A stretch of DNA of 64,000 bases from positions 1 to 64,000 of the forward strand of contig JAURLT010000003.1 of the NCBI GenBank assembly GCA_030831085.1. Direction: 5' to 3'. The notes below the pieces were generated by a model, which saw only the letters and a list, made by a program, of their open reading frames with translations, had not been told where the DNA came from and made no database searches. This stretch comes from Gammaproteobacteria bacterium (GTDB taxonomy: Bacteria > Pseudomonadota > Gammaproteobacteria > Steroidobacterales > Steroidobacteraceae). Shown here one piece after another: positions 1-64,000 of this stretch (position 1 is its first letter; each line of letters opens with the position of its first letter). The position numbers and the translations under genes are program-made.

Positions 1-256
1 GACAACTACGCTCTGGCGGCTTAATCCCGCCTAACCTCCGACTGACTCGTGCCTGTGCGGTCAAATCGGGGGACGCGCTCACAGGATCGCGGTACCGGTG
101 TGCTGAGGGCCGGCTCCGCTAAAACGATCTTTAGCTGGCTTCTTGTCTTCCCCGCCCGCCGGGTAGCATGAGGCGAGATCAATAGGCGTGGATACGCACG
201 TAGATCCTGTAGCGTAGGACTTGCGGACGCGGGTTCAATTCCCGCCGCCTCCACCA
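1..256 (+). ncRNA. ssrA: tmRNA (3' part)
   Basis: Transfer-messenger RNA, which rescues stalled ribosomes and tags the unfinished protein for proteolysis. The window opens inside the tag reading frame: positions 1-24 encode DNYALAA followed by TAA, the standard gammaproteobacterial degradation tag. The 3' end carries a T-arm with GGTTCAATTCC and a CCTCCACCA acceptor end, with CCA encoded at 254-256. The 5' acceptor strand and the first tag residues lie outside the window. A strong intrinsic terminator follows at once. The 3' end of ssrA is a common integration site for islands, which matters for the accessory genes downstream, although I found no second copy of this end. Confidence 0.95.
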
Positions 257-261
257 ACAAC

Positions 262-293
262 AAAACCCCAACCGTTCGCGGTTGGGGTTTTTT
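262..293 (+). terminator. Intrinsic terminator of ssrA
   Basis: A perfect 13-bp stem (262-274 with 279-291) closes on a TTCG loop and continues into a run of T to 293. It starts six bases after the CCA end of the tmRNA, so it is the natural end of that transcript. The A/T-flanked stem could also work on the opposite strand for the gene at 390-599. Confidence 0.92.
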
Positions 294-389
294 CTTGCCC
301 GATCGCGCCGGTTTCCGCGTCTTGTTGGGGGTTCCTGCGGAAACCTGCGGACTTCGCCGGTTGCCTCTCTGGCCCTCCGAACGACACCG

Positions 390-599
390 TCAACGCCGCC
401 ATGACAGCGGCGGCGCACCCCTTGGGTGGTCGCGGGGGACTTTCGCGGCGCTCTCGAACTTCCTCGTGCCGGCCTGGTCATTCAGCACGCCGATGTTGGC
501 CACGATTTCACCCAGCTTTTCCACTTCACTGTTGTTCCAGATCTCGATCTGGTAGCGGCGCAGCACCGCAGTGGGCGTGGCATTCGCATCGTAGGCCAT
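390..599 (-). CDS. Small protein of unknown function, 69 aa
   Basis: I do not recognise this protein. The first 45 residues look like ordinary coding sequence (a run containing YQIEIWNNSEVEKLGEIV followed by NIGVLND). The last 20 are basic and proline-rich and may be a degraded end. The start is supported by a GGGGAG ribosome-binding sequence about 10 bases before ATG at 599. There is no signal peptide, membrane segment or Cys cluster. It sits between the tmRNA terminator and a divergent permease gene, a place where islands often insert. It may be a true small protein or the surviving 5' part of a longer gene. Confidence 0.5.
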   Translation of the reverse strand: MAYDANATPTAVLRRYQIEIWNNSEVEKLGEIVANIGVLNDQAGTRKFESAAKVPRDHPRGAPPLSWRR

Positions 600-650
600 G
601 TGTGTAGTTTCTCCCCGTTACTTGTTCCACCCTCGCCGGTACCATAGCGC

Positions 651-2381
651 ATGCGTTACGAACCCGACCAGTCACCCCCCCAAGGTCTTGCCGTTGCACT
701 CGCCGCGCAGAAAGTCGCACTGATCATCTCGGGCATTGTCCTCACACCTGTCATCGTGCTTCGTGCCGGAGGCTCAACAGCGGATCTCATCACATGGTCG
801 ATTTTCATGGCCTTGCTCGTGAGCGGTATCACCACGTTTTTGCAGGCCAGACCACTGGGTCGACTGGGCGCTGGCTACGTTCTCTTCATGGGGACTTCCG
901 GCGCCTTCATCTCCGTGGGCGTGGATGCGCTGAAGGCGGGTGGCATGGCGCTGCTGGGATCGCTCGTCCTGTTTTCCTCTCTCATCCAATTCGTCATGGC
1001 GGGGCGGCTGTCGACCTTGCGGCGACTGGTCACGCCGACCGTGGGTGGCACCACCATCATGCTCATCGGGGTAGCGGTGATCCCCATTGCCTTCAGCTTG
1101 CTTGACGACGTGCCTGAGCCTGCACGAGCCGACGCACCCTGGGCGCCGTTCACGGCTGCACTGCTCACCTTTGGCGTGATCGTTGGCCTCAACTTCTTCG
1201 GCTCACGCAGGATCAGGCTGTGGTCGCCCCTGCTGGGGCTTCTGGCCGGAATGATGGTCTGTATCCCCGCCGGTCTGGTGGAGACCAGACCGTTCACGGA
1301 CGCCGCATGGGTAGGATTACCCGCGTGGACATGGTCGGGACTAGACCTCTCCTTTGGCCCCGCTTTCTGGTCGCTGCTGCCGGCCTTCATCATCGTCACC
1401 CTGGTGGGCGCGATCGAGACTTATGGTGATGGTATCGCCATCCAGAAAGTCTCCTGGCGCAAGCCGCGCGCGGTGGACTTTCGCGCGGTGCAAGGCGCGC
1501 TCTATGCGGATGCGTTGGGTAATCTGCTCTCAGGTCTGGGCGGCACCTTGCCCAACACCACTTACTCCACGTCCATCTCGACCGTGGAAATGACCGGCGT
1601 CGCAGCGCGGCGTGTTGGCATGTACGGCGGCCTCCTGCTCTGCCTGCTGGCATTCTCGCCCAAAGTATCCGCTTTGCTGTTGATGGTGCCAAATCCCGTG
1701 GTGGGCGCCTATCTGCTGGTGCTCATCGTGCTTCTTTTCATGCATGGCCTGCAGGTCGCACTGGAAGACGGCTTCACCCTGGACAAGGCACTAGTGATCG
1801 GCCTCAGCCTGTGGCTGGGCATGGGTTTCCAGGACCAAAAAATCTTTCCCGAACAGATTCCGGACTGGGCCGCCGGCTGGCTGGGTAATGGCATGGTTGC
1901 AGGCACACTCGTCGCCGTTCTGCTCACATCCCTGCTGCAGTTCAAGGGCGGATTCGCCACTCGCCTGGAGACCGGGCTCGCGATGCAGTCACTGGGGTCG
2001 CTGCAGGCGCTGGCGCGTCGGCGCGCGCAGGCGCTGCATTGGGACGAAGCCTCGACGCAACGCGTCGAGCTCGCGCTGGAAGAGGCGCTGGCCCTGCTGG
2101 TGGAGCATGCGGGTGGCCGGACATCGCCCGCATCACGTCTGCGAGTGCAGATCCGCACCGCGTTGGGGGCATTGGAAATTGAACTCGCCAGTCTGCCGCT
2201 CGGTGTGAACCTGAACGATCTGCCCAGCGCCACCCTGCTCGCCGAAACCGAACCTGAGGAATTCCTGCTTGGCAAGCGGGTGCTCGAGGCAATGGTCGAG
2301 GATCTGAGGCATCAGCAGTATCACGGGATAGATTTCCTGTCCTTCCGGGTGGTCCCCCGCGAGCGCGTGGCCCGGGTGTGA
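651..2381 (+). CDS. NCS2-family (xanthine/uracil-type) permease with C-terminal HATPase-like domain
   Basis: Inner-membrane transporter of the nucleobase:cation symporter-2 family, expected to import a purine, pyrimidine or similar solute with a cation. Residues 15-430 contain the many hydrophobic segments of the fold. The TM8 region shows VGAIETYGDG (252-261), and the TM10 signature is PNTTYSTSIS followed by VEMTGVAARRVG (301-323). The substrate-determining positions differ from UraA and XanQ, so the substrate is open. Residues 455-576 are an added soluble domain resembling the RsbW-type HATPase fold: VELALEEALALLVEHA at 472-487 looks like its N-box and GKRVLEAMVEDL at 541-552 like its last helix. 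The Mg-binding Asn of the N-box is replaced by Leu482. The gene is monocistronic and divergent from the 69-aa gene. Confidence 0.85.
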   Translation: MRYEPDQSPPQGLAVALAAQKVALIISGIVLTPVIVLRAGGSTADLITWSIFMALLVSGITTFLQARPLGRLGAGYVLFMGTSGAFISVGVDALKAGGMALLGSLVLFSSLIQFVMAGRLSTLRRLVTPTVGGTTIMLIGVAVIPIAFSLLDDVPEPARADAPWAPFTAALLTFGVIVGLNFFGSRRIRLWSPLLGLLAGMMVCIPAGLVETRPFTDAAWVGLPAWTWSGLDLSFGPAFWSLLPAFIIVTLVGAIETYGDGIAIQKVSWRKPRAVDFRAVQGALYADALGNLLSGLGGTLPNTTYSTSISTVEMTGVAARRVGMYGGLLLCLLAFSPKVSALLLMVPNPVVGAYLLVLIVLLFMHGLQVALEDGFTLDKALVIGLSLWLGMGFQDQKIFPEQIPDWAAGWLGNGMVAGTLVAVLLTSLLQFKGGFATRLETGLAMQSLGSLQALARRRAQALHWDEASTQRVELALEEALALLVEHAGGRTSPASRLRVQIRTALGALEIELASLPLGVNLNDLPSATLLAETEPEEFLLGKRVLEAMVEDLRHQQYHGIDFLSFRVVPRERVARV

Positions 2382-2388
2382 ACCTGCA

Positions 2389-2860
2389 TCAGGCACATTT
2401 TCCGGCCGGCGTCACCGCCGCACGCCAACGGTGGTTCGGTACCAGTACCCCGTGGTATCTGGTCTGGTTTACACGCGGCCTCGGCACTACCGCTGCCAGA
2501 CGCGCGATGAAGCCCAAGGGCTCAAGGACCACATGCGTCGTCCCGTCCCGGTACGGCGTCTTGAGCAGGTACACCACCTTCCCCTGCGCACTCACCGTGA
2601 GCCGTTTCTCGGCCACCGCGGGGCGGGCAACATAGCGGCACAGCCGCTCGCGCAGATCGCGCTGGTGCGACTCGCAGCTCACGCCCGCGTGCAGGGAAAA
2701 TCCATGGGCCTGCGGCCCCGCCGCGATGCGGTAGGTCGCCGAGCTGCCGATGAGTTGCCGCATCGCGCCGCAACAGCCCCATGCGCTCCAGCGCCCGACC
2801 CACCCGCTCGGCGATCTGCTGCTCGAGGTGCTCGAGCTCCTCGCGCTCCACCATTTAACA
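2389..2860 (-). pseudogene. IS91-family (IS801/IS1294-like) transposase remnant
   Basis: Decayed transposase of the Y2 rolling-circle type. The C-terminal half is readable in one frame (about 2400-2690): GFSLHAGV, RERLCRYVARPAVAEKRL, LKTPYRDGTTHVVLEPLGFI and PRPRVNQTRYHGVL are characteristic of this family. The upstream part, LEQQIAERVGRALERMGLL (about 2775-2845), is in another frame, so at least one frameshift and probably an internal deletion separate them. The catalytic tyrosine and HUH region are missing, and the 3' end stops early after VTPAGKCA. No element ends were recognised. It marks the left side of the accessory stretch. Confidence 0.75.
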
Positions 2861-3101
2861 TGGTAGGTGCCTGTTTTTTCAGGCGAATATCCTTTTTTTC
2901 GCCTTCTGTCCAAGCTTCCGCTCATTTGCAAAATGTGTTTGCCGAGGGGTTTTTGGTCGACTTCGAAGAAAACGTTGTCGGTCTCCGCCGCGATATTGGC
3001 AACCGAATGACTTACAGTGGCACATTAACTTCAAGTGGCGGCTTCTTTGGCTTCTGCCTGAATCCGGTCCGCGAACCAGGGAAACATGGACGGAGCGCAG
3101 C
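2861..3101. other. AT-richer leader region before the secreted amidotransferase-like gene
   Basis: This 241-bp stretch has no convincing gene. It is poorer in G+C than the flanks and has several T runs near 2873-2900. A CCTG-T6-CAGG stem near 2869-2884 is short. An ATG at 3102 is preceded by GGAG at about 3091, so the last bases serve as the translation leader of the next gene. I could not settle on a promoter. Confidence 0.4.
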
Positions 3102-4790
3102 ATGTATAACCGGACATCGACTGGGCAGGGCGTCCTTACGGGAATGTTGGTGTGTGCTATAGGCCTGTGCCTACCCGATGCCTCCTATGGCGCGAAGGGT
3201 GAGAAGGGCCGCGGTGGCGGCAGTGGCGGTGGTCCTGCCTGCAAGGTCGTCGCTGAGACCGACATTGCGGTGTACACGGGCACCGGGACCGGCCCTAGTA
3301 GTCGGCTGTGGGCCGAGGCTCTGATCGACTTCTGGAAGACGGGAAACCGGCAACCGGGCGGCGTAGAAAAGCTGAATGCGCCTGCGGGCATCACCTGGAG
3401 TGGTGACGGTGACGTCGATTACGTCACGCTGACACTCAGCGATTTCAATGCGTGTAGTGCAGATGATTTTGCCTCGCTCAAACTCTTTGTGATGCCAGGC
3501 GGCAGCGCTTACGAAATCCAGGCCAACCTGGCCGCCGAGGGTAAATCGAAGATGACCAGCTTTCTTGATGCAGGCGGCAGTTTTGTTGGTTTCTGCGCGG
3601 GCGGGTATTACGCGACGAACGGTTACTTCTGGAAGGGCGATGACGGCGCACCGACAGCCACTTGCGAAAACCAATTCTGTCTTTATCAGACTGCTGGCAC
3701 CTTCTCCTTCAACCCCGCGACAAGCAACTTTACCAATCACGAGTGGAATGGCACCTCATACCATTCAAACCTGCTTGCTTATGGACCACTTGCCAACGTG
3801 TTCCTGGAGGGCCCAATCGAGGAGATTGCCGGTCCATGGAATTCGGAAAGCACGCCTGATCATCCTTATGACTCCCACTTGCTTGCCACCGACGACGGCT
3901 CCATGCCATATCTGCGCGCCGTTTACTGGGGCGGTGCGACCGAGAATTACATCTACTCCAACAACGCGCGGTGGGGCAGGGAACTTGCACATTTTTCAAC
4001 TGATGAAATAGGAAACAACGATCTATATTTCCCCCAGGACGCCGGTGCACTTTGGGCGCTCAAAACGGTTGAAACGAATCGCGGCGGCAGCCTACTGATC
4101 TCCAGCGCCCACATCGAGGCCTCATTGTTCCACACGGATGCCGCTTTCATCGATGGCGGCATCACAGAGTGCCAGCAGTACAACAACTACACGTACCTGC
4201 TGAAAACTATCAATCGGGAAACCGGCATGTCATTTACCGTGCCCGAATACGACATGAACTGCAGCAGCGTCCGCGAGGGTGAGGTCAAAAGTACCGCGAG
4301 CCTATTTCCTGCGGGGCTTGCGTACCTTAATGCACCGCGCATCGGCACCGGCGGTGGCGGTGGCGGTGGCGGTGGCGGTGATAACCCCGACACTGGCTTT
4401 GATAGAGGCGACCTCGGGCTCTTTACTCTATCCGGATCCGCCAACCGCCCATGGTCTGCAGACGCCGAAGCCGCCTGCGTTGGCCCCTACGCTGCAAGGG
4501 CCGGTCATGCCAGCGGGGTGGATTCCTTATCGTTGTTGCACATCGCCATTCCACCTGGGACGACGTCAGTCACGTATATATACAGCTACCCGGAGGCACT
4601 GGACCCGGGTGACGACTTCCACGTGATTCTCGACAACTATCGGACAGTGCGCGAGTATGAAACTGGTCCCGGGGCCAGCTGTGCAGTGGACACAATCAGC
4701 ACCGCCGGTGCTTCAGCTTTGACTTTCCGCTGCCGCTCTGGGGGCAATCAGGAAACCTGCACAATCGACGACGTTCGTTTCAATCATTGA
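3102..4790 (+). CDS. Secreted class I glutamine-amidotransferase-like (BPL_N-type) protein
   Basis: Exported protein of 562 aa. An N-terminal hydrophobic segment (about 10-30) is a signal peptide, followed by a Gly-rich stretch (32-45). Residues about 55-370 form a flavodoxin-like class I amidotransferase fold of the kind found at the N-terminus of biotin-protein ligases (BPL_N): VYTGTGTGPSS at the start, FVMPGGSAYE, and the nucleophile elbow GFCAGGYY with Cys165. A His at a catalytic position (SSAHIEAS) is also present. A run of ten Gly encoded by a hexanucleotide repeat links to a C-terminal domain (about 440-562) that looks like a beta-sandwich with several Cys. GGAG precedes the ATG. The substrate is unknown; the fold suggests hydrolysis or transfer in the periplasm or outside the cell. 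It is convergent with the DUF3500 gene. Confidence 0.7.
   Translation: MYNRTSTGQGVLTGMLVCAIGLCLPDASYGAKGEKGRGGGSGGGPACKVVAETDIAVYTGTGTGPSSRLWAEALIDFWKTGNRQPGGVEKLNAPAGITWSGDGDVDYVTLTLSDFNACSADDFASLKLFVMPGGSAYEIQANLAAEGKSKMTSFLDAGGSFVGFCAGGYYATNGYFWKGDDGAPTATCENQFCLYQTAGTFSFNPATSNFTNHEWNGTSYHSNLLAYGPLANVFLEGPIEEIAGPWNSESTPDHPYDSHLLATDDGSMPYLRAVYWGGATENYIYSNNARWGRELAHFSTDEIGNNDLYFPQDAGALWALKTVETNRGGSLLISSAHIEASLFHTDAAFIDGGITECQQYNNYTYLLKTINRETGMSFTVPEYDMNCSSVREGEVKSTASLFPAGLAYLNAPRIGTGGGGGGGGGGDNPDTGFDRGDLGLFTLSGSANRPWSADAEAACVGPYAARAGHASGVDSLSLLHIAIPPGTTSVTYIYSYPEALDPGDDFHVILDNYRTVREYETGPGASCAVDTISTAGASALTFRCRSGGNQETCTIDDVRFNH
4350..4379 (+). repeat. Five tandem copies of GGCGGT inside a coding region
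   Basis: Five perfect consecutive copies of the hexamer GGCGGT encode ten glycines between the catalytic-like domain and the C-terminal domain of the secreted amidotransferase-like protein. Because the unit is six bases, gain or loss of copies would change linker length without shifting the frame. Confidence 0.95.
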
Positions 4791-4831
4791 CCCCTCCCCA
4801 CGGAACGGCCAATGTTTCCCCTGCCCTCGCA

Positions 4832-6340
4832 CTAATGCTCATATTGCTGGTAGTGTCGATCGATAGGGTCGAAGTCCCAAGGGTTTTGCAGATCACGTAG
4901 AGCAGAGTGCAAATGGTTGCTTTCGAAAGCAGTACCATCCTGAACGGTAAACTGATTGCTCTGCTGGAACTCAAGCAACATGCCAGCCACTTTGATGTAA
5001 CTGGCATGTTGGGAATTGATATCATCCAGATCGCCACCCGCCCATGCCATTGTGATTTCTCCATTCCCGCGCAACGTTTTGCTGATGCGCTCCTGATACT
5101 GGGCGGCCACGGCAGCCGGCATGCTGCCCAAGTACGACCTTAGAACCTCTTCCAAGCGCCATTTTGCTTCGTCAGGAAGTCGGCTCGCCTTGATAGTTGT
5201 ATTTGGAAACTGATCGATTTTTGCAGTGTCAATAACAGGATCCAGACTGCTCAATAAAAACGGCGGAAAAGTCCTGACCCGTAGCACGCCATCCTGATAA
5301 AAGTTTTCACTCCCTATAAACGCATCCTCCCGTAATCGCTCGGGCAACGCCAACCAAAAAGCACGCATTTGCTCCACTTCCCTGAACAATACTGTCTGGC
5401 CTCTCGTCCAATTCCAATTCGTACTGTTATCAAAACCTGGGTCTTCTGGGACGATGATTGGTGACGAGCCGTAAAAGGCTGGCGTACTGGAAACAAGGAT
5501 TTCGCCGGTTTGAGGGTCATTGTAAAAATGCACATTAAAGGTCACGTGATGACCTTCAAAACGCAGCCCCCAGTCTTCCGCGCCAAGCTCACCAAAAATA
5601 GCGATTGAAAAATTGTCAAACTGCTGGCGACGAATTACCAGTCCCGGCGGATCCCAGGGCCAACTGATAATGTACCTGCCGGTCACGGGCTCCGGCTTGA
5701 ATGCGCCACCGATACCCGTATACCTGTCTGTCGACCTTACGTCATCGCATTTTTCCAACAGCTCAGCGAGTGTGTCACCACGAATGTCTGGACACGCATC
5801 AATGATTTCCCGGATCAAAGATGTCGTAGCAACATCTTCCAGCTCACCTAACATTTGATGACGATTCATCAAGGTCATAAAAGTGTGGTAGCCCCCACTA
5901 GAAAGTACCGTTGACAACAATTTATGCATCGCTTCCAACTGTGGCTGGCTCATTTCCCCCTGTTTGATGCCCCAAGGTTCACACCAAGCCAGAACTGCAC
6001 AGAACGAGGGTGTGTTGGTTTGATCCGTGCCACGCACGCGCTGCTCGCTGAAAAATTCATACTGCAATCTAGAACGGTCTGCGGGTGGGGTTTCATCAAT
6101 CAATCTTTGCGCAGCTTTGATGGCGTCCTGCTGGAATAACTTCAAACTTCGTTGAACGCTAATTGAGGATAAAGTCTGACGATTGGCCGAATCACCGGCC
6201 TGTTTCGCATGATGGTGGTCGCTTGCATTTGCGAATTCCGCGTCGCCGAATATTCCCATGCTGAATATTCCCAACAATGCTGCGACCAGATTGAGTGGTA
6301 ATCTCCGTGACGAACAGAATTTTCTTTTTGAGGCGTGCAT
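4832..6340 (-). CDS. Secreted DUF3500 family protein
   Basis: 502-aa exported protein of the DUF3500 family, whose function is unknown. A basic start and hydrophobic segment (about 13-33) form a signal peptide. The family hallmark WGLRFEGHHVTFN (257-269, with GHH at 263-265) is present, followed by STPAFYGSSP. A second conserved-looking stretch, IISWPWDPPG, lies near 224. The adjacent Gly-His-His in the hallmark suggests metal or substrate binding, but this is inference. Base composition is clearly more AT-rich than the neighbouring housekeeping genes. The start at 6340 has only a weak AGG-type site. It converges on the amidotransferase-like gene with a 41-bp gap, so the two are separate transcripts. 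Confidence 0.82.
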   Translation of the reverse strand: MHASKRKFCSSRRLPLNLVAALLGIFSMGIFGDAEFANASDHHHAKQAGDSANRQTLSSISVQRSLKLFQQDAIKAAQRLIDETPPADRSRLQYEFFSEQRVRGTDQTNTPSFCAVLAWCEPWGIKQGEMSQPQLEAMHKLLSTVLSSGGYHTFMTLMNRHQMLGELEDVATTSLIREIIDACPDIRGDTLAELLEKCDDVRSTDRYTGIGGAFKPEPVTGRYIISWPWDPPGLVIRRQQFDNFSIAIFGELGAEDWGLRFEGHHVTFNVHFYNDPQTGEILVSSTPAFYGSSPIIVPEDPGFDNSTNWNWTRGQTVLFREVEQMRAFWLALPERLREDAFIGSENFYQDGVLRVRTFPPFLLSSLDPVIDTAKIDQFPNTTIKASRLPDEAKWRLEEVLRSYLGSMPAAVAAQYQERISKTLRGNGEITMAWAGGDLDDINSQHASYIKVAGMLLEFQQSNQFTVQDGTAFESNHLHSALRDLQNPWDFDPIDRHYQQYEH

Positions 6341-6537
6341 TTTTTTAACCTATTTCTTGTCGTGGATGGTTCTAAACAGGGCTCGGGCTGGCTTCCTCAC
6401 TTCGACGCACACTCTTTAACAGCCGAGCAGCCCCTGCCGCAGTCTGCCGCACAATACAGAGACAAGCAAAGATACCAAGGAGGGCGCATACGGATCATGG
6501 TGTTAAAAGTGAAGTTTTGGCGTACGCAGAAGGCCCC

Positions 6538-6740
6538 TTCGTCTTCGCCATCCGCCGACACCCGAGTGGCAGTTTTTGGCGCCAAATCCAGCAGGGCACG
6601 GATGGCCCCGGAGGTTCGCTCACGGGCCCGGAGCTCCAGCACCTGTCCGAGCAAGACCAGCACGATGATCACGGCGGCTGCCTTGAAGTAAACCGCGACC
6701 ACCGCATGCTCGTCGCGAAGATCGGGCGGGAACACGCCGG
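6538..6740 (-). pseudogene. Fragment of a copper-transporting P-type ATPase gene (copA-like)
   Basis: This 203-bp segment matches, without gaps, positions 12003-12205 inside the intact copA further along; I count 13 differences. Both copies lie on the minus strand. It encodes the segment equivalent to CopA residues about 170-237 ([14 protein letters not shown], then [16 protein letters not shown]), with Glu189 changed to Lys. Sequence on both sides is unrelated to copA, so this is a detached internal fragment. Chance reading frames run through it, but there is no ATP-binding or phosphorylation domain. Confidence 0.93.
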
Positions 6741-6789
6741 TCAGCGTCCCCGCATCACGCTCCTGCGCAGCGGGTAGCCCCTGCCCGGT

Positions 6790-6959
6790 CGTCCGGCAGC
6801 AGGTGGGCGAGGCCTCGATGTCGACCTGCCGGCAGAGCACTCGCCCGCAGAGCTTCAGGAATTTGGGGCCGATCCCTGCGCTGCACCAGCGCTCCAGGGC
6901 GGCTTCGCTAATACTCCAGCGGGCAGCGATTTGTTTTGGTCGAGGTGAGCGACTCCCAT
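6790..6959 (-). pseudogene. Frameshifted helix-turn-helix (excisionase/AlpA-like) DNA-binding protein remnant
   Basis: Minus-strand translation gives [20 protein letters not shown] followed by [26 protein letters not shown]. This is the winged-helix pattern of short MerR/excisionase-type proteins (elsewhere ...LERWRxxGxGPKFxKxGGRVxYRxxDxEAF). An ATG at 6959 with AAAGGAGA just upstream would start [10 protein letters not shown], but it is out of frame with the helix-turn-helix and terminates early, so one small deletion has broken the gene. The 3' end runs on into unrelated sequence and then the copA fragment. Such proteins are common near integrases and conjugative elements, which supports past mobile DNA here. 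Confidence 0.65.
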
Positions 6960-7104
6960 CCTGGTCTCCTTTCGAATGAGTTGGCAGAAGTCAATGAAGC
7001 AGCTGTTCTGCCCGGGAGCCAAGCAATATCGAGACGCCGACTATTCACCGCGGTTTTGCGGAGGTTGGATAGCGGATTCGCCGCAAGCAGACTGCCGTGT
7101 GCTG

Positions 7105-7620
7105 TTATCGCTGAGCCGCTACCCCACCGGCCAATGATTCCCGCATCCGCTGCGATTCTCTCTGCGCCTCAGCCAGGAGCTGATCCCAGTCATCAGGGGG
7201 ATGCCCGCCTTCCAGCATCTTGCGGAACACCCGGTAGGCGTCGTCGCTGCTTTCGTAGGCGCGCTTGGTGTCTTCGTCATTCACCCAGGCGTAAACGATC
7301 ACCTTGCTCGGGGCGTGGTAGCGGAAGAATAGGCGGTACTGCTGGAAGAACTTGGCCCGGAACCAGTGCTTGTGATCGTCACCGAGCGTCCCACCCTGGC
7401 GGTACTCCGGTCGCGTCGGATCTTGCGGGATGACATCGAACGCCAGCTTGGTGGTCGCGGCAAGTCGTTTGCTGGCGTTCTTTTTCACGTACCCGACAGG
7501 GTCCTTTTGCTTCAGGCTCTCGACCTGCCGCACCAGCGCTTCAATCTGTGCGAGGAACAGTGGATGGGCAAAGACCATCCAGCCATGAATGACCAGAGGC
7601 TCGGGCTTCCCTGCGCTCAT
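7105..7620 (-). CDS. yhaV: Type II toxin YhaV (ribosome-dependent RNase)
   Basis: 171-aa toxin of the YhaV family, a RelE-superfamily ribonuclease that cleaves mRNA and is neutralised by PrlF. The family core is intact: GWMVFAHPLFLAQIEAL at the N-terminus, VGYVKKNASKRLAATTKLAF, VIPQDPTRPEYRQGGTLG, HWFRAKFFQQYRLFFRYH and VIVYAWVNDEDTKRAY. There is no frameshift or premature stop. Its ATG overlaps the antitoxin stop codon as ATGA at 7617-7620, so translation is coupled and the toxin is made after the antitoxin. The location in a decayed accessory region fits a horizontally acquired module. Confidence 0.95.
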   Translation of the reverse strand: MSAGKPEPLVIHGWMVFAHPLFLAQIEALVRQVESLKQKDPVGYVKKNASKRLAATTKLAFDVIPQDPTRPEYRQGGTLGDDHKHWFRAKFFQQYRLFFRYHAPSKVIVYAWVNDEDTKRAYESSDDAYRVFRKMLEGGHPPDDWDQLLAEAQRESQRMRESLAGGVAAQR

Positions 7621-7946
7621 TCATCGTCCGCCGACAGGGCGGCATCGAGATCGACATCGACGCCGCCGACCAGCGACTGGATGCGTTGGACGAGGCCGGA
7701 ATCCACAGCTTGCAGCCGCTCGGGATGGCGAGTGATGTCGGCAGCCAGGAAGCCGAGGAACTGGCGGAGTACCGGGTCGTCACCGTCGGATGCTTCGACG
7801 CGCGTCAACACCACCTCGCCGCTGGGGCGAATGGTGTAGTGGATCTTGTCGCGCTTGCCCAGCTTGAGGGCACGACGCACGGTTTCCGGCACCGTGGTCT
7901 GGTAGCGATCGGTGAGCGTGGATTCGACTTCGATGGTCGGGGCCAT
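7617..7946 (-). CDS. prlF: Antitoxin PrlF (AbrB/SpoVT-type)
   Basis: 109-aa antitoxin and expected autorepressor. Residues about 4-50 form the swapped-hairpin AbrB DNA-binding domain (ESTLTDRYQTTVPETVRRALKLG); the C-terminal part, ending in an acidic tail, should bind YhaV. I chose ATG at 7946 because GGGAGA lies just upstream and the protein then begins directly at the AbrB fold; a longer open frame to 8084 would read through the promoter and both operator palindromes. First gene of a two-gene operon with yhaV (4-nt overlap). Confidence 0.93.
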   Translation of the reverse strand: MAPTIEVESTLTDRYQTTVPETVRRALKLGKRDKIHYTIRPSGEVVLTRVEASDGDDPVLRQFLGFLAADITRHPERLQAVDSGLVQRIQSLVGGVDVDLDAALSADDE

Positions 7947-7979
7947 GGCAGTCTCCCGCGGATATGGGTTGATGCCTGC

Positions 7980-8020
7980 ATAGTAATGCAATTGCATTGT
8001 CTTGTAAATGCAATTGCATT
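7980..8020 (-). promoter_or_regulatory. prlF-yhaV promoter with two identical 14-bp palindromes
   Basis: On the minus strand a sigma-70-like promoter reads TTTACA (8003-8008), 17 bases, TACTAT (7980-7985). Two perfect copies of the palindrome AATGCAATTGCATT lie at 7985-7998 (filling most of the spacer and touching the -10) and 8007-8020 (touching the -35). They are 22 bp apart, about two helical turns, so two dimers would bind the same face. This is the expected layout for autorepression by the PrlF-YhaV complex. The binding protein is inferred from position. Confidence 0.85.
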
Positions 8021-8181
8021 GCCTCCGAAGACGTCCGGCTCGACGGGTTACGCGCGGACAACTCAAGCGGTTGGATTGCAGCATTGGCTACCGGAGGGAG
8101 CAAACTGCCCCAGCGCGAAGCCAGAGGCCCTACCGGACCTTCCGTTCAAATACCTCAGCCGGCCCGCTCATCCGACACGCT

Positions 8182-9786
8182 TCAGGATTCGAGGCCCTGC
8201 GCCTCGAGGTACTCGTCGTAGGTGCCCGTGAAGTCGATGATGCTGCCGTCCGGCTTCAGGTCGATCATGCGATTGGCGAGTCCACCCACGAACTCCCGGT
8301 CATGCGATACGAAAATCAGCGTGCCCGGGTATTTTTCCAGCCCGATCTGCAGCGACTCGATCGTTTCCATGTCCATGTGGTTGGTGGGCTCGTCCATCAG
8401 CATGACGTTGGGCCGCGTCAGCATCAGCTTGCCGTACATCATGCGGCCCTTCTCGCCGCCCGACAGCACCTTGACCTGCTTCTTCGTCTCGTCACCGGAG
8501 AACAGCAGGCGCCCCAGCGTTGCGCGGGTGATCTGCTCGTCGTCGGCCTTGCCGGTCCAGGTCGACATCCACGTCAGCAGGTCCACCTTCTGGTCGAACT
8601 CCGCGCTCGGGTCCTGCGGCATGTAGCCGACCTGCGCGTTTTCCACCCACGTGATCGTGCCGGCCGTCGGCGTCAGATCCCCGGCGAGGCAACGCATCAA
8701 CGTGGTCTTGCCGATGCCGTTGGGACCGATGATTGCGACGCGCTGCTCAGCCTCGATCGTGAACTTGAGGTTCGTGAAGACGTCGGCATCCGCGCCCGGG
8801 TAGCGGAAGGTCAATCCCTCGACCGTCACCGCGGAGCGATACAGCTTCTTGGCCTGCTCGAAGCGGATGTAAGGATTCTGGCGCGAGGACGGCCGGATCT
8901 CCTCGATCTTGATCTTCTCGAGCTGCTTCTTGCGCGAGGTGGCCTGGCGAGCCTTCGACGCGTTCGCCGAAAACCGCCGCACGAACTCCTGCAGGTCCGA
9001 GATCTGCGCCTTTGCCTTGGCGTTTGACGCTTCGACGCGCTGGCGCGCCTGCACGGACGCCAGCATGAAGTCGTCGTAGTTGCCCGGATAGATCTTGAGC
9101 TGGCGGAAATCGAGGTCGGCAACGTGGGTGCACACCTGGTTCAGGAAGTGGCGGTCGTGGCTAATGATGATCATGGTCGCGTCGTACGCGTTGATCGTGC
9201 GCTCGAGCCAGCCGATCGAGTGGATGTCCAGGTTGTTCGTCGGCTCGTCGAGCAGCAGCACGTCGGGGCGCGAGAACAGGGCCTGCGCCAGCAGCACGCG
9301 CAGCTTGAGCCCGGGCGGGATCTCGCGCATCAGCAGGTTGTGCTTGTCCTGGTCGATGCCGGCGTCGATCAGGACCGCGCCGGCACGGGCTTCGGCCGTA
9401 TAGCCGTCGTATTCGGCGACCCTGCCTTCGAGCTCCGCGGCGCGCATGTAGTCTTCGTCGCTTGCCTCCGCGTTCGCATAGATGGCGTCGCGCTCATGCA
9501 TCGCCTGCCACATCTCCGCGTGTCCCTGCATCACCACGTCGAGCACGCGCTCGTCTTCGTACGCGAACTGGTTCTGGTTCAGCTTGCCTATGCGCATGCC
9601 GCTCTGCAGCACCACCTCGCCAGAACTCGGCTCGAGTTCGCCACCGAGGATTTTCATCAACGTGGACTTGCCGCAGCCGTTGGCGCCGATCAGTCCGTAG
9701 CGGTTGCCATCGCCGAACTTGACGGAGACGTTTTCGAACAGTGGCTTCGCTTCGAACTGGATCGAGAGGTTGGTCGTGGAAAGCAT
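8182..9786 (-). CDS. ybiT: ABC-F family ATPase (YbiT type)
   Basis: 534-aa soluble protein with two ABC ATPase domains and no membrane segment, the ABC-F arrangement, whose members act on the ribosome. The first Walker A is GANGCGKS (about 34-41) with Walker [13 protein letters not shown]; the second is GPNGIGKT with [12 protein letters not shown]. The second signature is LSGGEKGRM. The first has the divergent [14 protein letters not shown] typical of the YbiT/Uup-like branch. A charged linker with [14 protein letters not shown] lies between the domains. It begins immediately after the stop of yaiI, so the two are probably co-transcribed. Confidence 0.93.
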
Positions 9787-10290
9787 TCAGGGCGCCGTGG
9801 GAGGTTGTCTGGGTTGCTTGGGCACGAGCTTCGCGCGGTCGCGCCGGGCTTCGCGCACAACGAGTTCGAGCGCATCGAGAAAGCGCGAACGGTCCTTGGG
9901 GGCGAACGGAGGCGGCCCGCCGCGCACGCCGCAGGCACGCAAGTCCGACATGAGTTCGCGCGTGGCGATCGCATTGCCGATATTGTCCTCGGTGAACGGC
10001 CTGCCGGAGGGACCCAGCACGCGCGCGCCCTTCTGCAGGCAACGCGACGCCAGCGGGATGTCGGCCGTAATAACGATGTCGGCGGCGATCACCTGCTCGA
10101 CGATCCAGTCGTCGGCCGCGTCGAACGCCCCCGTGACGACCTGCATCCGCACCCCGGGGGCGCGCGGCAACTGCAGCCAGGCGTTGGCGACGAACGTCAC
10201 GGCCAGCCCGTGCCGCTCCGCGACCTTCACGGCCTCGGGCTTCACGGGACAGGCGTCGGCGTCGACGTAGAGGTGGGGGTCGATCTGCAT
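9787..10290 (-). CDS. yaiI: YaiI/YqxD (DUF188) family protein
   Basis: 167-aa member of the UPF0178 family, a PIN/NYN-nuclease-like fold of unknown role. The hallmark N-terminus LYVDADACPVKPE is present, followed by DDWIVEQVIAADIVITADIPLA and the loop GPSGRPFTEDNIGNAIATRE. Conserved Asp residues in DADACP and ITADIPLA resemble nuclease acidic sites. No clear Shine-Dalgarno precedes ATG 10290. Upstream gene of the pair with ybiT. Confidence 0.92.
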   Translation of the reverse strand: MQIDPHLYVDADACPVKPEAVKVAERHGLAVTFVANAWLQLPRAPGVRMQVVTGAFDAADDWIVEQVIAADIVITADIPLASRCLQKGARVLGPSGRPFTEDNIGNAIATRELMSDLRACGVRGGPPPFAPKDRSRFLDALELVVREARRDRAKLVPKQPRQPPTAP

Positions 10291-10462
10291 GGGGGCGCGC
10301 AGTTTAGCCGCTCGCGAAGCATCGCGCCCGGCAGCGCGGACCCCACCTACTGTGGCCGAAAACCATGAGTTAATTCATGGGTTTACGATCAGGCGCCGAA
10401 ACCTCGGCGAGGTAGATGGTCGCGCTCAGGACGCGTGTCTTGTCCGTGCCCAGCATTTGTTT

Positions 10463-10490
10463 CAGGCCCCACCCTTGCCGGTTGGGCCTG
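10463..10490 (-). terminator. Possible terminator hairpin after copA
   Basis: CAGGCCC (10463-10469) pairs with GGGCCTG (10484-10490), seven bases after the copA stop codon. There is no clear T tract on the minus strand, so termination is only suggested by position. Confidence 0.3.
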
Positions 10491-10496
10491 TTGCCA

Positions 10497-12713
10497 TCAC
10501 CGCAGGTCCACAGTCCGCAGCCTCAGGGCGTTCGTGATGACGCTGACTGACGACAAGGTCATGGCCGCTGCCGCAACGACCGGTGAAAGCAGCAGCCCGA
10601 AGAACGGATACAGCACCCCCGCCGCCAGCGGGATACCCGCCGCATTGTAGGCGAACGACAGGAACAGGTTCTGTCGGATGTTCCGCATGGTCGCGCGCGA
10701 TAATTTCAGCGCCCTCACGATGCCGATGAGGTCGCCCTTGAGCAGGGTGACACCCGAACTTTCCATGGCGACATCCGTGCCGGTGCCCATGGCGATGCCC
10801 ACCTCGGCAGCCGCCAGGGCCGGCGCGTCGTTCACCCCGTCGCCTGCCATCGCCACCACCCGCCCCTCTCCGCGCAGGCGCTGCACAATCGTGGCCTTGT
10901 CCTCAGGGAAGACCTCCGCCATCACCTCATCGATGCCCAACTGCCTCGCGACTGCTCTGGCGGTGGTCAGCCCGTCTCCGGTCAACATGACGATGCGCAG
11001 CCCCGCATCGCGGAGCTGATCAATGGCCTCCGGCGTGGTGGCCTTGATGGGGTCGGCAATGGCGACAAATCCTGCCAACCGTCCATCGAGTGCCACGTAA
11101 ATCACGGTTGCCGCCTCGGCCCGCCGGTCTTCCGCCGCGGCCTCCATGGGCGCGACGTCCACGCCGTTTTCCGCAAGAAACCGGGCGGCGCCCGAAATCA
11201 CGGTTACGCCGTCCACGAGACCTTGCACGCCCTTGCCGACCGGCGAATCGAAATCCAGCACCTCGCTCAGTGTCAGGCCTTGCTCCCGCGCGGCGTCCAC
11301 CACGGCCATGGCCAGCGGGTGCTCGCTTAAACGCTCGAGGCTGGCGAGTGTCGCCAGCAGTGCGTCGGCCTGAAAACCGTTCGCCGGTTCGATAGCCACC
11401 ACCCGGGGGCGTCCTTCGGTCAGGGTGCCGGTCTTGTCGACCACCAGGGTGTCGAGCCTTTCCAGGCGCTCTAGAGCCTCGGCGTCCCTGATCATGACCC
11501 CGTTCTGTGCGCCTCGCCCTACCCCTACCATGATGGACATGGGTGTGGCCAGCCCGAGCGCACAGGGACAGGCGATGATGAGCACGGCCACCGATGTGAT
11601 GAGTGCATAGGACAAGGAGGGCTCCGGTCCCCACACCCACCAAGCCAGGAACGTGACCACAGCGATGCCCACCACAGCGGGCACAAACCATGCCGACACC
11701 ACGTCTGCGAGGCGCTGGATGGATGCCCGGCTGCGCTGTGCGGCCGCCACCATTTGCACGATCTGGGCCAGGAGGGTGTCGGCGCCCACCCTCTCCGCCT
11801 GCATGACGAAGCTGCCAGTCTGGTTCAAGGTACCGGCGGTCAGCCGCGAGCCCGGCTGCTTGGTCGCCGGCATTGGCTCGCCCGTGATCATCGACTCGTC
11901 CACCGTCGCCTTTCCGTCGCTGAGGACGCCATCGACGGGCACCTTCTCGCCCGGTCTGACTCGCAACCACTCCCCGACCTGGATCGCATCGACGGGCACC
12001 GTTTCGTCTTCGCCATCCGCCGACACCCGAGTGGCGGTTTTTGGCGCCAAATCCAGCAGCGCGCGGATGGCCCCGGAGGTTCGCTCACGGGCCCGGAGCT
12101 CGAGCACCTGCCCAAGCAGCACCAGTACGATGATTACGGCGGCAGCCTCGAAGTAAACCGCGACCACCGCATGCTCGTCTCGAAGATCGGGCGGGAACAC
12201 GCCGGGCACGACGGTGCCAATCACGCTGTAAAGCCAGGCTGCGCCGGTGCCGAGGGCGATCAGGGTGAACATGTTGAGGCTGCGCCGAGTGATTGAACGC
12301 CACGCCCGCACGAAGAAGGGCAAGCCCGCCCAAAACACTACTGGCGTCGCGAGAAACAGTTGCAGCCAATTGGAGGTCTGAGGCTGCAGCAGGCGACTGA
12401 AATCCATTGCATGGCTGCCCATTTCCAGCAACACGACAGGCAGGGTAAAAACCAGTCCCACCTGGAAGCGACGGGTCAGGTCGGTGAGCTCGGGATTCTT
12501 ATTATCGACGCTGACCGCAATCAGCGGCTCGAGGGCCATGCCGCACACTGGGCAATTCCCCGGGCCGACCTGCCTCACCTCCGGGTGCATAGGGCAGGTA
12601 AACATCCGCGCAGGCGATCCGGGCGCTACTGGCGCCGACCCAGGCCGCTGCGCGTGACAGTGAGCGCCCTCCGTGGCGATCAGTCCACTGCAGTCATGGT
12701 CGCGCCGGTTCAC
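10497..12713 (-). CDS. copA: Copper-exporting P-type ATPase with YHS-like metal-binding N-terminus
   Basis: 738-aa P1B-type ATPase that pumps Cu(I) (possibly Ag(I)) out of the cytoplasm. Instead of a CxxC HMA domain, the N-terminus carries a short heavy-metal-binding motif, CPMHPEV...CPVCGM (Cys40, 54, 57). Eight membrane segments are expected; the transport site is CPC at 382-384. TGEP (277-280) is the actuator motif, DKTGT with Asp426 is phosphorylated, SEHPLA is the nucleotide-domain motif and [10 protein letters not shown] the hinge. I used GTG 12713, which overlaps the upstream lipoprotein gene by 20 nt and suggests coupling; ATG 12605 is an alternative just before the metal motif. Residues 170-237 are duplicated as a fragment at 6538-6740. 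Confidence 0.95.
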
Positions 12714-13122
12714 GGTCGAGCATCATTTGCATCATCTGCTCCATCATAGCCATGCGTCGCTCCATATCGGCATGTTTCTTGCGCATCTTCTCCATGTGCG
12801 GTTTGTGAGAGAGCGGCATCATACCCATGCCACCCTTAAGTTCATCTTCAGTCGAGCGGTCCTTCTCCCGCATCTGGCGCATCATGTCCATGGCTGACTG
12901 CATGACTTCGCGGTGCTCCCTCATTAAGGACCGCCTCTCGGCAGGCGTCCTGGCCGAACGCATCTTTTCGTGCATGTCCTTCATCGCCAACATTTTCTCC
13001 TCGTAGGGATCTGATAGCTGGGATGCCTCGGCAGCAGCTGACGCAGCGGCGACGGGGGGGGCACTGGCACAGCCGGCGATACTCAGTACCGCTAGCAGGC
13101 CGATCAACTGGCTGGCACGCAT
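12694..13122 (-). CDS. Methionine-rich lipoprotein, probably periplasmic copper binding
   Basis: 142-aa lipoprotein. Signal peptide [18 protein letters not shown] ends in a lipobox with Cys18. The mature protein is helical and charged, with about twenty Met, many in pairs or MxxM spacing ([20 protein letters not shown]). Met-rich helices bind Cu(I) or Ag(I) in known periplasmic copper proteins. A GAGGAA site precedes ATG 13122. The gene overlaps copA by 20 nt on the same strand, which supports a role in copper handling at the envelope. No named family was recognised. Confidence 0.82.
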
Positions 13123-13255
13123 CGCAGTTTCCTCGGATACGGGTGTAAAACACCTCGAGGGTTCTACGCTTACACCAGCCACGGATCCAGCCGTTGACGG
13201 ATGTCAATAATCGGTCGTCGGCTACGGTAAGTCCCTATCCTGCGCCAGCAAGCGA

Positions 13256-14230
13256 TCAGTCAAGCAGGCGCTTGGCGTCCAGGAGCAGGGCCCGATCGGC
13301 GTCCCTGATCGCATAATTGAATCCCGGGCGCAGCGCGTAGGCACCGGTCTGACCCCGTCGGTTCAGGGCGATGAATCCGATCTGGGTCTCGGACCAATCG
13401 CGGCCCCTGCGCCGGAAAAATTCAGCGACGGCTTCGACCGCAGCCTGGCAGGCCGCCTGCGGAGACAGCCCCTGGGACATCCCCTGTACGACCCTGAACG
13501 CCCCCACCGTGCGAATGACCTCCTCGCCATGGCCCGTCGCAGTGCAGGCCCCCACTGCACCGTCCACGTACAGGCCGGCGCCGATGATGGGGCTGTCCCC
13601 GACCCTCCCATGCATCTTGAACGCCATGCCCGAAGTCGAGCAGCCACCGCCAAGTCGTCCCTCTGCGTCGATTCCAATCATGCCGATCGTGTCGTGGTTC
13701 TCGATGTTGGCTACCGGCTTGTAGTCAGCGTCCTTGAGCCACTCCTGCCATTCGCGGCGGCTGTCCTCGACCAGCAGGTCCTCGGCGACGAAGCCCTGTT
13801 CCAGCGCAAACTGTCTGGCGCCAGCGCCGACCAGCATCACGTGGGGTGTCTTCTCCATGACAGCCCTTGCGACCGAGATGGGCGTAGCAATATTCTCGAG
13901 CCCGCAGACCGACCCAGCGTTGCCGAGGTGGTCCATGATGCAGGCATCCAGCGTGACGACTCCGTCGCGGTCCGGACGTCCTCCCAGACCTACGCTGCGT
14001 TCCCTCGGATCCAGTTCACAGTGGCGTATACCCAGCTCAATCGCATCAAGGAGGCCGCCTCCCCCTTGCAGGGAGTTCCAGGCGACCTCATTCGCCTCCA
14101 GACCGAACCGCCAGGTCGTGAGGAACAGTCCTTTTCCACGGTAGGGGGCTGCCTGCCTGGAGGCCGCACTGCTTCCTGTAAACAGCACACCCAGCGCAGG
14201 AAAGACATTCAGGAAAGCCCGACGTCGCAT
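13256..14230 (-). CDS. Exported glycosylasparaginase-family (Ntn) hydrolase
   Basis: 324-aa N-terminal-nucleophile hydrolase of the N4-(beta-N-acetylglucosaminyl)-L-asparaginase family, which releases aspartate from glycosylated or plain asparagine. The precursor is expected to cut itself before Thr181 in ENHDTIGMI, exposing the nucleophile. GRVGDSPIIGAGLY and ATGHGE are the conserved substrate-binding loops. The N-terminus RRRAFLNVFPALGVLF resembles a twin-arginine signal, so export after folding is likely. It sits 13 bp after an M24 aminopeptidase on the same strand, suggesting a small peptide- or glycopeptide-degrading operon. Confidence 0.9.
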   Translation of the reverse strand: MRRRAFLNVFPALGVLFTGSSAASRQAAPYRGKGLFLTTWRFGLEANEVAWNSLQGGGGLLDAIELGIRHCELDPRERSVGLGGRPDRDGVVTLDACIMDHLGNAGSVCGLENIATPISVARAVMEKTPHVMLVGAGARQFALEQGFVAEDLLVEDSRREWQEWLKDADYKPVANIENHDTIGMIGIDAEGRLGGGCSTSGMAFKMHGRVGDSPIIGAGLYVDGAVGACTATGHGEEVIRTVGAFRVVQGMSQGLSPQAACQAAVEAVAEFFRRRGRDWSETQIGFIALNRRGQTGAYALRPGFNYAIRDADRALLLDAKRLLD

Positions 14231-14243
14231 GATGATCGGCGCC

Positions 14244-16037
14244 CTAACGGCCCATCGGGCGCGTTGCCCGCCGCAGCCACGTCAAGGTTTCCCCCTCCAA
14301 TAGCGGGCCCACCTCCTCCATGACGCGCGCGTGGTAGGCATTGATCCAGCCCACTTCTTCGGCCGTCAACAGGGACCTCTCCAGCAACCTGGTATCAAAG
14401 GGAACCAGGGTGATGGCCTCGAAACCGTACATCGGCGTTGGCCCGACACTTTCCGCCTCCTTCACCAACACCAGGTTCTCGCAGCGGATGCCGTAGGCAC
14501 CTGACTTGTAATAACCCGGCTCGTTGCTGATGACCATGCCGGGACGGAGCTCCGTCGGGTTCCAGGCCTTGCCGATGCGTTGCGGTCCCTCGTGGACGCT
14601 CAGGAAACTGCCCACGCCGTGGCCCGTGCCGTGGTCATAGTCGAACCCTGCCTGCCACAGGAACTGCCGGGCCAGCACGTCCAGTTGCGTACCAGTCGTG
14701 CCCTTGGGAAAGCGGGCAAGATCCAGCGCAATATGACCCTTGAGGACCAGAGTGAACATCCGCCGCCGCTCGGCGTCAGGCTCACCAATGGCCACGGTAC
14801 GAGTGATGTCGGTCGTGCCATCCAGGTACTGCCCGCCGCTATCCACCAGGTAAATGCTATTCATGGTCGGTCGCCCGGGCGTCTCATCCGAGTGCCGGTA
14901 GTGCGCCAGCGCCGCGTTGGCGCCACTGGCTGAGATGGTGTCGAAACTGGTGTCCCTGAACAGCGGGTCGGCCGCACGATAGTCGTACAGCCGATTGGCC
15001 AGCACCGCCTCGTCATGCAGGCGACCCGCTGCCACCTCCGCATCGAGCCAGGCCAGGAACCGGCACACGGCCGCCCCGTCGCGGCGATGGGCGGCGCGCA
15101 TACCGGCACTCTCGACGGTGTTCTTGCAGGCCTTGGGGAGAATAACCGGATCCTGGGCCGCCACCAGCTCGGCACCTGCCCTAATCAGGGCCAGCTGGCA
15201 CCAGGCGTTGGCCGTGTCCGGGTCGGCAAGCACCCGTTTTCCCTTGAAGTTCCCAAACACCTCAATGGCGTCGGACTCGGGCCGCACGGTCACGCCCTCG
15301 CCCACGTGTTCCGCAAAGCCTTCAGGTATCTTGGCCGGATCCGTGAACAAGGCCACTCTGCCCTCGGAATCGATCAGGGCAAAGCCAAGCAGCAAGGGCG
15401 TGTGCGGCACGTCGCTGCCGCGGATATTCAGCAGCCAGGCCACCGAATCGGTGGCAAAAATCAGGGCAGCCTCGGCACCACGCTCCACAATGGAAGCAGC
15501 GATGGCCGTGCGTTTGTCCTGGCTGTGCTGGCCGGTGAATTCTTCCGACAATAACAGGGCGGCATTGCGCTCGGCCGGTGGCCGGTCAGTCCAGCAGGCA
15601 TCGACTGGGTTGGTCTCCAGCGCAGCCAGCTCGACTCCGGCGGCACCCAATACCTCCAGCGCGCGCTTTTGCCATGCCAGCGTGTGCAGCCGCGGGTCGT
15701 AACCCACCCGCTTACCTGAACCCAGCGTCTTGACCAGCCACGGCAGGTGAGGCTCGTCGATCAGGTGGTGGTACTCAAAGAGTTCGGCCGAGGTCTGCTG
15801 CCGCGCCTGCTCGGTGTAGCGCCCATCCACGAACAGGGCTGCCCGGTCGGCCAGCAAGAACACCATGCCGGCCGAGCCACGGAAGCCAGAGATCCAGCAA
15901 AGGCGCTCGTTTCTCTCGGGAATGTACTCGCCGAGGTATTCATCCGCACGCGGCACGACCAGGGCGTCAATGTTCTGGCGTTCCATTTCGGCGCGAACGG
16001 CCTGGTGTCTGGCGCGGATACTGGCTGGGTTTGTCAT
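14244..16037 (-). CDS. Xaa-Pro aminopeptidase (M24B, long three-domain form)
   Basis: 597-aa metallopeptidase that removes an N-terminal residue before proline. Two creatinase-like N-terminal domains (about 1-300) precede the pita-bread catalytic domain. Metal ligands are recognisable: Asp in DSGGQYLDGTTDITRT (two Asp), His in GTGHGVGSF and Glu in EPGYYKSG and RCENLVLV. The length matches the cytosolic XPNPEP1-like form rather than short PepP. There is no signal peptide. It is upstream of the glycosylasparaginase gene in the same orientation. Confidence 0.93.
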   Translation of the reverse strand: MTNPASIRARHQAVRAEMERQNIDALVVPRADEYLGEYIPERNERLCWISGFRGSAGMVFLLADRAALFVDGRYTEQARQQTSAELFEYHHLIDEPHLPWLVKTLGSGKRVGYDPRLHTLAWQKRALEVLGAAGVELAALETNPVDACWTDRPPAERNAALLLSEEFTGQHSQDKRTAIAASIVERGAEAALIFATDSVAWLLNIRGSDVPHTPLLLGFALIDSEGRVALFTDPAKIPEGFAEHVGEGVTVRPESDAIEVFGNFKGKRVLADPDTANAWCQLALIRAGAELVAAQDPVILPKACKNTVESAGMRAAHRRDGAAVCRFLAWLDAEVAAGRLHDEAVLANRLYDYRAADPLFRDTSFDTISASGANAALAHYRHSDETPGRPTMNSIYLVDSGGQYLDGTTDITRTVAIGEPDAERRRMFTLVLKGHIALDLARFPKGTTGTQLDVLARQFLWQAGFDYDHGTGHGVGSFLSVHEGPQRIGKAWNPTELRPGMVISNEPGYYKSGAYGIRCENLVLVKEAESVGPTPMYGFEAITLVPFDTRLLERSLLTAEEVGWINAYHARVMEEVGPLLEGETLTWLRRATRPMGR

Positions 16038-16095
16038 ACGTGCCTCCCGATAGAGGCGGCATTATCGCAAAACCTGGCCCACGAACGCGGGGGCT

Positions 16096-17868
16096 CTAGC
16101 CAGACTGGACCGGAGGCGGCCTCTTTCCGCCCAACGCTTCATCAACCAGGCGCCTAACGTCCTCCCTCACCATGCGCTGACCCTGTTCGATGCTGTCGGC
16201 ATACGCGGAGACGGACTCCTCAGCCTGGTTCCCGCCCCCCCTTTTCAGGTACAGGGTCTGGGTCGGGAAGGCGATTTCCACACCCAGGTGATGGGTCAGG
16301 CGCAGGATGTCGACCACCAGTCGGTGACGCTCCCGCAGCTCGGTCGCCCAATCCGGGGCCTCCCAGAACACATAGACCAGGATGTCGAGCGAACTGGGAC
16401 CGAATTCATTCAGGTAAACGTGGAAATAATCCTTGCGGGTGTAAGGATGGCGGCGCACCAACTCCCTGATGCCCTCGCACAGCGCCTCAAGCTTCTCGGG
16501 TGGCGTATCGTAGGCCACGCCAAGCGTGGTCTTCCAACGGCGATAGCGCCGCGAACCGTAATTATCAACGTGTGCGCTGATGAGGTTCGCATTAGGCAAG
16601 GTCACCAGCGAATCGTAAAAGGTCCTGACCCGCGTACTACGAAAGCCGACGCTTTCGACCGTGCCGTCCACCGCCCCAACCACGATCCAGTCGCCAACCT
16701 GGAAGGGTCGGTCGAGCAGCACGGTCACTGAGCCGAAAAAGTTTTTCACCGTATCCTGAGCTGCCAGCGCAAAGGCGATTCCGCCGAGACCCAAACCCGC
16801 CAGCAGGCCCGTAATGTTGATGTCCAGATTATCGGCCAGCAGCACCACCCCGAACACCGCAATAAAAATCTTGGCCGAGGACCGTAACAGGGGGATCAGC
16901 AGATCGTCGTAGCGGGTCTCCGTCTCGGCGGCGTAGGACTCAAGTACGGCTGCGCCCACGTCCACCATTCGGTATAGCGACCAAACCACGGCGGCAATCG
17001 CGATGAACTTGACCGCCAGCAGCAGGATAGCCAGGGCCTGCGCTGGCAGCCCCAATACCAGCAGCGCCACCCACCAGAGGCCCGCCATGCCGGCGATGCC
17101 CAGCGGCCGCATGGCTGTCCTAACCAGGGTGTCCTCTACCCGTCGGCGGCTAAGGCGGCGCGCAAGCTGCCCACCCATGACCCGCACGAGCACGAAGGTC
17201 AGGATACGTTCCAGAAGCACGCCCACGAAAACCAGGAGGGCAATGGCAATCCACTGCCACTGCTCCAGAACCAGTGTCCTTTTGCGCAACGCCGGCGGCA
17301 CCTGACTGCGCAACCACATTGCCGGGGTCAACTCGATCTCGACGACCCCCTCGACCACAGGACGATCCTTGACCAGCGTCCACAGCTCGGGAAGGCTGCG
17401 CAGGGTCTGACTGGAGAAGAGCCACTCACCGCTGTCCACTCGCTCCAAGCCGATCGGCAGGCCCTGAACCACCTGCCAAACATAGTCCGACCGGTCCAGC
17501 AACGCTTCCGGAATTAACTCGAGATCGACGTACGAGACCCTGTCGATGACGGCCTTGAGTTCCGTTGAGGCTTCCCGCCCACGCACACTGACCACGTCCT
17601 CGGGCAGCCCGTTACGACGCAAGTTCAGGGTGGCTGTCGCCCTGTCCCACTGTCCCTTGGAGGCCGCATCCAGGAAGGTGGACATGGTAGCCCGCGGGCT
17701 ACTGCGCTCGGCCGGGATGCTCGAGATGGGAGTGACATTTTCCTCGACTTCGCCAGGCTGCCCAGTCAGCGCCGGCATTCCCGGCAAAGACTGGGCCGTC
17801 GAGGTTGAAATGGCAAAACTGCAAGCCAGAAGACAGAGCAGCGGCAGGGACTTGGGAAAGATGCTCAT
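16096..17868 (-). CDS. MscS-family mechanosensitive channel with exported N-terminal domain
   Basis: 590-aa membrane protein. A signal peptide (about 1-26) is followed by a 190-residue periplasmic domain, then four or five membrane segments (about 205-375). The pore-lining helix contains GLLAGLGLGGIAFALAAQDTVKNFFG, followed by the MscS beta-domain (VLLDRPFQVGDWI, GTVESVGFRSTRVRT, LPNANL). It probably releases solutes on osmotic downshock, although long MscS relatives can have narrower roles. It stands alone between convergent and divergent neighbours. Confidence 0.9.
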   Translation of the reverse strand: MSIFPKSLPLLCLLACSFAISTSTAQSLPGMPALTGQPGEVEENVTPISSIPAERSSPRATMSTFLDAASKGQWDRATATLNLRRNGLPEDVVSVRGREASTELKAVIDRVSYVDLELIPEALLDRSDYVWQVVQGLPIGLERVDSGEWLFSSQTLRSLPELWTLVKDRPVVEGVVEIELTPAMWLRSQVPPALRKRTLVLEQWQWIAIALLVFVGVLLERILTFVLVRVMGGQLARRLSRRRVEDTLVRTAMRPLGIAGMAGLWWVALLVLGLPAQALAILLLAVKFIAIAAVVWSLYRMVDVGAAVLESYAAETETRYDDLLIPLLRSSAKIFIAVFGVVLLADNLDINITGLLAGLGLGGIAFALAAQDTVKNFFGSVTVLLDRPFQVGDWIVVGAVDGTVESVGFRSTRVRTFYDSLVTLPNANLISAHVDNYGSRRYRRWKTTLGVAYDTPPEKLEALCEGIRELVRRHPYTRKDYFHVYLNEFGPSSLDILVYVFWEAPDWATELRERHRLVVDILRLTHHLGVEIAFPTQTLYLKRGGGNQAEESVSAYADSIEQGQRMVREDVRRLVDEALGGKRPPPVQSG

Positions 17869-17975
17869 GGAACAAGGCTACGTAATCAAGACGCCAGTGT
17901 CACCCCTGTCTCTGGATGAATAGGCCCACATCAACTAGCATACGCGCCGCTTTACCCAGCTCTGGAGCCTTCCTC

Positions 17976-18614
17976 ATGGACCTGATCGACTCCCTCAATT
18001 GGCGTTACGCCACCAAGCGCATGGACCCATCGCGCAGCGTCCCAGAGGACAAGCTGGAGCGTATCCTGGAGGCCATCAGGTTGACTGCCACCTCAAGCGG
18101 CCTGCAGCCTTATGAGGTCGTCGTGGTCCACGAGCCGGAACTCAAGCGCCGCATACGGGACGTAGGATACGACCAGCCGCAGATCACCGAATGCAGCCAC
18201 CTGCTGGTGTTTGCTGCCTGGGATCATTACACGCCGGAGCGGATCAACATGATGTTCGATCTGGTCAACATCGTGCGGGGCTTCCGTAACGAGGGCTGGG
18301 AGAACTACCGTCAGCAGGTACTCTCCACCTACCCCCAGCGCGATCCAGAGTTGAACTTTCAACACGCTGCTCGACAGGCCTACATCGGCCTCGGTACGGC
18401 CCTGATCGCGGCCGCCGGCGAGCAGGTCGATTCCACGCCCATGGAGGGATTCCTGCCGGACCAGGTTGACGAAATTCTTGGCTTGCGAAAGCGAGGAATT
18501 CGTAGCGTATGCCTATTGCCCCTCGGCTATCGCGATGATGCCAATGACTGGCTGGCTAACCTGAAGAAAGTTCGGCGGGAAATGCAGGATTTCGTCCGCT
18601 ATGACGCACAGTGA
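17976..18614 (+). CDS. Nitroreductase-family NAD(P)H oxidoreductase
   Basis: 212-aa FMN-dependent enzyme of the NfsB-like nitroreductase family. It starts MDLIDSLNWRYATKRMD, the usual FMN-binding N-terminus, and contains TATSSGLQPYEVVVV, a second FMN loop. The C-terminal part AAGEQVDSTPMEGF and LLPLGYRDD is also typical. ATG 17976 has GGAG eight bases upstream; an earlier in-frame ATG at 17916 would add 20 residues without similarity to the family. Physiological substrate unknown (nitro compounds or quinones). Confidence 0.9.
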   Translation: MDLIDSLNWRYATKRMDPSRSVPEDKLERILEAIRLTATSSGLQPYEVVVVHEPELKRRIRDVGYDQPQITECSHLLVFAAWDHYTPERINMMFDLVNIVRGFRNEGWENYRQQVLSTYPQRDPELNFQHAARQAYIGLGTALIAAAGEQVDSTPMEGFLPDQVDEILGLRKRGIRSVCLLPLGYRDDANDWLANLKKVRREMQDFVRYDAQ

Positions 18615-18615
18615 C

Positions 18616-19677
18616 TCAGGGCGAAATGTCGTCCCTGCCTAGCGCCTGACCATAACGCTGACCGAACATCAGGTCGAAGCCGATTCCAGCGAGGGCGCAT
18701 CCACTGCAGCGCCGCGCAGGACGCTCATCGTCAGCCCAGAAAGCGCCACCATAGGCCTCGACGAAGAGCCATTCGCGGAGGAAGGAGCGCCGGTAGGTCA
18801 TCTTCAGTTCACGCAGGTCGGGCTCGATGCCATCAGTCTCGCCACGGATCGCAGCCTCGAGACGGACCGCACTTCGGACTGATAGCCCATGATGGTAGGC
18901 GAGCCGGGAACGCCACCGGATACCCTCGGTCACCTCGGAGCGGGTCAGGGCGTTCGTCCAGCGCAACAATTCACGGTCGTTCCATGACCAGTCAGCATCA
19001 GCCCCCACTGTCATGCCAACCCCATCCTCCCGTTCCCAGAAAGGGGTTGCCCGCAGGGTCACCAAAATATCCTTCCTTGCCAACAGTCGGTAGCGATAAC
19101 GCGCCCGCAGGTAAGGGTTGAGGGGCGACTGCAGCCCTATGCCGGCCCCAATATTGAAACTCGACCGCCGCCCCTCGTCCGCGACGTAGTTGATGCCGGC
19201 ATACCACTCTTGTTCACCATCATCGGAAAAACTCCCCGGCAGGTAGTCATATTCCTCAAAGGTGTCATCGATATAGGTTTCCTCACTCTCCCTGCCGACA
19301 ACGGCGTTGAAACGCTCGCCGAGAACCGGCAGATGGAGGTTGAATCGCGCGTTGCCGTCAAGTCGAAACTCCTCCAGTTCGTCCCAGGCCAGTCCCAGAC
19401 CGATACGACCGTAGGTCTCGCGGTAGTCGTCGGCATAGCTACGGGTATCGCCAAACAGGCTGTCGAAAAATCGAGCGGTCCCGCAAACGCTGGCGAAGAC
19501 GTCCTGTTGCAGGCGATCGATGCCCCTCGCCTCCCCCGACTGGCTGCCGCAGGGATCCGTAGCGCTGTCCTCGGCCTTGGCTCCGGTAGCAACCAGGAGC
19601 AGCGTGGATAGCCACAGGCCGGCAGCAAAGTACTTCAGAGGAGTTCTCCACGAGCCTCGTGGAAATGCCTTCGGCAC
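18616..19677 (-). CDS. Outer-membrane beta-barrel protein of unknown function
   Basis: 353 aa with a signal peptide ending near ATGAKA. Alternating aromatic and charged strands in the mature part (for example [22 protein letters not shown] and [22 protein letters not shown]) suggest an outer-membrane barrel. I do not recognise a family. The gene begins at GTG 19677, 43 nt inside tdk, and downstream of nupC-tdk, so it may be read as the third gene of a nucleoside-salvage operon. A CTG start at 19638 with GGAG upstream would give a shorter signal peptide. A channel for nucleosides, functionally like Tsx, is a guess from context. Confidence 0.65.
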
Positions 19678-20216
19678 AGTGGGAGGTAGCGCTCGTTGCC
19701 ACCGATCTCGACCTGCTCACCGTCTACCTCGACGCTGCCATCGGGCCGCGTGCGCACCACCATGGTCGCCTTGCGGCCGCAGTGACAGATGGTCTTGAGC
19801 TCCACCAGGTTGTCGGCGATGGCCAGTAGCCGGGCGCTGCCCGGAAAGAGCTGGCCCTGGAAATCCGTGCGCAGCCCGTAACAGAGAACGGGCACGCCAA
19901 GCTGGTCGACCACCCCGGCCAGTTGCCGGACCTGTGCAGGCTCCAGGAACTGGGCTTCGTCGACCAATACGCAGCCCACGGAATCGTGGGCATGCTCCTG
20001 AGCCACCTCAGCAAACAGGTCGGCACCGGACGCGAAATGCCTGGCCTCCGCAGCGAGCCCGATCCTCGAGTGGACCTTGCCTTGACCACGGTCATCTACA
20101 GCAGCCGTATAAACAAGGGTGCGCATGCCGCGCTCCTGATAATTGTGACTCGATTGCAGCAACGAGGTCGACTTCCCTGCATTCATGGTCGAATAATAAA
20201 AGTAGAGCTTTGCCAT
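19635..20216 (-). CDS. tdk: Thymidine kinase (type II)
   Basis: 193-aa enzyme phosphorylating thymidine to dTMP. Walker A is STMNAGKS near residues 9-16, Walker B/lid shows VLVDEAQFL, and the zinc site is formed by CHCGRK and the later LPLCRRHFH. The ATG at 20216 overlaps the stop of nupC by one base, so uptake and phosphorylation of nucleosides are coupled. Confidence 0.95.
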
Positions 20217-21469
20217 CAGCCCGCCACGATCGCAACCACAGACCCCGCCATGCAGGTGCCTAAGGTCGCTGCCAGCAGCGCCTTTGGCGCCAGTTCGCCA
20301 AGTTCAAGCTTGCGTTCCGGACAGATGGCTCCGATGCCGGCGATGAGTATCCCCATGCTGCTGATGTTGGCGAATCCGCACAAACCGTAGGTTGCGATGA
20401 GCTGCGAGCGCGGGGATAGCGCCCCTTCCGGCAACCCAGACAGCTCGATGAAGGCGATGAACTCGTTCAGGATGGTCTTGATGCCGAGCAGGGACCCTAC
20501 CAGGGGGGCTTCCGACCACGGCACTCCCATGCACCATGCGATAGGCGCAAAGACCCAACCAGCGATCCTCTCCAGGGACAGGGCGGCCCCGCCGACCTCC
20601 CCCAGCAGGCCAATGAAGGAGTTGCAGATTGCCACCAAGGTGATCAGCACCAGCAGCATGGCCAGGATGCCCAGATACACGTTGAGGCCGTCGGTCGTGC
20701 CCTGGGTCAGGGCATCCATGCTGCCGCCGTAAATCCGCGGTGGACGTGCGTCGGATTCGGCTGCCGGCAGTTCAGGAAGGAGCAGGTGGGAAAAAAGGAT
20801 GGCAGCAGGCACGGACATCAGCGACTTGGTCAGCAGATGACCCAACGCACCTTCCATGATTCCGCCGAGCATCGAGGCATAGATCACCATTACTGATCCG
20901 GCGATGGTAGCCATACCAGCGGTCATCAGCAGCAGAAGTTCGTAACGGGTCATGCTCGCTATATAGGGCTTGACCAGCAGCGGTGCCTCGACCTGACCTA
21001 CGAAAACATTAGCCGCTGCCGCGAGGCCGGCAGGCCCGCGGGTGCCCAGGGTTTTTTCAAAGACCCGGGAGATGGCCCGGACGATCAGAGGCAGGATCCC
21101 CCAGTACCACAGCAACGCCGAGATTGCGGACATTACGATCACCAACGGCAGCAACTGGAAGGCAAAGGTGATCACCGCATTCGGGTTGGACACCTCGAAG
21201 GGCGTCGGTCCGCCGCCAAGGTAACCGAAGATGAAGGTGGTGCCCTGCTGGGTTGCCCGGGACAAGGCATTGACCGCCTGGGTTAGGTAGGCAAATCCCG
21301 CACTGATCACTGGCACTTTGAGGAGCAGGAAGCAGATTGCGAGCTGCAGCAGCACGGCGATCCCCACCAGGCGCCATTGAATGCGCCGGGGCGCGGCACT
21401 GAAGGGCAGCGCCAACAGCACGAACACGACAAGCCCTAGGCTCGCCTGCATGATCAGCATCCGGTCCAT
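20216..21469 (-). CDS. nupC: Concentrative nucleoside transporter NupC
   Basis: 417-aa inner-membrane nucleoside:cation symporter of the CNT family. About ten hydrophobic segments are present. Conserved sequences include [25 protein letters not shown] (nucleoside site), [11 protein letters not shown] and [24 protein letters not shown] lies directly before ATG 21469. It is the first gene of a set with tdk and the barrel protein, giving a complete import-and-trap route for thymidine and related nucleosides. Confidence 0.95.
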
Positions 21470-21493
21470 CTCTTCTCCCTTCTCCCAAGGCGC

Positions 21494-22429
21494 CTACAGC
21501 AGGCGTATCTCCCGCAAGCGTTCTTGCAGGTACTCATTGGCAGTGATCGACTTCTGATAGCGATCCGGTCTCGACTCGCTAACGCAACCCGGCAGGCTGC
21601 GAATCTCGAAATCCGGGTTGAAATGCAGAAAAAACGGCATGGAGAAACGCGCGTGTGAAGCACGCTCCGGCGTTGGATTGACCACACGGTGCGTCGTCGA
21701 TGGGAGCACGTGGTTGGTCAGCCGCTGCAGCATGTCGCCGATATTGCAGACCAGTGCCCCGGGCGGCGGGTTGATATCCAGCCATTGCCCGTCGCGGTCC
21801 AGCACCTGCAGGCCAGCCTCCTCCGCTCCAAGCAGCAAGGTGATGGCATTGATGTCTTCGTGAGCACCGGCCCTGACGCCGACTGCCCCGGCGGCCACGG
21901 GGGGATAATGGATCACCCGCAGGATGCTGTTGCCACGAACGGTGGCAGTGTCAAACCATCTGGCCGGCAATCCGAGGTGCAGGGCGATCGCCGAGAGCAG
22001 CTCCCGACCCAGGTGATCAAACGACTCCCATAAACCCAGCAGGTCCTCCCTGAAGCCGGGCAGCCCGTCCGGCCAGAGGTTATCGGGCATCCATGCCCGA
22101 TAACGATCGCCAGCCGGCAACTCGCGACCAACGTGCCAGAATTCCTTCAGGTCATGCAACTCGGCGCCCTTGGCCGCCTCGACACCAAACGGGGTGTAGC
22201 CTCTGGCTCCGCCACCTCCGGGTACGCGGTAGCGCAATTTGTCGGACTCCGGCCTGGAAAAAAAAGCCTTGAAGCCGTCAAGGCAGGAGCGGATCAGTGC
22301 ATCGGGCAAGGAGTGATGGTCAACAACCGCAAAACCATAGCGCTGAAAACTTGCCCCCAGGCGTGACGCGAACCCACCGGGGTCTGACTGCCACAGACGG
22401 TAATCGACCGCTTCGATGACTTGGCTCAT
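21494..22429 (-). CDS. 2-oxoglutarate/Fe(II)-dependent dioxygenase (isopenicillin N synthase family)
   Basis: 311-aa soluble oxygenase. The metal triad is His190-x-Asp192 in AHEDINAIT and His247 in STTHRVV; RFS (261-263) is the cosubstrate-binding RxS. The N-terminal DIOX_N region includes YGFAVVDHH. Substrate cannot be inferred: bacterial relatives act on amino acids, flavonoid-like compounds or purines. It ends 24 bp before nupC on the same strand, so co-transcription with the nucleoside genes is possible. Confidence 0.9.
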   Translation of the reverse strand: MSQVIEAVDYRLWQSDPGGFASRLGASFQRYGFAVVDHHSLPDALIRSCLDGFKAFFSRPESDKLRYRVPGGGGARGYTPFGVEAAKGAELHDLKEFWHVGRELPAGDRYRAWMPDNLWPDGLPGFREDLLGLWESFDHLGRELLSAIALHLGLPARWFDTATVRGNSILRVIHYPPVAAGAVGVRAGAHEDINAITLLLGAEEAGLQVLDRDGQWLDINPPPGALVCNIGDMLQRLTNHVLPSTTHRVVNPTPERASHARFSMPFFLHFNPDFEIRSLPGCVSESRPDRYQKSITANEYLQERLREIRLL

Positions 22430-22482
22430 GGGCGTCTATTATCCTCCATCCAAGGGCCGAATTGGCTCGTACTGGAGGGGCT

Positions 22483-23397
22483 GTGGACCAGCACGACTGG
22501 TGCCTGGTGGTTAATCCCAAGGCGGCGAACGGGGCCAGCGGCCGGCGCTGGTCAGCCCTGGAGCCACGCCTGCGGGCGGCGGGCTGTCGCTTCGAGGCCT
22601 CGGTCACCCCTACGCCCCGTGACGTCGAGGAGGTCGTGGCCGGGGCGCTGACCAGGGGATGTCGGCGTTTCCTCGCGGCAGGGGGTGACGGGACCCTGAA
22701 TCAACTGGCCCAGGCTTTGCTCACCCAAACACCGGATCGTTTGGCCGGCCTCGCGATCGGGGCACTGCCGCTGGGGTCGGGCAATGACTGGGCCGCCTGG
22801 CATGGCATGGCCATCGAGAGCGCGCCCCGTGACCTGGCCCGATCGACCCTCACGCCAATTGATGTCGGCCGAGTGGAATTCCAGGGCGGCATGCCGCCGA
22901 GGTATTTCCTGAACGTGGCCGGTGCCGGCCTGGACGGCTGGCTCCTGGCGAGGATGGAAGGGAAGCCTCACGGTCACTGGCGCTATCTCGGGGAAGCGGT
23001 ACGCGGCCTGTTCCGCTTTGCCCCGGCCCGGTTCAGGCTCAAGACGCCGGATGAAAGTATCGAGGAGAGCGGACTGACCACGGTGGTTGCGCTGGGCCCG
23101 CGCTGCGGTGGCGGAATGCGATTGGCTCCGGGCCAACGACAGCAAGGGGATCCGATGGAATGCCTGTTGGTACGTCCCATCAAGCTGCCCGTCAACCTTG
23201 GGGTGCTTGGCTACCTGCACAACGGGTGTCTGGCCCGCAGTCAGTACGCACGGACCCTGCGGTGTCACTCGCTCTCGATTGAGACTGATCGCCCCGTCCC
23301 GGTCCAGGTCGACGGCGAACCAGTCGGCCACACGCCATGCCGGATCACGCTGCTACCAGGGGCCCTACAGGGACTTATGCCTGCGGAAAAAGACTAG
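22483..23397 (+). CDS. Diacylglycerol kinase-family lipid kinase (YegS-like)
   Basis: 304-aa lipid kinase of the DAGK_cat type. LVVNPKAANGASGR opens the nucleotide-binding domain, AAGGDGTLNQLA is the GGDGTLN phosphate loop, and ALPLGSGNDWA is the conserved downstream loop. The C-terminal domain ends with VQVDGEPV. GTG 22483 is chosen because GGAGGGG lies four bases upstream; a TTG at 22462 is the only in-frame alternative. It is divergent from the dioxygenase gene and its stop overlaps korB by four bases at the 3' end. Lipid substrate not known. Confidence 0.88.
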   Translation: MDQHDWCLVVNPKAANGASGRRWSALEPRLRAAGCRFEASVTPTPRDVEEVVAGALTRGCRRFLAAGGDGTLNQLAQALLTQTPDRLAGLAIGALPLGSGNDWAAWHGMAIESAPRDLARSTLTPIDVGRVEFQGGMPPRYFLNVAGAGLDGWLLARMEGKPHGHWRYLGEAVRGLFRFAPARFRLKTPDESIEESGLTTVVALGPRCGGGMRLAPGQRQQGDPMECLLVRPIKLPVNLGVLGYLHNGCLARSQYARTLRCHSLSIETDRPVPVQVDGEPVGHTPCRITLLPGALQGLMPAEKD

Positions 23398-24446
23398 CGA
23401 TAGCGCTTGATAATCGAGCCGAGCCTGTCGCTGCCCGGGCACAACATTTCGTAGGGCAGCGAATTGAGCGGCTGTTCCGGCGTCTGGTGCCGCTCGTGAA
23501 AGTTGCGTCGACCTTCCCCGAGGTAAATCAGGCCGGTGACGTGCTCGCCACGGGCAATGTGTTCCTGCACATAACCCAGGGCGCGGGCACGATCGGTCGG
23601 GTCATAGTCATGATCGAGCTTCTTCAAAACCACCTGGTGGCCGTCGTGCATGTCGACGGTGACCGCCTCGCCCGGGCCGTAATCCACCTTGATCTCTCCT
23701 CGCGTCTCGATGTAATCGGCTGCCACCGGCGTATGCAGGTGCTCACGGACGTAAGCGTAGCTCTTGGTGGATCCCTCATGGTCATTGAAAGTCACGCAGG
23801 GAGACAGGATGTCAATCAGCGCAAAGCCCCGATGCATCAACCCGGCCTTGAGCAGTGGCACCAGCTGCTCCTTGTCGCCGGAAAAGCTCCTGGCTACGAA
23901 GGTCGCGCCAATCGAAAGCGCCAGCAGGACCGGATCGATGGGCTCATGGTCGTTTTTCTCGCCTTTTTTGGACTGACTGCCCAACTCTGCCGAGGCCGAG
24001 AATTGCCCCTTCGTAAGGCCATAGACGCCGTTGTTCTCCAGCAGGTAGAGCATGTCGACGTTGCGGCGGATGGCGTGCCCCAATTGCCCAAGTCCGATCG
24101 ACAGTGAATCGCCATCGCCGGACACTCCGATGTAATGCAGGGTACGGTTAGCGGCGCTGGCTCCCGCAGCAATGGCCGGCATGCGACCATGCACCGAGTT
24201 AAAGCCGTGGGCTCCAGAAACGAAATAAGCGGTGGTCTTGGAAGAACACCCGATGCCGGAGAGCTTTGCCACGCTTTGCGGGGGCAGCGAGAGCTCGAAG
24301 CAGGCCTGGACTATGGCAGCCGTAATGGAGTCATGCCCGCATCCCGCGCACAGGGTGGACATGCCGCCCTCGTAATCACGGCGGGTCAGTCCCTGCGAGT
24401 TACGTGGCAGGTTCGGCCGGGAGATTTTCGGCTTGGCGATACTCAT
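23394..24446 (-). CDS. korB: 2-oxoacid:ferredoxin oxidoreductase, beta subunit
   Basis: 350-aa thiamine-diphosphate subunit. LCAGCGHDSI near the start and SGIGCSSKT provide cysteines for a [4Fe-4S] cluster; SGDGDSLSIG through ENNGVYGLTKG is the TPP/Mg site. It partners with the alpha subunit upstream, forming an enzyme that oxidises a 2-oxoacid (most likely 2-oxoglutarate) to an acyl-CoA with ferredoxin as acceptor, or runs in reverse. GGGAGG precedes ATG 24446, which overlaps the alpha stop as ATGA. Confidence 0.93.
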   Translation of the reverse strand: MSIAKPKISRPNLPRNSQGLTRRDYEGGMSTLCAGCGHDSITAAIVQACFELSLPPQSVAKLSGIGCSSKTTAYFVSGAHGFNSVHGRMPAIAAGASAANRTLHYIGVSGDGDSLSIGLGQLGHAIRRNVDMLYLLENNGVYGLTKGQFSASAELGSQSKKGEKNDHEPIDPVLLALSIGATFVARSFSGDKEQLVPLLKAGLMHRGFALIDILSPCVTFNDHEGSTKSYAYVREHLHTPVAADYIETRGEIKVDYGPGEAVTVDMHDGHQVVLKKLDHDYDPTDRARALGYVQEHIARGEHVTGLIYLGEGRRNFHERHQTPEQPLNSLPYEMLCPGSDRLGSIIKRYR

Positions 24447-26263
24447 GCAGCCTCCCCTTTCGACATGGCCCGGTTGATACCCTCCACGATGAAGCTCGAA
24501 GTCACGGGCAGCCCACTGTAGTGAAGGATCGAGTGCAACTTGCGCTTCTCAACCGCCGTTTCCAGCGTCAGGAGCGATTTCAGCTGGGCATCACGATTCT
24601 GCTCGACCACGAACAGCTGCTCGTGGCTGGCCAGGAACTCCTCGACTTCCTCACCGAAGGGGAAGCCCCGTACGCGCAGGTAATCGAGCTTGATACCCTG
24701 GCGGGTCAGTACTGCCAACGCCTCGAGAACCGCCCCATCGCATGAGCCGAGGCTGACTATGCCAGCACCGGCGCCGCTTCCCTTTATGATGGCCTTTGGA
24801 ACCATTCCAGCCGCCGTCTTGAACTTACGCACCAGGCGGTCAACGACTTCCTGATACTCCACAGAATCTTCCGTGTAGCCGCCGAAGCGATTGTGACCGG
24901 ATCCCCGGGTGAAATAGGCGCCCTTTTCGCCCGTGCCGGGCACGGTCCGCCACGGTATGCCGTCGCCATCCACATCCAGATAGCGGTGGAATTTCTCGAT
25001 CTTCTGGATGGTTTGGGCATCGAGCACCTTGCCGCGATCGGGGCGGTAGGCGTCGTCCCATTGCAAGTCCGGAACCATCCAGTCGTTCATGCCGATATCG
25101 AGGTCAAGCATCACGAAAACCGGCGTCTGCAGGCGTTCAGCCAGGTCGAAGGCCTGCACCGACAGGTAGAACGCTTCCTCTGGGTTGGCAGGGAACAGCA
25201 GGACATGCCGGGTGTCACCGTGAGAGGCATAAGCGCAGGACAGCAGGTCACATTGCTGGGTCCGGGTCGGCATGCCCGTAGACGGCCCGACGCGCTGGAC
25301 GTCGAACAGGACCGTGGGAATCTCCGCGTAGTAGGCCAAACCAATGAACTCATTCATGAGCGAAATACCCGGACCACTGGTTGGCGTGAACGAACGGGCA
25401 CCGTTCCAGGCAGCGCCAATAACGGCTCCAATCGCCGCTAATTCGTCCTCCGCCTGCACGATCAGGAAATTACGCTGACCGGTCTCAGGATCGACCCGGT
25501 GTTTCATACAGAATGACTTGAAGGCATCCATCAGCGAGGTGGACGGAGTGATCGGATACCAGGCACCCACGGTGGCTCCAGCATAGAGGCAGCCGAGCGC
25601 AGCGGCGGTATTGCCATCCATGACGAAGTGCCCTGCAGTGCGCTGCAGCGGCTCAACCCGCATGGGCAGCGGAGTCTGGAAATTTGCCTTGGCATAGTCG
25701 TAACCCAACTGGATCGCCTTCATGTTGGCGTCGACCAACGCCGGCTTGCGGGCATAGGATTCAGTCAACAGCGATCGCATCACCTCGAGATCCAGTTCAA
25801 ACAACGCGGCCATTACCCCCGCGTACATGATGTTCTTCATCAGGATCCGGGCCCGCGCACCCTCGAAATTCTCGGCACAGAGCTCCGACAGGGGCACACC
25901 CATGACGGTCACGTCCTCCCGGCTCAGCAGGACGGGGTGCGCCCAGGAAGAGTCGTGCAGAAGGTAGCCGCCAGGCGAGACCTCCTTGAGGTCGCGCACG
26001 TAGGTCTCGGAGTTCATGGCCACCATCACGTCGACCCGCCCGGAGCGTGCCGACCAGCCCTCGCCCGTCACCCGGATCTCATACCAGGTAGGCAAGCCCT
26101 GGATGTTTGACGGGAAGAAGTTCTTGCCGACCACCGGCACGCCCATCCTGAAGACGGTCTTCATGATCAAGCCGTTGGCACTGGCCGATCCGGTGCCGTT
26201 GACGTTGGCAAACTTCACCACGAAGTCGTTGACGCCAGCCACGGGGCGATTCACTTCGCGCAT
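24443..26263 (-). CDS. korA: 2-oxoacid:acceptor oxidoreductase, fused gamma-alpha subunit
   Basis: 606-aa subunit in which the gamma domain (about 1-190: FANVNGTGSASANGLIMKTVFRMG) is fused to the alpha pyrimidine-binding domains (MDGNTAAALGCLYAGATVGAWYPITPSTS and TSGPGISLMNEF). ATG 26263 is preferred because GGAGGA lies upstream and MREVNRPV begins the family fold; an earlier ATG at 26353 would read far into the previous gene. It overlaps the flavoprotein gene by 13 nt and korB by 4 nt. The long length and the YPITPST motif point to the 2-oxoglutarate or branched-chain type rather than pyruvate. Confidence 0.92.
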   Translation of the reverse strand: MREVNRPVAGVNDFVVKFANVNGTGSASANGLIMKTVFRMGVPVVGKNFFPSNIQGLPTWYEIRVTGEGWSARSGRVDVMVAMNSETYVRDLKEVSPGGYLLHDSSWAHPVLLSREDVTVMGVPLSELCAENFEGARARILMKNIMYAGVMAALFELDLEVMRSLLTESYARKPALVDANMKAIQLGYDYAKANFQTPLPMRVEPLQRTAGHFVMDGNTAAALGCLYAGATVGAWYPITPSTSLMDAFKSFCMKHRVDPETGQRNFLIVQAEDELAAIGAVIGAAWNGARSFTPTSGPGISLMNEFIGLAYYAEIPTVLFDVQRVGPSTGMPTRTQQCDLLSCAYASHGDTRHVLLFPANPEEAFYLSVQAFDLAERLQTPVFVMLDLDIGMNDWMVPDLQWDDAYRPDRGKVLDAQTIQKIEKFHRYLDVDGDGIPWRTVPGTGEKGAYFTRGSGHNRFGGYTEDSVEYQEVVDRLVRKFKTAAGMVPKAIIKGSGAGAGIVSLGSCDGAVLEALAVLTRQGIKLDYLRVRGFPFGEEVEEFLASHEQLFVVEQNRDAQLKSLLTLETAVEKRKLHSILHYSGLPVTSSFIVEGINRAMSKGEAA

Positions 26264-28035
26264 CTTGGGACGTCCTCCGCATGAGGCGTGTCGATCCAGG
26301 ACTTCTGCATGTCCCAGGCGTTGGTGGGACAGCGCTCGGCGCACAGGCCACAATGCACGCAGACGTCCTCGTCCTTCACCATGACCCGCCCGGTCTGCTT
26401 GAGCGGTGCCGACACGTAGAGACCCTGTTCACGGGTTCGCCTCGGAGCGCGCAGGCGCGACTCAATTTCCTCCTCCGTGCCGGTCGGGACGATACTGAGG
26501 CAATCGGTCGGGCAGATATCGAGGCAGGCATCGCACTCGATGCACAGCGGCGCGTAGAACACGGTCTGGATGTCGCAGTTGAGACAGCGCTGGACCTCCG
26601 CAGCGGCCCGCTCAGCGTCAAATCCCAGCTCGACCTCGATGTTCAGCTGCTTGAACCTTTCCTTGAGGCTGACGTGCGGCACCAGCCTGCGCTCAAGCGG
26701 GTTGTAATCGTTACGGTAGGACCATTCCTTGAGTCCCATCTTCCTGCTCTGCATCCGCATTGCTGGGGACGGACGCTGACCGACGTCACCGCCCTGGCAA
26801 TACAGGTCGATGGAGATGGCTGCCTGATGACCCTGCTCCACCGCCCAGATGATGTTCTTGGGACCCAGCGCCGCATCACCGCCAAAAAACACGCCGGGCC
26901 GAGTCGACTGGAACGTGGCGGGGTCGACCTTGGGCACGTCCCACTTGTCGAACTCGATGCCGAGGTCGCGCTCTATCCAGGGGAAGGCATTGTCCTGCCC
27001 GATGGCGAGAATGACGTCGTCACAGGGGATCAGCACTTCCTCCGCTACCCGTTCAGAGACGATCCGACCTCCCTCGATCTGATACTCCATGACCTCGAAG
27101 CGCATGCCCACCAGCTTGCCATCCACCACTTCGAAGGCCTTCGGCGCGTGGTTGATGACAATCTCGACGTTCTCCTCCTCGGCATCCTCGAGTTCCCACT
27201 CGGAAGCCTTGAAGAACTGGCGCGGCTTGCGGGCCATCACCTTAACGTTGCTGGCCCCCAGCCTGAGCGAGCTGCGGCAGCAATCCATGGCCGTGTTGCC
27301 AACGCCAATAATGAGCACGTTCTCGCCGATGGTTTCCGTGTGACCGAAAGCCACCGACTCGAGCCAGGCAATCCCGATGTGGATGCGCGGATGATCACGG
27401 CCCGGCAGTCGGAGGTCCTTACCCTTGGGCGCCCCGGTACCAACGAATACCGCGTCGAAGCCCTCTTTCGCGAGCATTGCCGCGAGGCTCCTCACCGGAG
27501 TACCGAGCCGAAGGTCCACCCCCATCCCGGTCACGTAGCCGATTTCCTCGTCGAGCACTTCGGCAGGCAGGCGGAACGAGGGAATATTGGTCCGCATGAG
27601 ACCGCCCGCCTTGGCGAACTGCTCAAAGATCACCACCTCGTAACCCAGTGGCGCGAGGTCGTTGGCGACCGTCAGCGAGGCCGGCCCGGCGCCTATGCAG
27701 GCGACCCGCTTGCCGTTACGGACCTCGGGGGGTTGCGGCAACCGGTCGGTAATGTCATCGCGCAGGTCAGCGGCCACCCGCTTGAGGCGACAGATCGCCA
27801 CCGGCTTTTCCTCGACTCGTCCACGTCGGCAGGCCGGCTCGCACGGCCGGTCGCAGACCCGGCCCAGAATGCCCGGGAACACGTTGGAAGCACGGTTGAC
27901 CATGTAGGCGTCGGAGTACCGACCCTGGGCGATCAAGCGTATGTATTCGGGTACATCGGTATGAGCCGGGCAGGCCCACTGGCAATCCACGACCCGGTGG
28001 AAATAGTCCGGGTCACGAGTATCAGTCTCGTGCAT
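26251..28035 (-). CDS. GltD-like FAD/NAD(P) oxidoreductase with extra ferredoxin domain
   Basis: 594-aa flavoprotein. N-terminal cysteines (CQWACPAHTD, GRVCDRPCEPACRRG) match the iron-sulfur domain of the glutamate-synthase small subunit. CIGAGPASLTVANDL binds FAD and IIGVGNTAMDCC NAD(P)H. The C-terminus adds a 2[4Fe-4S] ferredoxin domain (CIECDACLDICPTDC and CVHCGLCAERCP). ATG 28035 is used because the aligned fold starts there; the upstream extension to 28149 has a different character. Overlap with korA suggests it passes electrons between NAD(P)H and the ferredoxin side of the oxidoreductase, replacing a free ferredoxin:NAD(P) reductase. Confidence 0.9.
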   Translation of the reverse strand: MHETDTRDPDYFHRVVDCQWACPAHTDVPEYIRLIAQGRYSDAYMVNRASNVFPGILGRVCDRPCEPACRRGRVEEKPVAICRLKRVAADLRDDITDRLPQPPEVRNGKRVACIGAGPASLTVANDLAPLGYEVVIFEQFAKAGGLMRTNIPSFRLPAEVLDEEIGYVTGMGVDLRLGTPVRSLAAMLAKEGFDAVFVGTGAPKGKDLRLPGRDHPRIHIGIAWLESVAFGHTETIGENVLIIGVGNTAMDCCRSSLRLGASNVKVMARKPRQFFKASEWELEDAEEENVEIVINHAPKAFEVVDGKLVGMRFEVMEYQIEGGRIVSERVAEEVLIPCDDVILAIGQDNAFPWIERDLGIEFDKWDVPKVDPATFQSTRPGVFFGGDAALGPKNIIWAVEQGHQAAISIDLYCQGGDVGQRPSPAMRMQSRKMGLKEWSYRNDYNPLERRLVPHVSLKERFKQLNIEVELGFDAERAAAEVQRCLNCDIQTVFYAPLCIECDACLDICPTDCLSIVPTGTEEEIESRLRAPRRTREQGLYVSAPLKQTGRVMVKDEDVCVHCGLCAERCPTNAWDMQKSWIDTPHAEDVPRCAK

Positions 28036-28147
28036 GACTCTTGAGTGACCTCTCTGCCGTTCTTCTATGACGCCTTTCCTCGTGGGAAGGTGCCGACTGC
28101 ATGGAGGAAAGAGTAGCAGGATCAGGGCCCTGGTACATAATGCCCGC

Positions 28148-28552
28148 ATGCAAGCCGTGAACTTTAATCAGCGCCTGCTGACCTCGGCCGGTGCCCTGCT
28201 GGCGGCCACCGGCATGGGGCTGGCTGCGGTGGGATCTCACCTGCTCGCCACGCAGCTGGAACCCGCAGCCTTGCGCTCTTTCGAGGCAGGGGTTCAGTTT
28301 CAGTGCCTGAATGCCCTCGGCACGCTGGTCATGGCCTGGTGGGCAGGTCGGACTGGATCGGGCCGGATCCTGGCGCTGACCGGTTGGGGGCTGGTGTCGG
28401 GCGTCATGCTGTTCAGCGGCAGCATCTACGCGACTCACGCCGGTTGGCTGGAATCTGCCGGCCCACTTGCCCCGATCGGCGGCACGTTGGTGATCGTGAG
28501 CTGGCTGGCCTTCGCCTTCGCCTGCCTCAGGCCGCGCCCAGCAGGCGGGTGA
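28148..28552 (+). CDS. ygdD: DUF423 small membrane protein (YgdD-like)
   Basis: 134-aa inner-membrane protein with four predicted helices. Typical DUF423 features are GLAAVGSHLLA near the start, FEAGVQFQCLNALGTL, and LFSGSIYATH followed by GPLAPIGGTL. ATG 28148 gives the family length; there is no clear ribosome-binding site. The 3' end overlaps the convergent Gfo/Idh gene by 26 bp. Function unknown. Confidence 0.9.
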   Translation: MQAVNFNQRLLTSAGALLAATGMGLAAVGSHLLATQLEPAALRSFEAGVQFQCLNALGTLVMAWWAGRTGSGRILALTGWGLVSGVMLFSGSIYATHAGWLESAGPLAPIGGTLVIVSWLAFAFACLRPRPAGG

Positions 28553-29459
28553 TCCGCTCGGCCGTCTCCAGCGCACGCAGACCGTCTTCACCCGTCACCG
28601 GTGGCGGCAGACCCTCCTCTATGCATCGAACGAAGGCCTTGATCTCCTCCAGCAGGGCGTCACCCTGGTCGAAGCGGCTTTCCTGCAGATCCACCCGGGG
28701 CGTACCGTCCGACTCGGACACCCCTGCCTTGCGCACCTCGGTCAGAAGCTTCTGCTGGAGGTCGATGGACAGGTAGGCATCCGCCTGGAAAACCCTGAGC
28801 TTGCGCTCGGCCTTCATGCTGATGCGGCTCGCGGTGACGTCCGCGACACAGCCATTGGCAAACCTCAGGCGGGCATTGGCGATGTCGGATTCGGCAGTGA
28901 ACACCGGCGCACCGACGGCATCGATCGACTCCAACGGAGAGCGGACCATGTCGAGGACCAGGTCGATGTCGTGGATCATCAGGTCGAGGATTACGCTGAC
29001 GTCCGTCCCGCGTGCCTTGAAGGGCGCCAGGCGGGTGGACTCGATGAAGCGCGGCGCCTGCAGACGCTCGCGGGCTGCAAGCATGGCGGGGTTGAAACGC
29101 TCGAGATGCCCGACCTGCAGGACTCGGCCATGATTGGCAGCCAGGTCGATCAGTTCACGCGCCTCCTGAACAGTAACCGTGATGGGCTTTTCGACCAGCA
29201 CATGCGCACCGGCTTCGAGCAAGTCGCCGGCAACCCGGCGGTGATGCGGCGTGGGCGTGACCACACTGACGGCATCGACTCGGCCCAGGAGGTCGCGGTG
29301 ATCGGCAAGCGCCTCACAACCGAGCTCTGCGGCCACGGCGTCTCGCGCCCGCGGATCGGGATCAACTACCCCGATAAGCTGCACACCCTGCAGGGAGGCG
29401 TACTTCTGGGCATGAAACTTCCCCAGATACCCGGCCCCGATCACTGCGACCCGTAGCAT
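28527..29459 (-). CDS. Gfo/Idh/MocA-family NAD(P)-dependent dehydrogenase
   Basis: 310-aa oxidoreductase acting on a sugar or sugar nucleotide. VAVIGAGYLGKFHAQKYASL is the Rossmann dinucleotide loop, EKPITVTVQEA contains the family Lys (EKP), and LDLMIHDIDLVLDM provides the catalytic His. VGHLERFNPA resembles UDP-GlcNAc 3-dehydrogenases such as GnnA, used to make 2,3-diamino lipid A, but no GnnB aminotransferase is adjacent, so this assignment is tentative. Confidence 0.88.
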   Translation of the reverse strand: MLRVAVIGAGYLGKFHAQKYASLQGVQLIGVVDPDPRARDAVAAELGCEALADHRDLLGRVDAVSVVTPTPHHRRVAGDLLEAGAHVLVEKPITVTVQEARELIDLAANHGRVLQVGHLERFNPAMLAARERLQAPRFIESTRLAPFKARGTDVSVILDLMIHDIDLVLDMVRSPLESIDAVGAPVFTAESDIANARLRFANGCVADVTASRISMKAERKLRVFQADAYLSIDLQQKLLTEVRKAGVSESDGTPRVDLQESRFDQGDALLEEIKAFVRCIEEGLPPPVTGEDGLRALETAERITRLLGAA

Positions 29460-29479
29460 CGCGCTAGTATAGAGAGGTC

Positions 29480-29776
29480 ATGACAGCCGAACAGGTCAAA
29501 ACGGGCCGTCGCCTGCCCTTGCCCAAGGGCGAATGGCGCTGGGTGGTGGTGTTCGCGGCAGGCGGCGTGCTGATCCTTCCCACGCTGGTGTACTTAGCGG
29601 GACTGGCTACCCTTGGCCCCTATGACGGCGGGCTGCCGGCGTTCTGGGGCTCCTTTTATCTGGCGCTTCTGACCCTCAAACCCACGGCCTGGCTGCTGGT
29701 CACGGGCCCCTACGGCCTGTTCTGGCTGCTTCGGCTGGCCCGCCGGGCTCTCGCCAGCGGCCAGCCCTCAGCCTAG
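29480..29776 (+). CDS. Small membrane protein of unknown function, 98 aa
   Basis: I do not recognise a family. Two strongly hydrophobic segments (about 22-45 and 58-90) with basic ends suggest an inner-membrane hairpin. GAGAGG precedes ATG 29480 by a few bases, supporting translation. The stop overlaps the convergent M28 peptidase stop by four bases. It may be an ordinary lineage-specific membrane protein. Confidence 0.65.
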   Translation: MTAEQVKTGRRLPLPKGEWRWVVVFAAGGVLILPTLVYLAGLATLGPYDGGLPAFWGSFYLALLTLKPTAWLLVTGPYGLFWLLRLARRALASGQPSA

Positions 29777-31446
29777 GGCTGGCGCTGCCCGGCGCTCTGA
29801 TCGCGAGCAGCCCGGAATTCGTTGTCCGGGTACCAGTTCGGCCAGGTCCCGCCCGAGGCCACCGTGGAGCCCACCTCAAACAGCAGGGTCAGGTCCTCGA
29901 TGGACCCGGCAACATCCCAGCCCTCGCGATAGTCGTCGGTCTGCTTGTGATAGTCGGTGTTGAAATAGGCGTCCACCCGGCGCTGGCCCTCGCCCGCCGG
30001 TTGTCCACGTAATTCGGTTCCGGACTTGATGTACAGCGCCGGCACGCCGACCTTGGCCAGGTTGACGTGATCAGAGCGGTAAAAATAGCCCGCCTCAGGG
30101 CTGGCATCAGGCGCCAGAACCCGCCCTTGGGCGGCAGCCGCCTCCGCCAGCAGGTCTTCCAACTCGGAGGCGCCAAAGCCGATCACCTGCAGGTCACGGG
30201 CGCGCCCCAGCGGTGCCAGCGAGTCGATGTTGATCACCGCGGCCGTTTTCTCGAGCGGCACGAGCGGATTAGCGGCATAGAACTCCGAGCCGATCAACCC
30301 GGACTCTTCCGCGGTCACCGACAGGAACAGGATCGACCTCTCCGGCGGCGGCGCCAGGCTACGGAAGGCCCGCGCGATGGCGAGGATGCCGGCCACCCCG
30401 GTCGCGTTATCCTGCGCGCCGTTGAAGATGGTATCGCCGCCGAGGGCAAGCGCCCGGCCCAGGTGATCCCAGTGCGCCACGTAAATGACGTATTCGTCTG
30501 GCCTGGTCGTGCCCGGCATGACGGCGGCCACGTTCGGTGACTTGGCCCGCCTGATCAGGTTACGCACGCCGGCATCCGCCCTGGCCGACAGCGGCACGGG
30601 GCGGAAGCCCCGCTGGCGGGCCGCAATAGACAAAGCATTGAGGTCCTCTCCCGCCAGCGCCAGCAACTCCCGCGCACGATCCAGAGTGATCCAGCCCTCG
30701 ATCGCCGAACGGCCCGCATTGCCGTCTGCCCGTTCCAGGTAGAACTGCGGCCCCGTCCAGCCATTGCGAACCACCGCCCAGGGGTAGGCCGCGGGCGCCG
30801 TGTCGTGGATGATGATGGCAGCCGCAGCACCCTGCCGGGCCGCCTCCTCGAATTTGTAAGTCCAGCGGCCGTAGTAGGTCATCGTCCGGCCGCGGAATAA
30901 TTCGGGATCCTCGGTAGCGAATCCCGGGTCGTTGACCAGGATCAGGGCGGTCTTGCCGCGCATGTCGAGGCCCGCGTAGTCGTTCCAGCCGTACTCAGGC
31001 GCGACGATGCCATAACCCACAAACACCACGTCACTGTCGGCCACGCTCGAGGCTGGCTGCACGCGCCGGGTGCCGACCACCATGTCATCAGCCAAGGCCA
31101 GGTCGAGCCGCTGGCCGGCGATCTCGAAGGACAGCCTGGCGTCCGCGGGCACTGCCGTGATCTCCACCAGCGGAACTTCCTGACGGAAACTGGCCCCGTT
31201 GGCCGGCCGCAGCCCCAGTTCCTGAAACTCCCGCTCCAGGAACTCGACGGTCCGTGCTTCACCGGGGCTACCCGGCGCCCTGCCTTCGAAGGCATCGGAA
31301 GCCAGTTCCGCCACCAGCGCTCGGTAGACGGGCTCGTTGATCTGCGCGGCAGCGCGCTGCAGCGAGGTCGGCTGGCCGGCGCAGGATGCCACCAAAACCC
31401 CATACAGGGCAGCTAAAAAACCCTTACAGAACATATCTATTCTCAT
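29773..31446 (-). CDS. M28-family metallopeptidase lipoprotein with PA domain
   Basis: 557-aa exported aminopeptidase. Signal and lipobox GVLVASC place Cys22 at the mature N-terminus. A protease-associated domain (about 150-270) is inserted before the catalytic part. Zinc ligands are visible in order: AHWDHLGR, GAQDNATGVAG, TAEESGLIGS, INIDSLAPLG and RSDHVNLAKVG. AGGGAG precedes ATG 31446; an earlier ATG at 31539 would read through the end of the upstream gene. The protein releases N-terminal residues from peptides at the envelope. Confidence 0.92.
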   Translation of the reverse strand: MRIDMFCKGFLAALYGVLVASCAGQPTSLQRAAAQINEPVYRALVAELASDAFEGRAPGSPGEARTVEFLEREFQELGLRPANGASFRQEVPLVEITAVPADARLSFEIAGQRLDLALADDMVVGTRRVQPASSVADSDVVFVGYGIVAPEYGWNDYAGLDMRGKTALILVNDPGFATEDPELFRGRTMTYYGRWTYKFEEAARQGAAAAIIIHDTAPAAYPWAVVRNGWTGPQFYLERADGNAGRSAIEGWITLDRARELLALAGEDLNALSIAARQRGFRPVPLSARADAGVRNLIRRAKSPNVAAVMPGTTRPDEYVIYVAHWDHLGRALALGGDTIFNGAQDNATGVAGILAIARAFRSLAPPPERSILFLSVTAEESGLIGSEFYAANPLVPLEKTAAVINIDSLAPLGRARDLQVIGFGASELEDLLAEAAAAQGRVLAPDASPEAGYFYRSDHVNLAKVGVPALYIKSGTELRGQPAGEGQRRVDAYFNTDYHKQTDDYREGWDVAGSIEDLTLLFEVGSTVASGGTWPNWYPDNEFRAARDQSAGQRQP

Positions 31447-31504
31447 CAGAAGCTCCCTGCCGGCCGCTTGCGGGAACGCACCACCAGGCCGGATGTCGAA
31501 CTGT

Positions 31505-31864
31505 TCAGGCGATATCCTGAGGCCAGTAACTGAACGCAATGACCGCCAGCAGCAGCCACATCGCCCCCTGGGCCTGCCAGCGCCAGCGGTGGCCCCGCTG
31601 CCACGCAGCGAACGCGATCCCGGCCACGATCGCCAGGATCCCGAACTGGATGACCGCCACCACCAGCGGGCGGTATTCCCCCACCATTGTCGGATGGTCG
31701 GAGGCCGCGACCAGGAACACCACCAGCACCATGGCCAGCACCGCCGAGATCGAGGCCGCCGACCCCAGCACCACGCCCGTTATGAACCCGAGTGGACCCA
31801 AATGCCTGCCTCCGGGTGGGTCGATCTCACGGATTCGACACAACCCCTTGATTGCCTTCACCAT
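31505..31864 (-). CDS. Small membrane protein of unknown function, 119 aa
   Basis: No family recognised. Three hydrophobic helices are likely (about 28-55, 64-85 and 92-112). The start is placed at ATG 31864 rather than 31939 because the longer form would overlap the divergent prc start. It lies 58 bp upstream of the M28 peptidase on the same strand and may be co-transcribed with it. Confidence 0.65.
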   Translation of the reverse strand: MVKAIKGLCRIREIDPPGGRHLGPLGFITGVVLGSAASISAVLAMVLVVFLVAASDHPTMVGEYRPLVVAVIQFGILAIVAGIAFAAWQRGHRWRWQAQGAMWLLLAVIAFSYWPQDIA

Positions 31865-31895
31865 CGGCCCTAGCCTAGGGTGACGAGGAGGACGA

Positions 31896-34058
31896 GTGTA
31901 CCAACCCAGCAAGGCTTCCGGCTCAATCCGACTGATCACCTGGCCGCGTGCGCTTGGGGCGGCTGTGGCCGTGCTGCTGCTGGCCGCCTACACGTCGGGC
32001 GAGTCGCCCAAAGCCACCGTCCCTCTTGCTACTGCCCACGCCACGGCCATGGAGGTCGAACCCACGGATCGGCACCGACGGGCAGCGCGGGTGATCACCG
32101 AAGTGATGGACCGACAGCATTATCGTCAGGCCGACCTCGACGACTCGCTGTCGCGTCAGGTCTTTGATGGCTACCTGGAAAGCCTGGACGGCAACCGCAG
32201 CTACCTGTTGGCGGCCGACGTCGAGGAGTTCTCGGTGTATCGCGATCGGCTGGACGACGCCCTGCGCAGCGGCGACCTGCTGCCTGCCTTTGCCATCTAC
32301 GCCCGCCTCCAGCAGCGCAATCGCGAGCGGATCGCCCATGCGCTGCAGGTGCTCGAGATCGAGCCTGACTTCACGGTCGATGAGGAGTTCAGCTTCGATC
32401 GCAGCGAGCAATCCTGGCCGGCGACCACGGAAGAGTTGGACGATCTGTGGCGTAAGCGAGTGAAAAACGACGCCCTGTCCCTGCGCTTGACTGGAATGCC
32501 CTGGCCAGAGATCCAGGAGACCCTGCGCAAGCGCTACCAGCGGGTGCTGAAGCGCATCGACCAGGTGAGCGCCGATGACGTGTTCGAGACGTTCATGAAC
32601 GCCTACTCGCACGCCTACGACCCGCATTCCAGCTACCTCTCGCCGCGCAATTCCGAGGAGTACAACATCGCGATGAGCTTGTCTTACGAGGGCATCGGCG
32701 CCTCGCTGCAGCTCATCGACGATTACGTGACGGTGATGAACGTGCTGCCCGGTGGTCCGGCCGCCCTGTCCGGCGACCTCAAGGTGAACGATCGCATCAC
32801 TGCCGTGGGGCAAGGCGAGCAAGGGCCGCTGACGGACGTCATCGGCTGGCGCCTCGACGACGTGGTTCAACTCATTCGGGGACCGGTCGACACGATGGTG
32901 CGCCTGCAGGTGCTGCCCGCGGGGGCCACCCCAGGCAGCCCGGAGGGCGTCATCGCCTTCACCCGCAACAAGGTCACCCTGGAGGCGCAGGCGGCACACC
33001 GGGAGTTGCAGAAGCAGGAACGCGACGGGGCCGAGTACGTGGTCGGCATCATCGACGTACCCAATTTTTACCAGGACTATCGGGCGCGTTCGGCGGGTGA
33101 TGAGGACTATCGCAGCACGACCCGGGATGTTCGGCGGCTCGTGGAAGAACTCAAGGCAGAGGGCATGGATGCGCTGGTCATGGACCTGCGCAATAACGGG
33201 GGCGGCCACCTGTCGGAGGCGACCGGTCTGGTCGGCCTGTTCGTCGACGAGGGGCCCGTGGTCCAGCTGCGCGAGACCGGCGGCAAGGTGGAAGTCCTGG
33301 ACGACCCCGAGCCGGGCGTTGCCTGGGACGGACCGCTGGTGGTACTGGTCAATCGGGCCAGCGCCTCGGCCTCAGAGATCTTTGCCGGGGCGATCCAGGA
33401 CTACCAGCGGGGGCTGGTGGTCGGCCAGCAGACTTATGGCAAGGGCTCGGTACAGAATCTCTATCCATTGGACCGCTACTCGTTGGGGCCACGCTCGGGC
33501 TTTGGCCAGTTGACCGTAACCATCGGCAAGTACTACCGGGTCACCGGCGAAAGCACCCAGCACCGCGGCGTCACGCCCGACATCGAGCTCCCCTCCCTCA
33601 TCGACCTTGAAGACATCGGTGAAAGCACCCGCGAGAGTGCGCTGCCCTGGGATACCATCAAGGCTGCGGATTTCCGGAGCGCGGCAGCCATGCGCTCCGG
33701 CGTCGGCGCAGAGCTGTCCTCGCTGCATGATGAGCGAGCTCGTACTGATGCCGACCTGCTGGCTCTGGAGGCCAGCCGTGAGGCCTTCGATCGCCTGCGC
33801 CAGCAGCAGAGCGTCTCCCTGCAGGAGCAACGCAGGCTCGAAGAGCGCGACCGGCTCGATGCCGAGCGTCTGGGACTCGAAAACCAGCGCCGTGCCGCTC
33901 GCGGCGAACCGGCCGTAGAATCCGTGGAGGCACTGGCCGAGGCAGAAACCCCGGATGCCCAGCTGGAAGAGAGCGTACGCATTGCGCTAGACCTGCTGAC
34001 CGCGGCGCCCTCTGACGCCCGCAAAGCCGCCGTGGAACGATCGAAGCCAGTCGGCTGA
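31896..34058 (+). CDS. prc: Tail-specific (C-terminal processing) protease Prc
   Basis: 720-aa S41A peptidase of the periplasm, degrading or trimming proteins and regulating peptidoglycan hydrolases. A membrane-anchor or signal segment lies at about 17-35. The N-terminal helical domain is followed by PDZ (YEGIGASLQLIDDYVTVMNV) and the catalytic domain. The Ser-Lys dyad is Ser491 in ASASASE and Lys516 in TYGKGSVQ, 25 residues apart as in E. coli. The C-terminal part is a long charged helical region with DUF3340 character. GTG 31896 has AGGAGG just upstream. Confidence 0.95.
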   Translation: MYQPSKASGSIRLITWPRALGAAVAVLLLAAYTSGESPKATVPLATAHATAMEVEPTDRHRRAARVITEVMDRQHYRQADLDDSLSRQVFDGYLESLDGNRSYLLAADVEEFSVYRDRLDDALRSGDLLPAFAIYARLQQRNRERIAHALQVLEIEPDFTVDEEFSFDRSEQSWPATTEELDDLWRKRVKNDALSLRLTGMPWPEIQETLRKRYQRVLKRIDQVSADDVFETFMNAYSHAYDPHSSYLSPRNSEEYNIAMSLSYEGIGASLQLIDDYVTVMNVLPGGPAALSGDLKVNDRITAVGQGEQGPLTDVIGWRLDDVVQLIRGPVDTMVRLQVLPAGATPGSPEGVIAFTRNKVTLEAQAAHRELQKQERDGAEYVVGIIDVPNFYQDYRARSAGDEDYRSTTRDVRRLVEELKAEGMDALVMDLRNNGGGHLSEATGLVGLFVDEGPVVQLRETGGKVEVLDDPEPGVAWDGPLVVLVNRASASASEIFAGAIQDYQRGLVVGQQTYGKGSVQNLYPLDRYSLGPRSGFGQLTVTIGKYYRVTGESTQHRGVTPDIELPSLIDLEDIGESTRESALPWDTIKAADFRSAAAMRSGVGAELSSLHDERARTDADLLALEASREAFDRLRQQQSVSLQEQRRLEERDRLDAERLGLENQRRAARGEPAVESVEALAEAETPDAQLEESVRIALDLLTAAPSDARKAAVERSKPVG

Positions 34059-34110
34059 ACTTTCCCGAATCAGACCTATCTACCCGGCGTCGTCTCGGTT
34101 AACGCCTATA

Positions 34111-34148
34111 GTGTTGTACTTGACTACAACACCAGATAACCGTAGCCT
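34111..34148 (+). promoter_or_regulatory. Promoter and perfect inverted-repeat operator of the RND operon
   Basis: GTGTTGTA (34111-34118) and TACAACAC (34125-34132) form a perfect 8-bp inverted repeat with a 6-bp spacer, the size usual for TetR-type repressors. TTGACT (34120-34125) lies inside it and, 17 bases on, TAGCCT (34143-34148) could be the -10. The operator would therefore cover the -35. ATG of the adaptor follows at 34179. No regulator gene is adjacent, so the binding protein is unknown. Confidence 0.65.
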
Positions 34149-34178
34149 ACGCGCCCCGATACAAGACGGATAACTTAC

Positions 34179-35270
34179 GTGAAACGCTCCCACCTAGTGC
34201 TGCCCGGTGTCCTGTTAGTCAGTGGATTGCTGCTCGCTGGCTGCGGGCGCGGGGGTCCCGGGGGCCCACCGGCCGGGCAGCCCGCCGTCGCCGAAGCCGT
34301 GGCCGTGGAGGTCGCCCCGCCGACGGTGGGCGAGATGCTGGCGGTGTATGCGGGCACGGCGTCCATTGCCGCTGATCGGCAGGCTTTCGTCATGCCCAAG
34401 GTGCGCGGGGAAATCCGGTCCGTGCTCGTCGAAGAAGGAGACCGGGTCACCAAGGGCCAGGTGCTGGCCAGGCTCGATGGAGACCAGTTGCGCCTGGAGG
34501 CCGCGCAGGCCGAGGCCAACCTGCGCAAGTTGGAGCGCGATTATGAGCGCAACCTCGAACTGCAGAAGCGCGGGCTGGTGAGCAGCACCGCGTTCGATAA
34601 CCTGAAGTTCGAGCTCGACGCGGCCAGGGCCACCTATGAGCTCGCGGCCCTGCAGTTGTCCTATACCTCGGTGACTGCGCCCATCCCGGGCGTGGTGACC
34701 GACAAGCTCGACGCAGTAAAGGTGGGCAACACCGTCACCCCGGTGGGAGGGGTCATCGAGTCTGCCGACAGCGCCATGTTCGTGGTGACAGATTTCTCCT
34801 CACTGGTGGTCAACCTCAGCGTACCGGAGGGGCAACTGCAGAAGCTGGCCGTCGGGCAGGCGGCAGAGATCACCCTCGATGCGCTGCCCGGCACACGATT
34901 TGCGGGCCGGGTGGCCCTGATCACCCCGCGGATCGACTTTGAGACCGCCACCTTCCCGGTCAAGGTGGAAATCCAGGAAGGCGGCGAGCTGCTTCGACCT
35001 GGCATGTTCGCTCGGGTCAGTATCGTCTATGACCGGCGCCCGGACGCTCTGCAGATTCCGCGCAGCGCACTGGTCGACGACGACGGCGGGCCGCGCGTAT
35101 TCGTGGTCGAGGGCGACCGGGCCCGGGAGCGGAACCTGCGCCTTGGACTGTCAAGCGGTGTCATGATCGAGGTTCTTGAGGGCCTCAGCCCAGAAGATCG
35201 AGTGGTAGTGGTGGGCCAGTCCGGCCTTCGGAATGATTCGTCAGTGCGCGTGATCGACACGCAACCATGA
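34179..35270 (+). CDS. RND efflux periplasmic adaptor lipoprotein
   Basis: 363-aa membrane-fusion protein. Lipobox LLLAGC places Cys22 as the lipid anchor. The lipoyl-like half-motifs (VRGEIRSVLVEEGDRVTKGQVLARLDG and SVTAPIPGVVTDK) flank a short helical hairpin (about 100-150), followed by beta-barrel and membrane-proximal domains. It should bridge an RND pump to an outer-membrane channel. Its stop overlaps the first pump gene by four bases. Confidence 0.93.
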   Translation: MKRSHLVLPGVLLVSGLLLAGCGRGGPGGPPAGQPAVAEAVAVEVAPPTVGEMLAVYAGTASIAADRQAFVMPKVRGEIRSVLVEEGDRVTKGQVLARLDGDQLRLEAAQAEANLRKLERDYERNLELQKRGLVSSTAFDNLKFELDAARATYELAALQLSYTSVTAPIPGVVTDKLDAVKVGNTVTPVGGVIESADSAMFVVTDFSSLVVNLSVPEGQLQKLAVGQAAEITLDALPGTRFAGRVALITPRIDFETATFPVKVEIQEGGELLRPGMFARVSIVYDRRPDALQIPRSALVDDDGGPRVFVVEGDRARERNLRLGLSSGVMIEVLEGLSPEDRVVVVGQSGLRNDSSVRVIDTQP

Positions 35271-38200
35271 GTCTCATCGATTTCGCGACCCGCAGACGGG
35301 TGACCGTGCTGATGTGCACGGTGGCCGTCGTGCTGTTCGGCGTGGTGTCCCTGACCCGACTGGACCTGGATCTGCTTCCCGACCTGACCTACCCCACGCT
35401 GACGGTACGCACCGACCTGCCGGGCGGTGCCCCGCTGGAGCTGGAAACCCTGATCACCCGCCCCATCGAAGAGGCAGTGGGCGTAATTCGCAACGTCCGC
35501 CAGGTCCGCTCGATCTCGCGTGCGGGACGCTCGGACGTCACCCTGGAATTCACCTGGGGGACCGACATGGACCTCGCTGGGGTCGACGTACGGGAGAAAC
35601 TCGACCTGCTGGAGCTGCCTCTCGCCGCCAGCCGACCCATCCTGCTGCGCTTCGATCCTTCGACGGAACCGGTCATGCGCCTGTCGCTGGTCGATGAGGG
35701 CCCCGCCCTCGCTGGAGAAGCTGCCATCGAGCGACTCAAGCGCGTGCGCAGGTTCGCGGACCAGCGGCTCAAGAATGAACTCGAGGGCGTGGAAGGCTCG
35801 GCGGCGGTCAAGGTCAGCGGCGGCTACGTCGACGAAATCCAGGTGTTGGTCGATCAGCAGCGGCTCGCCCGGCTGGGGCTGTCCATCGACACGGTGTCGC
35901 GAAGGCTGCGAGAGGAAAACGTCAACTTGTCCGGCGGCCGACTGGAACAAGGCTCGCAACGCTTCCTGGTCCGCACCTTGAACGAATTCAAAACCGTAGA
36001 GGAGATGGCCGACACCATACTCGCCTCGCCCGGCGGTAGCCCCGTCTTTCTCCGCGACGTGGCCGCGGTGCGCAGCGGCTACCAGGACCGGGACGCCATC
36101 ACGCGCACCGACGGGCGGGAGTCGGTAGAACTCGCCGTTTACAAGGAAGGTGACGCCAACACGGTGCAGCTGGCGGCCGGAATCAGGAAGCGCGTGGACG
36201 AACTGGGCAGCTTGCTGCCTGCGGGCACGCGGCTATCGGTGGTCTACGACCAATCGCGCTTCATTTCCTCGGCCATCTCCGAGGTCCGCGAGGCTGCCCT
36301 GCTGGGCGGTCTGCTGGCCATATTGGTGCTTTACCTGTTCCTTCGCGACGCACGCGCAACGCTGGTTACGGGCATCGCCATTCCGGTGTCGGTCATCGGC
36401 ACCTTCCTGCTGATGTACCTGTCAGACCTGTCCCTGAACATCATGTCGCTGGGTGGCATCGCGCTGGCCGTGGGCATGCTGGTCGACAACGCCGTAGTGG
36501 TGTTGGAAAGCATCGTGCGTCGCCATGAGGAGGGATTACCCCGCGCGGAAGCCGCCCGGGTGGGAACCCAGGAGGTGGCCTCGGCGGTCACCGCAGCCAC
36601 CCTGACCTCCGTGGCCGTCTTCTTCCCCATGGTGTTCATCAGCGGAGTGGCCGGCCAGTTGTTCCGGGACCAGGCCCTGACCGTTACCTATGCGCTGCTG
36701 TTCTCACTGGGCGTAGCGCTGACCCTGGTCCCGATGCTCGCTGCCGGCACTCCGCCCCGGCCGGCCCCCGAGCCGGGGCGCTTGGGGCGGATATCGGGGG
36801 CACTGGCTGCAGTCGGTAGTCTGCGCCGACGACTGTCCTCAAGCATTGCACGGACGATGCGCTGGCTGCTGACGCCGGCCGCATCCCTGACGCAGGGCGC
36901 GCTGAGCCGGGTAGAGGCCGCCTACCAGCCGCTGTTGGGCGCTGCCCTCGATCACCGGGGTCGGGTTGTGGGCATCGCCACCTTGGCGCTGGTGGCGAGC
37001 CTGGCACTCGTGCCGAGGCTTGGCAGCGAACTGATCCCCCAGATGTCGCAGGGCGAGTTCCTGCTCGACGTCAGGCTCGCTCCAGGCGCGACCCTGGAAC
37101 AGACGGACGCCGTGGTGGCGAAAGCCGAGGCACTGGTGCAGGCTCAGGCCGGCATCAGGCAGTCCTACGCGGTCAGCGGAACGGGCAACCGCCTGGATGC
37201 CGACCCGACCGACGCCGGTGAGAACACCGGCCGGCTGACCGTCACGCTGCAGGCGGGCGCCTCGCGGGGCGAGGAGAACCAGTCCATCGAAGAACTGCGC
37301 CAGGGCCTGCAGGACGTGCCGGGCGCGCAGTTCCGCTACAGCCGGCCGGCGCTGTTCAGCTTCGACACTCCCCTCGAGGTCGAGGTGATCGGCTATGACC
37401 TGCAGGCCCTGCAGCAGGCCGCCGAGCGGGTCCAGCTGGTCATGGCCGCAAGTCCGCTGTTCAGCGACGTCAAGTCGAGCGTCGAGAGTGGCAACCCGGA
37501 AGTGCAGATCCTGTTCGACCAGGACCGCGCCACCCGCCTGGGACTCGAAGTCAGGGACGTGGCGGACCGGGTCGTCTCCAGTATCCGGGGCGACGTAGCG
37601 ACGCGCTACAAGCTGCGCGATCGCAACATCGACGTGCTGGTCCGGGGCGTCGACACTCGGGCCTCCTCGGTGGAGGAGATCCGCAACCTGATTATTAACC
37701 CCGGCAGCGAACAGCCCGTGCCCCTGTCGGCCATCGCCGAGGTCCGGATTGCGACGGGGCCTGCCGAGATCCGCCGTGCGCGCCAGGAGCGGGTGGCCAT
37801 CGTCTCTGCCAACCTGGCCCAGGGTGACCTTGGAAACGCGCTGGCAGAACTGGATCGGATTGTTCAGTCGATTCCCCCGGCACCGGGCATCGACCTGCAG
37901 GTCGGTGGGCAGAGCGAGGAAATGCAGGCCTCCTTCCGCTCGCTGGAGTTCACGCTGATCATGGCTGTATTCCTGGTCTACCTGGTCATGGCCTCACAGT
38001 TCGAGTCGCTACTGCATCCGTTCGTGATCCTGCTAACCATCCCGCTGGCCCTGATCGGCTCCATCTGGGCGATGTTCCTGACCGGCACCACGCTCAACGT
38101 GGTGGCCTACATCGGAGTCATCATGCTGGCCGGCATCGTGGTGAACCAATCCATCGTTTTGATCGATGCGGTGAACCAGGCACGCACACGAGGACTCGAC

Positions 38201-38446
38201 AAGCGGGAAGCCATCCTCGAGGCTGGTCGTCTGCGGCTGCGGCCAATCCTGATAACCAAGCTCACGACCGTGCTCGGACTCCTGCCAATGGCGCTTGGCC
38301 TCGGTGAGGGTGCCGAAGTCCGCCAGCCCATGGCCATCACCGTGATTGGCGGTGTGGCCATCTCCGGCCTGTTCACGCTGCTGGTCATCCCGGTCGCCTA
38401 CTCCCTGCTTGATCGCAAGCATTTCGACACCGGCGTGAGGCATTGA
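35267..38446 (+). CDS. RND efflux pump subunit, first paralogue
   Basis: 1059-aa resistance-nodulation-division permease with twelve expected membrane helices and two large periplasmic loops. TM4 reads AVGMLVDNAVVVLESIVRR: only one Asp of the usual pair remains (DN instead of DD). The C-terminal half contains LTTVLGLLPMALGLGEGAE. A proline-rich stretch (about 495-510) follows the TM6 region. The protein is part of an adaptor-pump-pump operon; the substrate (drugs, dyes, metals or lipids) cannot be told from sequence. Confidence 0.93.
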   Translation: MSLIDFATRRRVTVLMCTVAVVLFGVVSLTRLDLDLLPDLTYPTLTVRTDLPGGAPLELETLITRPIEEAVGVIRNVRQVRSISRAGRSDVTLEFTWGTDMDLAGVDVREKLDLLELPLAASRPILLRFDPSTEPVMRLSLVDEGPALAGEAAIERLKRVRRFADQRLKNELEGVEGSAAVKVSGGYVDEIQVLVDQQRLARLGLSIDTVSRRLREENVNLSGGRLEQGSQRFLVRTLNEFKTVEEMADTILASPGGSPVFLRDVAAVRSGYQDRDAITRTDGRESVELAVYKEGDANTVQLAAGIRKRVDELGSLLPAGTRLSVVYDQSRFISSAISEVREAALLGGLLAILVLYLFLRDARATLVTGIAIPVSVIGTFLLMYLSDLSLNIMSLGGIALAVGMLVDNAVVVLESIVRRHEEGLPRAEAARVGTQEVASAVTAATLTSVAVFFPMVFISGVAGQLFRDQALTVTYALLFSLGVALTLVPMLAAGTPPRPAPEPGRLGRISGALAAVGSLRRRLSSSIARTMRWLLTPAASLTQGALSRVEAAYQPLLGAALDHRGRVVGIATLALVASLALVPRLGSELIPQMSQGEFLLDVRLAPGATLEQTDAVVAKAEALVQAQAGIRQSYAVSGTGNRLDADPTDAGENTGRLTVTLQAGASRGEENQSIEELRQGLQDVPGAQFRYSRPALFSFDTPLEVEVIGYDLQALQQAAERVQLVMAASPLFSDVKSSVESGNPEVQILFDQDRATRLGLEVRDVADRVVSSIRGDVATRYKLRDRNIDVLVRGVDTRASSVEEIRNLIINPGSEQPVPLSAIAEVRIATGPAEIRRARQERVAIVSANLAQGDLGNALAELDRIVQSIPPAPGIDLQVGGQSEEMQASFRSLEFTLIMAVFLVYLVMASQFESLLHPFVILLTIPLALIGSIWAMFLTGTTLNVVAYIGVIMLAGIVVNQSIVLIDAVNQARTRGLDKREAILEAGRLRLRPILITKLTTVLGLLPMALGLGEGAEVRQPMAITVIGGVAISGLFTLLVIPVAYSLLDRKHFDTGVRH

Positions 38447-38449
38447 TCC

Positions 38450-41400
38450 GTGCTGCACACCCGATTCGCACTGCGCAGGCCGGTCACCACGCTGATGTGC
38501 TTCGTCGCGGTATCCCTGATCGGCTTGATTTCCACCTACCTGCTGCCACTCGAGTTGTTCCCGGACATTCGTTTCCCGGGCATGCAGGTCCGCATCCCAT
38601 ACGCCGCCTCAACGCCCGAGCAGGTGGAGGAGCTGATCACCCGACCGGCCGAGGAGGCCCTCGCGACCCTCTCCGGCGTGCAGGAAATCCGCTCGACCTC
38701 CAGCGAGACGGGCGCGGAGCTGATCGTGCTGTTCAGCTGGGACCGTGACCCCAGCACCCTCGCCTTCGAGGTCAGGACCCGCCTGGACTCGATCCGGGAC
38801 CAGTTCCCGGAGGGCGCCGATCGCATCCAGAGCAACGTCTTCGCCAGCGAGGCAGGCCAGGTGGTGGCGATGCGTATCTCCAGCAGCGAGGCCCTGTCGA
38901 GGCAGTATGAACTGCTCGACCGCTACCTCAAGAAGCCGCTCGAGCGACTCGACGGCGTGGCCCGTGTCCAGCTGGAGGGCATCGAGCCGGTGGAGATGCG
39001 GATCCTGGTCGACCCGCTGCGGGTGGCGGCCCACGGGGTCGACGTGGTGCAGCTACGCGAACAACTGGAGCGGGCCAACTTCTCGGTCAGCGGCGGGGAG
39101 ATCGTCGCAGGCAACCAGCGGCTGTCGGTCCGTCCGGTCGGCGCGTTCCAGAGCGTTGATGACGTCAGGAACCTGCGGGTCCGACCCGACCTTCGACTGG
39201 CCGACATCGCAGACGTGCGCCTGGTGAGCCCCGACCTGACGATTGGCAGGCATCTGAATGGCAAGCCCGGTATCGGCCTCGACGTCTACAAGACCAGCGA
39301 CTCCAACATTGTGGAGGTGGCCGACCGGGTCATGTCCCTCATCGGGGAAGCTACTACGGAGCCTGAACTCAGTGGCACCGAGGTCATCATCCTGCGCAAC
39401 CAGGCGGACAATATCCGCTCCTCGCTGGCCGACCTGCGCAATGCCGGATTGGTCGGCGCAGTGCTCGCCCTGGTTGTGCTGTTCCTGTTCCTGCGCGATT
39501 GGCCGACCACCCTGGTGGTCAGCCTGGCGGCTCCCTTCTCCCTGGTCATCACCCTCGCGGCGCTCTATTTCCTGGATTTTACGCTCAACGTACTGACCAT
39601 GATGGGCATGATGCTGGCCATCGGCATGCTGGTGGACAATGCCGTGGTCACCACTGAGAGCATCTTTCGACGCCGGCAGACTGGCGACGGTGATGCCATC
39701 ACGCAGACGCTGGCAGGGGTCAACGAGGTCGGGGTTGCGGTGCTGGCCGGCACGCTGTCCACCATCATCGTGTTCCTGCCCATCGTGTTCGGGCAGCAGA
39801 ACGTGGTGTCGATATTCCTGGTGCAGGTTGCAGTCCCCATCGTGGTGGCCATCCTCGCTTCGCTGATCGTGGCCCAAACCATCATCCCGACCCTGACCGC
39901 ACGCTTCCCTGCCCCTCCCGCCGCCAGGAGCGGAACCAGGATCCTGCGCCTGCAGGACTGGTACGCCGCAAGGCTCGCGTGGATCCTAGACCATCCCGGC
40001 AAGACGGCAGCCGCCGTAGTGTTCATCCTGCTCTCGCCGGTCCCGCTGTTCGCCACCCAGTTCCTCAAGGTGGACATGTTCCCGCAGGATCCTTCCGACC
40101 GCCTGCAGCTGCCCTATCACATCGAGGGCACCTATCCGCTCGATCGCGTGGAAGAGGCGGTCAATCGGGTGGAGACCTACCTGGAAAAGAATCGCGAGCG
40201 CTTCGGTATCGACCTTGTCTACAGCTTCTACACCAACGACAACGCAAACTCGTCGATCAAGCTGTTGCCGCAGGACCAGCAGCCCATGGAACCGCGCGAG
40301 GTGATGACGGCTATTGAAGCAGAGCTACCCGAAATCATCATCGGCAAGCCGAGCTTCCGTTTCGACGAAAACAGCGGCGGCAGCCAGGGCTTCACGCTGC
40401 AGGTGTCCGGTGAATCCACTGCCCGTCTCCGTTTGCTGGCAAAGGACCTGTCCTCGAGGCTAGAGCAGCTCCCCTCCCTCGACAGCGTCACCTCGACGGC
40501 GCAGGCGGGCGAGCAGGAGTTACGGGTCCGGGTAAACCGCGCTGCCGCCGCTCAGCTTGGCCTGCCGACTGGAGACATCGCGCAGAATATCGCGGTGGCC
40601 ATGCGCGGCGATCGACTTCGGGAATTTCGCTCGCGGGACCGCGAGGTGGAAATGCGCCTCGCGTTCCGCGCGGACGCGCGGCAGACCATCGACGACCTGG
40701 CTGCCACGCCGCTGTTCCTGCCCAACGGCACCCGCACCACCCTCGGGGCGGTCGCCGACTTTGAACTGGTGACTGCAGAAGGCTCGATCCAGAGAGTGGA
40801 TGGGCTGACCACCCTCACGCTGGAAGGCGTGGTGGCGAAGGACGCTTCGTTGCAGCAGGTGAGGAAGGAGGCTGAAACGCTGATGGCTGGCTACGCCCTG
40901 CCGCCCGGCTACAGCTGGAAATTCGGACGGGGTGTGCAGGACAGCCAGGAGGCCATGCGGGACATGTCCATCAATCTGCTGCTGGCGGTGGCGCTGATCT
41001 TCCTGGTCATGGCCTCGCTGTTCGAGTCCATGCTGCACCCGATCTCGATCATCACCTCCATCCTCTTCGCTGCCGTCGGCACCTTCTGGGGTCTGGCGCT
41101 GAGCCGAACACCGATGACCTTCATGGCCATGATCGGCATCATGATCCTGATCGGGGTCGTGGTGAATATCGGCATCGTGCTGGTGGCCCGGATCATCGAC
41201 CTGCGGGCGGAGGGCCTCGACCGTCGCGAAGCCATCCTGCAGGCAGGCCGGGATCGCTTGCGGCCGATTCTGATGACCACGCTCACCACCCTGCTCGCGC
41301 TTCTGCCGCTCTCGCTGACCGATACCCAGATCGGCGGTGACGGGCCGGCCTATTACCCCATGGCGAGGGCCCTGATCTCCGGTCTCGGCTTCGGCAGCGT

Positions 41401-41515
41401 GGTATCGCTGTTCCTGGTGCCGGCCTTCTATGCCTGGCTCGATGACCTCAACAACTGGCGTCAGGCCGTGGCGGCCGAGGGCCGGGCCCGCGCGGGCTTG
41501 TCCGCGAACCCGTGA
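38450..41515 (+). CDS. RND efflux pump subunit, second paralogue
   Basis: 1021-aa RND permease, clearly related to but much diverged from the upstream one. TM4 reads AIGMLVDNAVVTTESIFRR, again with a single Asp. GTG 38450 follows the first pump stop by three bases with GAGG upstream. Two adjacent and different RND subunits with one adaptor recall MdtB-MdtC, which form a mixed trimer, so a heteromeric pump is likely. No outer-membrane channel gene is in the cluster; a TolC-like protein must be encoded elsewhere. Confidence 0.93.
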   Translation: MLHTRFALRRPVTTLMCFVAVSLIGLISTYLLPLELFPDIRFPGMQVRIPYAASTPEQVEELITRPAEEALATLSGVQEIRSTSSETGAELIVLFSWDRDPSTLAFEVRTRLDSIRDQFPEGADRIQSNVFASEAGQVVAMRISSSEALSRQYELLDRYLKKPLERLDGVARVQLEGIEPVEMRILVDPLRVAAHGVDVVQLREQLERANFSVSGGEIVAGNQRLSVRPVGAFQSVDDVRNLRVRPDLRLADIADVRLVSPDLTIGRHLNGKPGIGLDVYKTSDSNIVEVADRVMSLIGEATTEPELSGTEVIILRNQADNIRSSLADLRNAGLVGAVLALVVLFLFLRDWPTTLVVSLAAPFSLVITLAALYFLDFTLNVLTMMGMMLAIGMLVDNAVVTTESIFRRRQTGDGDAITQTLAGVNEVGVAVLAGTLSTIIVFLPIVFGQQNVVSIFLVQVAVPIVVAILASLIVAQTIIPTLTARFPAPPAARSGTRILRLQDWYAARLAWILDHPGKTAAAVVFILLSPVPLFATQFLKVDMFPQDPSDRLQLPYHIEGTYPLDRVEEAVNRVETYLEKNRERFGIDLVYSFYTNDNANSSIKLLPQDQQPMEPREVMTAIEAELPEIIIGKPSFRFDENSGGSQGFTLQVSGESTARLRLLAKDLSSRLEQLPSLDSVTSTAQAGEQELRVRVNRAAAAQLGLPTGDIAQNIAVAMRGDRLREFRSRDREVEMRLAFRADARQTIDDLAATPLFLPNGTRTTLGAVADFELVTAEGSIQRVDGLTTLTLEGVVAKDASLQQVRKEAETLMAGYALPPGYSWKFGRGVQDSQEAMRDMSINLLLAVALIFLVMASLFESMLHPISIITSILFAAVGTFWGLALSRTPMTFMAMIGIMILIGVVVNIGIVLVARIIDLRAEGLDRREAILQAGRDRLRPILMTTLTTLLALLPLSLTDTQIGGDGPAYYPMARALISGLGFGSVVSLFLVPAFYAWLDDLNNWRQAVAAEGRARAGLSANP

Positions 41516-41943
41516 CCGCGCTCGCAGCAGTAGTCGAGCCACTTGTTCAACAGCATGTTGCGGGCCCAGCGCTGGTCCAGGCTACCTGGCACATGGGCCC
41601 TGACTGCCTGAGGCACACAGGGATCGCGTCCAAGGTCACTGACCTCAACCAGCCGGGCATCGTGATACACCCGCATCTCGAGGCCGGGCTCGCGCTCGGG
41701 CAGCACACCCGTGCTGAACAGATAAGACAAGTTGGCGACCGTCGTGTAACGACAACGCTCGGTCACCCGCAACTCAAGCGGCAGGTCGTCGTCTACCCTC
41801 GACAGACAGACGTCGGGTAAACAGAGCGGGTCAAGACCCAGCCAGCCCAGTCGGTGGAAATTACTTTCGTAGAGCGTCATTAAGCCGGTAAAGGAACGCG
41901 GACGCGTTCTCCAGGACACCGGGCATGCAGATTCCCTCATCAT
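41461..41943 (-). CDS. yqiB: DUF1249 family protein (YqiB-like)
   Basis: 160-aa cytoplasmic protein of the DUF1249 family. The hallmarks RSFTGLMTLYESNFHRL at the N-terminus and RVYHDARLVEVSDL in the middle are present, and the C-terminus has NKWLDYCCERGHGF. Start is taken at ATG 41943 (41940 also possible, with GAGG before it) because the RPRSFTGLM extension is part of the family; ATG 41880 would remove it. Convergent with the RND operon, overlapping it by 55 bp. Function unknown. Confidence 0.8.
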   Translation of the reverse strand: MMRESACPVSWRTRPRSFTGLMTLYESNFHRLGWLGLDPLCLPDVCLSRVDDDLPLELRVTERCRYTTVANLSYLFSTGVLPEREPGLEMRVYHDARLVEVSDLGRDPCVPQAVRAHVPGSLDQRWARNMLLNKWLDYCCERGHGFADKPARARPSAATA

Positions 41944-42001
41944 GCCTCGAATATAGCACAGCCTTTTTTGTGAACCGTGAAGCGGCTCATGCCCTCACTG
42001 C

Positions 42002-42826
42002 TCAGGGTCGGGTGCGCCTTGAGATGCTCATTCTCTGCAACACCCGGCTGGCGATCTCCTCGATCGAAGTGTCGGTGGTATCGAGGAAGGGAATGCCATA
42101 GCGCTCCATCAACTGCTCAGCGGTGCGGGTCTCGTAGGCACACTGTTCGATGGAGGCATAGCGGCTGTCGGGGCGACGCTCCTGCCGGATCTGCTGCAGG
42201 CGATCCGGCCGGATGGTCAGCCCGAACAGTTTGAGCCGATGCGGCTCGAGCCGGGCTGGAATACGCCGCGACTCGAGGTCTTCCTCCACCAGTGGATAGT
42301 TAGCGGCGAAGATGCCGTACTGGAGGGCCATGTAGACGCAGGTCGGGGTCTTCCCGGAACGGGAGACCCCGACCAGAATGACGTCCGCCCGGCCGTAATC
42401 CTGGGTGTGCGAACCATCGTCGTTCGCCAGCGCGAAATTGGTAGCGTTGATTCGGGCCATGTAGGCCGCCAGGTCGCTCATGCCGTGGGCCTTACCGAGG
42501 GCATGCGATGAGGCCAGCGAAAGTTCTGCTTCCATGGGCCCGAGGAAGGCCTTGAAAAAATCTAGATACAGGCAGTTTGCGGACTCCAACTCGCCACGCA
42601 CGGCATCATCGACCAGGGTGGAAAACACGATCGGCCTGGCGCCATCCTGATCAGCCGCAGCGTTGATGGTGGCGATGGTCTCCCGCAGCCGGTCGGGACC
42701 GGAGACGAAAGGCAGGGTGACGGGCCTGAACTCGATACCCTCGAACTGGGTCAGGAGCACGTGCCCCATGGTCTCGGCGGTCACGCCGGTCTGGTCGGAA
42801 ACAAAGAAAACGGTGCGTCTCGCCAT
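42002..42826 (-). CDS. ppsR: PEP synthase regulatory protein (bifunctional kinase/pyrophosphorylase)
   Basis: 274-aa DUF299 enzyme that inactivates PEP synthase by ADP-dependent phosphorylation and reactivates it by phosphate-dependent removal. [19 protein letters not shown] opens the protein and [14 protein letters not shown] is its phosphate-binding loop. GGGAGG precedes ATG 42826. It is divergent from its target ppsA with 70 bp between, the common arrangement. Confidence 0.95.
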
Positions 42827-42896
42827 GCTCCCTCCCGGGGATTTACCCAACTATACCCGCGCCGGGACCGGCTTCGGGTTAGAATCTCCGGCGGTG

Positions 42897-45260
42897 ATGA
42901 GTCGCTATACCCTACCCTTCGAACAACTCGGCATCGGCGACGTGGACAACGTCGGCGGCAAGAATGCCTCCATCGGCGAGATGATCGCTAACCTCGCCTC
43001 GCTGGGCGTTCGCGTGCCCGGGGGCTTCGCCACGACCGCCGAGGCCTATCGCAGTTTCCTCGCCTCGAACGGACTCGCCACGCGCATCGAGGAAGCACTG
43101 GCCGGTCTCGACGTCGAGGACGTGGAGCGCCTTGCTGAGGTCGGCGGCAGGATCCGCGGCTGGATCATGGAAACGCCCTTCCCAGCCGAATTGCAGGACG
43201 ATTTCGAGGCGGCGTTCACCGCCATGGACGGTGGCCGCGACATTGCCGTCGCCGTGCGCTCGTCCGCCACCGCGGAAGACCTGCCGGATGCGTCCTTTGC
43301 CGGCCAGCAGGAAACGTTCCTCAACGTGCAGGGCCGCCAGGCGGTACTCAAAGCCATGCACGAAGTCTATGCAAGCCTCTTTAACGATCGCGCCATCGCT
43401 TACCGTGCCCATCATGGATTTGACCACGGTCAGGTCGCCATCTCGGTCGGCGTCCAGCACATGGTGCGCAGCGATCTGGGCGCCAGCGGCGTCATGTTCA
43501 CGCTGGACACCGAATCCGGCTTTCGGGATGCCGTGTTCATCACCGCCTCCTGGGGCCTGGGGGAAATGGTGGTCCAGGGTGCGGTCAATCCCGACGAGTA
43601 TTATGTCTACAAACCGGCACTCGCCTCCGGCCACTATCCGGTAATTCGCCGCACGCTGGGCAGCAAGGCCAGCAAGATGGTCTATGGCGAGCCCGGCAGC
43701 GGCACCCGCGTGGCCACGGTGGAAGTGACCCAGGCAGACCGCAGCCGCTACTGCCTCGAGGATGCCGACCTCCTCGAACTTGCCCGCCAGGCGGTTACCA
43801 TCGAGAAGCACTACGGTCGCCCGATGGACATCGAGTGGGGCAAGGATGGCTCGACCGGCCAGATTTACATCCTGCAGGCCAGGCCGGAAACCGTACAAAG
43901 CCGTAGCGCCGGCTCGATCAAGCGCTTTGCCCTGAAGGCCCGCTCGAGGACGCTGGCTACGGGTCGCGCCATCGGCCAGCGCATCGGCGCTGGCCCCGCA
44001 AGAGTCATCACCAGCGTCAAGGAAATGAACCAGGTCCAACCGGGCGATGTGCTGGTAGCTGACATGACCGACCCCGACTGGGAGCCGGTGATGAAGCGCG
44101 CCTCAGCCATCGTCACCAACCGGGGCGGGCGCACCTGCCATGCAGCCATCATTGCCCGTGAGCTCGGGATTCCCGCTGTGGTGGGCTGTGGGGATGCCAC
44201 CGGCGTCCTGGCCACCGGACAGCCGGTGACGGTCTCCTGCGCGGAAGGCGACACCGGCTACATCTTCGAGGGCCTGCTGGAATTCGAGGAGCAGCAGATC
44301 GAGCTCAAATCACTGCCCGCCGCACCGGTCAAGATCATGATGAACGTCGGCAACCCCGAACGGGCCTTCGATTTTGCGTCCATTCCCAACCAGGGAGTCG
44401 GACTCGCCCGCCTCGAGTTCATCATCAATCGCACCATCGGCGTGCACCCTCGGGCGCTGCTGGAATTCGACCGCCTGCCCGCTACGCTCAAGGACCAGAT
44501 CCGTCGCCAGATGGCCGGACATCATGATCCGGTGGCTTTTTATGTGGACAAGCTGGCCGAGGGCATCGCCAGTATCGCGGCGGCCTTTGCGCCGGAGCCA
44601 GTCATCGTCCGCCTGTCGGACTTCAAGTCCAACGAATACGCCAACCTGATCGGCGGACGTGACTTCGAGCCGCACGAGGAAAACCCGATGATCGGCTTCC
44701 GCGGAGCCGTCCGCTATGTCGATCCCGCCTTCCGACCCTGCTTTGAACTGGAGTGCCGCGCACTTCGCAAGGTGCGCGACGAGATGGGACTGACCAACGT
44801 ACAGGTCATGGTGCCCTTCGTGCGCTCGGTGGAGGAAGGTCGCAAGGTGGTGGAACTTCTGGCCGAGAACGGCCTGAGCCGGGGCGAGAACGGACTCAAG
44901 GTCATCATGATGTGTGAACTGCCGACCAATGCCCTGCTTGCAGATCAGTACCTGGAGCACTTTGATGGCATGTCGATTGGTTCGAACGACATGACCCAGC
45001 TGACCCTTGGCCTCGACCGGGACTCGGGTATCGTTGCCTCCGCTTTCGACGAGCGTGACGAGGCGGTTAAGAAATTGCTGGCCATGGCGATCAGCGCCTG
45101 TCGCAAGGCCGGCAAGTACGTGGGCATCTGCGGGCAGGGCCCCTCCGATCATCCGGAGCTGGCCAAATGGCTCGTCGAGCAGGGGATCGACAGCATCTCG
45201 CTGAACCCGGACACCGTGGTTGAGACCTGGCTGTTTCTGGCCGGCAAGTCCGCCGACTGA
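42897..45260 (+). CDS. ppsA: Phosphoenolpyruvate synthase
   Basis: 787-aa enzyme converting pyruvate and ATP to PEP, AMP and phosphate for gluconeogenesis. The N-terminal ATP-grasp domain starts [11 protein letters not shown] and includes [18 protein letters not shown]. His415 in [13 protein letters not shown] is the phosphohistidine of the swivelling domain. The C-terminal PEP/pyruvate barrel ends with [18 protein letters not shown] 42897 fits the family; GTG 42894 is immediately before. Regulated by the divergent ppsR product. Confidence 0.96.
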
Positions 45261-45265
45261 AGCCA

Positions 45266-45658
45266 TCAGTCCGGCAGTCGCTCTCGCGCCTGCTCCCAAT
45301 TAAGCCCATCGAAGGGCACCACGCTGTCCACCACCTCGGCCCCTGCATCGAGGCAGCGGGCATTGACGCTGAATCCGTCCGGGTGTGATCGCGGCCTGTA
45401 GAAGGACTTGACGCCACAGTAGCGACAGAACAGATGCAGGGCGGTGCCGGTGTTGAACCGATATCCGGTGAGCGCGTCACTGCCGGCCACGAGGCGGAAG
45501 TCCTGCTCGTCGACGATCAAGTGCAGGTAGCCGATCGCCGCACAAATAGAGCAGTTGCAGTCGAGCGCGCGCAGGCTGCCGCGAAAGGTGGTCTCGAACC
45601 TGACCCGCCGACAGTGACAGCCGCCGGCGAGGATCCGGGTATCTGCTTGCTCAGGCAT
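45266..45658 (-). CDS. GFA-family zinc protein (glutathione-dependent formaldehyde-activating type)
   Basis: 130-aa Mss4-like fold protein with the zinc cysteines of the GFA family: [17 protein letters not shown] and [11 protein letters not shown]. Relatives speed the reaction of formaldehyde with glutathione, but many have unknown substrates. ATG 45658 lies within the end of orn (8-nt overlap), so it is probably translated from the same message. No formaldehyde dehydrogenase is nearby. Confidence 0.88.
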
Positions 45659-46211
45659 TGCCCCGCCAGGCTTCGGCAAACAGATGGTTCCGGTAATGCG
45701 CGAGTTCGGCGACCGACTCGCGAATGTCATCCAGCGCAAGATGCGTCGACTGCTTGGTGAAACCCTCCACCACACCAGGCGCCCAGCGTCGGGCAAGTTC
45801 CTTGAGGGTACTGACGTCAAGGTTGCGGTAGTGGAAGAATGCCTCCAGCTCCGGCATCCATCGTGCAAGGAAGCGCCGGTCCTGGCAGATGCTGTTGCCA
45901 CACATCGGGGAACTGCCCGCCTCCAGGTGCTGGCGCAGGAACGCGAGCGTGGCCAGTTCTGCCTCTCGCTCGCCGGTCCGACTTTGCCTGACCCGCTCGA
46001 GAAGTCCGGAACCCCCATGCGTGCTGCGGTTCCAGTCGTCCATCAGCTCGAGGATGGCCTCCTCACGATGGATTGCCAGCACGGGACCCTCTGCCACCGG
46101 TTGCAGGTCGGCGTCGGTCACCAGCGTAGCAATTTCGATGATGCGGTCCCGATCGGGGTCGAGCCCGGTCATTTCGAGGTCTATCCAGACCAGCCGGTTT
46201 TTTATGCTCAT
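45651..46211 (-). CDS. orn: Oligoribonuclease
   Basis: 186-aa DEDDh exoribonuclease that degrades RNA oligomers and the c-di-GMP product pGpG. Active-site residues are visible: [10 protein letters not shown] (Asp, Glu), [10 protein letters not shown] (Asp) and [10 protein letters not shown] (His, Asp). Translation from ATG 46211 matches the family start; upstream in-frame codons give no recognised sequence. Divergent from rsgA with 43 bp between. Confidence 0.96.
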
Positions 46212-46254
46212 GTTGCCGTCAATCTTAGCAGAGGCTAGAGTCCCCCGAGCTTCC

Positions 46255-47190
46255 ATGAAATCTCCTCGCCTCACGCAGCGTCAGGGCGACTCCTTCGAAG
46301 GACGGGTCGTTGCCTCGCATGGCCGTCGTGTCAAGCTGGAGGGGCCCGACGGCACCACCCACGACTGCCAGCTCGCTGGCCGCAAACTGCGCCTGGTCTG
46401 CGGTGATCGCGTGCGGTGGCAACTGCAGGCGGTCAGCGGGGGCGAGGGTCTGGTTACCGAGATCCTGCCCAGGCGCTCCCAGCTGGAGAGGATCAGCCTC
46501 TCGGGTCAGCCCGAGGTGGTGGTGGCGAACCTCGACCAGCTGGTGGCCGTACTGGCGCCCCTGCCCGAACCGGACTTCGGACTCTGCGACCGCTACCTGG
46601 CGGCTGCCGAATGGCAGGGTCTGGCGGCTGCGGTCGTGCTCAACAAGGCCGACCTGCAAGGTGCGGACGATCCGCGCGTGAAGGCGGAGCTGCAGACCTA
46701 TCGGGACCTCGGCTACCCGGTGGTGCGGGCCAGCCGGGACAGCGGTGGCACGACCTCCTTGGAGCGGCTACTCCGGGGCCACGTCAACGTTCTGGTCGGC
46801 CAGTCAGGTGTGGGCAAGAGCTCGTTGATCAACCGGATGATCCCGGGTGTCGAGGCCACCGTCGGGGAAATCTCGGCGGCCACGGACGAAGGTCGGCATA
46901 CCACCACCACCTCCGCCCTGTATCACCTGCCCGGCGGCGGGGAGTTGATGGATTCGCCAGGGGTTCGCGACTTTGCCCCGCCGCTGCCTGTACCGAGGGA
47001 CATTGCCCGAGGATTCCGCGAACTGGAGGCCGCCTCGGCAGGTTGCCGGTTCCCGGACTGTCGTCACGACGCAGAACCCGGTTGCGAGGCGCGCCACCAG
47101 CTTGCCGCCGGGCTGATCAACTCTCGACGCTTCGACAGCTATCTGGGCCTGCTGAGGCTGGCAGCCCGGTACTCAGGACAGCGTCGCTGA
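46255..47190 (+). CDS. rsgA: Ribosome small-subunit-dependent GTPase
   Basis: 311-aa assembly GTPase of the 30S subunit. An N-terminal OB fold is followed by a circularly permuted GTPase (G4 LNKADL before G1 [12 protein letters not shown] and G3 DSPGVRDF) and a zinc knuckle ([15 protein letters not shown]). Starts at ATG 46255 with weak spacing signals; longer frames upstream are antisense to orn. Typical neighbour of orn in this class. Confidence 0.95.
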
Positions 47191-47191
47191 G

Positions 47192-47791
47192 TCAGGCGAG
47201 CGGCTGCCGGCCCGCCAGCGCATGGGCCAGGGTGCCCCCATCTACGTACTCAAGCTCGCCGCCCATGGGGACGCCATGAGCGATGCGCGATGCCTTGATG
47301 CCACGACGCCCCACCAGTTCAGCCAGGAAATGCGCCGTTGCCTCGCCCTCCACGGTGGGATTGGTGGCCAGGATCACCTCGCGCACCTCGCCGGTCGCCA
47401 GCAGGTCTTCGAGGCGGCGAACGCCGAGCTGCTCCGGACCGATGCCGTCGAGGGGCGAGAGGTGTCCCATCAGCACGAAATAAAGCCCGCGATAGCCGGC
47501 AGAGTGTTCGATTGCGGCGACGTCGGCCGGCGATTCCACGACGCACAGCAGCGAGCGATCGCGGCCAGAAGCGGCGCAGACCGCACACAACTCGCCGTCC
47601 GTCAGCATGCGGCAACGCTCACAGTGGGTGACTTCGTTAGCCGCCTGCAGCAAGGCCTGCGCCAACAAACGGGCACCCTCGCGATTGCGCTCCAGCAGGT
47701 GAAAGGTCATGCGCTGGGCCGACTTGGGTCCGACGCCTGGGAGGATCCTGAGCGCCTCGATCAGGCGTGCCAGCGAGGGCGAATACTTCAA
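47192..47791 (-). CDS. recR: Recombination mediator RecR
   Basis: 199-aa protein that helps RecO load RecA in gap repair. A helix-hairpin-helix ([19 protein letters not shown]), a zinc finger ([16 protein letters not shown]) and a Toprim domain ([13 protein letters not shown]) follow in order. It is the last gene of dnaX-ybaB-recR, eight bases after ybaB. Confidence 0.96.
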
Positions 47792-47799
47792 GATCCGGC

Positions 47800-48129
47800 C
47801 TAGAGAGGCAACTTGAACCCGGGAGGCAAGCCCATGCCACCCACCAGCCCGGACATCTTGGTCTGGGCAGCCTCAGCCGCTCTACGGGTGGCATCGTTGA
47901 AGGCCGCGGCTACCAGGTCCTCCAGCATTTCGACGTCGCCTGCACTGGCAATGGAGGATTCGATCTGTACCCGACGGACCTCGTTCTTCCCGTTCATGGT
48001 GACCTTGACCATGCCACCACCCGATTCTCCCACCACTTCGAGGGTCGCGAGCTCCTCCTGGGCCTTTTGCATGTTGGCCTGCAGCTGCTGCGCCTGGCGC
48101 ATGAGGGCACCGATGTTCTGCTTCATCAA
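47800..48129 (-). CDS. ybaB: Nucleoid-associated YbaB/EbfC protein
   Basis: 109-aa DNA-binding protein that shapes the nucleoid. The N-terminal helix with [22 protein letters not shown] and the conserved [20 protein letters not shown] match the family, as does [16 protein letters not shown]. It is between dnaX and recR, the conserved order. Confidence 0.96.
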
Positions 48130-48156
48130 ACGGCTCCGTTCGCGGGTGTGTGGATT

Positions 48157-49776
48157 CTAGCTTGAATGACCGTCGCCCGGCTTGATCGACTCGGGGTGCA
48201 GCACCGCGCCAAAACGTTCGCGCAAGGCCCGCACCGTCGGATCACTTTCCAGCGCTTCGCGCGCCTGCCCCAGGCGGACCTGCTGCTCCCGCTGCTCACG
48301 CCTGACCAGGGTGTCTTCCATATCCTGCTCTTCACCAGCCTTTTCGATGGTCAAACGCAGCGGCCTCCGGGCCAGCGCAGCGAGCGCCTGACTTAGCCGC
48401 TCCTCCTGCTGGCGCGTCCAAAGCGCCTCCCCTCGCGGGTCAATGAGCAACCGTAGCCGATCGCCCTCCTGACCACCAAAGGTCAGGTGGGAGGCCAACT
48501 GACGCGCGGCGCCCTGCAATCCCAGGCTTGGAACCACGGAAGCCCAGTCGGAGAAATCAACCTCGGAAGCCGCGGCCGGTGCGGCCGGTTCAGGCGGCGG
48601 CGCGGTTACGGCGTCCGCGGTGGCACCACCCCTGCGAGGGACTTCAGGAGCCCGACTCGGTCGAGGTGCTGCCGGTGTGCTGCCCACCTCGGCATGTGGG
48701 GTGAACGCCAGCATCCGTAGCAGGACCATCTCGAAGCCGCCCCTTGGGTCCGGCGCTAAATGGAGGTCACGGCGGCCGAGAAGGGCCATTTGGTACCACA
48801 ACTGCAGGTCCTCGGCCCCCGCACGGTCAGCAAACTCGGCCACCCGCTCGGCATCCCACAATTCGTCTGCAGGCAGGCCCGGCACGGCCTGCTGGAGGGC
48901 GATGCGCTGCAGGAGGCTGGCCAACTCGGCAAGCGCAGCTTCGTAATCGGCACCCATCGCGTCCATCCGCGCCACGCAGGCGATGAGCCGGCTGCCGTCA
49001 TGGTCCGCCAGCGCGTCGACGATGCCCGTGACGAAATCCCGATCAACGGTACCGAGCATGGAGCGGGCATCGGCTTCATGGGCCTGCCCTCCACCGAAGG
49101 CCAGCATCTGGTCGAGCAGCGAGAGGCCGTCACGCATGCTGCCGTCAGCCGCCCGCGCCAGCAATCGGAGTGCCGTGGCGTCGTGGGGAATCCCCTCCTG
49201 CTCGACGATATGCGTCAGGCGATCGGCGATCAAACCTACCGGGAGGCGCTTGAGGTTGAACTGCAGGCAGCGTGACAGGACGGTCACCGGCAGCTTCTGC
49301 GGATCCGTGGTGGCCAGCAGGAACTTCACGTGGGGCGGCGGTTCCTCGAGGGTCTTCAGCAGCGCGTTGAAGGAATGGTTGGACAGCATGTGCACCTCGT
49401 CGATGAGGTACACCTTGTAACGGCCGCGAGTGGGCGCATATTGGACGTTATCGAGCAGTTCCCGGGTGTCATCCACCTTGGTCCGGCTGGCCGCGTCCAC
49501 CTCGATGAGATCGACGAAACGACCCTCGTCGATTTCCGTACAGGCCGAGCAGCTGCCACAGGGACGGGAGGATACGCCGGTATCACAATTGAGCGACTTG
49601 GCGAGGATGCGCGCGATGGTCGTCTTGCCCACACCGCGGGTGCCGGTGAACAGGAAGGCGTGATGCACCCGCCCGCTATCCAGCGCATTGATCAGCGCCC
49701 GCAGCACGTGCTCCTGGCCAACCATTTCCTCGAAACGGCGCGGTCGCCACTTGCGCGCGAGGACGAGATAACTCAC
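48157..49776 (-). CDS. dnaX: DNA polymerase III subunits gamma and tau
   Basis: 539-aa clamp-loader ATPase. Walker A FTGTRGVGKTT, zinc site CDTGVSSRPCGSCSAC, Walker B VYLIDEVHML and sensor LSRCLQFN are all present. A Pro/Ala-rich linker (about 370-410) leads to a C-terminal domain that binds the polymerase, shorter than in E. coli. I saw no A-rich slippery heptamer, so a frameshifted gamma product is not supported. Translation begins at GTG 49776, close behind the 4.5S RNA gene. Confidence 0.95.
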   Translation of the reverse strand: MSYLVLARKWRPRRFEEMVGQEHVLRALINALDSGRVHHAFLFTGTRGVGKTTIARILAKSLNCDTGVSSRPCGSCSACTEIDEGRFVDLIEVDAASRTKVDDTRELLDNVQYAPTRGRYKVYLIDEVHMLSNHSFNALLKTLEEPPPHVKFLLATTDPQKLPVTVLSRCLQFNLKRLPVGLIADRLTHIVEQEGIPHDATALRLLARAADGSMRDGLSLLDQMLAFGGGQAHEADARSMLGTVDRDFVTGIVDALADHDGSRLIACVARMDAMGADYEAALAELASLLQRIALQQAVPGLPADELWDAERVAEFADRAGAEDLQLWYQMALLGRRDLHLAPDPRGGFEMVLLRMLAFTPHAEVGSTPAAPRPSRAPEVPRRGGATADAVTAPPPEPAAPAAASEVDFSDWASVVPSLGLQGAARQLASHLTFGGQEGDRLRLLIDPRGEALWTRQQEERLSQALAALARRPLRLTIEKAGEEQDMEDTLVRREQREQQVRLGQAREALESDPTVRALRERFGAVLHPESIKPGDGHSS

Positions 49777-49790
49777 GCGCGTCCCGGGGC

Positions 49791-49902
<112 letters not shown>

Positions 49903-49986
49903 ATCGAAAAAAATGGAAACGCAGTTTGGCGAAACTTATTAATCATTTTTCACCGAAACCGCATGCAAGTTATTGACCGTAAAAAG

Positions 49987-50078
49987 TGGCGGAGAGGGTG
50001 GGATTCGAACCCACGTGGGGCGTAATGCCCCCAACCGATTTCGAGTCGGTGCCGTTATGACCGCTTCGGTACCTCTCC
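49987..50078 (-). tRNA. tRNA-Ser (anticodon CGA)
   Basis: 92-nt tRNA with a 7-bp acceptor stem (GGAGAGG with CCTCTCC), discriminator G and encoded CCA at 49987-49989. The anticodon loop CTCGAAA gives CGA, reading UCG codons. A long variable arm (GGGGGC...GCCCC region) is typical of serine tRNA. T-arm GTTCGAATC is intact. Five T follow the CCA and could end the transcript. Confidence 0.97.
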
Positions 50079-50165
50079 TATTTTCATCGAAACGAATTCT
50101 GTCACCAAAGGCATTTCACGCGCGTATTCTACACCACTTCTCGCCCCACCCTAGGACCTGAAAAC

Positions 50166-51572
50166 GTGTTTCCGAAGGTGCAAGCTTCCTCCCTGTTAGG
50201 TCTTTTGCTGGTGTGCGCAAGCCCCCTGCTCTCGAGCTGCAGGGAGCCGGCCGCCGCCCCCGCGTTCGCGCGCCCGATCCCCCTGGCCTTTGCCACCCGC
50301 AACAGCCCGACCACCTTCTATTACGGCGTGGACGGCATCGAAGGGCCCGAGTACGAACTGATGCGGGGCTTCGCCGACTACCTTGGCCAACCGGTCGCGC
50401 TGATCGTGGCCCCCTCGGCCGGGGAAGCGCTCAACGAGGTGGTACGCAAGCGGGCCATCATCGCCGCGGCCGGCGTCGTCGCCACCGCCGAGCGGCAGGA
50501 GCGCCTGGCCTTCGGTCCCAGTTACCGAACCATCAATCAGCACCTGGTGTATCGACGGGACCGCGCTGCCCCAGAGGGCCCCCACGACTTGCTGGGCGCC
50601 GAGGTCCAGGTGGTCGCGGGTTCCAGCCACGCTCGAAAGCTCGCCGAATTGCAACTCGACTACCCTGAGTTGCGCTTCGTTGAAGTACCCGACGTCGATC
50701 AGCTCGACCTGCTGGCCCGCGTCTCCAGCGGGGCCATCGATTTTACCGTGGCAGACTCCAGTGAGTTCGCAGTCGGTCGGCATCTCCACCCCGACCTCGC
50801 TCGGGCCTTCGAACTGTCGGGTGGGCAGCCCGTGGCCTGGGCGCTCCCTGCAGACCGGCCGGAATTGCTGGAGCAGGTCAACGCCTACTTTGCGTTGATC
50901 AGCCAGAATGGTGAGCTCGAGCGGATCCTGTCCCGCTACGAGGCCCACGAAAAGAACTTCGATTACCTCGACTCCCGGGACTTCCTGCGGCTTGTCCAGG
51001 AGCGTCTGCCGGGCCTGCGCCCGCATTTCGAGGAAGCGGCGACCCTGCACGGGGTCGACTGGCGACTGCTGGCCGCCATTGGCTACCAGGAATCCCTCTA
51101 CGACCCGCTGGCCACCTCCGTGACCGGCGTGCGCGGGCTGATGATGCTGACCGAGGACACGGCACGACGAGTGGGCGTACAGGATCGTCTGGATGCGCGC
51201 TCCAGCATCCTGGGCGGTGCCCGCTACCTGGTAGAGACCCGCAACCGGCTGCCAGCACGGATCGCGGAGCCGGATCGGACGCTCATGGCCCTGGCTGCCT
51301 ATAACGTCGGCTACGGACACCTTGAGGACGCGCGGGTGCTCACCCAGCGTTTTGGCCGCGATCCGGACCGCTGGGACGACGTGCGGGTCTACCTGCCCCT
51401 CCTGACCCAGGAGCGCTGGTACTCGCAGACCCGTTACGGCTACGCCCGCGGCTGGGAGCCGGTCGGGTTTGTGGCCAGCGTGGTGAACTACCGCAACCGC
51501 CTGGTCTGGATGACCGGTGAGCCGGAAGCGGAATTACGCCTCGAACTGCCAGACGACTTTGCCGCCGACTGA
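50166..51572 (+). CDS. mltF: Membrane-bound lytic murein transglycosylase F
   Basis: 468-aa outer-membrane lipoprotein that cleaves peptidoglycan. Signal and lipobox LLSSC (Cys25) are followed by a periplasmic solute-binding-like regulatory domain (about 35-270) and an SLT domain with WRLLAAIGYQESLYDP (catalytic Glu in YQES) and GVRGLMMLTEDTA. GTG 50166 is the start; no strong ribosome-binding site is visible. Confidence 0.95.
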   Translation: MFPKVQASSLLGLLLVCASPLLSSCREPAAAPAFARPIPLAFATRNSPTTFYYGVDGIEGPEYELMRGFADYLGQPVALIVAPSAGEALNEVVRKRAIIAAAGVVATAERQERLAFGPSYRTINQHLVYRRDRAAPEGPHDLLGAEVQVVAGSSHARKLAELQLDYPELRFVEVPDVDQLDLLARVSSGAIDFTVADSSEFAVGRHLHPDLARAFELSGGQPVAWALPADRPELLEQVNAYFALISQNGELERILSRYEAHEKNFDYLDSRDFLRLVQERLPGLRPHFEEAATLHGVDWRLLAAIGYQESLYDPLATSVTGVRGLMMLTEDTARRVGVQDRLDARSSILGGARYLVETRNRLPARIAEPDRTLMALAAYNVGYGHLEDARVLTQRFGRDPDRWDDVRVYLPLLTQERWYSQTRYGYARGWEPVGFVASVVNYRNRLVWMTGEPEAELRLELPDDFAAD

Positions 51573-51575
51573 GGC

Positions 51576-52052
51576 TTAGCGATCGCCCTCGCGCCGGGAC
51601 AAGAAGAAACCCCGCAGCATCTCGCCACATTCAGCGGACAGCACACCGCCAAAGCCATCGACCCTGTGGTTCATCGCCGACGCCGTCAGCAGGTTGAAGG
51701 CACTGCCGCAAGCTCCCTGACGGGGATCCCAGGCACCGAACACCACCCTTGCCACCCGGGCGTGAACGAGCGCTGCGGCACACATCGGGCAGGGCTCCAG
51801 GGTCACGTACAGCGTGCTGCCGCCGAGCCGGTAGTCGCCCAGAGTGCCGCCCGCCTCGCGAAGGGCCAGCACCTCTGCATGCGCGGTGGGATCACAACGG
51901 CCGATAGGCTGGTTATAACCCCGACCCACCACTTCGCCTGCGCTGACCACCAGGGCCCCAACCGGCACCTCGCCGAGCGCAGCGGCCTGGCGGGCCAGCT
52001 GCAGTGCCTCCCGCATGTAGGTCTCGTCGACGCTCACCTGACCACGTGCCAT
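51576..52052 (-). CDS. tadA: tRNA-specific adenosine deaminase
   Basis: 158-aa zinc enzyme that makes inosine at position 34 of tRNA-Arg. HAEVLALREA holds the zinc His and catalytic Glu; PCPMCAAALVHARV holds the two zinc Cys. ATG 52052 overlaps the upstream M24 gene by 19 nt; GTG 52037 is an alternative start. Convergent with mltF (three bases apart). Confidence 0.94.
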   Translation of the reverse strand: MARGQVSVDETYMREALQLARQAAALGEVPVGALVVSAGEVVGRGYNQPIGRCDPTAHAEVLALREAGGTLGDYRLGGSTLYVTLEPCPMCAAALVHARVARVVFGAWDPRQGACGSAFNLLTASAMNHRVDGFGGVLSAECGEMLRGFFLSRREGDR

Positions 52053-53401
52053 GCAACCTGGCGACCGGCGAGGTAGGTCACCTGCTCGCCATCGAACAGC
52101 GCGCCCTGCTCAAGTTTGACCTGAACCCACTGCCCGTCCCACTCGGGAACCCTGACCTTGACGTTGCCTTCGATGGCGTAAGCCGTGTCGGGGTAGAGCA
52201 GCCAGTCGCCCTGGCCGGGCGTGGGACCCTGGTTGTCCCACATGCCGATGGTGGGCCCGGGGGCATGCCCGAAGTATCCCAGAGGATGGGTGTAGGTCTT
52301 GCCGTAGATCCCCTCTGCTTCTACGGCCCTGCGGGTCGCTGCCAGTACCTCGTTGCCACTGCGCCCGGTCCTGAACTCGCGGGTAAACAGGTCCTGCCAG
52401 CGGTTGCCGGCGGCCAGTGCAGCGCCTAGTCCTGCCGGCACGTCCTCCTCGCCGGCGCGCAGCACGTAGCCCATCTCCTGGGTATCGGTGCATAACTTCA
52501 AGTAGCAGATGCCTACGTCCGTGTGCAGCACGTCCCCTGGCTGGATGACCCCGGACCCGCCGCAAAAATCGCTGTCCTGCTCGCAAGCCAATTCCGGTGC
52601 CTGCCGGTTGACGTACGGCATGAACCAGGGACGCAGGCCGAGGGACTCGAAACGCTCGCGGATGTACCACGCGACGTCGCTCGTGGTCGAGATCCCAGGG
52701 GTAATCACCCGGGAACTGAAAGCCTCCGCAATCACGCCCCGGGCGATGCTGGCTACATGGGGGTAAAAAGCCAATTCAGAGGGCACGCGAGTCTCCAGCC
52801 AGCGCACTACCAGATTCTCGGCAGGCTGCAGCCTCTTCCCGAAGTCCGGCGGCAGCACTTTCGACAATCGGCCAGCCAGCCCCTGGGTCAGCCCGTCGGC
52901 TACGGCCCACTGCTCCGAGACATTGATGCCGATGCGGGCCGGATCGCGCTCCATGATGAGATCAGCGAGTGCCTGCCACTGCGCGTCCAACTCGCCTCCC
53001 GACCAGCCTGTCTCGTAGGGCGGGCCCAGCGGGTAGCGATTGACGGAGAGGCGCTCGACGCGGCCATCGGCAAGGCGGTTGAAGACCAGCATGGTGGTGC
53101 GCCGGGCCGCGAAACTGGGCTGCGGCACCAGAGAAAAATACACGGGATCCTCGGCGTATTCGCGATTGATCACCAGCCACATGTCAAAGCCGGTCTCGGC
53201 CATGAGCCGCGGCAGGAGCGTATTCAGACGATCCTCCAGGACCCTGTTCTCGGCCTCCACCCGCTGGCGGGGCGGCATCACCCCATAGGCATCGGCCGAA
53301 GCCAGCGTGCGACCTTGCTCCGGGGTTGCGGCAGATACAGCCGGTGGCACCAGGGTCACGAGCAGTGACAGGCAAACGGTGAGGATGAGGGGGCTGGGCA
53401 T
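52034..53401 (-). CDS. Secreted M24-family peptidase (creatinase/Xaa-Pro type)
   Basis: 455-aa exported protein. Signal peptide MPSPLILTVCLSLLVTLVPPAVSA is removed to expose a creatinase-like N-terminal domain and the pita-bread M24 domain. Likely metal positions are in GDVLHTDVGICYL, GYFGHAPGPT and YAIEGNVKV, although the ligand set looks altered from a standard aminopeptidase P and activity is uncertain. GGAGGT precedes ATG 53401. It overlaps tadA by 19 nt. Confidence 0.85.
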   Translation of the reverse strand: MPSPLILTVCLSLLVTLVPPAVSAATPEQGRTLASADAYGVMPPRQRVEAENRVLEDRLNTLLPRLMAETGFDMWLVINREYAEDPVYFSLVPQPSFAARRTTMLVFNRLADGRVERLSVNRYPLGPPYETGWSGGELDAQWQALADLIMERDPARIGINVSEQWAVADGLTQGLAGRLSKVLPPDFGKRLQPAENLVVRWLETRVPSELAFYPHVASIARGVIAEAFSSRVITPGISTTSDVAWYIRERFESLGLRPWFMPYVNRQAPELACEQDSDFCGGSGVIQPGDVLHTDVGICYLKLCTDTQEMGYVLRAGEEDVPAGLGAALAAGNRWQDLFTREFRTGRSGNEVLAATRRAVEAEGIYGKTYTHPLGYFGHAPGPTIGMWDNQGPTPGQGDWLLYPDTAYAIEGNVKVRVPEWDGQWVQVKLEQGALFDGEQVTYLAGRQVAWHVVR

Positions 53402-53526
53402 GATCAACTGGACCTCCGATCGACTCAGGCAGACACTAACCGTATAAAGGATATTCCACCGCCGCGGATCCTGTCGCCCACGACGCAACGGACACCGCGC
53501 CGGCCCAAGTTCACTGGGGGGTCATT

Positions 53527-54708
53527 GTGTCAGACAGAAGCCATGCCTTCGACGGCTGGATCCGCGGCGAATTCACCGAGCTCAACACCTCGCTGGAAGA
53601 GCTCTATTTTACCCAGCAAGACCGGGCAAACGTCGACGGCATCGGTATGGATCTCAAGCAGCAACTGCTTGAACAGGGGCAGCGACACATCTTGGGACTG
53701 CTGCAGGAGGGCAATACCGACGAGGGCTTCGACCGTGGCTTCGACCTGCTGGGTAACGTCGGCCTGTACATGGCGGCTTGCGAACGGCACGGCATCACCA
53801 GCGCCAGCCGAGACGCCAGGTCTTCACTGCAAGAGGCTTCCGCGCTGGCCATGCAACTCGGCGCCTCGCTGGGTGTCACTCCCCGCTTTGCCACCAGCCA
53901 TCTTGCCACCCACAACCGGGCTGTGACTGGACGCTGCAAAAGCTTTACGCGCCTCGAGGCTGAGCGCATCTTCAACGACTACAATACGCTTGCCATTTTT
54001 GCCTACAAGCGCGCCGCGGACGCCCTGCTGCGTACCCTGCCGCTCGGCGTTACCCATCGGGTCACCTGCGACCTGCTGAAGGCAGCAGGTGACGCCTTGA
54101 GGGACGTGACCGCTTACAACGCAACCCTGTTCGAAACCCTCGACATCGAGAGGTTCTTTTATAACGTGCGCCCGTATTTCAAGTCGCACCGGGTAGGACA
54201 ACACTTGTACCGTGGAGCCAACGCCGGGGATTTCGCCGGCATTAACGTCATCGATCTGTTGCTCGGGCTCTGCCGGGCAGACCACGCCTACTATTCGCAG
54301 CTACTGGTCGACAAGTTTCTGTACATGCTGCCCGAAGACCAGGCCACCCTGCGGGACTGCATGCGACGCCGCAGCCTGATGGACGAGTTCCTGGCGCTGG
54401 ACCCAGCCACCCATCAGCAGCCCTGGTATCGGGATAACCTCGCTGCGTTTCTGGAGGTCTGTGGGCTGCACGGCCAGGCCGCCGCGCAGCATCACGACCA
54501 GCTGGTGGGACGATTCATCACCCAGCCGGCAGGTGAACTCGCCGACCGACACCTGGCCAACCTGACCGCCAGCGGGCCACCGCTGCCAGTGCTACTTAAA
54601 GCCCTGGAAACCCTGCGGGATCTGCGCATGGCAGCCAAGCACCCGGACATCCCCAGCAGGCATGACGACCTTCAGAAGCTGCGCCGATCGCTTCACCTTG
54701 ACCGGTGA
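53527..54708 (+). CDS. PrnB-like protein of the indoleamine-dioxygenase superfamily (DUF1864 type)
   Basis: 393-aa soluble, largely helical protein. IERFFYNVRPYFKSHRVG followed by YRGANAGDFAGINVIDLLLGL resembles the conserved haem-pocket region of the IDO/TDO superfamily and of monodechloroaminopyrrolnitrin synthase (PrnB), with which DUF1864 proteins are grouped. Other pyrrolnitrin genes (prnA, prnC, prnD) are absent, so it does not make that antibiotic here; a haem-dependent step on an indole or another aromatic is possible. GTG 53527 has GGGG just upstream. Divergent from the secreted peptidase and convergent with the OB-fold gene. The family assignment is by motif resemblance only. Confidence 0.55.
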   Translation: MSDRSHAFDGWIRGEFTELNTSLEELYFTQQDRANVDGIGMDLKQQLLEQGQRHILGLLQEGNTDEGFDRGFDLLGNVGLYMAACERHGITSASRDARSSLQEASALAMQLGASLGVTPRFATSHLATHNRAVTGRCKSFTRLEAERIFNDYNTLAIFAYKRAADALLRTLPLGVTHRVTCDLLKAAGDALRDVTAYNATLFETLDIERFFYNVRPYFKSHRVGQHLYRGANAGDFAGINVIDLLLGLCRADHAYYSQLLVDKFLYMLPEDQATLRDCMRRRSLMDEFLALDPATHQQPWYRDNLAAFLEVCGLHGQAAAQHHDQLVGRFITQPAGELADRHLANLTASGPPLPVLLKALETLRDLRMAAKHPDIPSRHDDLQKLRRSLHLDR

Positions 54709-55340
54709 ATGTCCCCAGTGGTTCGGGGCAGCACCTCTATACTGGTCAGGAACTGGCTGCTCAGACCGGTCACCCTGATCGCGATACCAGGACGCAGGTA
54801 ACCGATTCGGAACGGATTAATCCCCGTGCTGGCCGCGATGAATACCTGCACCTCACCCGAACCGTCATCAATGAACAGGCTGTAGCCATAGGGGAGGTCG
54901 TCGGTCGGACCACGCACGATCGTGCCCTCCACCTCCAGCAGCAGGCCCTCGGTAGCCTCACCCACCTCACCGGTGCCGACCGACAGGGGCCGCCAGGCTT
55001 GCGCACCGTCGATGACCTCGACCTCGTCCAGGGAAGCAGGCCTCAGCACGAGCTGCCCAAAACCATCGTCCCCCACCTCACCCGTCACCCGAACCCGACG
55101 GTGAAACTGCAGGCGCGGATCGTCGCTGAGACTCACATAGATTCCGGCGGTATCGTCTTGCAGCGCGAATCCCTGGTCGAAGGTTGAGGCCGAGAACACC
55201 GATGAGGGCACGGTCACCGAGCCCTCTACCGTCACGCGACTGCCCTGCTCAAGGGAGCGCGCCTGGGAGATGGTGGATTCACCAGCGAATGCCGACTGGA
55301 CAAGCAGCGACGCAGCGCACAGCAACAGTAGATGGACCAT
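54693..55340 (-). CDS. Exported OB-fold protein of unknown function
   Basis: 215 aa with a signal peptide ending at about residue 20 (LLVQSAFAG). The mature part shows two repeats of an OB-like strand pattern: GSRVTVEGSVTVPSSVF... with RRVRVTGEVGDDGFGQLVL, and LLLEVEGTIVRGPT... with IAIRVTGLSSQFLTSIEVL. A nucleic-acid- or ligand-binding role is possible but unproven. ATG 55340 with AGGAG upstream is preferred over a TTG 18 bases earlier. It lies on the same strand as the TonB receptor but 362 bp away. Confidence 0.65.
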   Translation of the reverse strand: MVHLLLLCAASLLVQSAFAGESTISQARSLEQGSRVTVEGSVTVPSSVFSASTFDQGFALQDDTAGIYVSLSDDPRLQFHRRVRVTGEVGDDGFGQLVLRPASLDEVEVIDGAQAWRPLSVGTGEVGEATEGLLLEVEGTIVRGPTDDLPYGYSLFIDDGSGEVQVFIAASTGINPFRIGYLRPGIAIRVTGLSSQFLTSIEVLPRTTGDIHRSR

Positions 55341-55702
55341 CAGCACCCGCTCCTGCAACCGCCACCGGAGGAATTTCCGGAACTGGATGCACCTACACCG
55401 TGACAGGGTCCGGTTAGCAGTGCAAGTTTGTAAGTTATTAAGTCAAACAGTTAAAAACCAGCGCCAAGATGCGCTCGTGTCGCGTATGACCATCACCTGA
55501 TTGTCACTGCCAGTACTGGTCCCGATCGTCGCACCAGCGGCGTGGCCTCGCCAGGACCTTGTTCCTCAAGCGCTGGATCAAGACTTCTATTCCGCGATCG
55601 CTAGTGGGCCGGGGCGGCGGCAAATCCTGCTTTCCGGTAAGGGCCAACCTCACCCCGGTCGCGGTGCTAACCGGTTGAGTATGGCGCCTGCTGTATCGAC
55701 GA
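55341..55702. other. 362-bp gap with no confident gene
   Basis: Between the OB-fold gene and the TonB receptor I see no supported gene. A minus-strand frame (about 55510-55690) encodes LALTGKQDLPPPRPTSDRGI followed by RLRNKVLARPRRWCDDRDQYWQ, which looks protein-like but has no start or recognisable family. A nearly perfect 8-bp stem (55636-55677 region, CCGGTTAG with CTTACCGG on the minus strand) lies just after the receptor stop and may fold in its transcript. No cobalamin or other riboswitch core was found. Confidence 0.4.
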
Positions 55703-57787
55703 TCAGAAGCGGGCCGAGAGCGTCAGCCTTGCAGCCAGCCCTGATCCCGGCGTGATGTTGTTGTCGTTGTGGGCGGTGAACCAGTAACGCTCGTCGGTGA
55801 GGTTTTCGATGTTGAGTTGCAGGTCGAGGTTGTCGCTGACGAAAAAGAACAGCGCTGCGTCGAGCCGGGTGTAGCTCGGCAGCACGACCGCGTTGGTGAT
55901 CGAGGCAAATTGCTGGTCCTGATGCACGACACCCAGGGCCACGTCGAACCTCGGGCTGAGCTGGACGCGGTTCCACAATGAGGCGCTGAACTCCGGCACC
56001 AGGGCCGCCTTGCGACCGGCAGGTGCGGCAGCCGTGGTCGAGGTGATCTCGGACTCCTGGAAAGTCATGGCGCCGATCACGTGCCAGCCTTTGCGCAGTT
56101 CGCCCTGCAGCGAGATCTCAACGCCCTCAGAGCGCTGTGAGCCAGTCAGGACGGTACTGCCCGGCTCTGCGCCCGGCGCCACGGTGTTGGTGCGATCCAG
56201 CCTGTACAATGCCGCAGACAGCAGCAGCCCGGACGATGGCTGCCAGCGCAGCCCGACCTCGTAATTCTCGAACTCCTCCGGCGCCAGTGCTGCCCGCGTG
56301 GCATCCAGTGAACTGAACTGTTCGCCAGACTGGGGCAGGAAGGCTTTGCTCCAACCCCCATACACCGACCACCCTGGCATCGGCTCCCAGACCAGGCCCA
56401 CCCGAGGCGAAAGAAAGTCGTCCTTGCGGGCGTAGTCTTCGGCACCCGGCCGCCGATCATCAAAACCGAGGTCAAAGCTGTCCCAGCGCACCCCAACCAC
56501 GGCATTCAGGCTCTGGGTGAGCGCCACCTGGTCCTGTAGCAGCACGGCAAACAGATCAAGGTTGTTCTCGTTTTCCAGCGCCGGGGCCACGGCAAAGTCA
56601 GGCAGGAAATCGCGCCCGCGATCGTCCAGGGAAAATATGGCCGAGGCAGTATTGATCCGCAGGTTACGGCTGCGCTGGTGCCCAGCTTCGAGGCCCACCA
56701 GCACCGTGTGGTCGACAGCCCCCAAGGACCCCTGCCAGACGAGGTCTGCCTGCGCCAGCAGGTTCTGACGATCGGTCGCAGACAGATAGGAGGAAATCCG
56801 CGAACTGCTCGTGACTGGATCCACCGCGCCGCCCGGATAGACGTTGGCATAGAACTTGGCGTAGTCGCCATAGGACACGGCGGCCCGCAGCGAGAGCCCG
56901 TCCCCCAGGTCGTGGCTCAACACGCCACGCCCGGTCAGCACCTCGATGTCACTATTTGAGAGGGAGGGATTGCCAAAGTAGGTGCCGGCCGGACCCTTCC
57001 ACGGCCGCCCCTCCAGCGACGGCACGCCGCGATCCACGGTGCGCTGGTCCGTGAAATACTCGCCGAAGACATCCAGACGGGTGGCTTCGCTGAACTCGAA
57101 GCTGAGAGCCGGCGCTATCCCCCGGCGGGCGATCTCGACCTCGTCCCGGTACGAATCGCTCTCCTCGACTACCAGGTTCACCCTGCCCGAGATCTGTTCA
57201 CCCAGTTGATCGCCGAGGTCCGCAGCCATGCGTGACTGCCCGTGCGTGCCCAGCAGCAGGTCCAGCTGACGGACCCGGTCGCCGCTCGCGTACTTCGATA
57301 CCCGATTGAGCGCACCGCCCCCGGTCCCTCGCCCGAACACCAGGGCTGAGGAGCCCTTGAGCACGTCTACCCGCTCGACGTTATACAGGTCCCTCAGGTA
57401 CTGCAGGTCGTCGCGCATGCCATCCATGAAGAAATCGGAGGTGGTCAGGTTGCCCCGAAAGACCGGGGCGTCCCGGTGCCCCTCGCCCTGACCCATGGTG
57501 ACCCCGGGGACGTAGCGCACCAGATCGCCCAGCCCGGTCATGGCCTGGTCGTCCATGACGTCACGAGTGACCACGAAGACCGACTGGGGCAACTCCTCGA
57601 TGGGCGTGGGAGTACGAGTCGCGGAGCCGGTCTCCTCCTCACGGTACAGCTCCCGCGTGCCGTATACGTAAATCACCTCGCCAATCGATTCGGGGGATTC
57701 GGCCTCGCTCTCAGCCAACACTTCTGCGGGGATCAGTAACGCTGCGAACAAGCCCGTCCAAAAGATGAAACGGATCGGCGAGGACAT
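55703..57787 (-). CDS. TonB-dependent siderophore receptor
   Basis: 694-aa outer-membrane receptor of the catecholate-siderophore type (Fiu-like). A signal peptide (about 1-25) precedes the plug domain: TPIEELPQSVFVVTRDVMDDQ, RYVPGVTMGQGEGHRDAPVFRG, VERVDVLKGSSALVFGRGTGGGALN. The beta-barrel follows and ends LTLSARF with the terminal Phe required for outer-membrane insertion. GGAG precedes ATG 57787. A Fur-type site overlaps its promoter, so iron starvation should induce it. No esterase, ABC importer or TonB gene is nearby. Confidence 0.95.
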   Translation of the reverse strand: MSSPIRFIFWTGLFAALLIPAEVLAESEAESPESIGEVIYVYGTRELYREEETGSATRTPTPIEELPQSVFVVTRDVMDDQAMTGLGDLVRYVPGVTMGQGEGHRDAPVFRGNLTTSDFFMDGMRDDLQYLRDLYNVERVDVLKGSSALVFGRGTGGGALNRVSKYASGDRVRQLDLLLGTHGQSRMAADLGDQLGEQISGRVNLVVEESDSYRDEVEIARRGIAPALSFEFSEATRLDVFGEYFTDQRTVDRGVPSLEGRPWKGPAGTYFGNPSLSNSDIEVLTGRGVLSHDLGDGLSLRAAVSYGDYAKFYANVYPGGAVDPVTSSSRISSYLSATDRQNLLAQADLVWQGSLGAVDHTVLVGLEAGHQRSRNLRINTASAIFSLDDRGRDFLPDFAVAPALENENNLDLFAVLLQDQVALTQSLNAVVGVRWDSFDLGFDDRRPGAEDYARKDDFLSPRVGLVWEPMPGWSVYGGWSKAFLPQSGEQFSSLDATRAALAPEEFENYEVGLRWQPSSGLLLSAALYRLDRTNTVAPGAEPGSTVLTGSQRSEGVEISLQGELRKGWHVIGAMTFQESEITSTTAAAPAGRKAALVPEFSASLWNRVQLSPRFDVALGVVHQDQQFASITNAVVLPSYTRLDAALFFFVSDNLDLQLNIENLTDERYWFTAHNDNNITPGSGLAARLTLSARF

Positions 57788-57809
57788 GAACTCGGCTCCA
57801 ACATTAGAT

Positions 57810-57862
57810 GCGAATGATTCTTGTTACGATCGTAGTTCGGATGAAAATGAGAGTCAATTTCA
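57810..57862 (-). promoter_or_regulatory. Promoter of the TonB receptor with Fur-type sites
   Basis: On the minus strand TTGACT (57852-57857) and TACGAT (57829-57834) are separated by 17 bases, a good sigma-70 promoter. The -35 and spacer lie within a Fur-like sequence, GAAATTGACTCTCATTTTCAT (57842-57862), resembling repeats of GATAAT around ATCATT. A second partial match (AAGAATCATTCG) lies at about 57811-57823 downstream of the -10. Binding of Fe-Fur would block the polymerase. Confidence 0.75.
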
Positions 57863-57990
57863 ATTAGAAAACTGGAGCCCTGCCACCTGCGTGTGAGTGC
57901 TAGACGGCCCTTATTATTAAGGCTTGGGTTCGTGGTTAAAGTCTTGTCTAAAAAATTATGTCTATAAAACAATCTCTTACGTGGTCTTTT

Positions 57991-59577
57991 CTATTCCCAC
58001 TCAATCGTTGCCGGCGGTTTTCCCGTCACGTCGTACACCACGCGTGAAATGCCCTTCACCTCGTTGACGATGCGCCGTGAGCACACATCCAACAGTTCAT
58101 AGGGCAGGTGCGCCCAGCGGGCGGTCATGAAGTCGATGGTCTCCACCGCACGGAGCGCGATCACCGGTTCGTGACGGCGCCCGTCGCCGGTCACCCCAAC
58201 GCTCTTCACTGGCAGGAACACCGCGAAGGCCTGGCTGGTCTTCTCGTACCACCCTGCCCGGCGCAACTCCTCGATGAAGATGTGATCTGCGAGCCGTAGC
58301 GTATCGGCCGCTTGCGGTGTGACTTCGCCCAGGATCCGTACGCCCAGCCCAGGGCCCGGAAACGGATGGCGATGAATCATCTCCGCAGGCAGCCCCAGTT
58401 CCAGGCCGATGCGGCGGACCTCATCCTTGAAAAGTTCTCGCAGCGGTTCAACCAGCTGCATGCGCATGCGCTCTGGCAGGCCACCGACGTTGTGGTGGCT
58501 CTTGATGACGTGCGCCTTGCCGGTCTTGGCACCCGCCGATTCGATCACGTCCGGATAGATGGTCCCTTGGGCGAGGAAGTCGACGTTCTCGATGCGTCCG
58601 GCCTCCTCCTCGAAGACCTCGATGAACAGGCGGCCGATGACCTTGCGCTTGGCCTCCGGGTCCGCGACTCCGGCCAGCTCGCCAAAAAAGCGCTCTGCCG
58701 CGTTGACGCGAATCACCTTGACGCCAAGGTTCTTGGCGAACACCTGCATCACCTGGTCGCCTTCCTGGTGGCGCAGCAGGCCATGGTCGACGAACACGCA
58801 GGTCAGCTGATCGCCGATGGCGCGGTGCAGCAGCGCGGCGACGACCGAGGAGTCCACGCCACCTGAAAGTCCCAGCAGCACGCGCCCCTGCCCCACCTGA
58901 GCCCGAACGCGCTCGATGGCATCCTCGATGATGTTCCCTGCAGTCCACGCGGAGCCGAGGCCACAGACCTGATGCAGGAAGCGCTCGTAGATCCGCTGCC
59001 CCTGCCGAGTGTGGGTGACTTCCGGATGAAACTGCAGGGCATAGATGGAGCGCGACTCGTCGGCCATGCCGGCGATGGGCACGTCACCGGTGGAGGCAAT
59101 CACCATGAAGCCCGGGGGCAGTTCCACCACCCGGTCACCGTGACTCATCCACACGTCGAGCAGCCCATGCCCCTCGGCATTCACCCGATCCTCGATGTCC
59201 TTGAGCAGCAACGAGTGACCCCGTGCCCTCACCTCCGCATAGCCGAACTCATGGACCTCGCCGGGCTCTACCCGGCCGCCGAGACTCGCCGCCAGGGTCT
59301 GCATGCCGTAGCAGATACCCAGGATGGGCCTTCCAGCCTTCAGTACTGCCGGCGGCACCGCGGGTGACCCCGGCTGGGTAACGGATTCCGGCCCGCCGGA
59401 GAGGATGTAGCCGCGCGCACCGAAGTCCAGGATCTGGGCCTCGTCCGCGTCCCAGGGGAAAATTTCGCAGTAGACCCCCAGTTCACGCACCCGCCGGGCG
59501 ATCAACTGGGTGTACTGAGAGCCGAAATCCAGGATCAATACCCGGTCGGCATGGATGTCGCTGGCGCTGGGCTGCAT
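57991..59577 (-). CDS. guaA: GMP synthase (glutamine-hydrolysing)
   Basis: 528-aa enzyme converting XMP to GMP. The N-terminal glutamine amidotransferase has nucleophile Cys89 in [10 protein letters not shown] and His-Glu in LQFHPEVTH. The ATP-pyrophosphatase domain has [10 protein letters not shown]. The C-terminal dimerisation domain ends with TIEWE. It starts seven bases after guaB and is the second gene of the guanine operon. The AT-rich stretch after its stop separates it from the iron receptor. Confidence 0.97.
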
Positions 59578-59584
59578 GGCGGCC

Positions 59585-62472
<2,888 letters not shown>

Positions 62473-62481
62473 GGCGGCACG

Positions 62482-63876
62482 CTAGCGCTTCGAATGCCTG
62501 ATCATGCGCTTGCGGCTGCGACGCTGGCGCGGGGTCAGCACATTGCGCCGACCCGCGAACGGATTCGCCTCGCTGCGGAACTCCACCTTCACTGGCGTCC
62601 CGTGCAGGTCGAAGGCCTTGCGGAAACAGTTGGTCAGGTAGCGCCGATAGTCCTCCGGCGTCCGCTCGGCCTGCGTGCCGTGGATGATGATCAGCGGCGG
62701 GTTGCGTCCGCCCTGGTGGGCGTAGCGGAGTTTCACCCGCCGACCCCTCACCAGCGGCGGCTGGTGCTGCTGCATGGCGGCCTCCAGCACCCGGGTGAGT
62801 TCTGGCGTGGGCAGTTCACGCATCGCCGCAGCGAAGGCCGCCTCGACCGAGTTCATCATCTCTCCCACTCCGCTGCCGTGCAGGGCGGAGATGAAATGCA
62901 CGGGTGCGAATTCGAGGAAGCGTAGCCGGGCCTCCAGCTGCGAGCGGATCTCCGCACGCTGCTCGGCTGCCACGTGGTCCCACTTGTTGACCGCCAGCAC
63001 CATGGCCCGCCCCCGATCGGCGACGATGCCAAGCAGGGTGGCATCCTGCTCGGCAATGGTCTCGCGAGCGTCCAGCACCCCGATGACCACATGCGCCTGC
63101 TCGATGGCCTGCAGCGTCTTGATCACGCTGAAGCGCTCCAGCGGATCCTCCACCCGAGCCCGCCGGCGTACGCCAGCGGTGTCGATCAGCTCATACTGGC
63201 GTCCGTCCCGCTCGAAGGGAACGCTGATGGTGTCGCGCGTGGTACCCGGCTGGTCGAAAGCCACCAGCCGCTCCTCACCGAGCAGCCGGTTAATGAGCGT
63301 TGACTTACCCACGTTGGGCCTGCCCACCACGCAGACCCGGATCGCACGCGGCAGAGTATCCTGTGCCTCATTCCCGTCCTCCTCCTCCGGTGCCTCGCCC
63401 AGCACGGCATCGATCAGCGCGTCCATGCCCCGACTGTGTGCGGCAGAGACGGGTATCGGCTCACCGAGACCAAGGGCGTGGAACTCGGCCACCGCCATCT
63501 CCCCGTCGCGCCCCTCGGATTTGTTGACCGCCAGCACGGCGGACTTGCCGCCGCGACGCAGCACCCCGGCGACGAAGCGATCGCCCTCGGTCAGGCCCTC
63601 CCGACCGTCGACCACGAACACGACATGATCAGCCTCGTCGATCGCGCGGCGGGTCTGCTCGGCCATGGCCTGCTCGACGCCGCGTGGGGTTTCCAACAGT
63701 CCCCCGGTATCGATCACGATGAAACGGCGATCGTCGGCTCGGCCGTAGCCGTATTGACGGTCGCGGGTCACGCCGGGCTGGTCGGCGACCAGCGCATCGC
63801 GACTGCGCGTCAGGACGTTGAACAGGGTGGACTTGCCCACGTTGGGGCGTCCGACCAGGGCGATGACCGGCAGCAT
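62482..63876 (-). CDS. der: Ribosome-associated GTPase Der
   Basis: 464-aa protein with two GTPase domains in tandem ([12 protein letters not shown] near residue 9 and [19 protein letters not shown] near 186) and a C-terminal KH-like domain, required for 50S assembly. G3 boxes are DTGGL and DTAGV; both NKxD-type loops are present (NKSEG and NKWDH, the first divergent). ATG 63876 is used; a TTG at 63885 is possible. Directly downstream of bamB, as in many relatives. Confidence 0.96.
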
Positions 63877-63903
63877 GGGCAACAACCGGGCCGGGCGCCC
63901 GGC

Positions 63904-64000
63904 TCAGCCTCTCGGTCGGGCGCGATAGGCGGCGACGGAGCCTTCGTCGTCCTGAACCAGCAGCAGGCCGCCGGCAGAGCGCATGGGATTCCCGACGCGC
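63904..64000 (-). CDS. bamB: BamB, outer-membrane assembly lipoprotein (3' end only)
   Basis: Minus-strand translation of the last 97 bases gives a C-terminus reading GGLLLVQDDEGSVAAYRARPRG and stop. This is the last blade of a beta-propeller as in BamB (family ends ...LLVVQDxxGxLxAY). Position immediately before der supports the assignment. The rest of the gene is outside the window. Confidence 0.8.
   Translation of the reverse strand, partial: RVGNPMRSAGGLLLVQDDEGSVAAYRARPRG

Follow-up and report, generated by a model that had tools for sequence, protein, structure and literature searches.

A candidate PrlF operator, AATGC-N4-GCATT, in the promoters of prlF-yhaV toxin-antitoxin modules

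Described relatives and the prlF-yhaV pair

The PrlF-YhaV complex of Escherichia coli is reportedly hexameric and is said, in work ascribed to Schmidt and to the year 2007 (J Mol Biol), to bind a conserved sequence in its own promoter. The pair of E. coli K-12 comprises the same antitoxin and toxin families as the pair analyzed here, which is located in a stretch of 64,000 nt, referred to below as the window. In front of K-12 prlF the sequence AATGCATTTGCATT ends 57 bp before the ATG and matches the motif of the window. At up to two mismatches and within 160 nt, one site is present in K-12, whereas the window has two; the K-12 site overlaps, by eye, the -35 hexamer of a TTGCAT-16-TATAAT promoter, whereas in the window one site lies in the spacer and the other at the -35 hexamer.

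Two further modules of E. coli are comparable in parts. The toxin MazF belongs to another family than YhaV. The antitoxin of MazE-MazF is likewise of the AbrB/SpoVT type and represses its own operon, and the sections on its regulation describe that MazF augments DNA binding and then, at a very high ratio, abolishes it; the operator is an 'alternating palindrome' and thus unlike that of the window (PMC4803016). RelB-RelE possesses a toxin of the RelE superfamily, as YhaV is, and according to the sections devoted to it two complexes bind adjacent operator sites cooperatively, the DNA-binding domain of RelB being of the ribbon-helix-helix type whereas that of PrlF is of the AbrB type (PMC11980606). 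For PrlF itself, control of the expression of its own operon is stated in a passage of a review (PMC5408214), and a Bradyrhizobium YhaV homologue is described as bacteriostatic in E. coli in an excerpted report (PMC5082802). In the open-licence papers searched no description was found of the site, of the two-site -35/-10 layout or of the AATGC/AAGGA difference treated below. The putative switch of the window is an orderly example of an already known kind.

In the window the antitoxin gene comes first, and the two reading frames are intact and overlap by 4 bp. The gene prlF (7617..7946, minus strand) encodes an AbrB/SpoVT-type antitoxin of 109 aa, and yhaV (7105..7620, minus strand) a RelE-superfamily endoribonuclease toxin of 171 aa. 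The identity as prlF-yhaV, which the initial annotation had claimed, was confirmed by matches over nearly the whole of both family profiles, namely PF15937 for PrlF (E 1.3e-46; 157 bits vs a cut-off of 32) and PF11663 for YhaV (E 7.7e-63; profile positions 1-137 of 138). The NCBIfam profile search named PrlF (equivalog NF007429) and returned no family for YhaV. By both families and by adjacency the pair is, judged from its sequence, a PrlF-YhaV type II toxin-antitoxin module.

A profile of PrlF matched the AbrB-family chains 5itj, 5itm and 2l66 as well as SpoVT within residues 8-51 (E 0.00035-0.0028), and the predicted N-terminal domain is of the AbrB type. Seven designed repeat proteins topped the same profile list; no single stretch passed and they were taken for chance. 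The structure model of PrlF was poor, with a mean pLDDT of 48.2 and a pTM of 0.27.

Two observations concern the surroundings of the pair. A short minus-strand frame at 6397-6840 repeats a stretch of a P-type ATPase-like protein encoded at 10497-12713 on the same strand; the shared run ends in VSADGEDE, one difference was seen, and it looks as if part of the ATPase-like gene had been copied next to prlF-yhaV. Moreover, the PrlF protein and the promoter stretch of the window recur in two metagenome bins labelled Ramlibacter and Prosthecobacter (L003 and L004), and this identity suggests a mobile piece or mis-binning. These two loci are not independent of the window.

The palindromes, their promoter and their conservation

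The palindrome AATGCAATTGCATT of 14 bp is present as two perfect copies at 7985-7998 and 8007-8020, as had been noticed at first reading. The distance of 22 bp that was given with them is correct from start to start, whereas the gap between the copies amounts to 8 bp. Ten perfect 14-bp palindromes occur in the window, and AATGCAATTGCATT is the sole sequence among them that is found twice. No further copy was found elsewhere in the 64,000 nt at up to three mismatches, and none in the 2.52-Mb genome (89% complete) at up to two mismatches.

A promoter-like TTTACA-17-TACTAT was found once on the minus strand in a pattern scan, compared to a mean of 0.2 in shuffles, and agrees with the promoter originally proposed: the -35 hexamer TTTACA occupies 8003..8008 and the -10 hexamer TACTAT 7980..7985, both read from the higher coordinate downwards, with a spacer of 17 bp. 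The downstream copy (7985..7998), which is the putative spacer operator site and corresponds to a near-universal site in the relatives, indeed fills the spacer as claimed, since 13 of its 14 bases lie within the 17-bp spacer and the remaining one is the first base of the -10 hexamer. The upstream copy (8007..8020), a putative upstream operator site with counterparts in fewer than half of the relatives, had been described as covering the -35 hexamer; it merely touches it, the two having in common 2 bases, the first two of the hexamer, with the remainder of the copy upstream of it. The likely ribosome-binding site of prlF, as read from the letters, is GGGAGA at 7952..7957 (minus strand). The spacer palindrome also holds an ATG (7995-7997, minus strand) in frame with prlF, the frame being open to 8084. 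This ATG precedes the expected transcription start and probably does not serve for initiation; an in-frame ATG within the palindrome recurs in the prlF loci of relatives.

For the analysis of conservation, PrlF relatives were taken from a collection in which each species is represented by one genome, which yielded at least 79 loci and, together with the window, 80. Two loci with less than 130 nt upstream (L046 and L055) were left out, so that 78 loci entered the motif count. Among the matches listed, AATGC-N4-GCATT was present within 130 nt upstream in 77 of the 78 prlF loci when one mismatch was allowed, and in 72 of them without any mismatch. At the same tolerance the control motifs, that is the mirror and five other palindromes, were found in at most 1 of the 78 loci each, and the same half-sites with a gap of 0, 2, 3, 5 or 6 in 1/78 each; when two mismatches were allowed, the mirror and palindrome controls rose to as many as 6/78 and the altered-gap controls to as many as 17/78, all among the matches listed. 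Other positions around the gene were scanned for the element at up to one mismatch, and among the matches listed it was found in 0/78 of the first 130 nt of the gene, in 0/78 of the next 130 nt, in 0/76 of the stretches from -260 to -130 and in 1/76 of those from -390 to -260. The sole miss among the 78 loci, L081, has a PrlF match that starts at residue 47, and its 'upstream' stretch is therefore probably mostly coding. Absence of the motif in front of homologous prlF genes, which had been named beforehand as evidence against an operator, was thus not encountered, and the comparison over the listed loci bears out the element as a putative prlF operator.

A sample of the phylum comprised 398 genomes, 35 of which exceeded the cut-off for PF15937, and the loci of the best ones were taken. 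Within 200 nt upstream, 18 of these 19 best phylum loci (L089-L107) carry the element; among the 18 positives is L106, whose gene is truncated at the end of a contig. The remaining locus, L107, carries AAGGAAATTTCCTT instead, and due to the fact that L107 and two further full-length matches of the sample, L160 and L161, carry AAGGA-type sites, the tally for the phylum is 18 of 21. Among the weaker AbrB-type matches, which cover mainly the AbrB-like part (L108-L117), the element was found in 0 of 10. No recognisable site was found upstream of the plasmid-borne prlF-yhaV of Escherichia, Citrobacter and Klebsiella (L118, L185 and L186), which are of the T-E-R-S-Q type and cluster together on the tree with good support. 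On plasmids of Tistrella and Pseudosulfitobacter (L180 and L189) PrlF is annotated without an adjacent YhaV annotation, the gene tables of the plasmids being incomplete.

Additionally, genomes were scanned for the DNA pattern without regard to proteins. The tandem pattern with at most one mismatch was present in 4 of the 398 phylum genomes, including that of the window, and adjoins prlF-yhaV in all four, while the reversed control pattern was present in one genome. With at most two mismatches the tandem occurred in 5 of 200 genomes of the window's family; in 4 of these it adjoins prlF, and the match away from prlF (L084) has two mismatches. In IMG/VR the exact tandem pattern was found in 5 contigs, only 1 of which adjoins prlF, and in the other four the matches fall within open frames of 100 codons or more and do not fit the promoter pattern. 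The pattern TTGACA-N4-site-AC, in turn, was found in 7 IMG/VR contigs, of which 6 adjoin prlF-yhaV, three of these six being apparently near-copies; the seventh match (L134) lies within a reading frame of 184 aa. The combination of promoter and site is therefore quite specific, whereas in very large collections the bare tandem is not.

The consensus form of the element was derived from 107 aligned promoters, which had been selected because their site has no more than one mismatch, so that the invariance of the arms is partly given by construction and that of the flanking hexamers less so. At the four central positions the variation is limited: the first is A or G in 106 and the last T in 95 of the 107 promoters. 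The site is followed by A (98/107) and C (91/107). TTGACA was the commonest -35 hexamer (36/107, or 61/107 for TTGAC and any base) and TACCAT the commonest -10 hexamer (42/107). An upstream site is lacking at that place in 60 promoters, and in 26 of these the -35 hexamer is TTGACA, TTGACG or TTGACC; the -35 hexamer is therefore independent of the palindrome. Given the variation of the centre, the conserved unit is not the 14-mer in its exact form. The expectation that the same palindrome would recur with the same spacing in front of other prlF genes was consequently borne out for the arms and, in 42 of 49 pitches, for the 22 bp, and was not borne out for the 14-mer as such.

One or two sites and the proposed repression of the promoter

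The number of sites was determined for R-type prlF-yhaV promoters only (R denoting the antitoxin loop residue treated in the last section), which were reduced to 109 distinct ones. More than one site was found in 47, one site in 59 and none in 3 of them. The 49 pitches between neighbouring sites amounted to 22 bp in 42 cases, 23 bp in 2, 18 bp in 2 and 16, 17 and 46 bp in 1 each. Because three enteric loci (L121, L183 and L184) have a pitch of 17 or 18 bp, whole helical turns are not obligatory. The spacing of two helical turns that the initial annotation had emphasized is accordingly the prevailing pitch where two sites exist, and it is not general, in view of the single-site promoters, those without a site and the enteric loci. 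The second site is optional, and many lineages, including that of the window, possess it. While the spacer site is constant, the best tree requires 22 or more changes of state for the upstream site, both trees being 'quick' ones and one of them having 16 of 111 inner branches well supported. Mismatched downstream sites were commoner when an upstream site lies 22 bp away (18/40 vs 4/64, Fisher p 4e-6). When kinship was taken into account, the trait differed in only 3 independent pairs with support (median p 0.5), and the test in the opposite direction, with 5 or 6 pairs, was no better (median p 1), so that a preferential tolerance of a degenerate spacer site beside an upstream site is not established.

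Since a matching site fronts nearly all of the related pairs examined, the palindromes are very probably the site of autorepression, i.e. an autoregulatory operator of prlF-yhaV at which PrlF would act via AATGC-N4-GCATT. We infer PrlF as the binder, repression as the effect and a strengthening role for the second site. In the proposed mechanism a PrlF dimer, by means of its AbrB-type N-terminal domain and either alone or together with YhaV, would bind AATGC-N4-GCATT, and the occupied main site between the -35 and -10 hexamers would keep RNA polymerase off the promoter. Upon loss of PrlF the promoter would open and the antitoxin would be replenished. Lying 22 bp further upstream and in contact with the -35 hexamer, the second site may optionally reinforce the repression. 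A candidate operator that is placed exactly in most members of the PrlF-YhaV family makes binding, repression and toxin-dependent release testable with short DNA.

Different readings of the second site, and of the palindromes as such, have to be weighed against these observations. Conditional cooperativity, which had been put forward from the first reading, would mean that YhaV bridges two PrlF dimers at a low toxin:antitoxin ratio and that an excess of YhaV derepresses the promoter. The 22-bp pitch of 42 of the 49 neighbouring pairs is consistent with such a bridge, the higher frequency of mismatched downstream sites (18/40 vs 4/64) is what mutual help predicts, and regulation of this kind is described in the pertinent sections for mazEF (PMC4803016) and relBE (PMC11980606). 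However, 59 of the 109 promoters are single-site, the three enteric loci deviate in pitch, the association with mismatches is not established in view of kinship, and the 22 bp is also explained by the geometry of the promoter, as the sites end on -35 and -10 hexamers that are 17 bp apart. Conditional cooperativity is thus regarded as a possibility that falls short of being probable. An even chance is given to two independent sites, the second of which would raise occupancy near the -35 hexamer or block the polymerase without contact between the complexes. This agrees with the many changes of state of the upstream site at a constant spacer site and with the existence of other pitches, but the strong preference for 22 bp where a second site is present would argue against it unless promoter geometry accounts for that preference. 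Natural one-site and two-site promoters are suited for asking whether the second site confers toxin sensitivity.

The palindromes might also be used by a host regulator unrelated to PrlF, and E. coli prlF is indeed reported among CpxR-regulated genes in an extract of the relevant article (PMC9600279). Against such a regulator, the motif accompanies prlF in many hosts among the matches listed, no further copy of AATGCAATTGCATT was found in the genome at up to two mismatches, and in one PrlF group the motif is replaced by AAGGA-N4-TCCTT; this explanation is considered highly improbable. Least credible of all is a chance repeat or an RNA structure, in favour of which nothing was found, given that the control motifs reached at most 1/78 against 77/78 for the element (at most one mismatch, matches listed). 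RNA structure was rejected, since the elements precede the expected start of transcription and vary in their centre.

Antitoxin loop and half-sites

Of 185 loci, 159 have YhaV, and in 145 of these an antitoxin frame was recognized; the other 14 were dropped. For the comparison of loop and operator, 144 records were reduced to 114 distinct YhaV-adjacent antitoxins, whereby doubly fetched loci were merged. The loop residue scored was the one before Y/G/S/F-Q, two before the T-T of Q-T-T. Of the 114 distinct antitoxins, 106 have R at this position and 8 have K. AATGC is associated with 103 of the R antitoxins, the other 3 having no site, and AAGGA with 7 of the K antitoxins, the eighth (L171) having AATGC. 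The AAGGA-N4-TCCTT loci, which have a K-G loop, are L107 (= L154), L124, L160, L161, L174, L178 and L181, and in three of them (L124, L161 and L178) the site has one mismatch. The AAGGA sites fill the place that is held elsewhere by AATGC-N4-GCATT, in the same 14-bp frame.

Judging from the AbrB-type domain, the loop would contact the DNA. As the operator differs together with this presumed DNA-contact loop, PrlF itself is indicated as the binder, which is to be taken as a lead. A recognition code in which T-x-R-[Y/G/S]-Q would read AATGC and T-x-K-G-Q would read AAGGA, together with second sites that come and go around this fixed core site and would tune a toxin-dependent cooperativity, is proposed tentatively and held to be less likely than not. 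The switch of loop and half-site is a single change on the trees, and kinship alone could therefore explain the pairing; furthermore, other loop positions also differ between the R and K groups. K alone cannot be the code, since the K-Y relatives L115-L117 show, by eye, GTAATGG- or GTAATAC-like arms. The difference between AATGC and AAGGA suggests loop residues that may govern how AbrB-type antitoxins choose their DNA. In front of other AbrB-type antitoxin-like genes (L108, L110, L111 and L112), GTAAGGA...TCCTTAC-like arms were seen by eye, with a longer gap than at the prlF loci.
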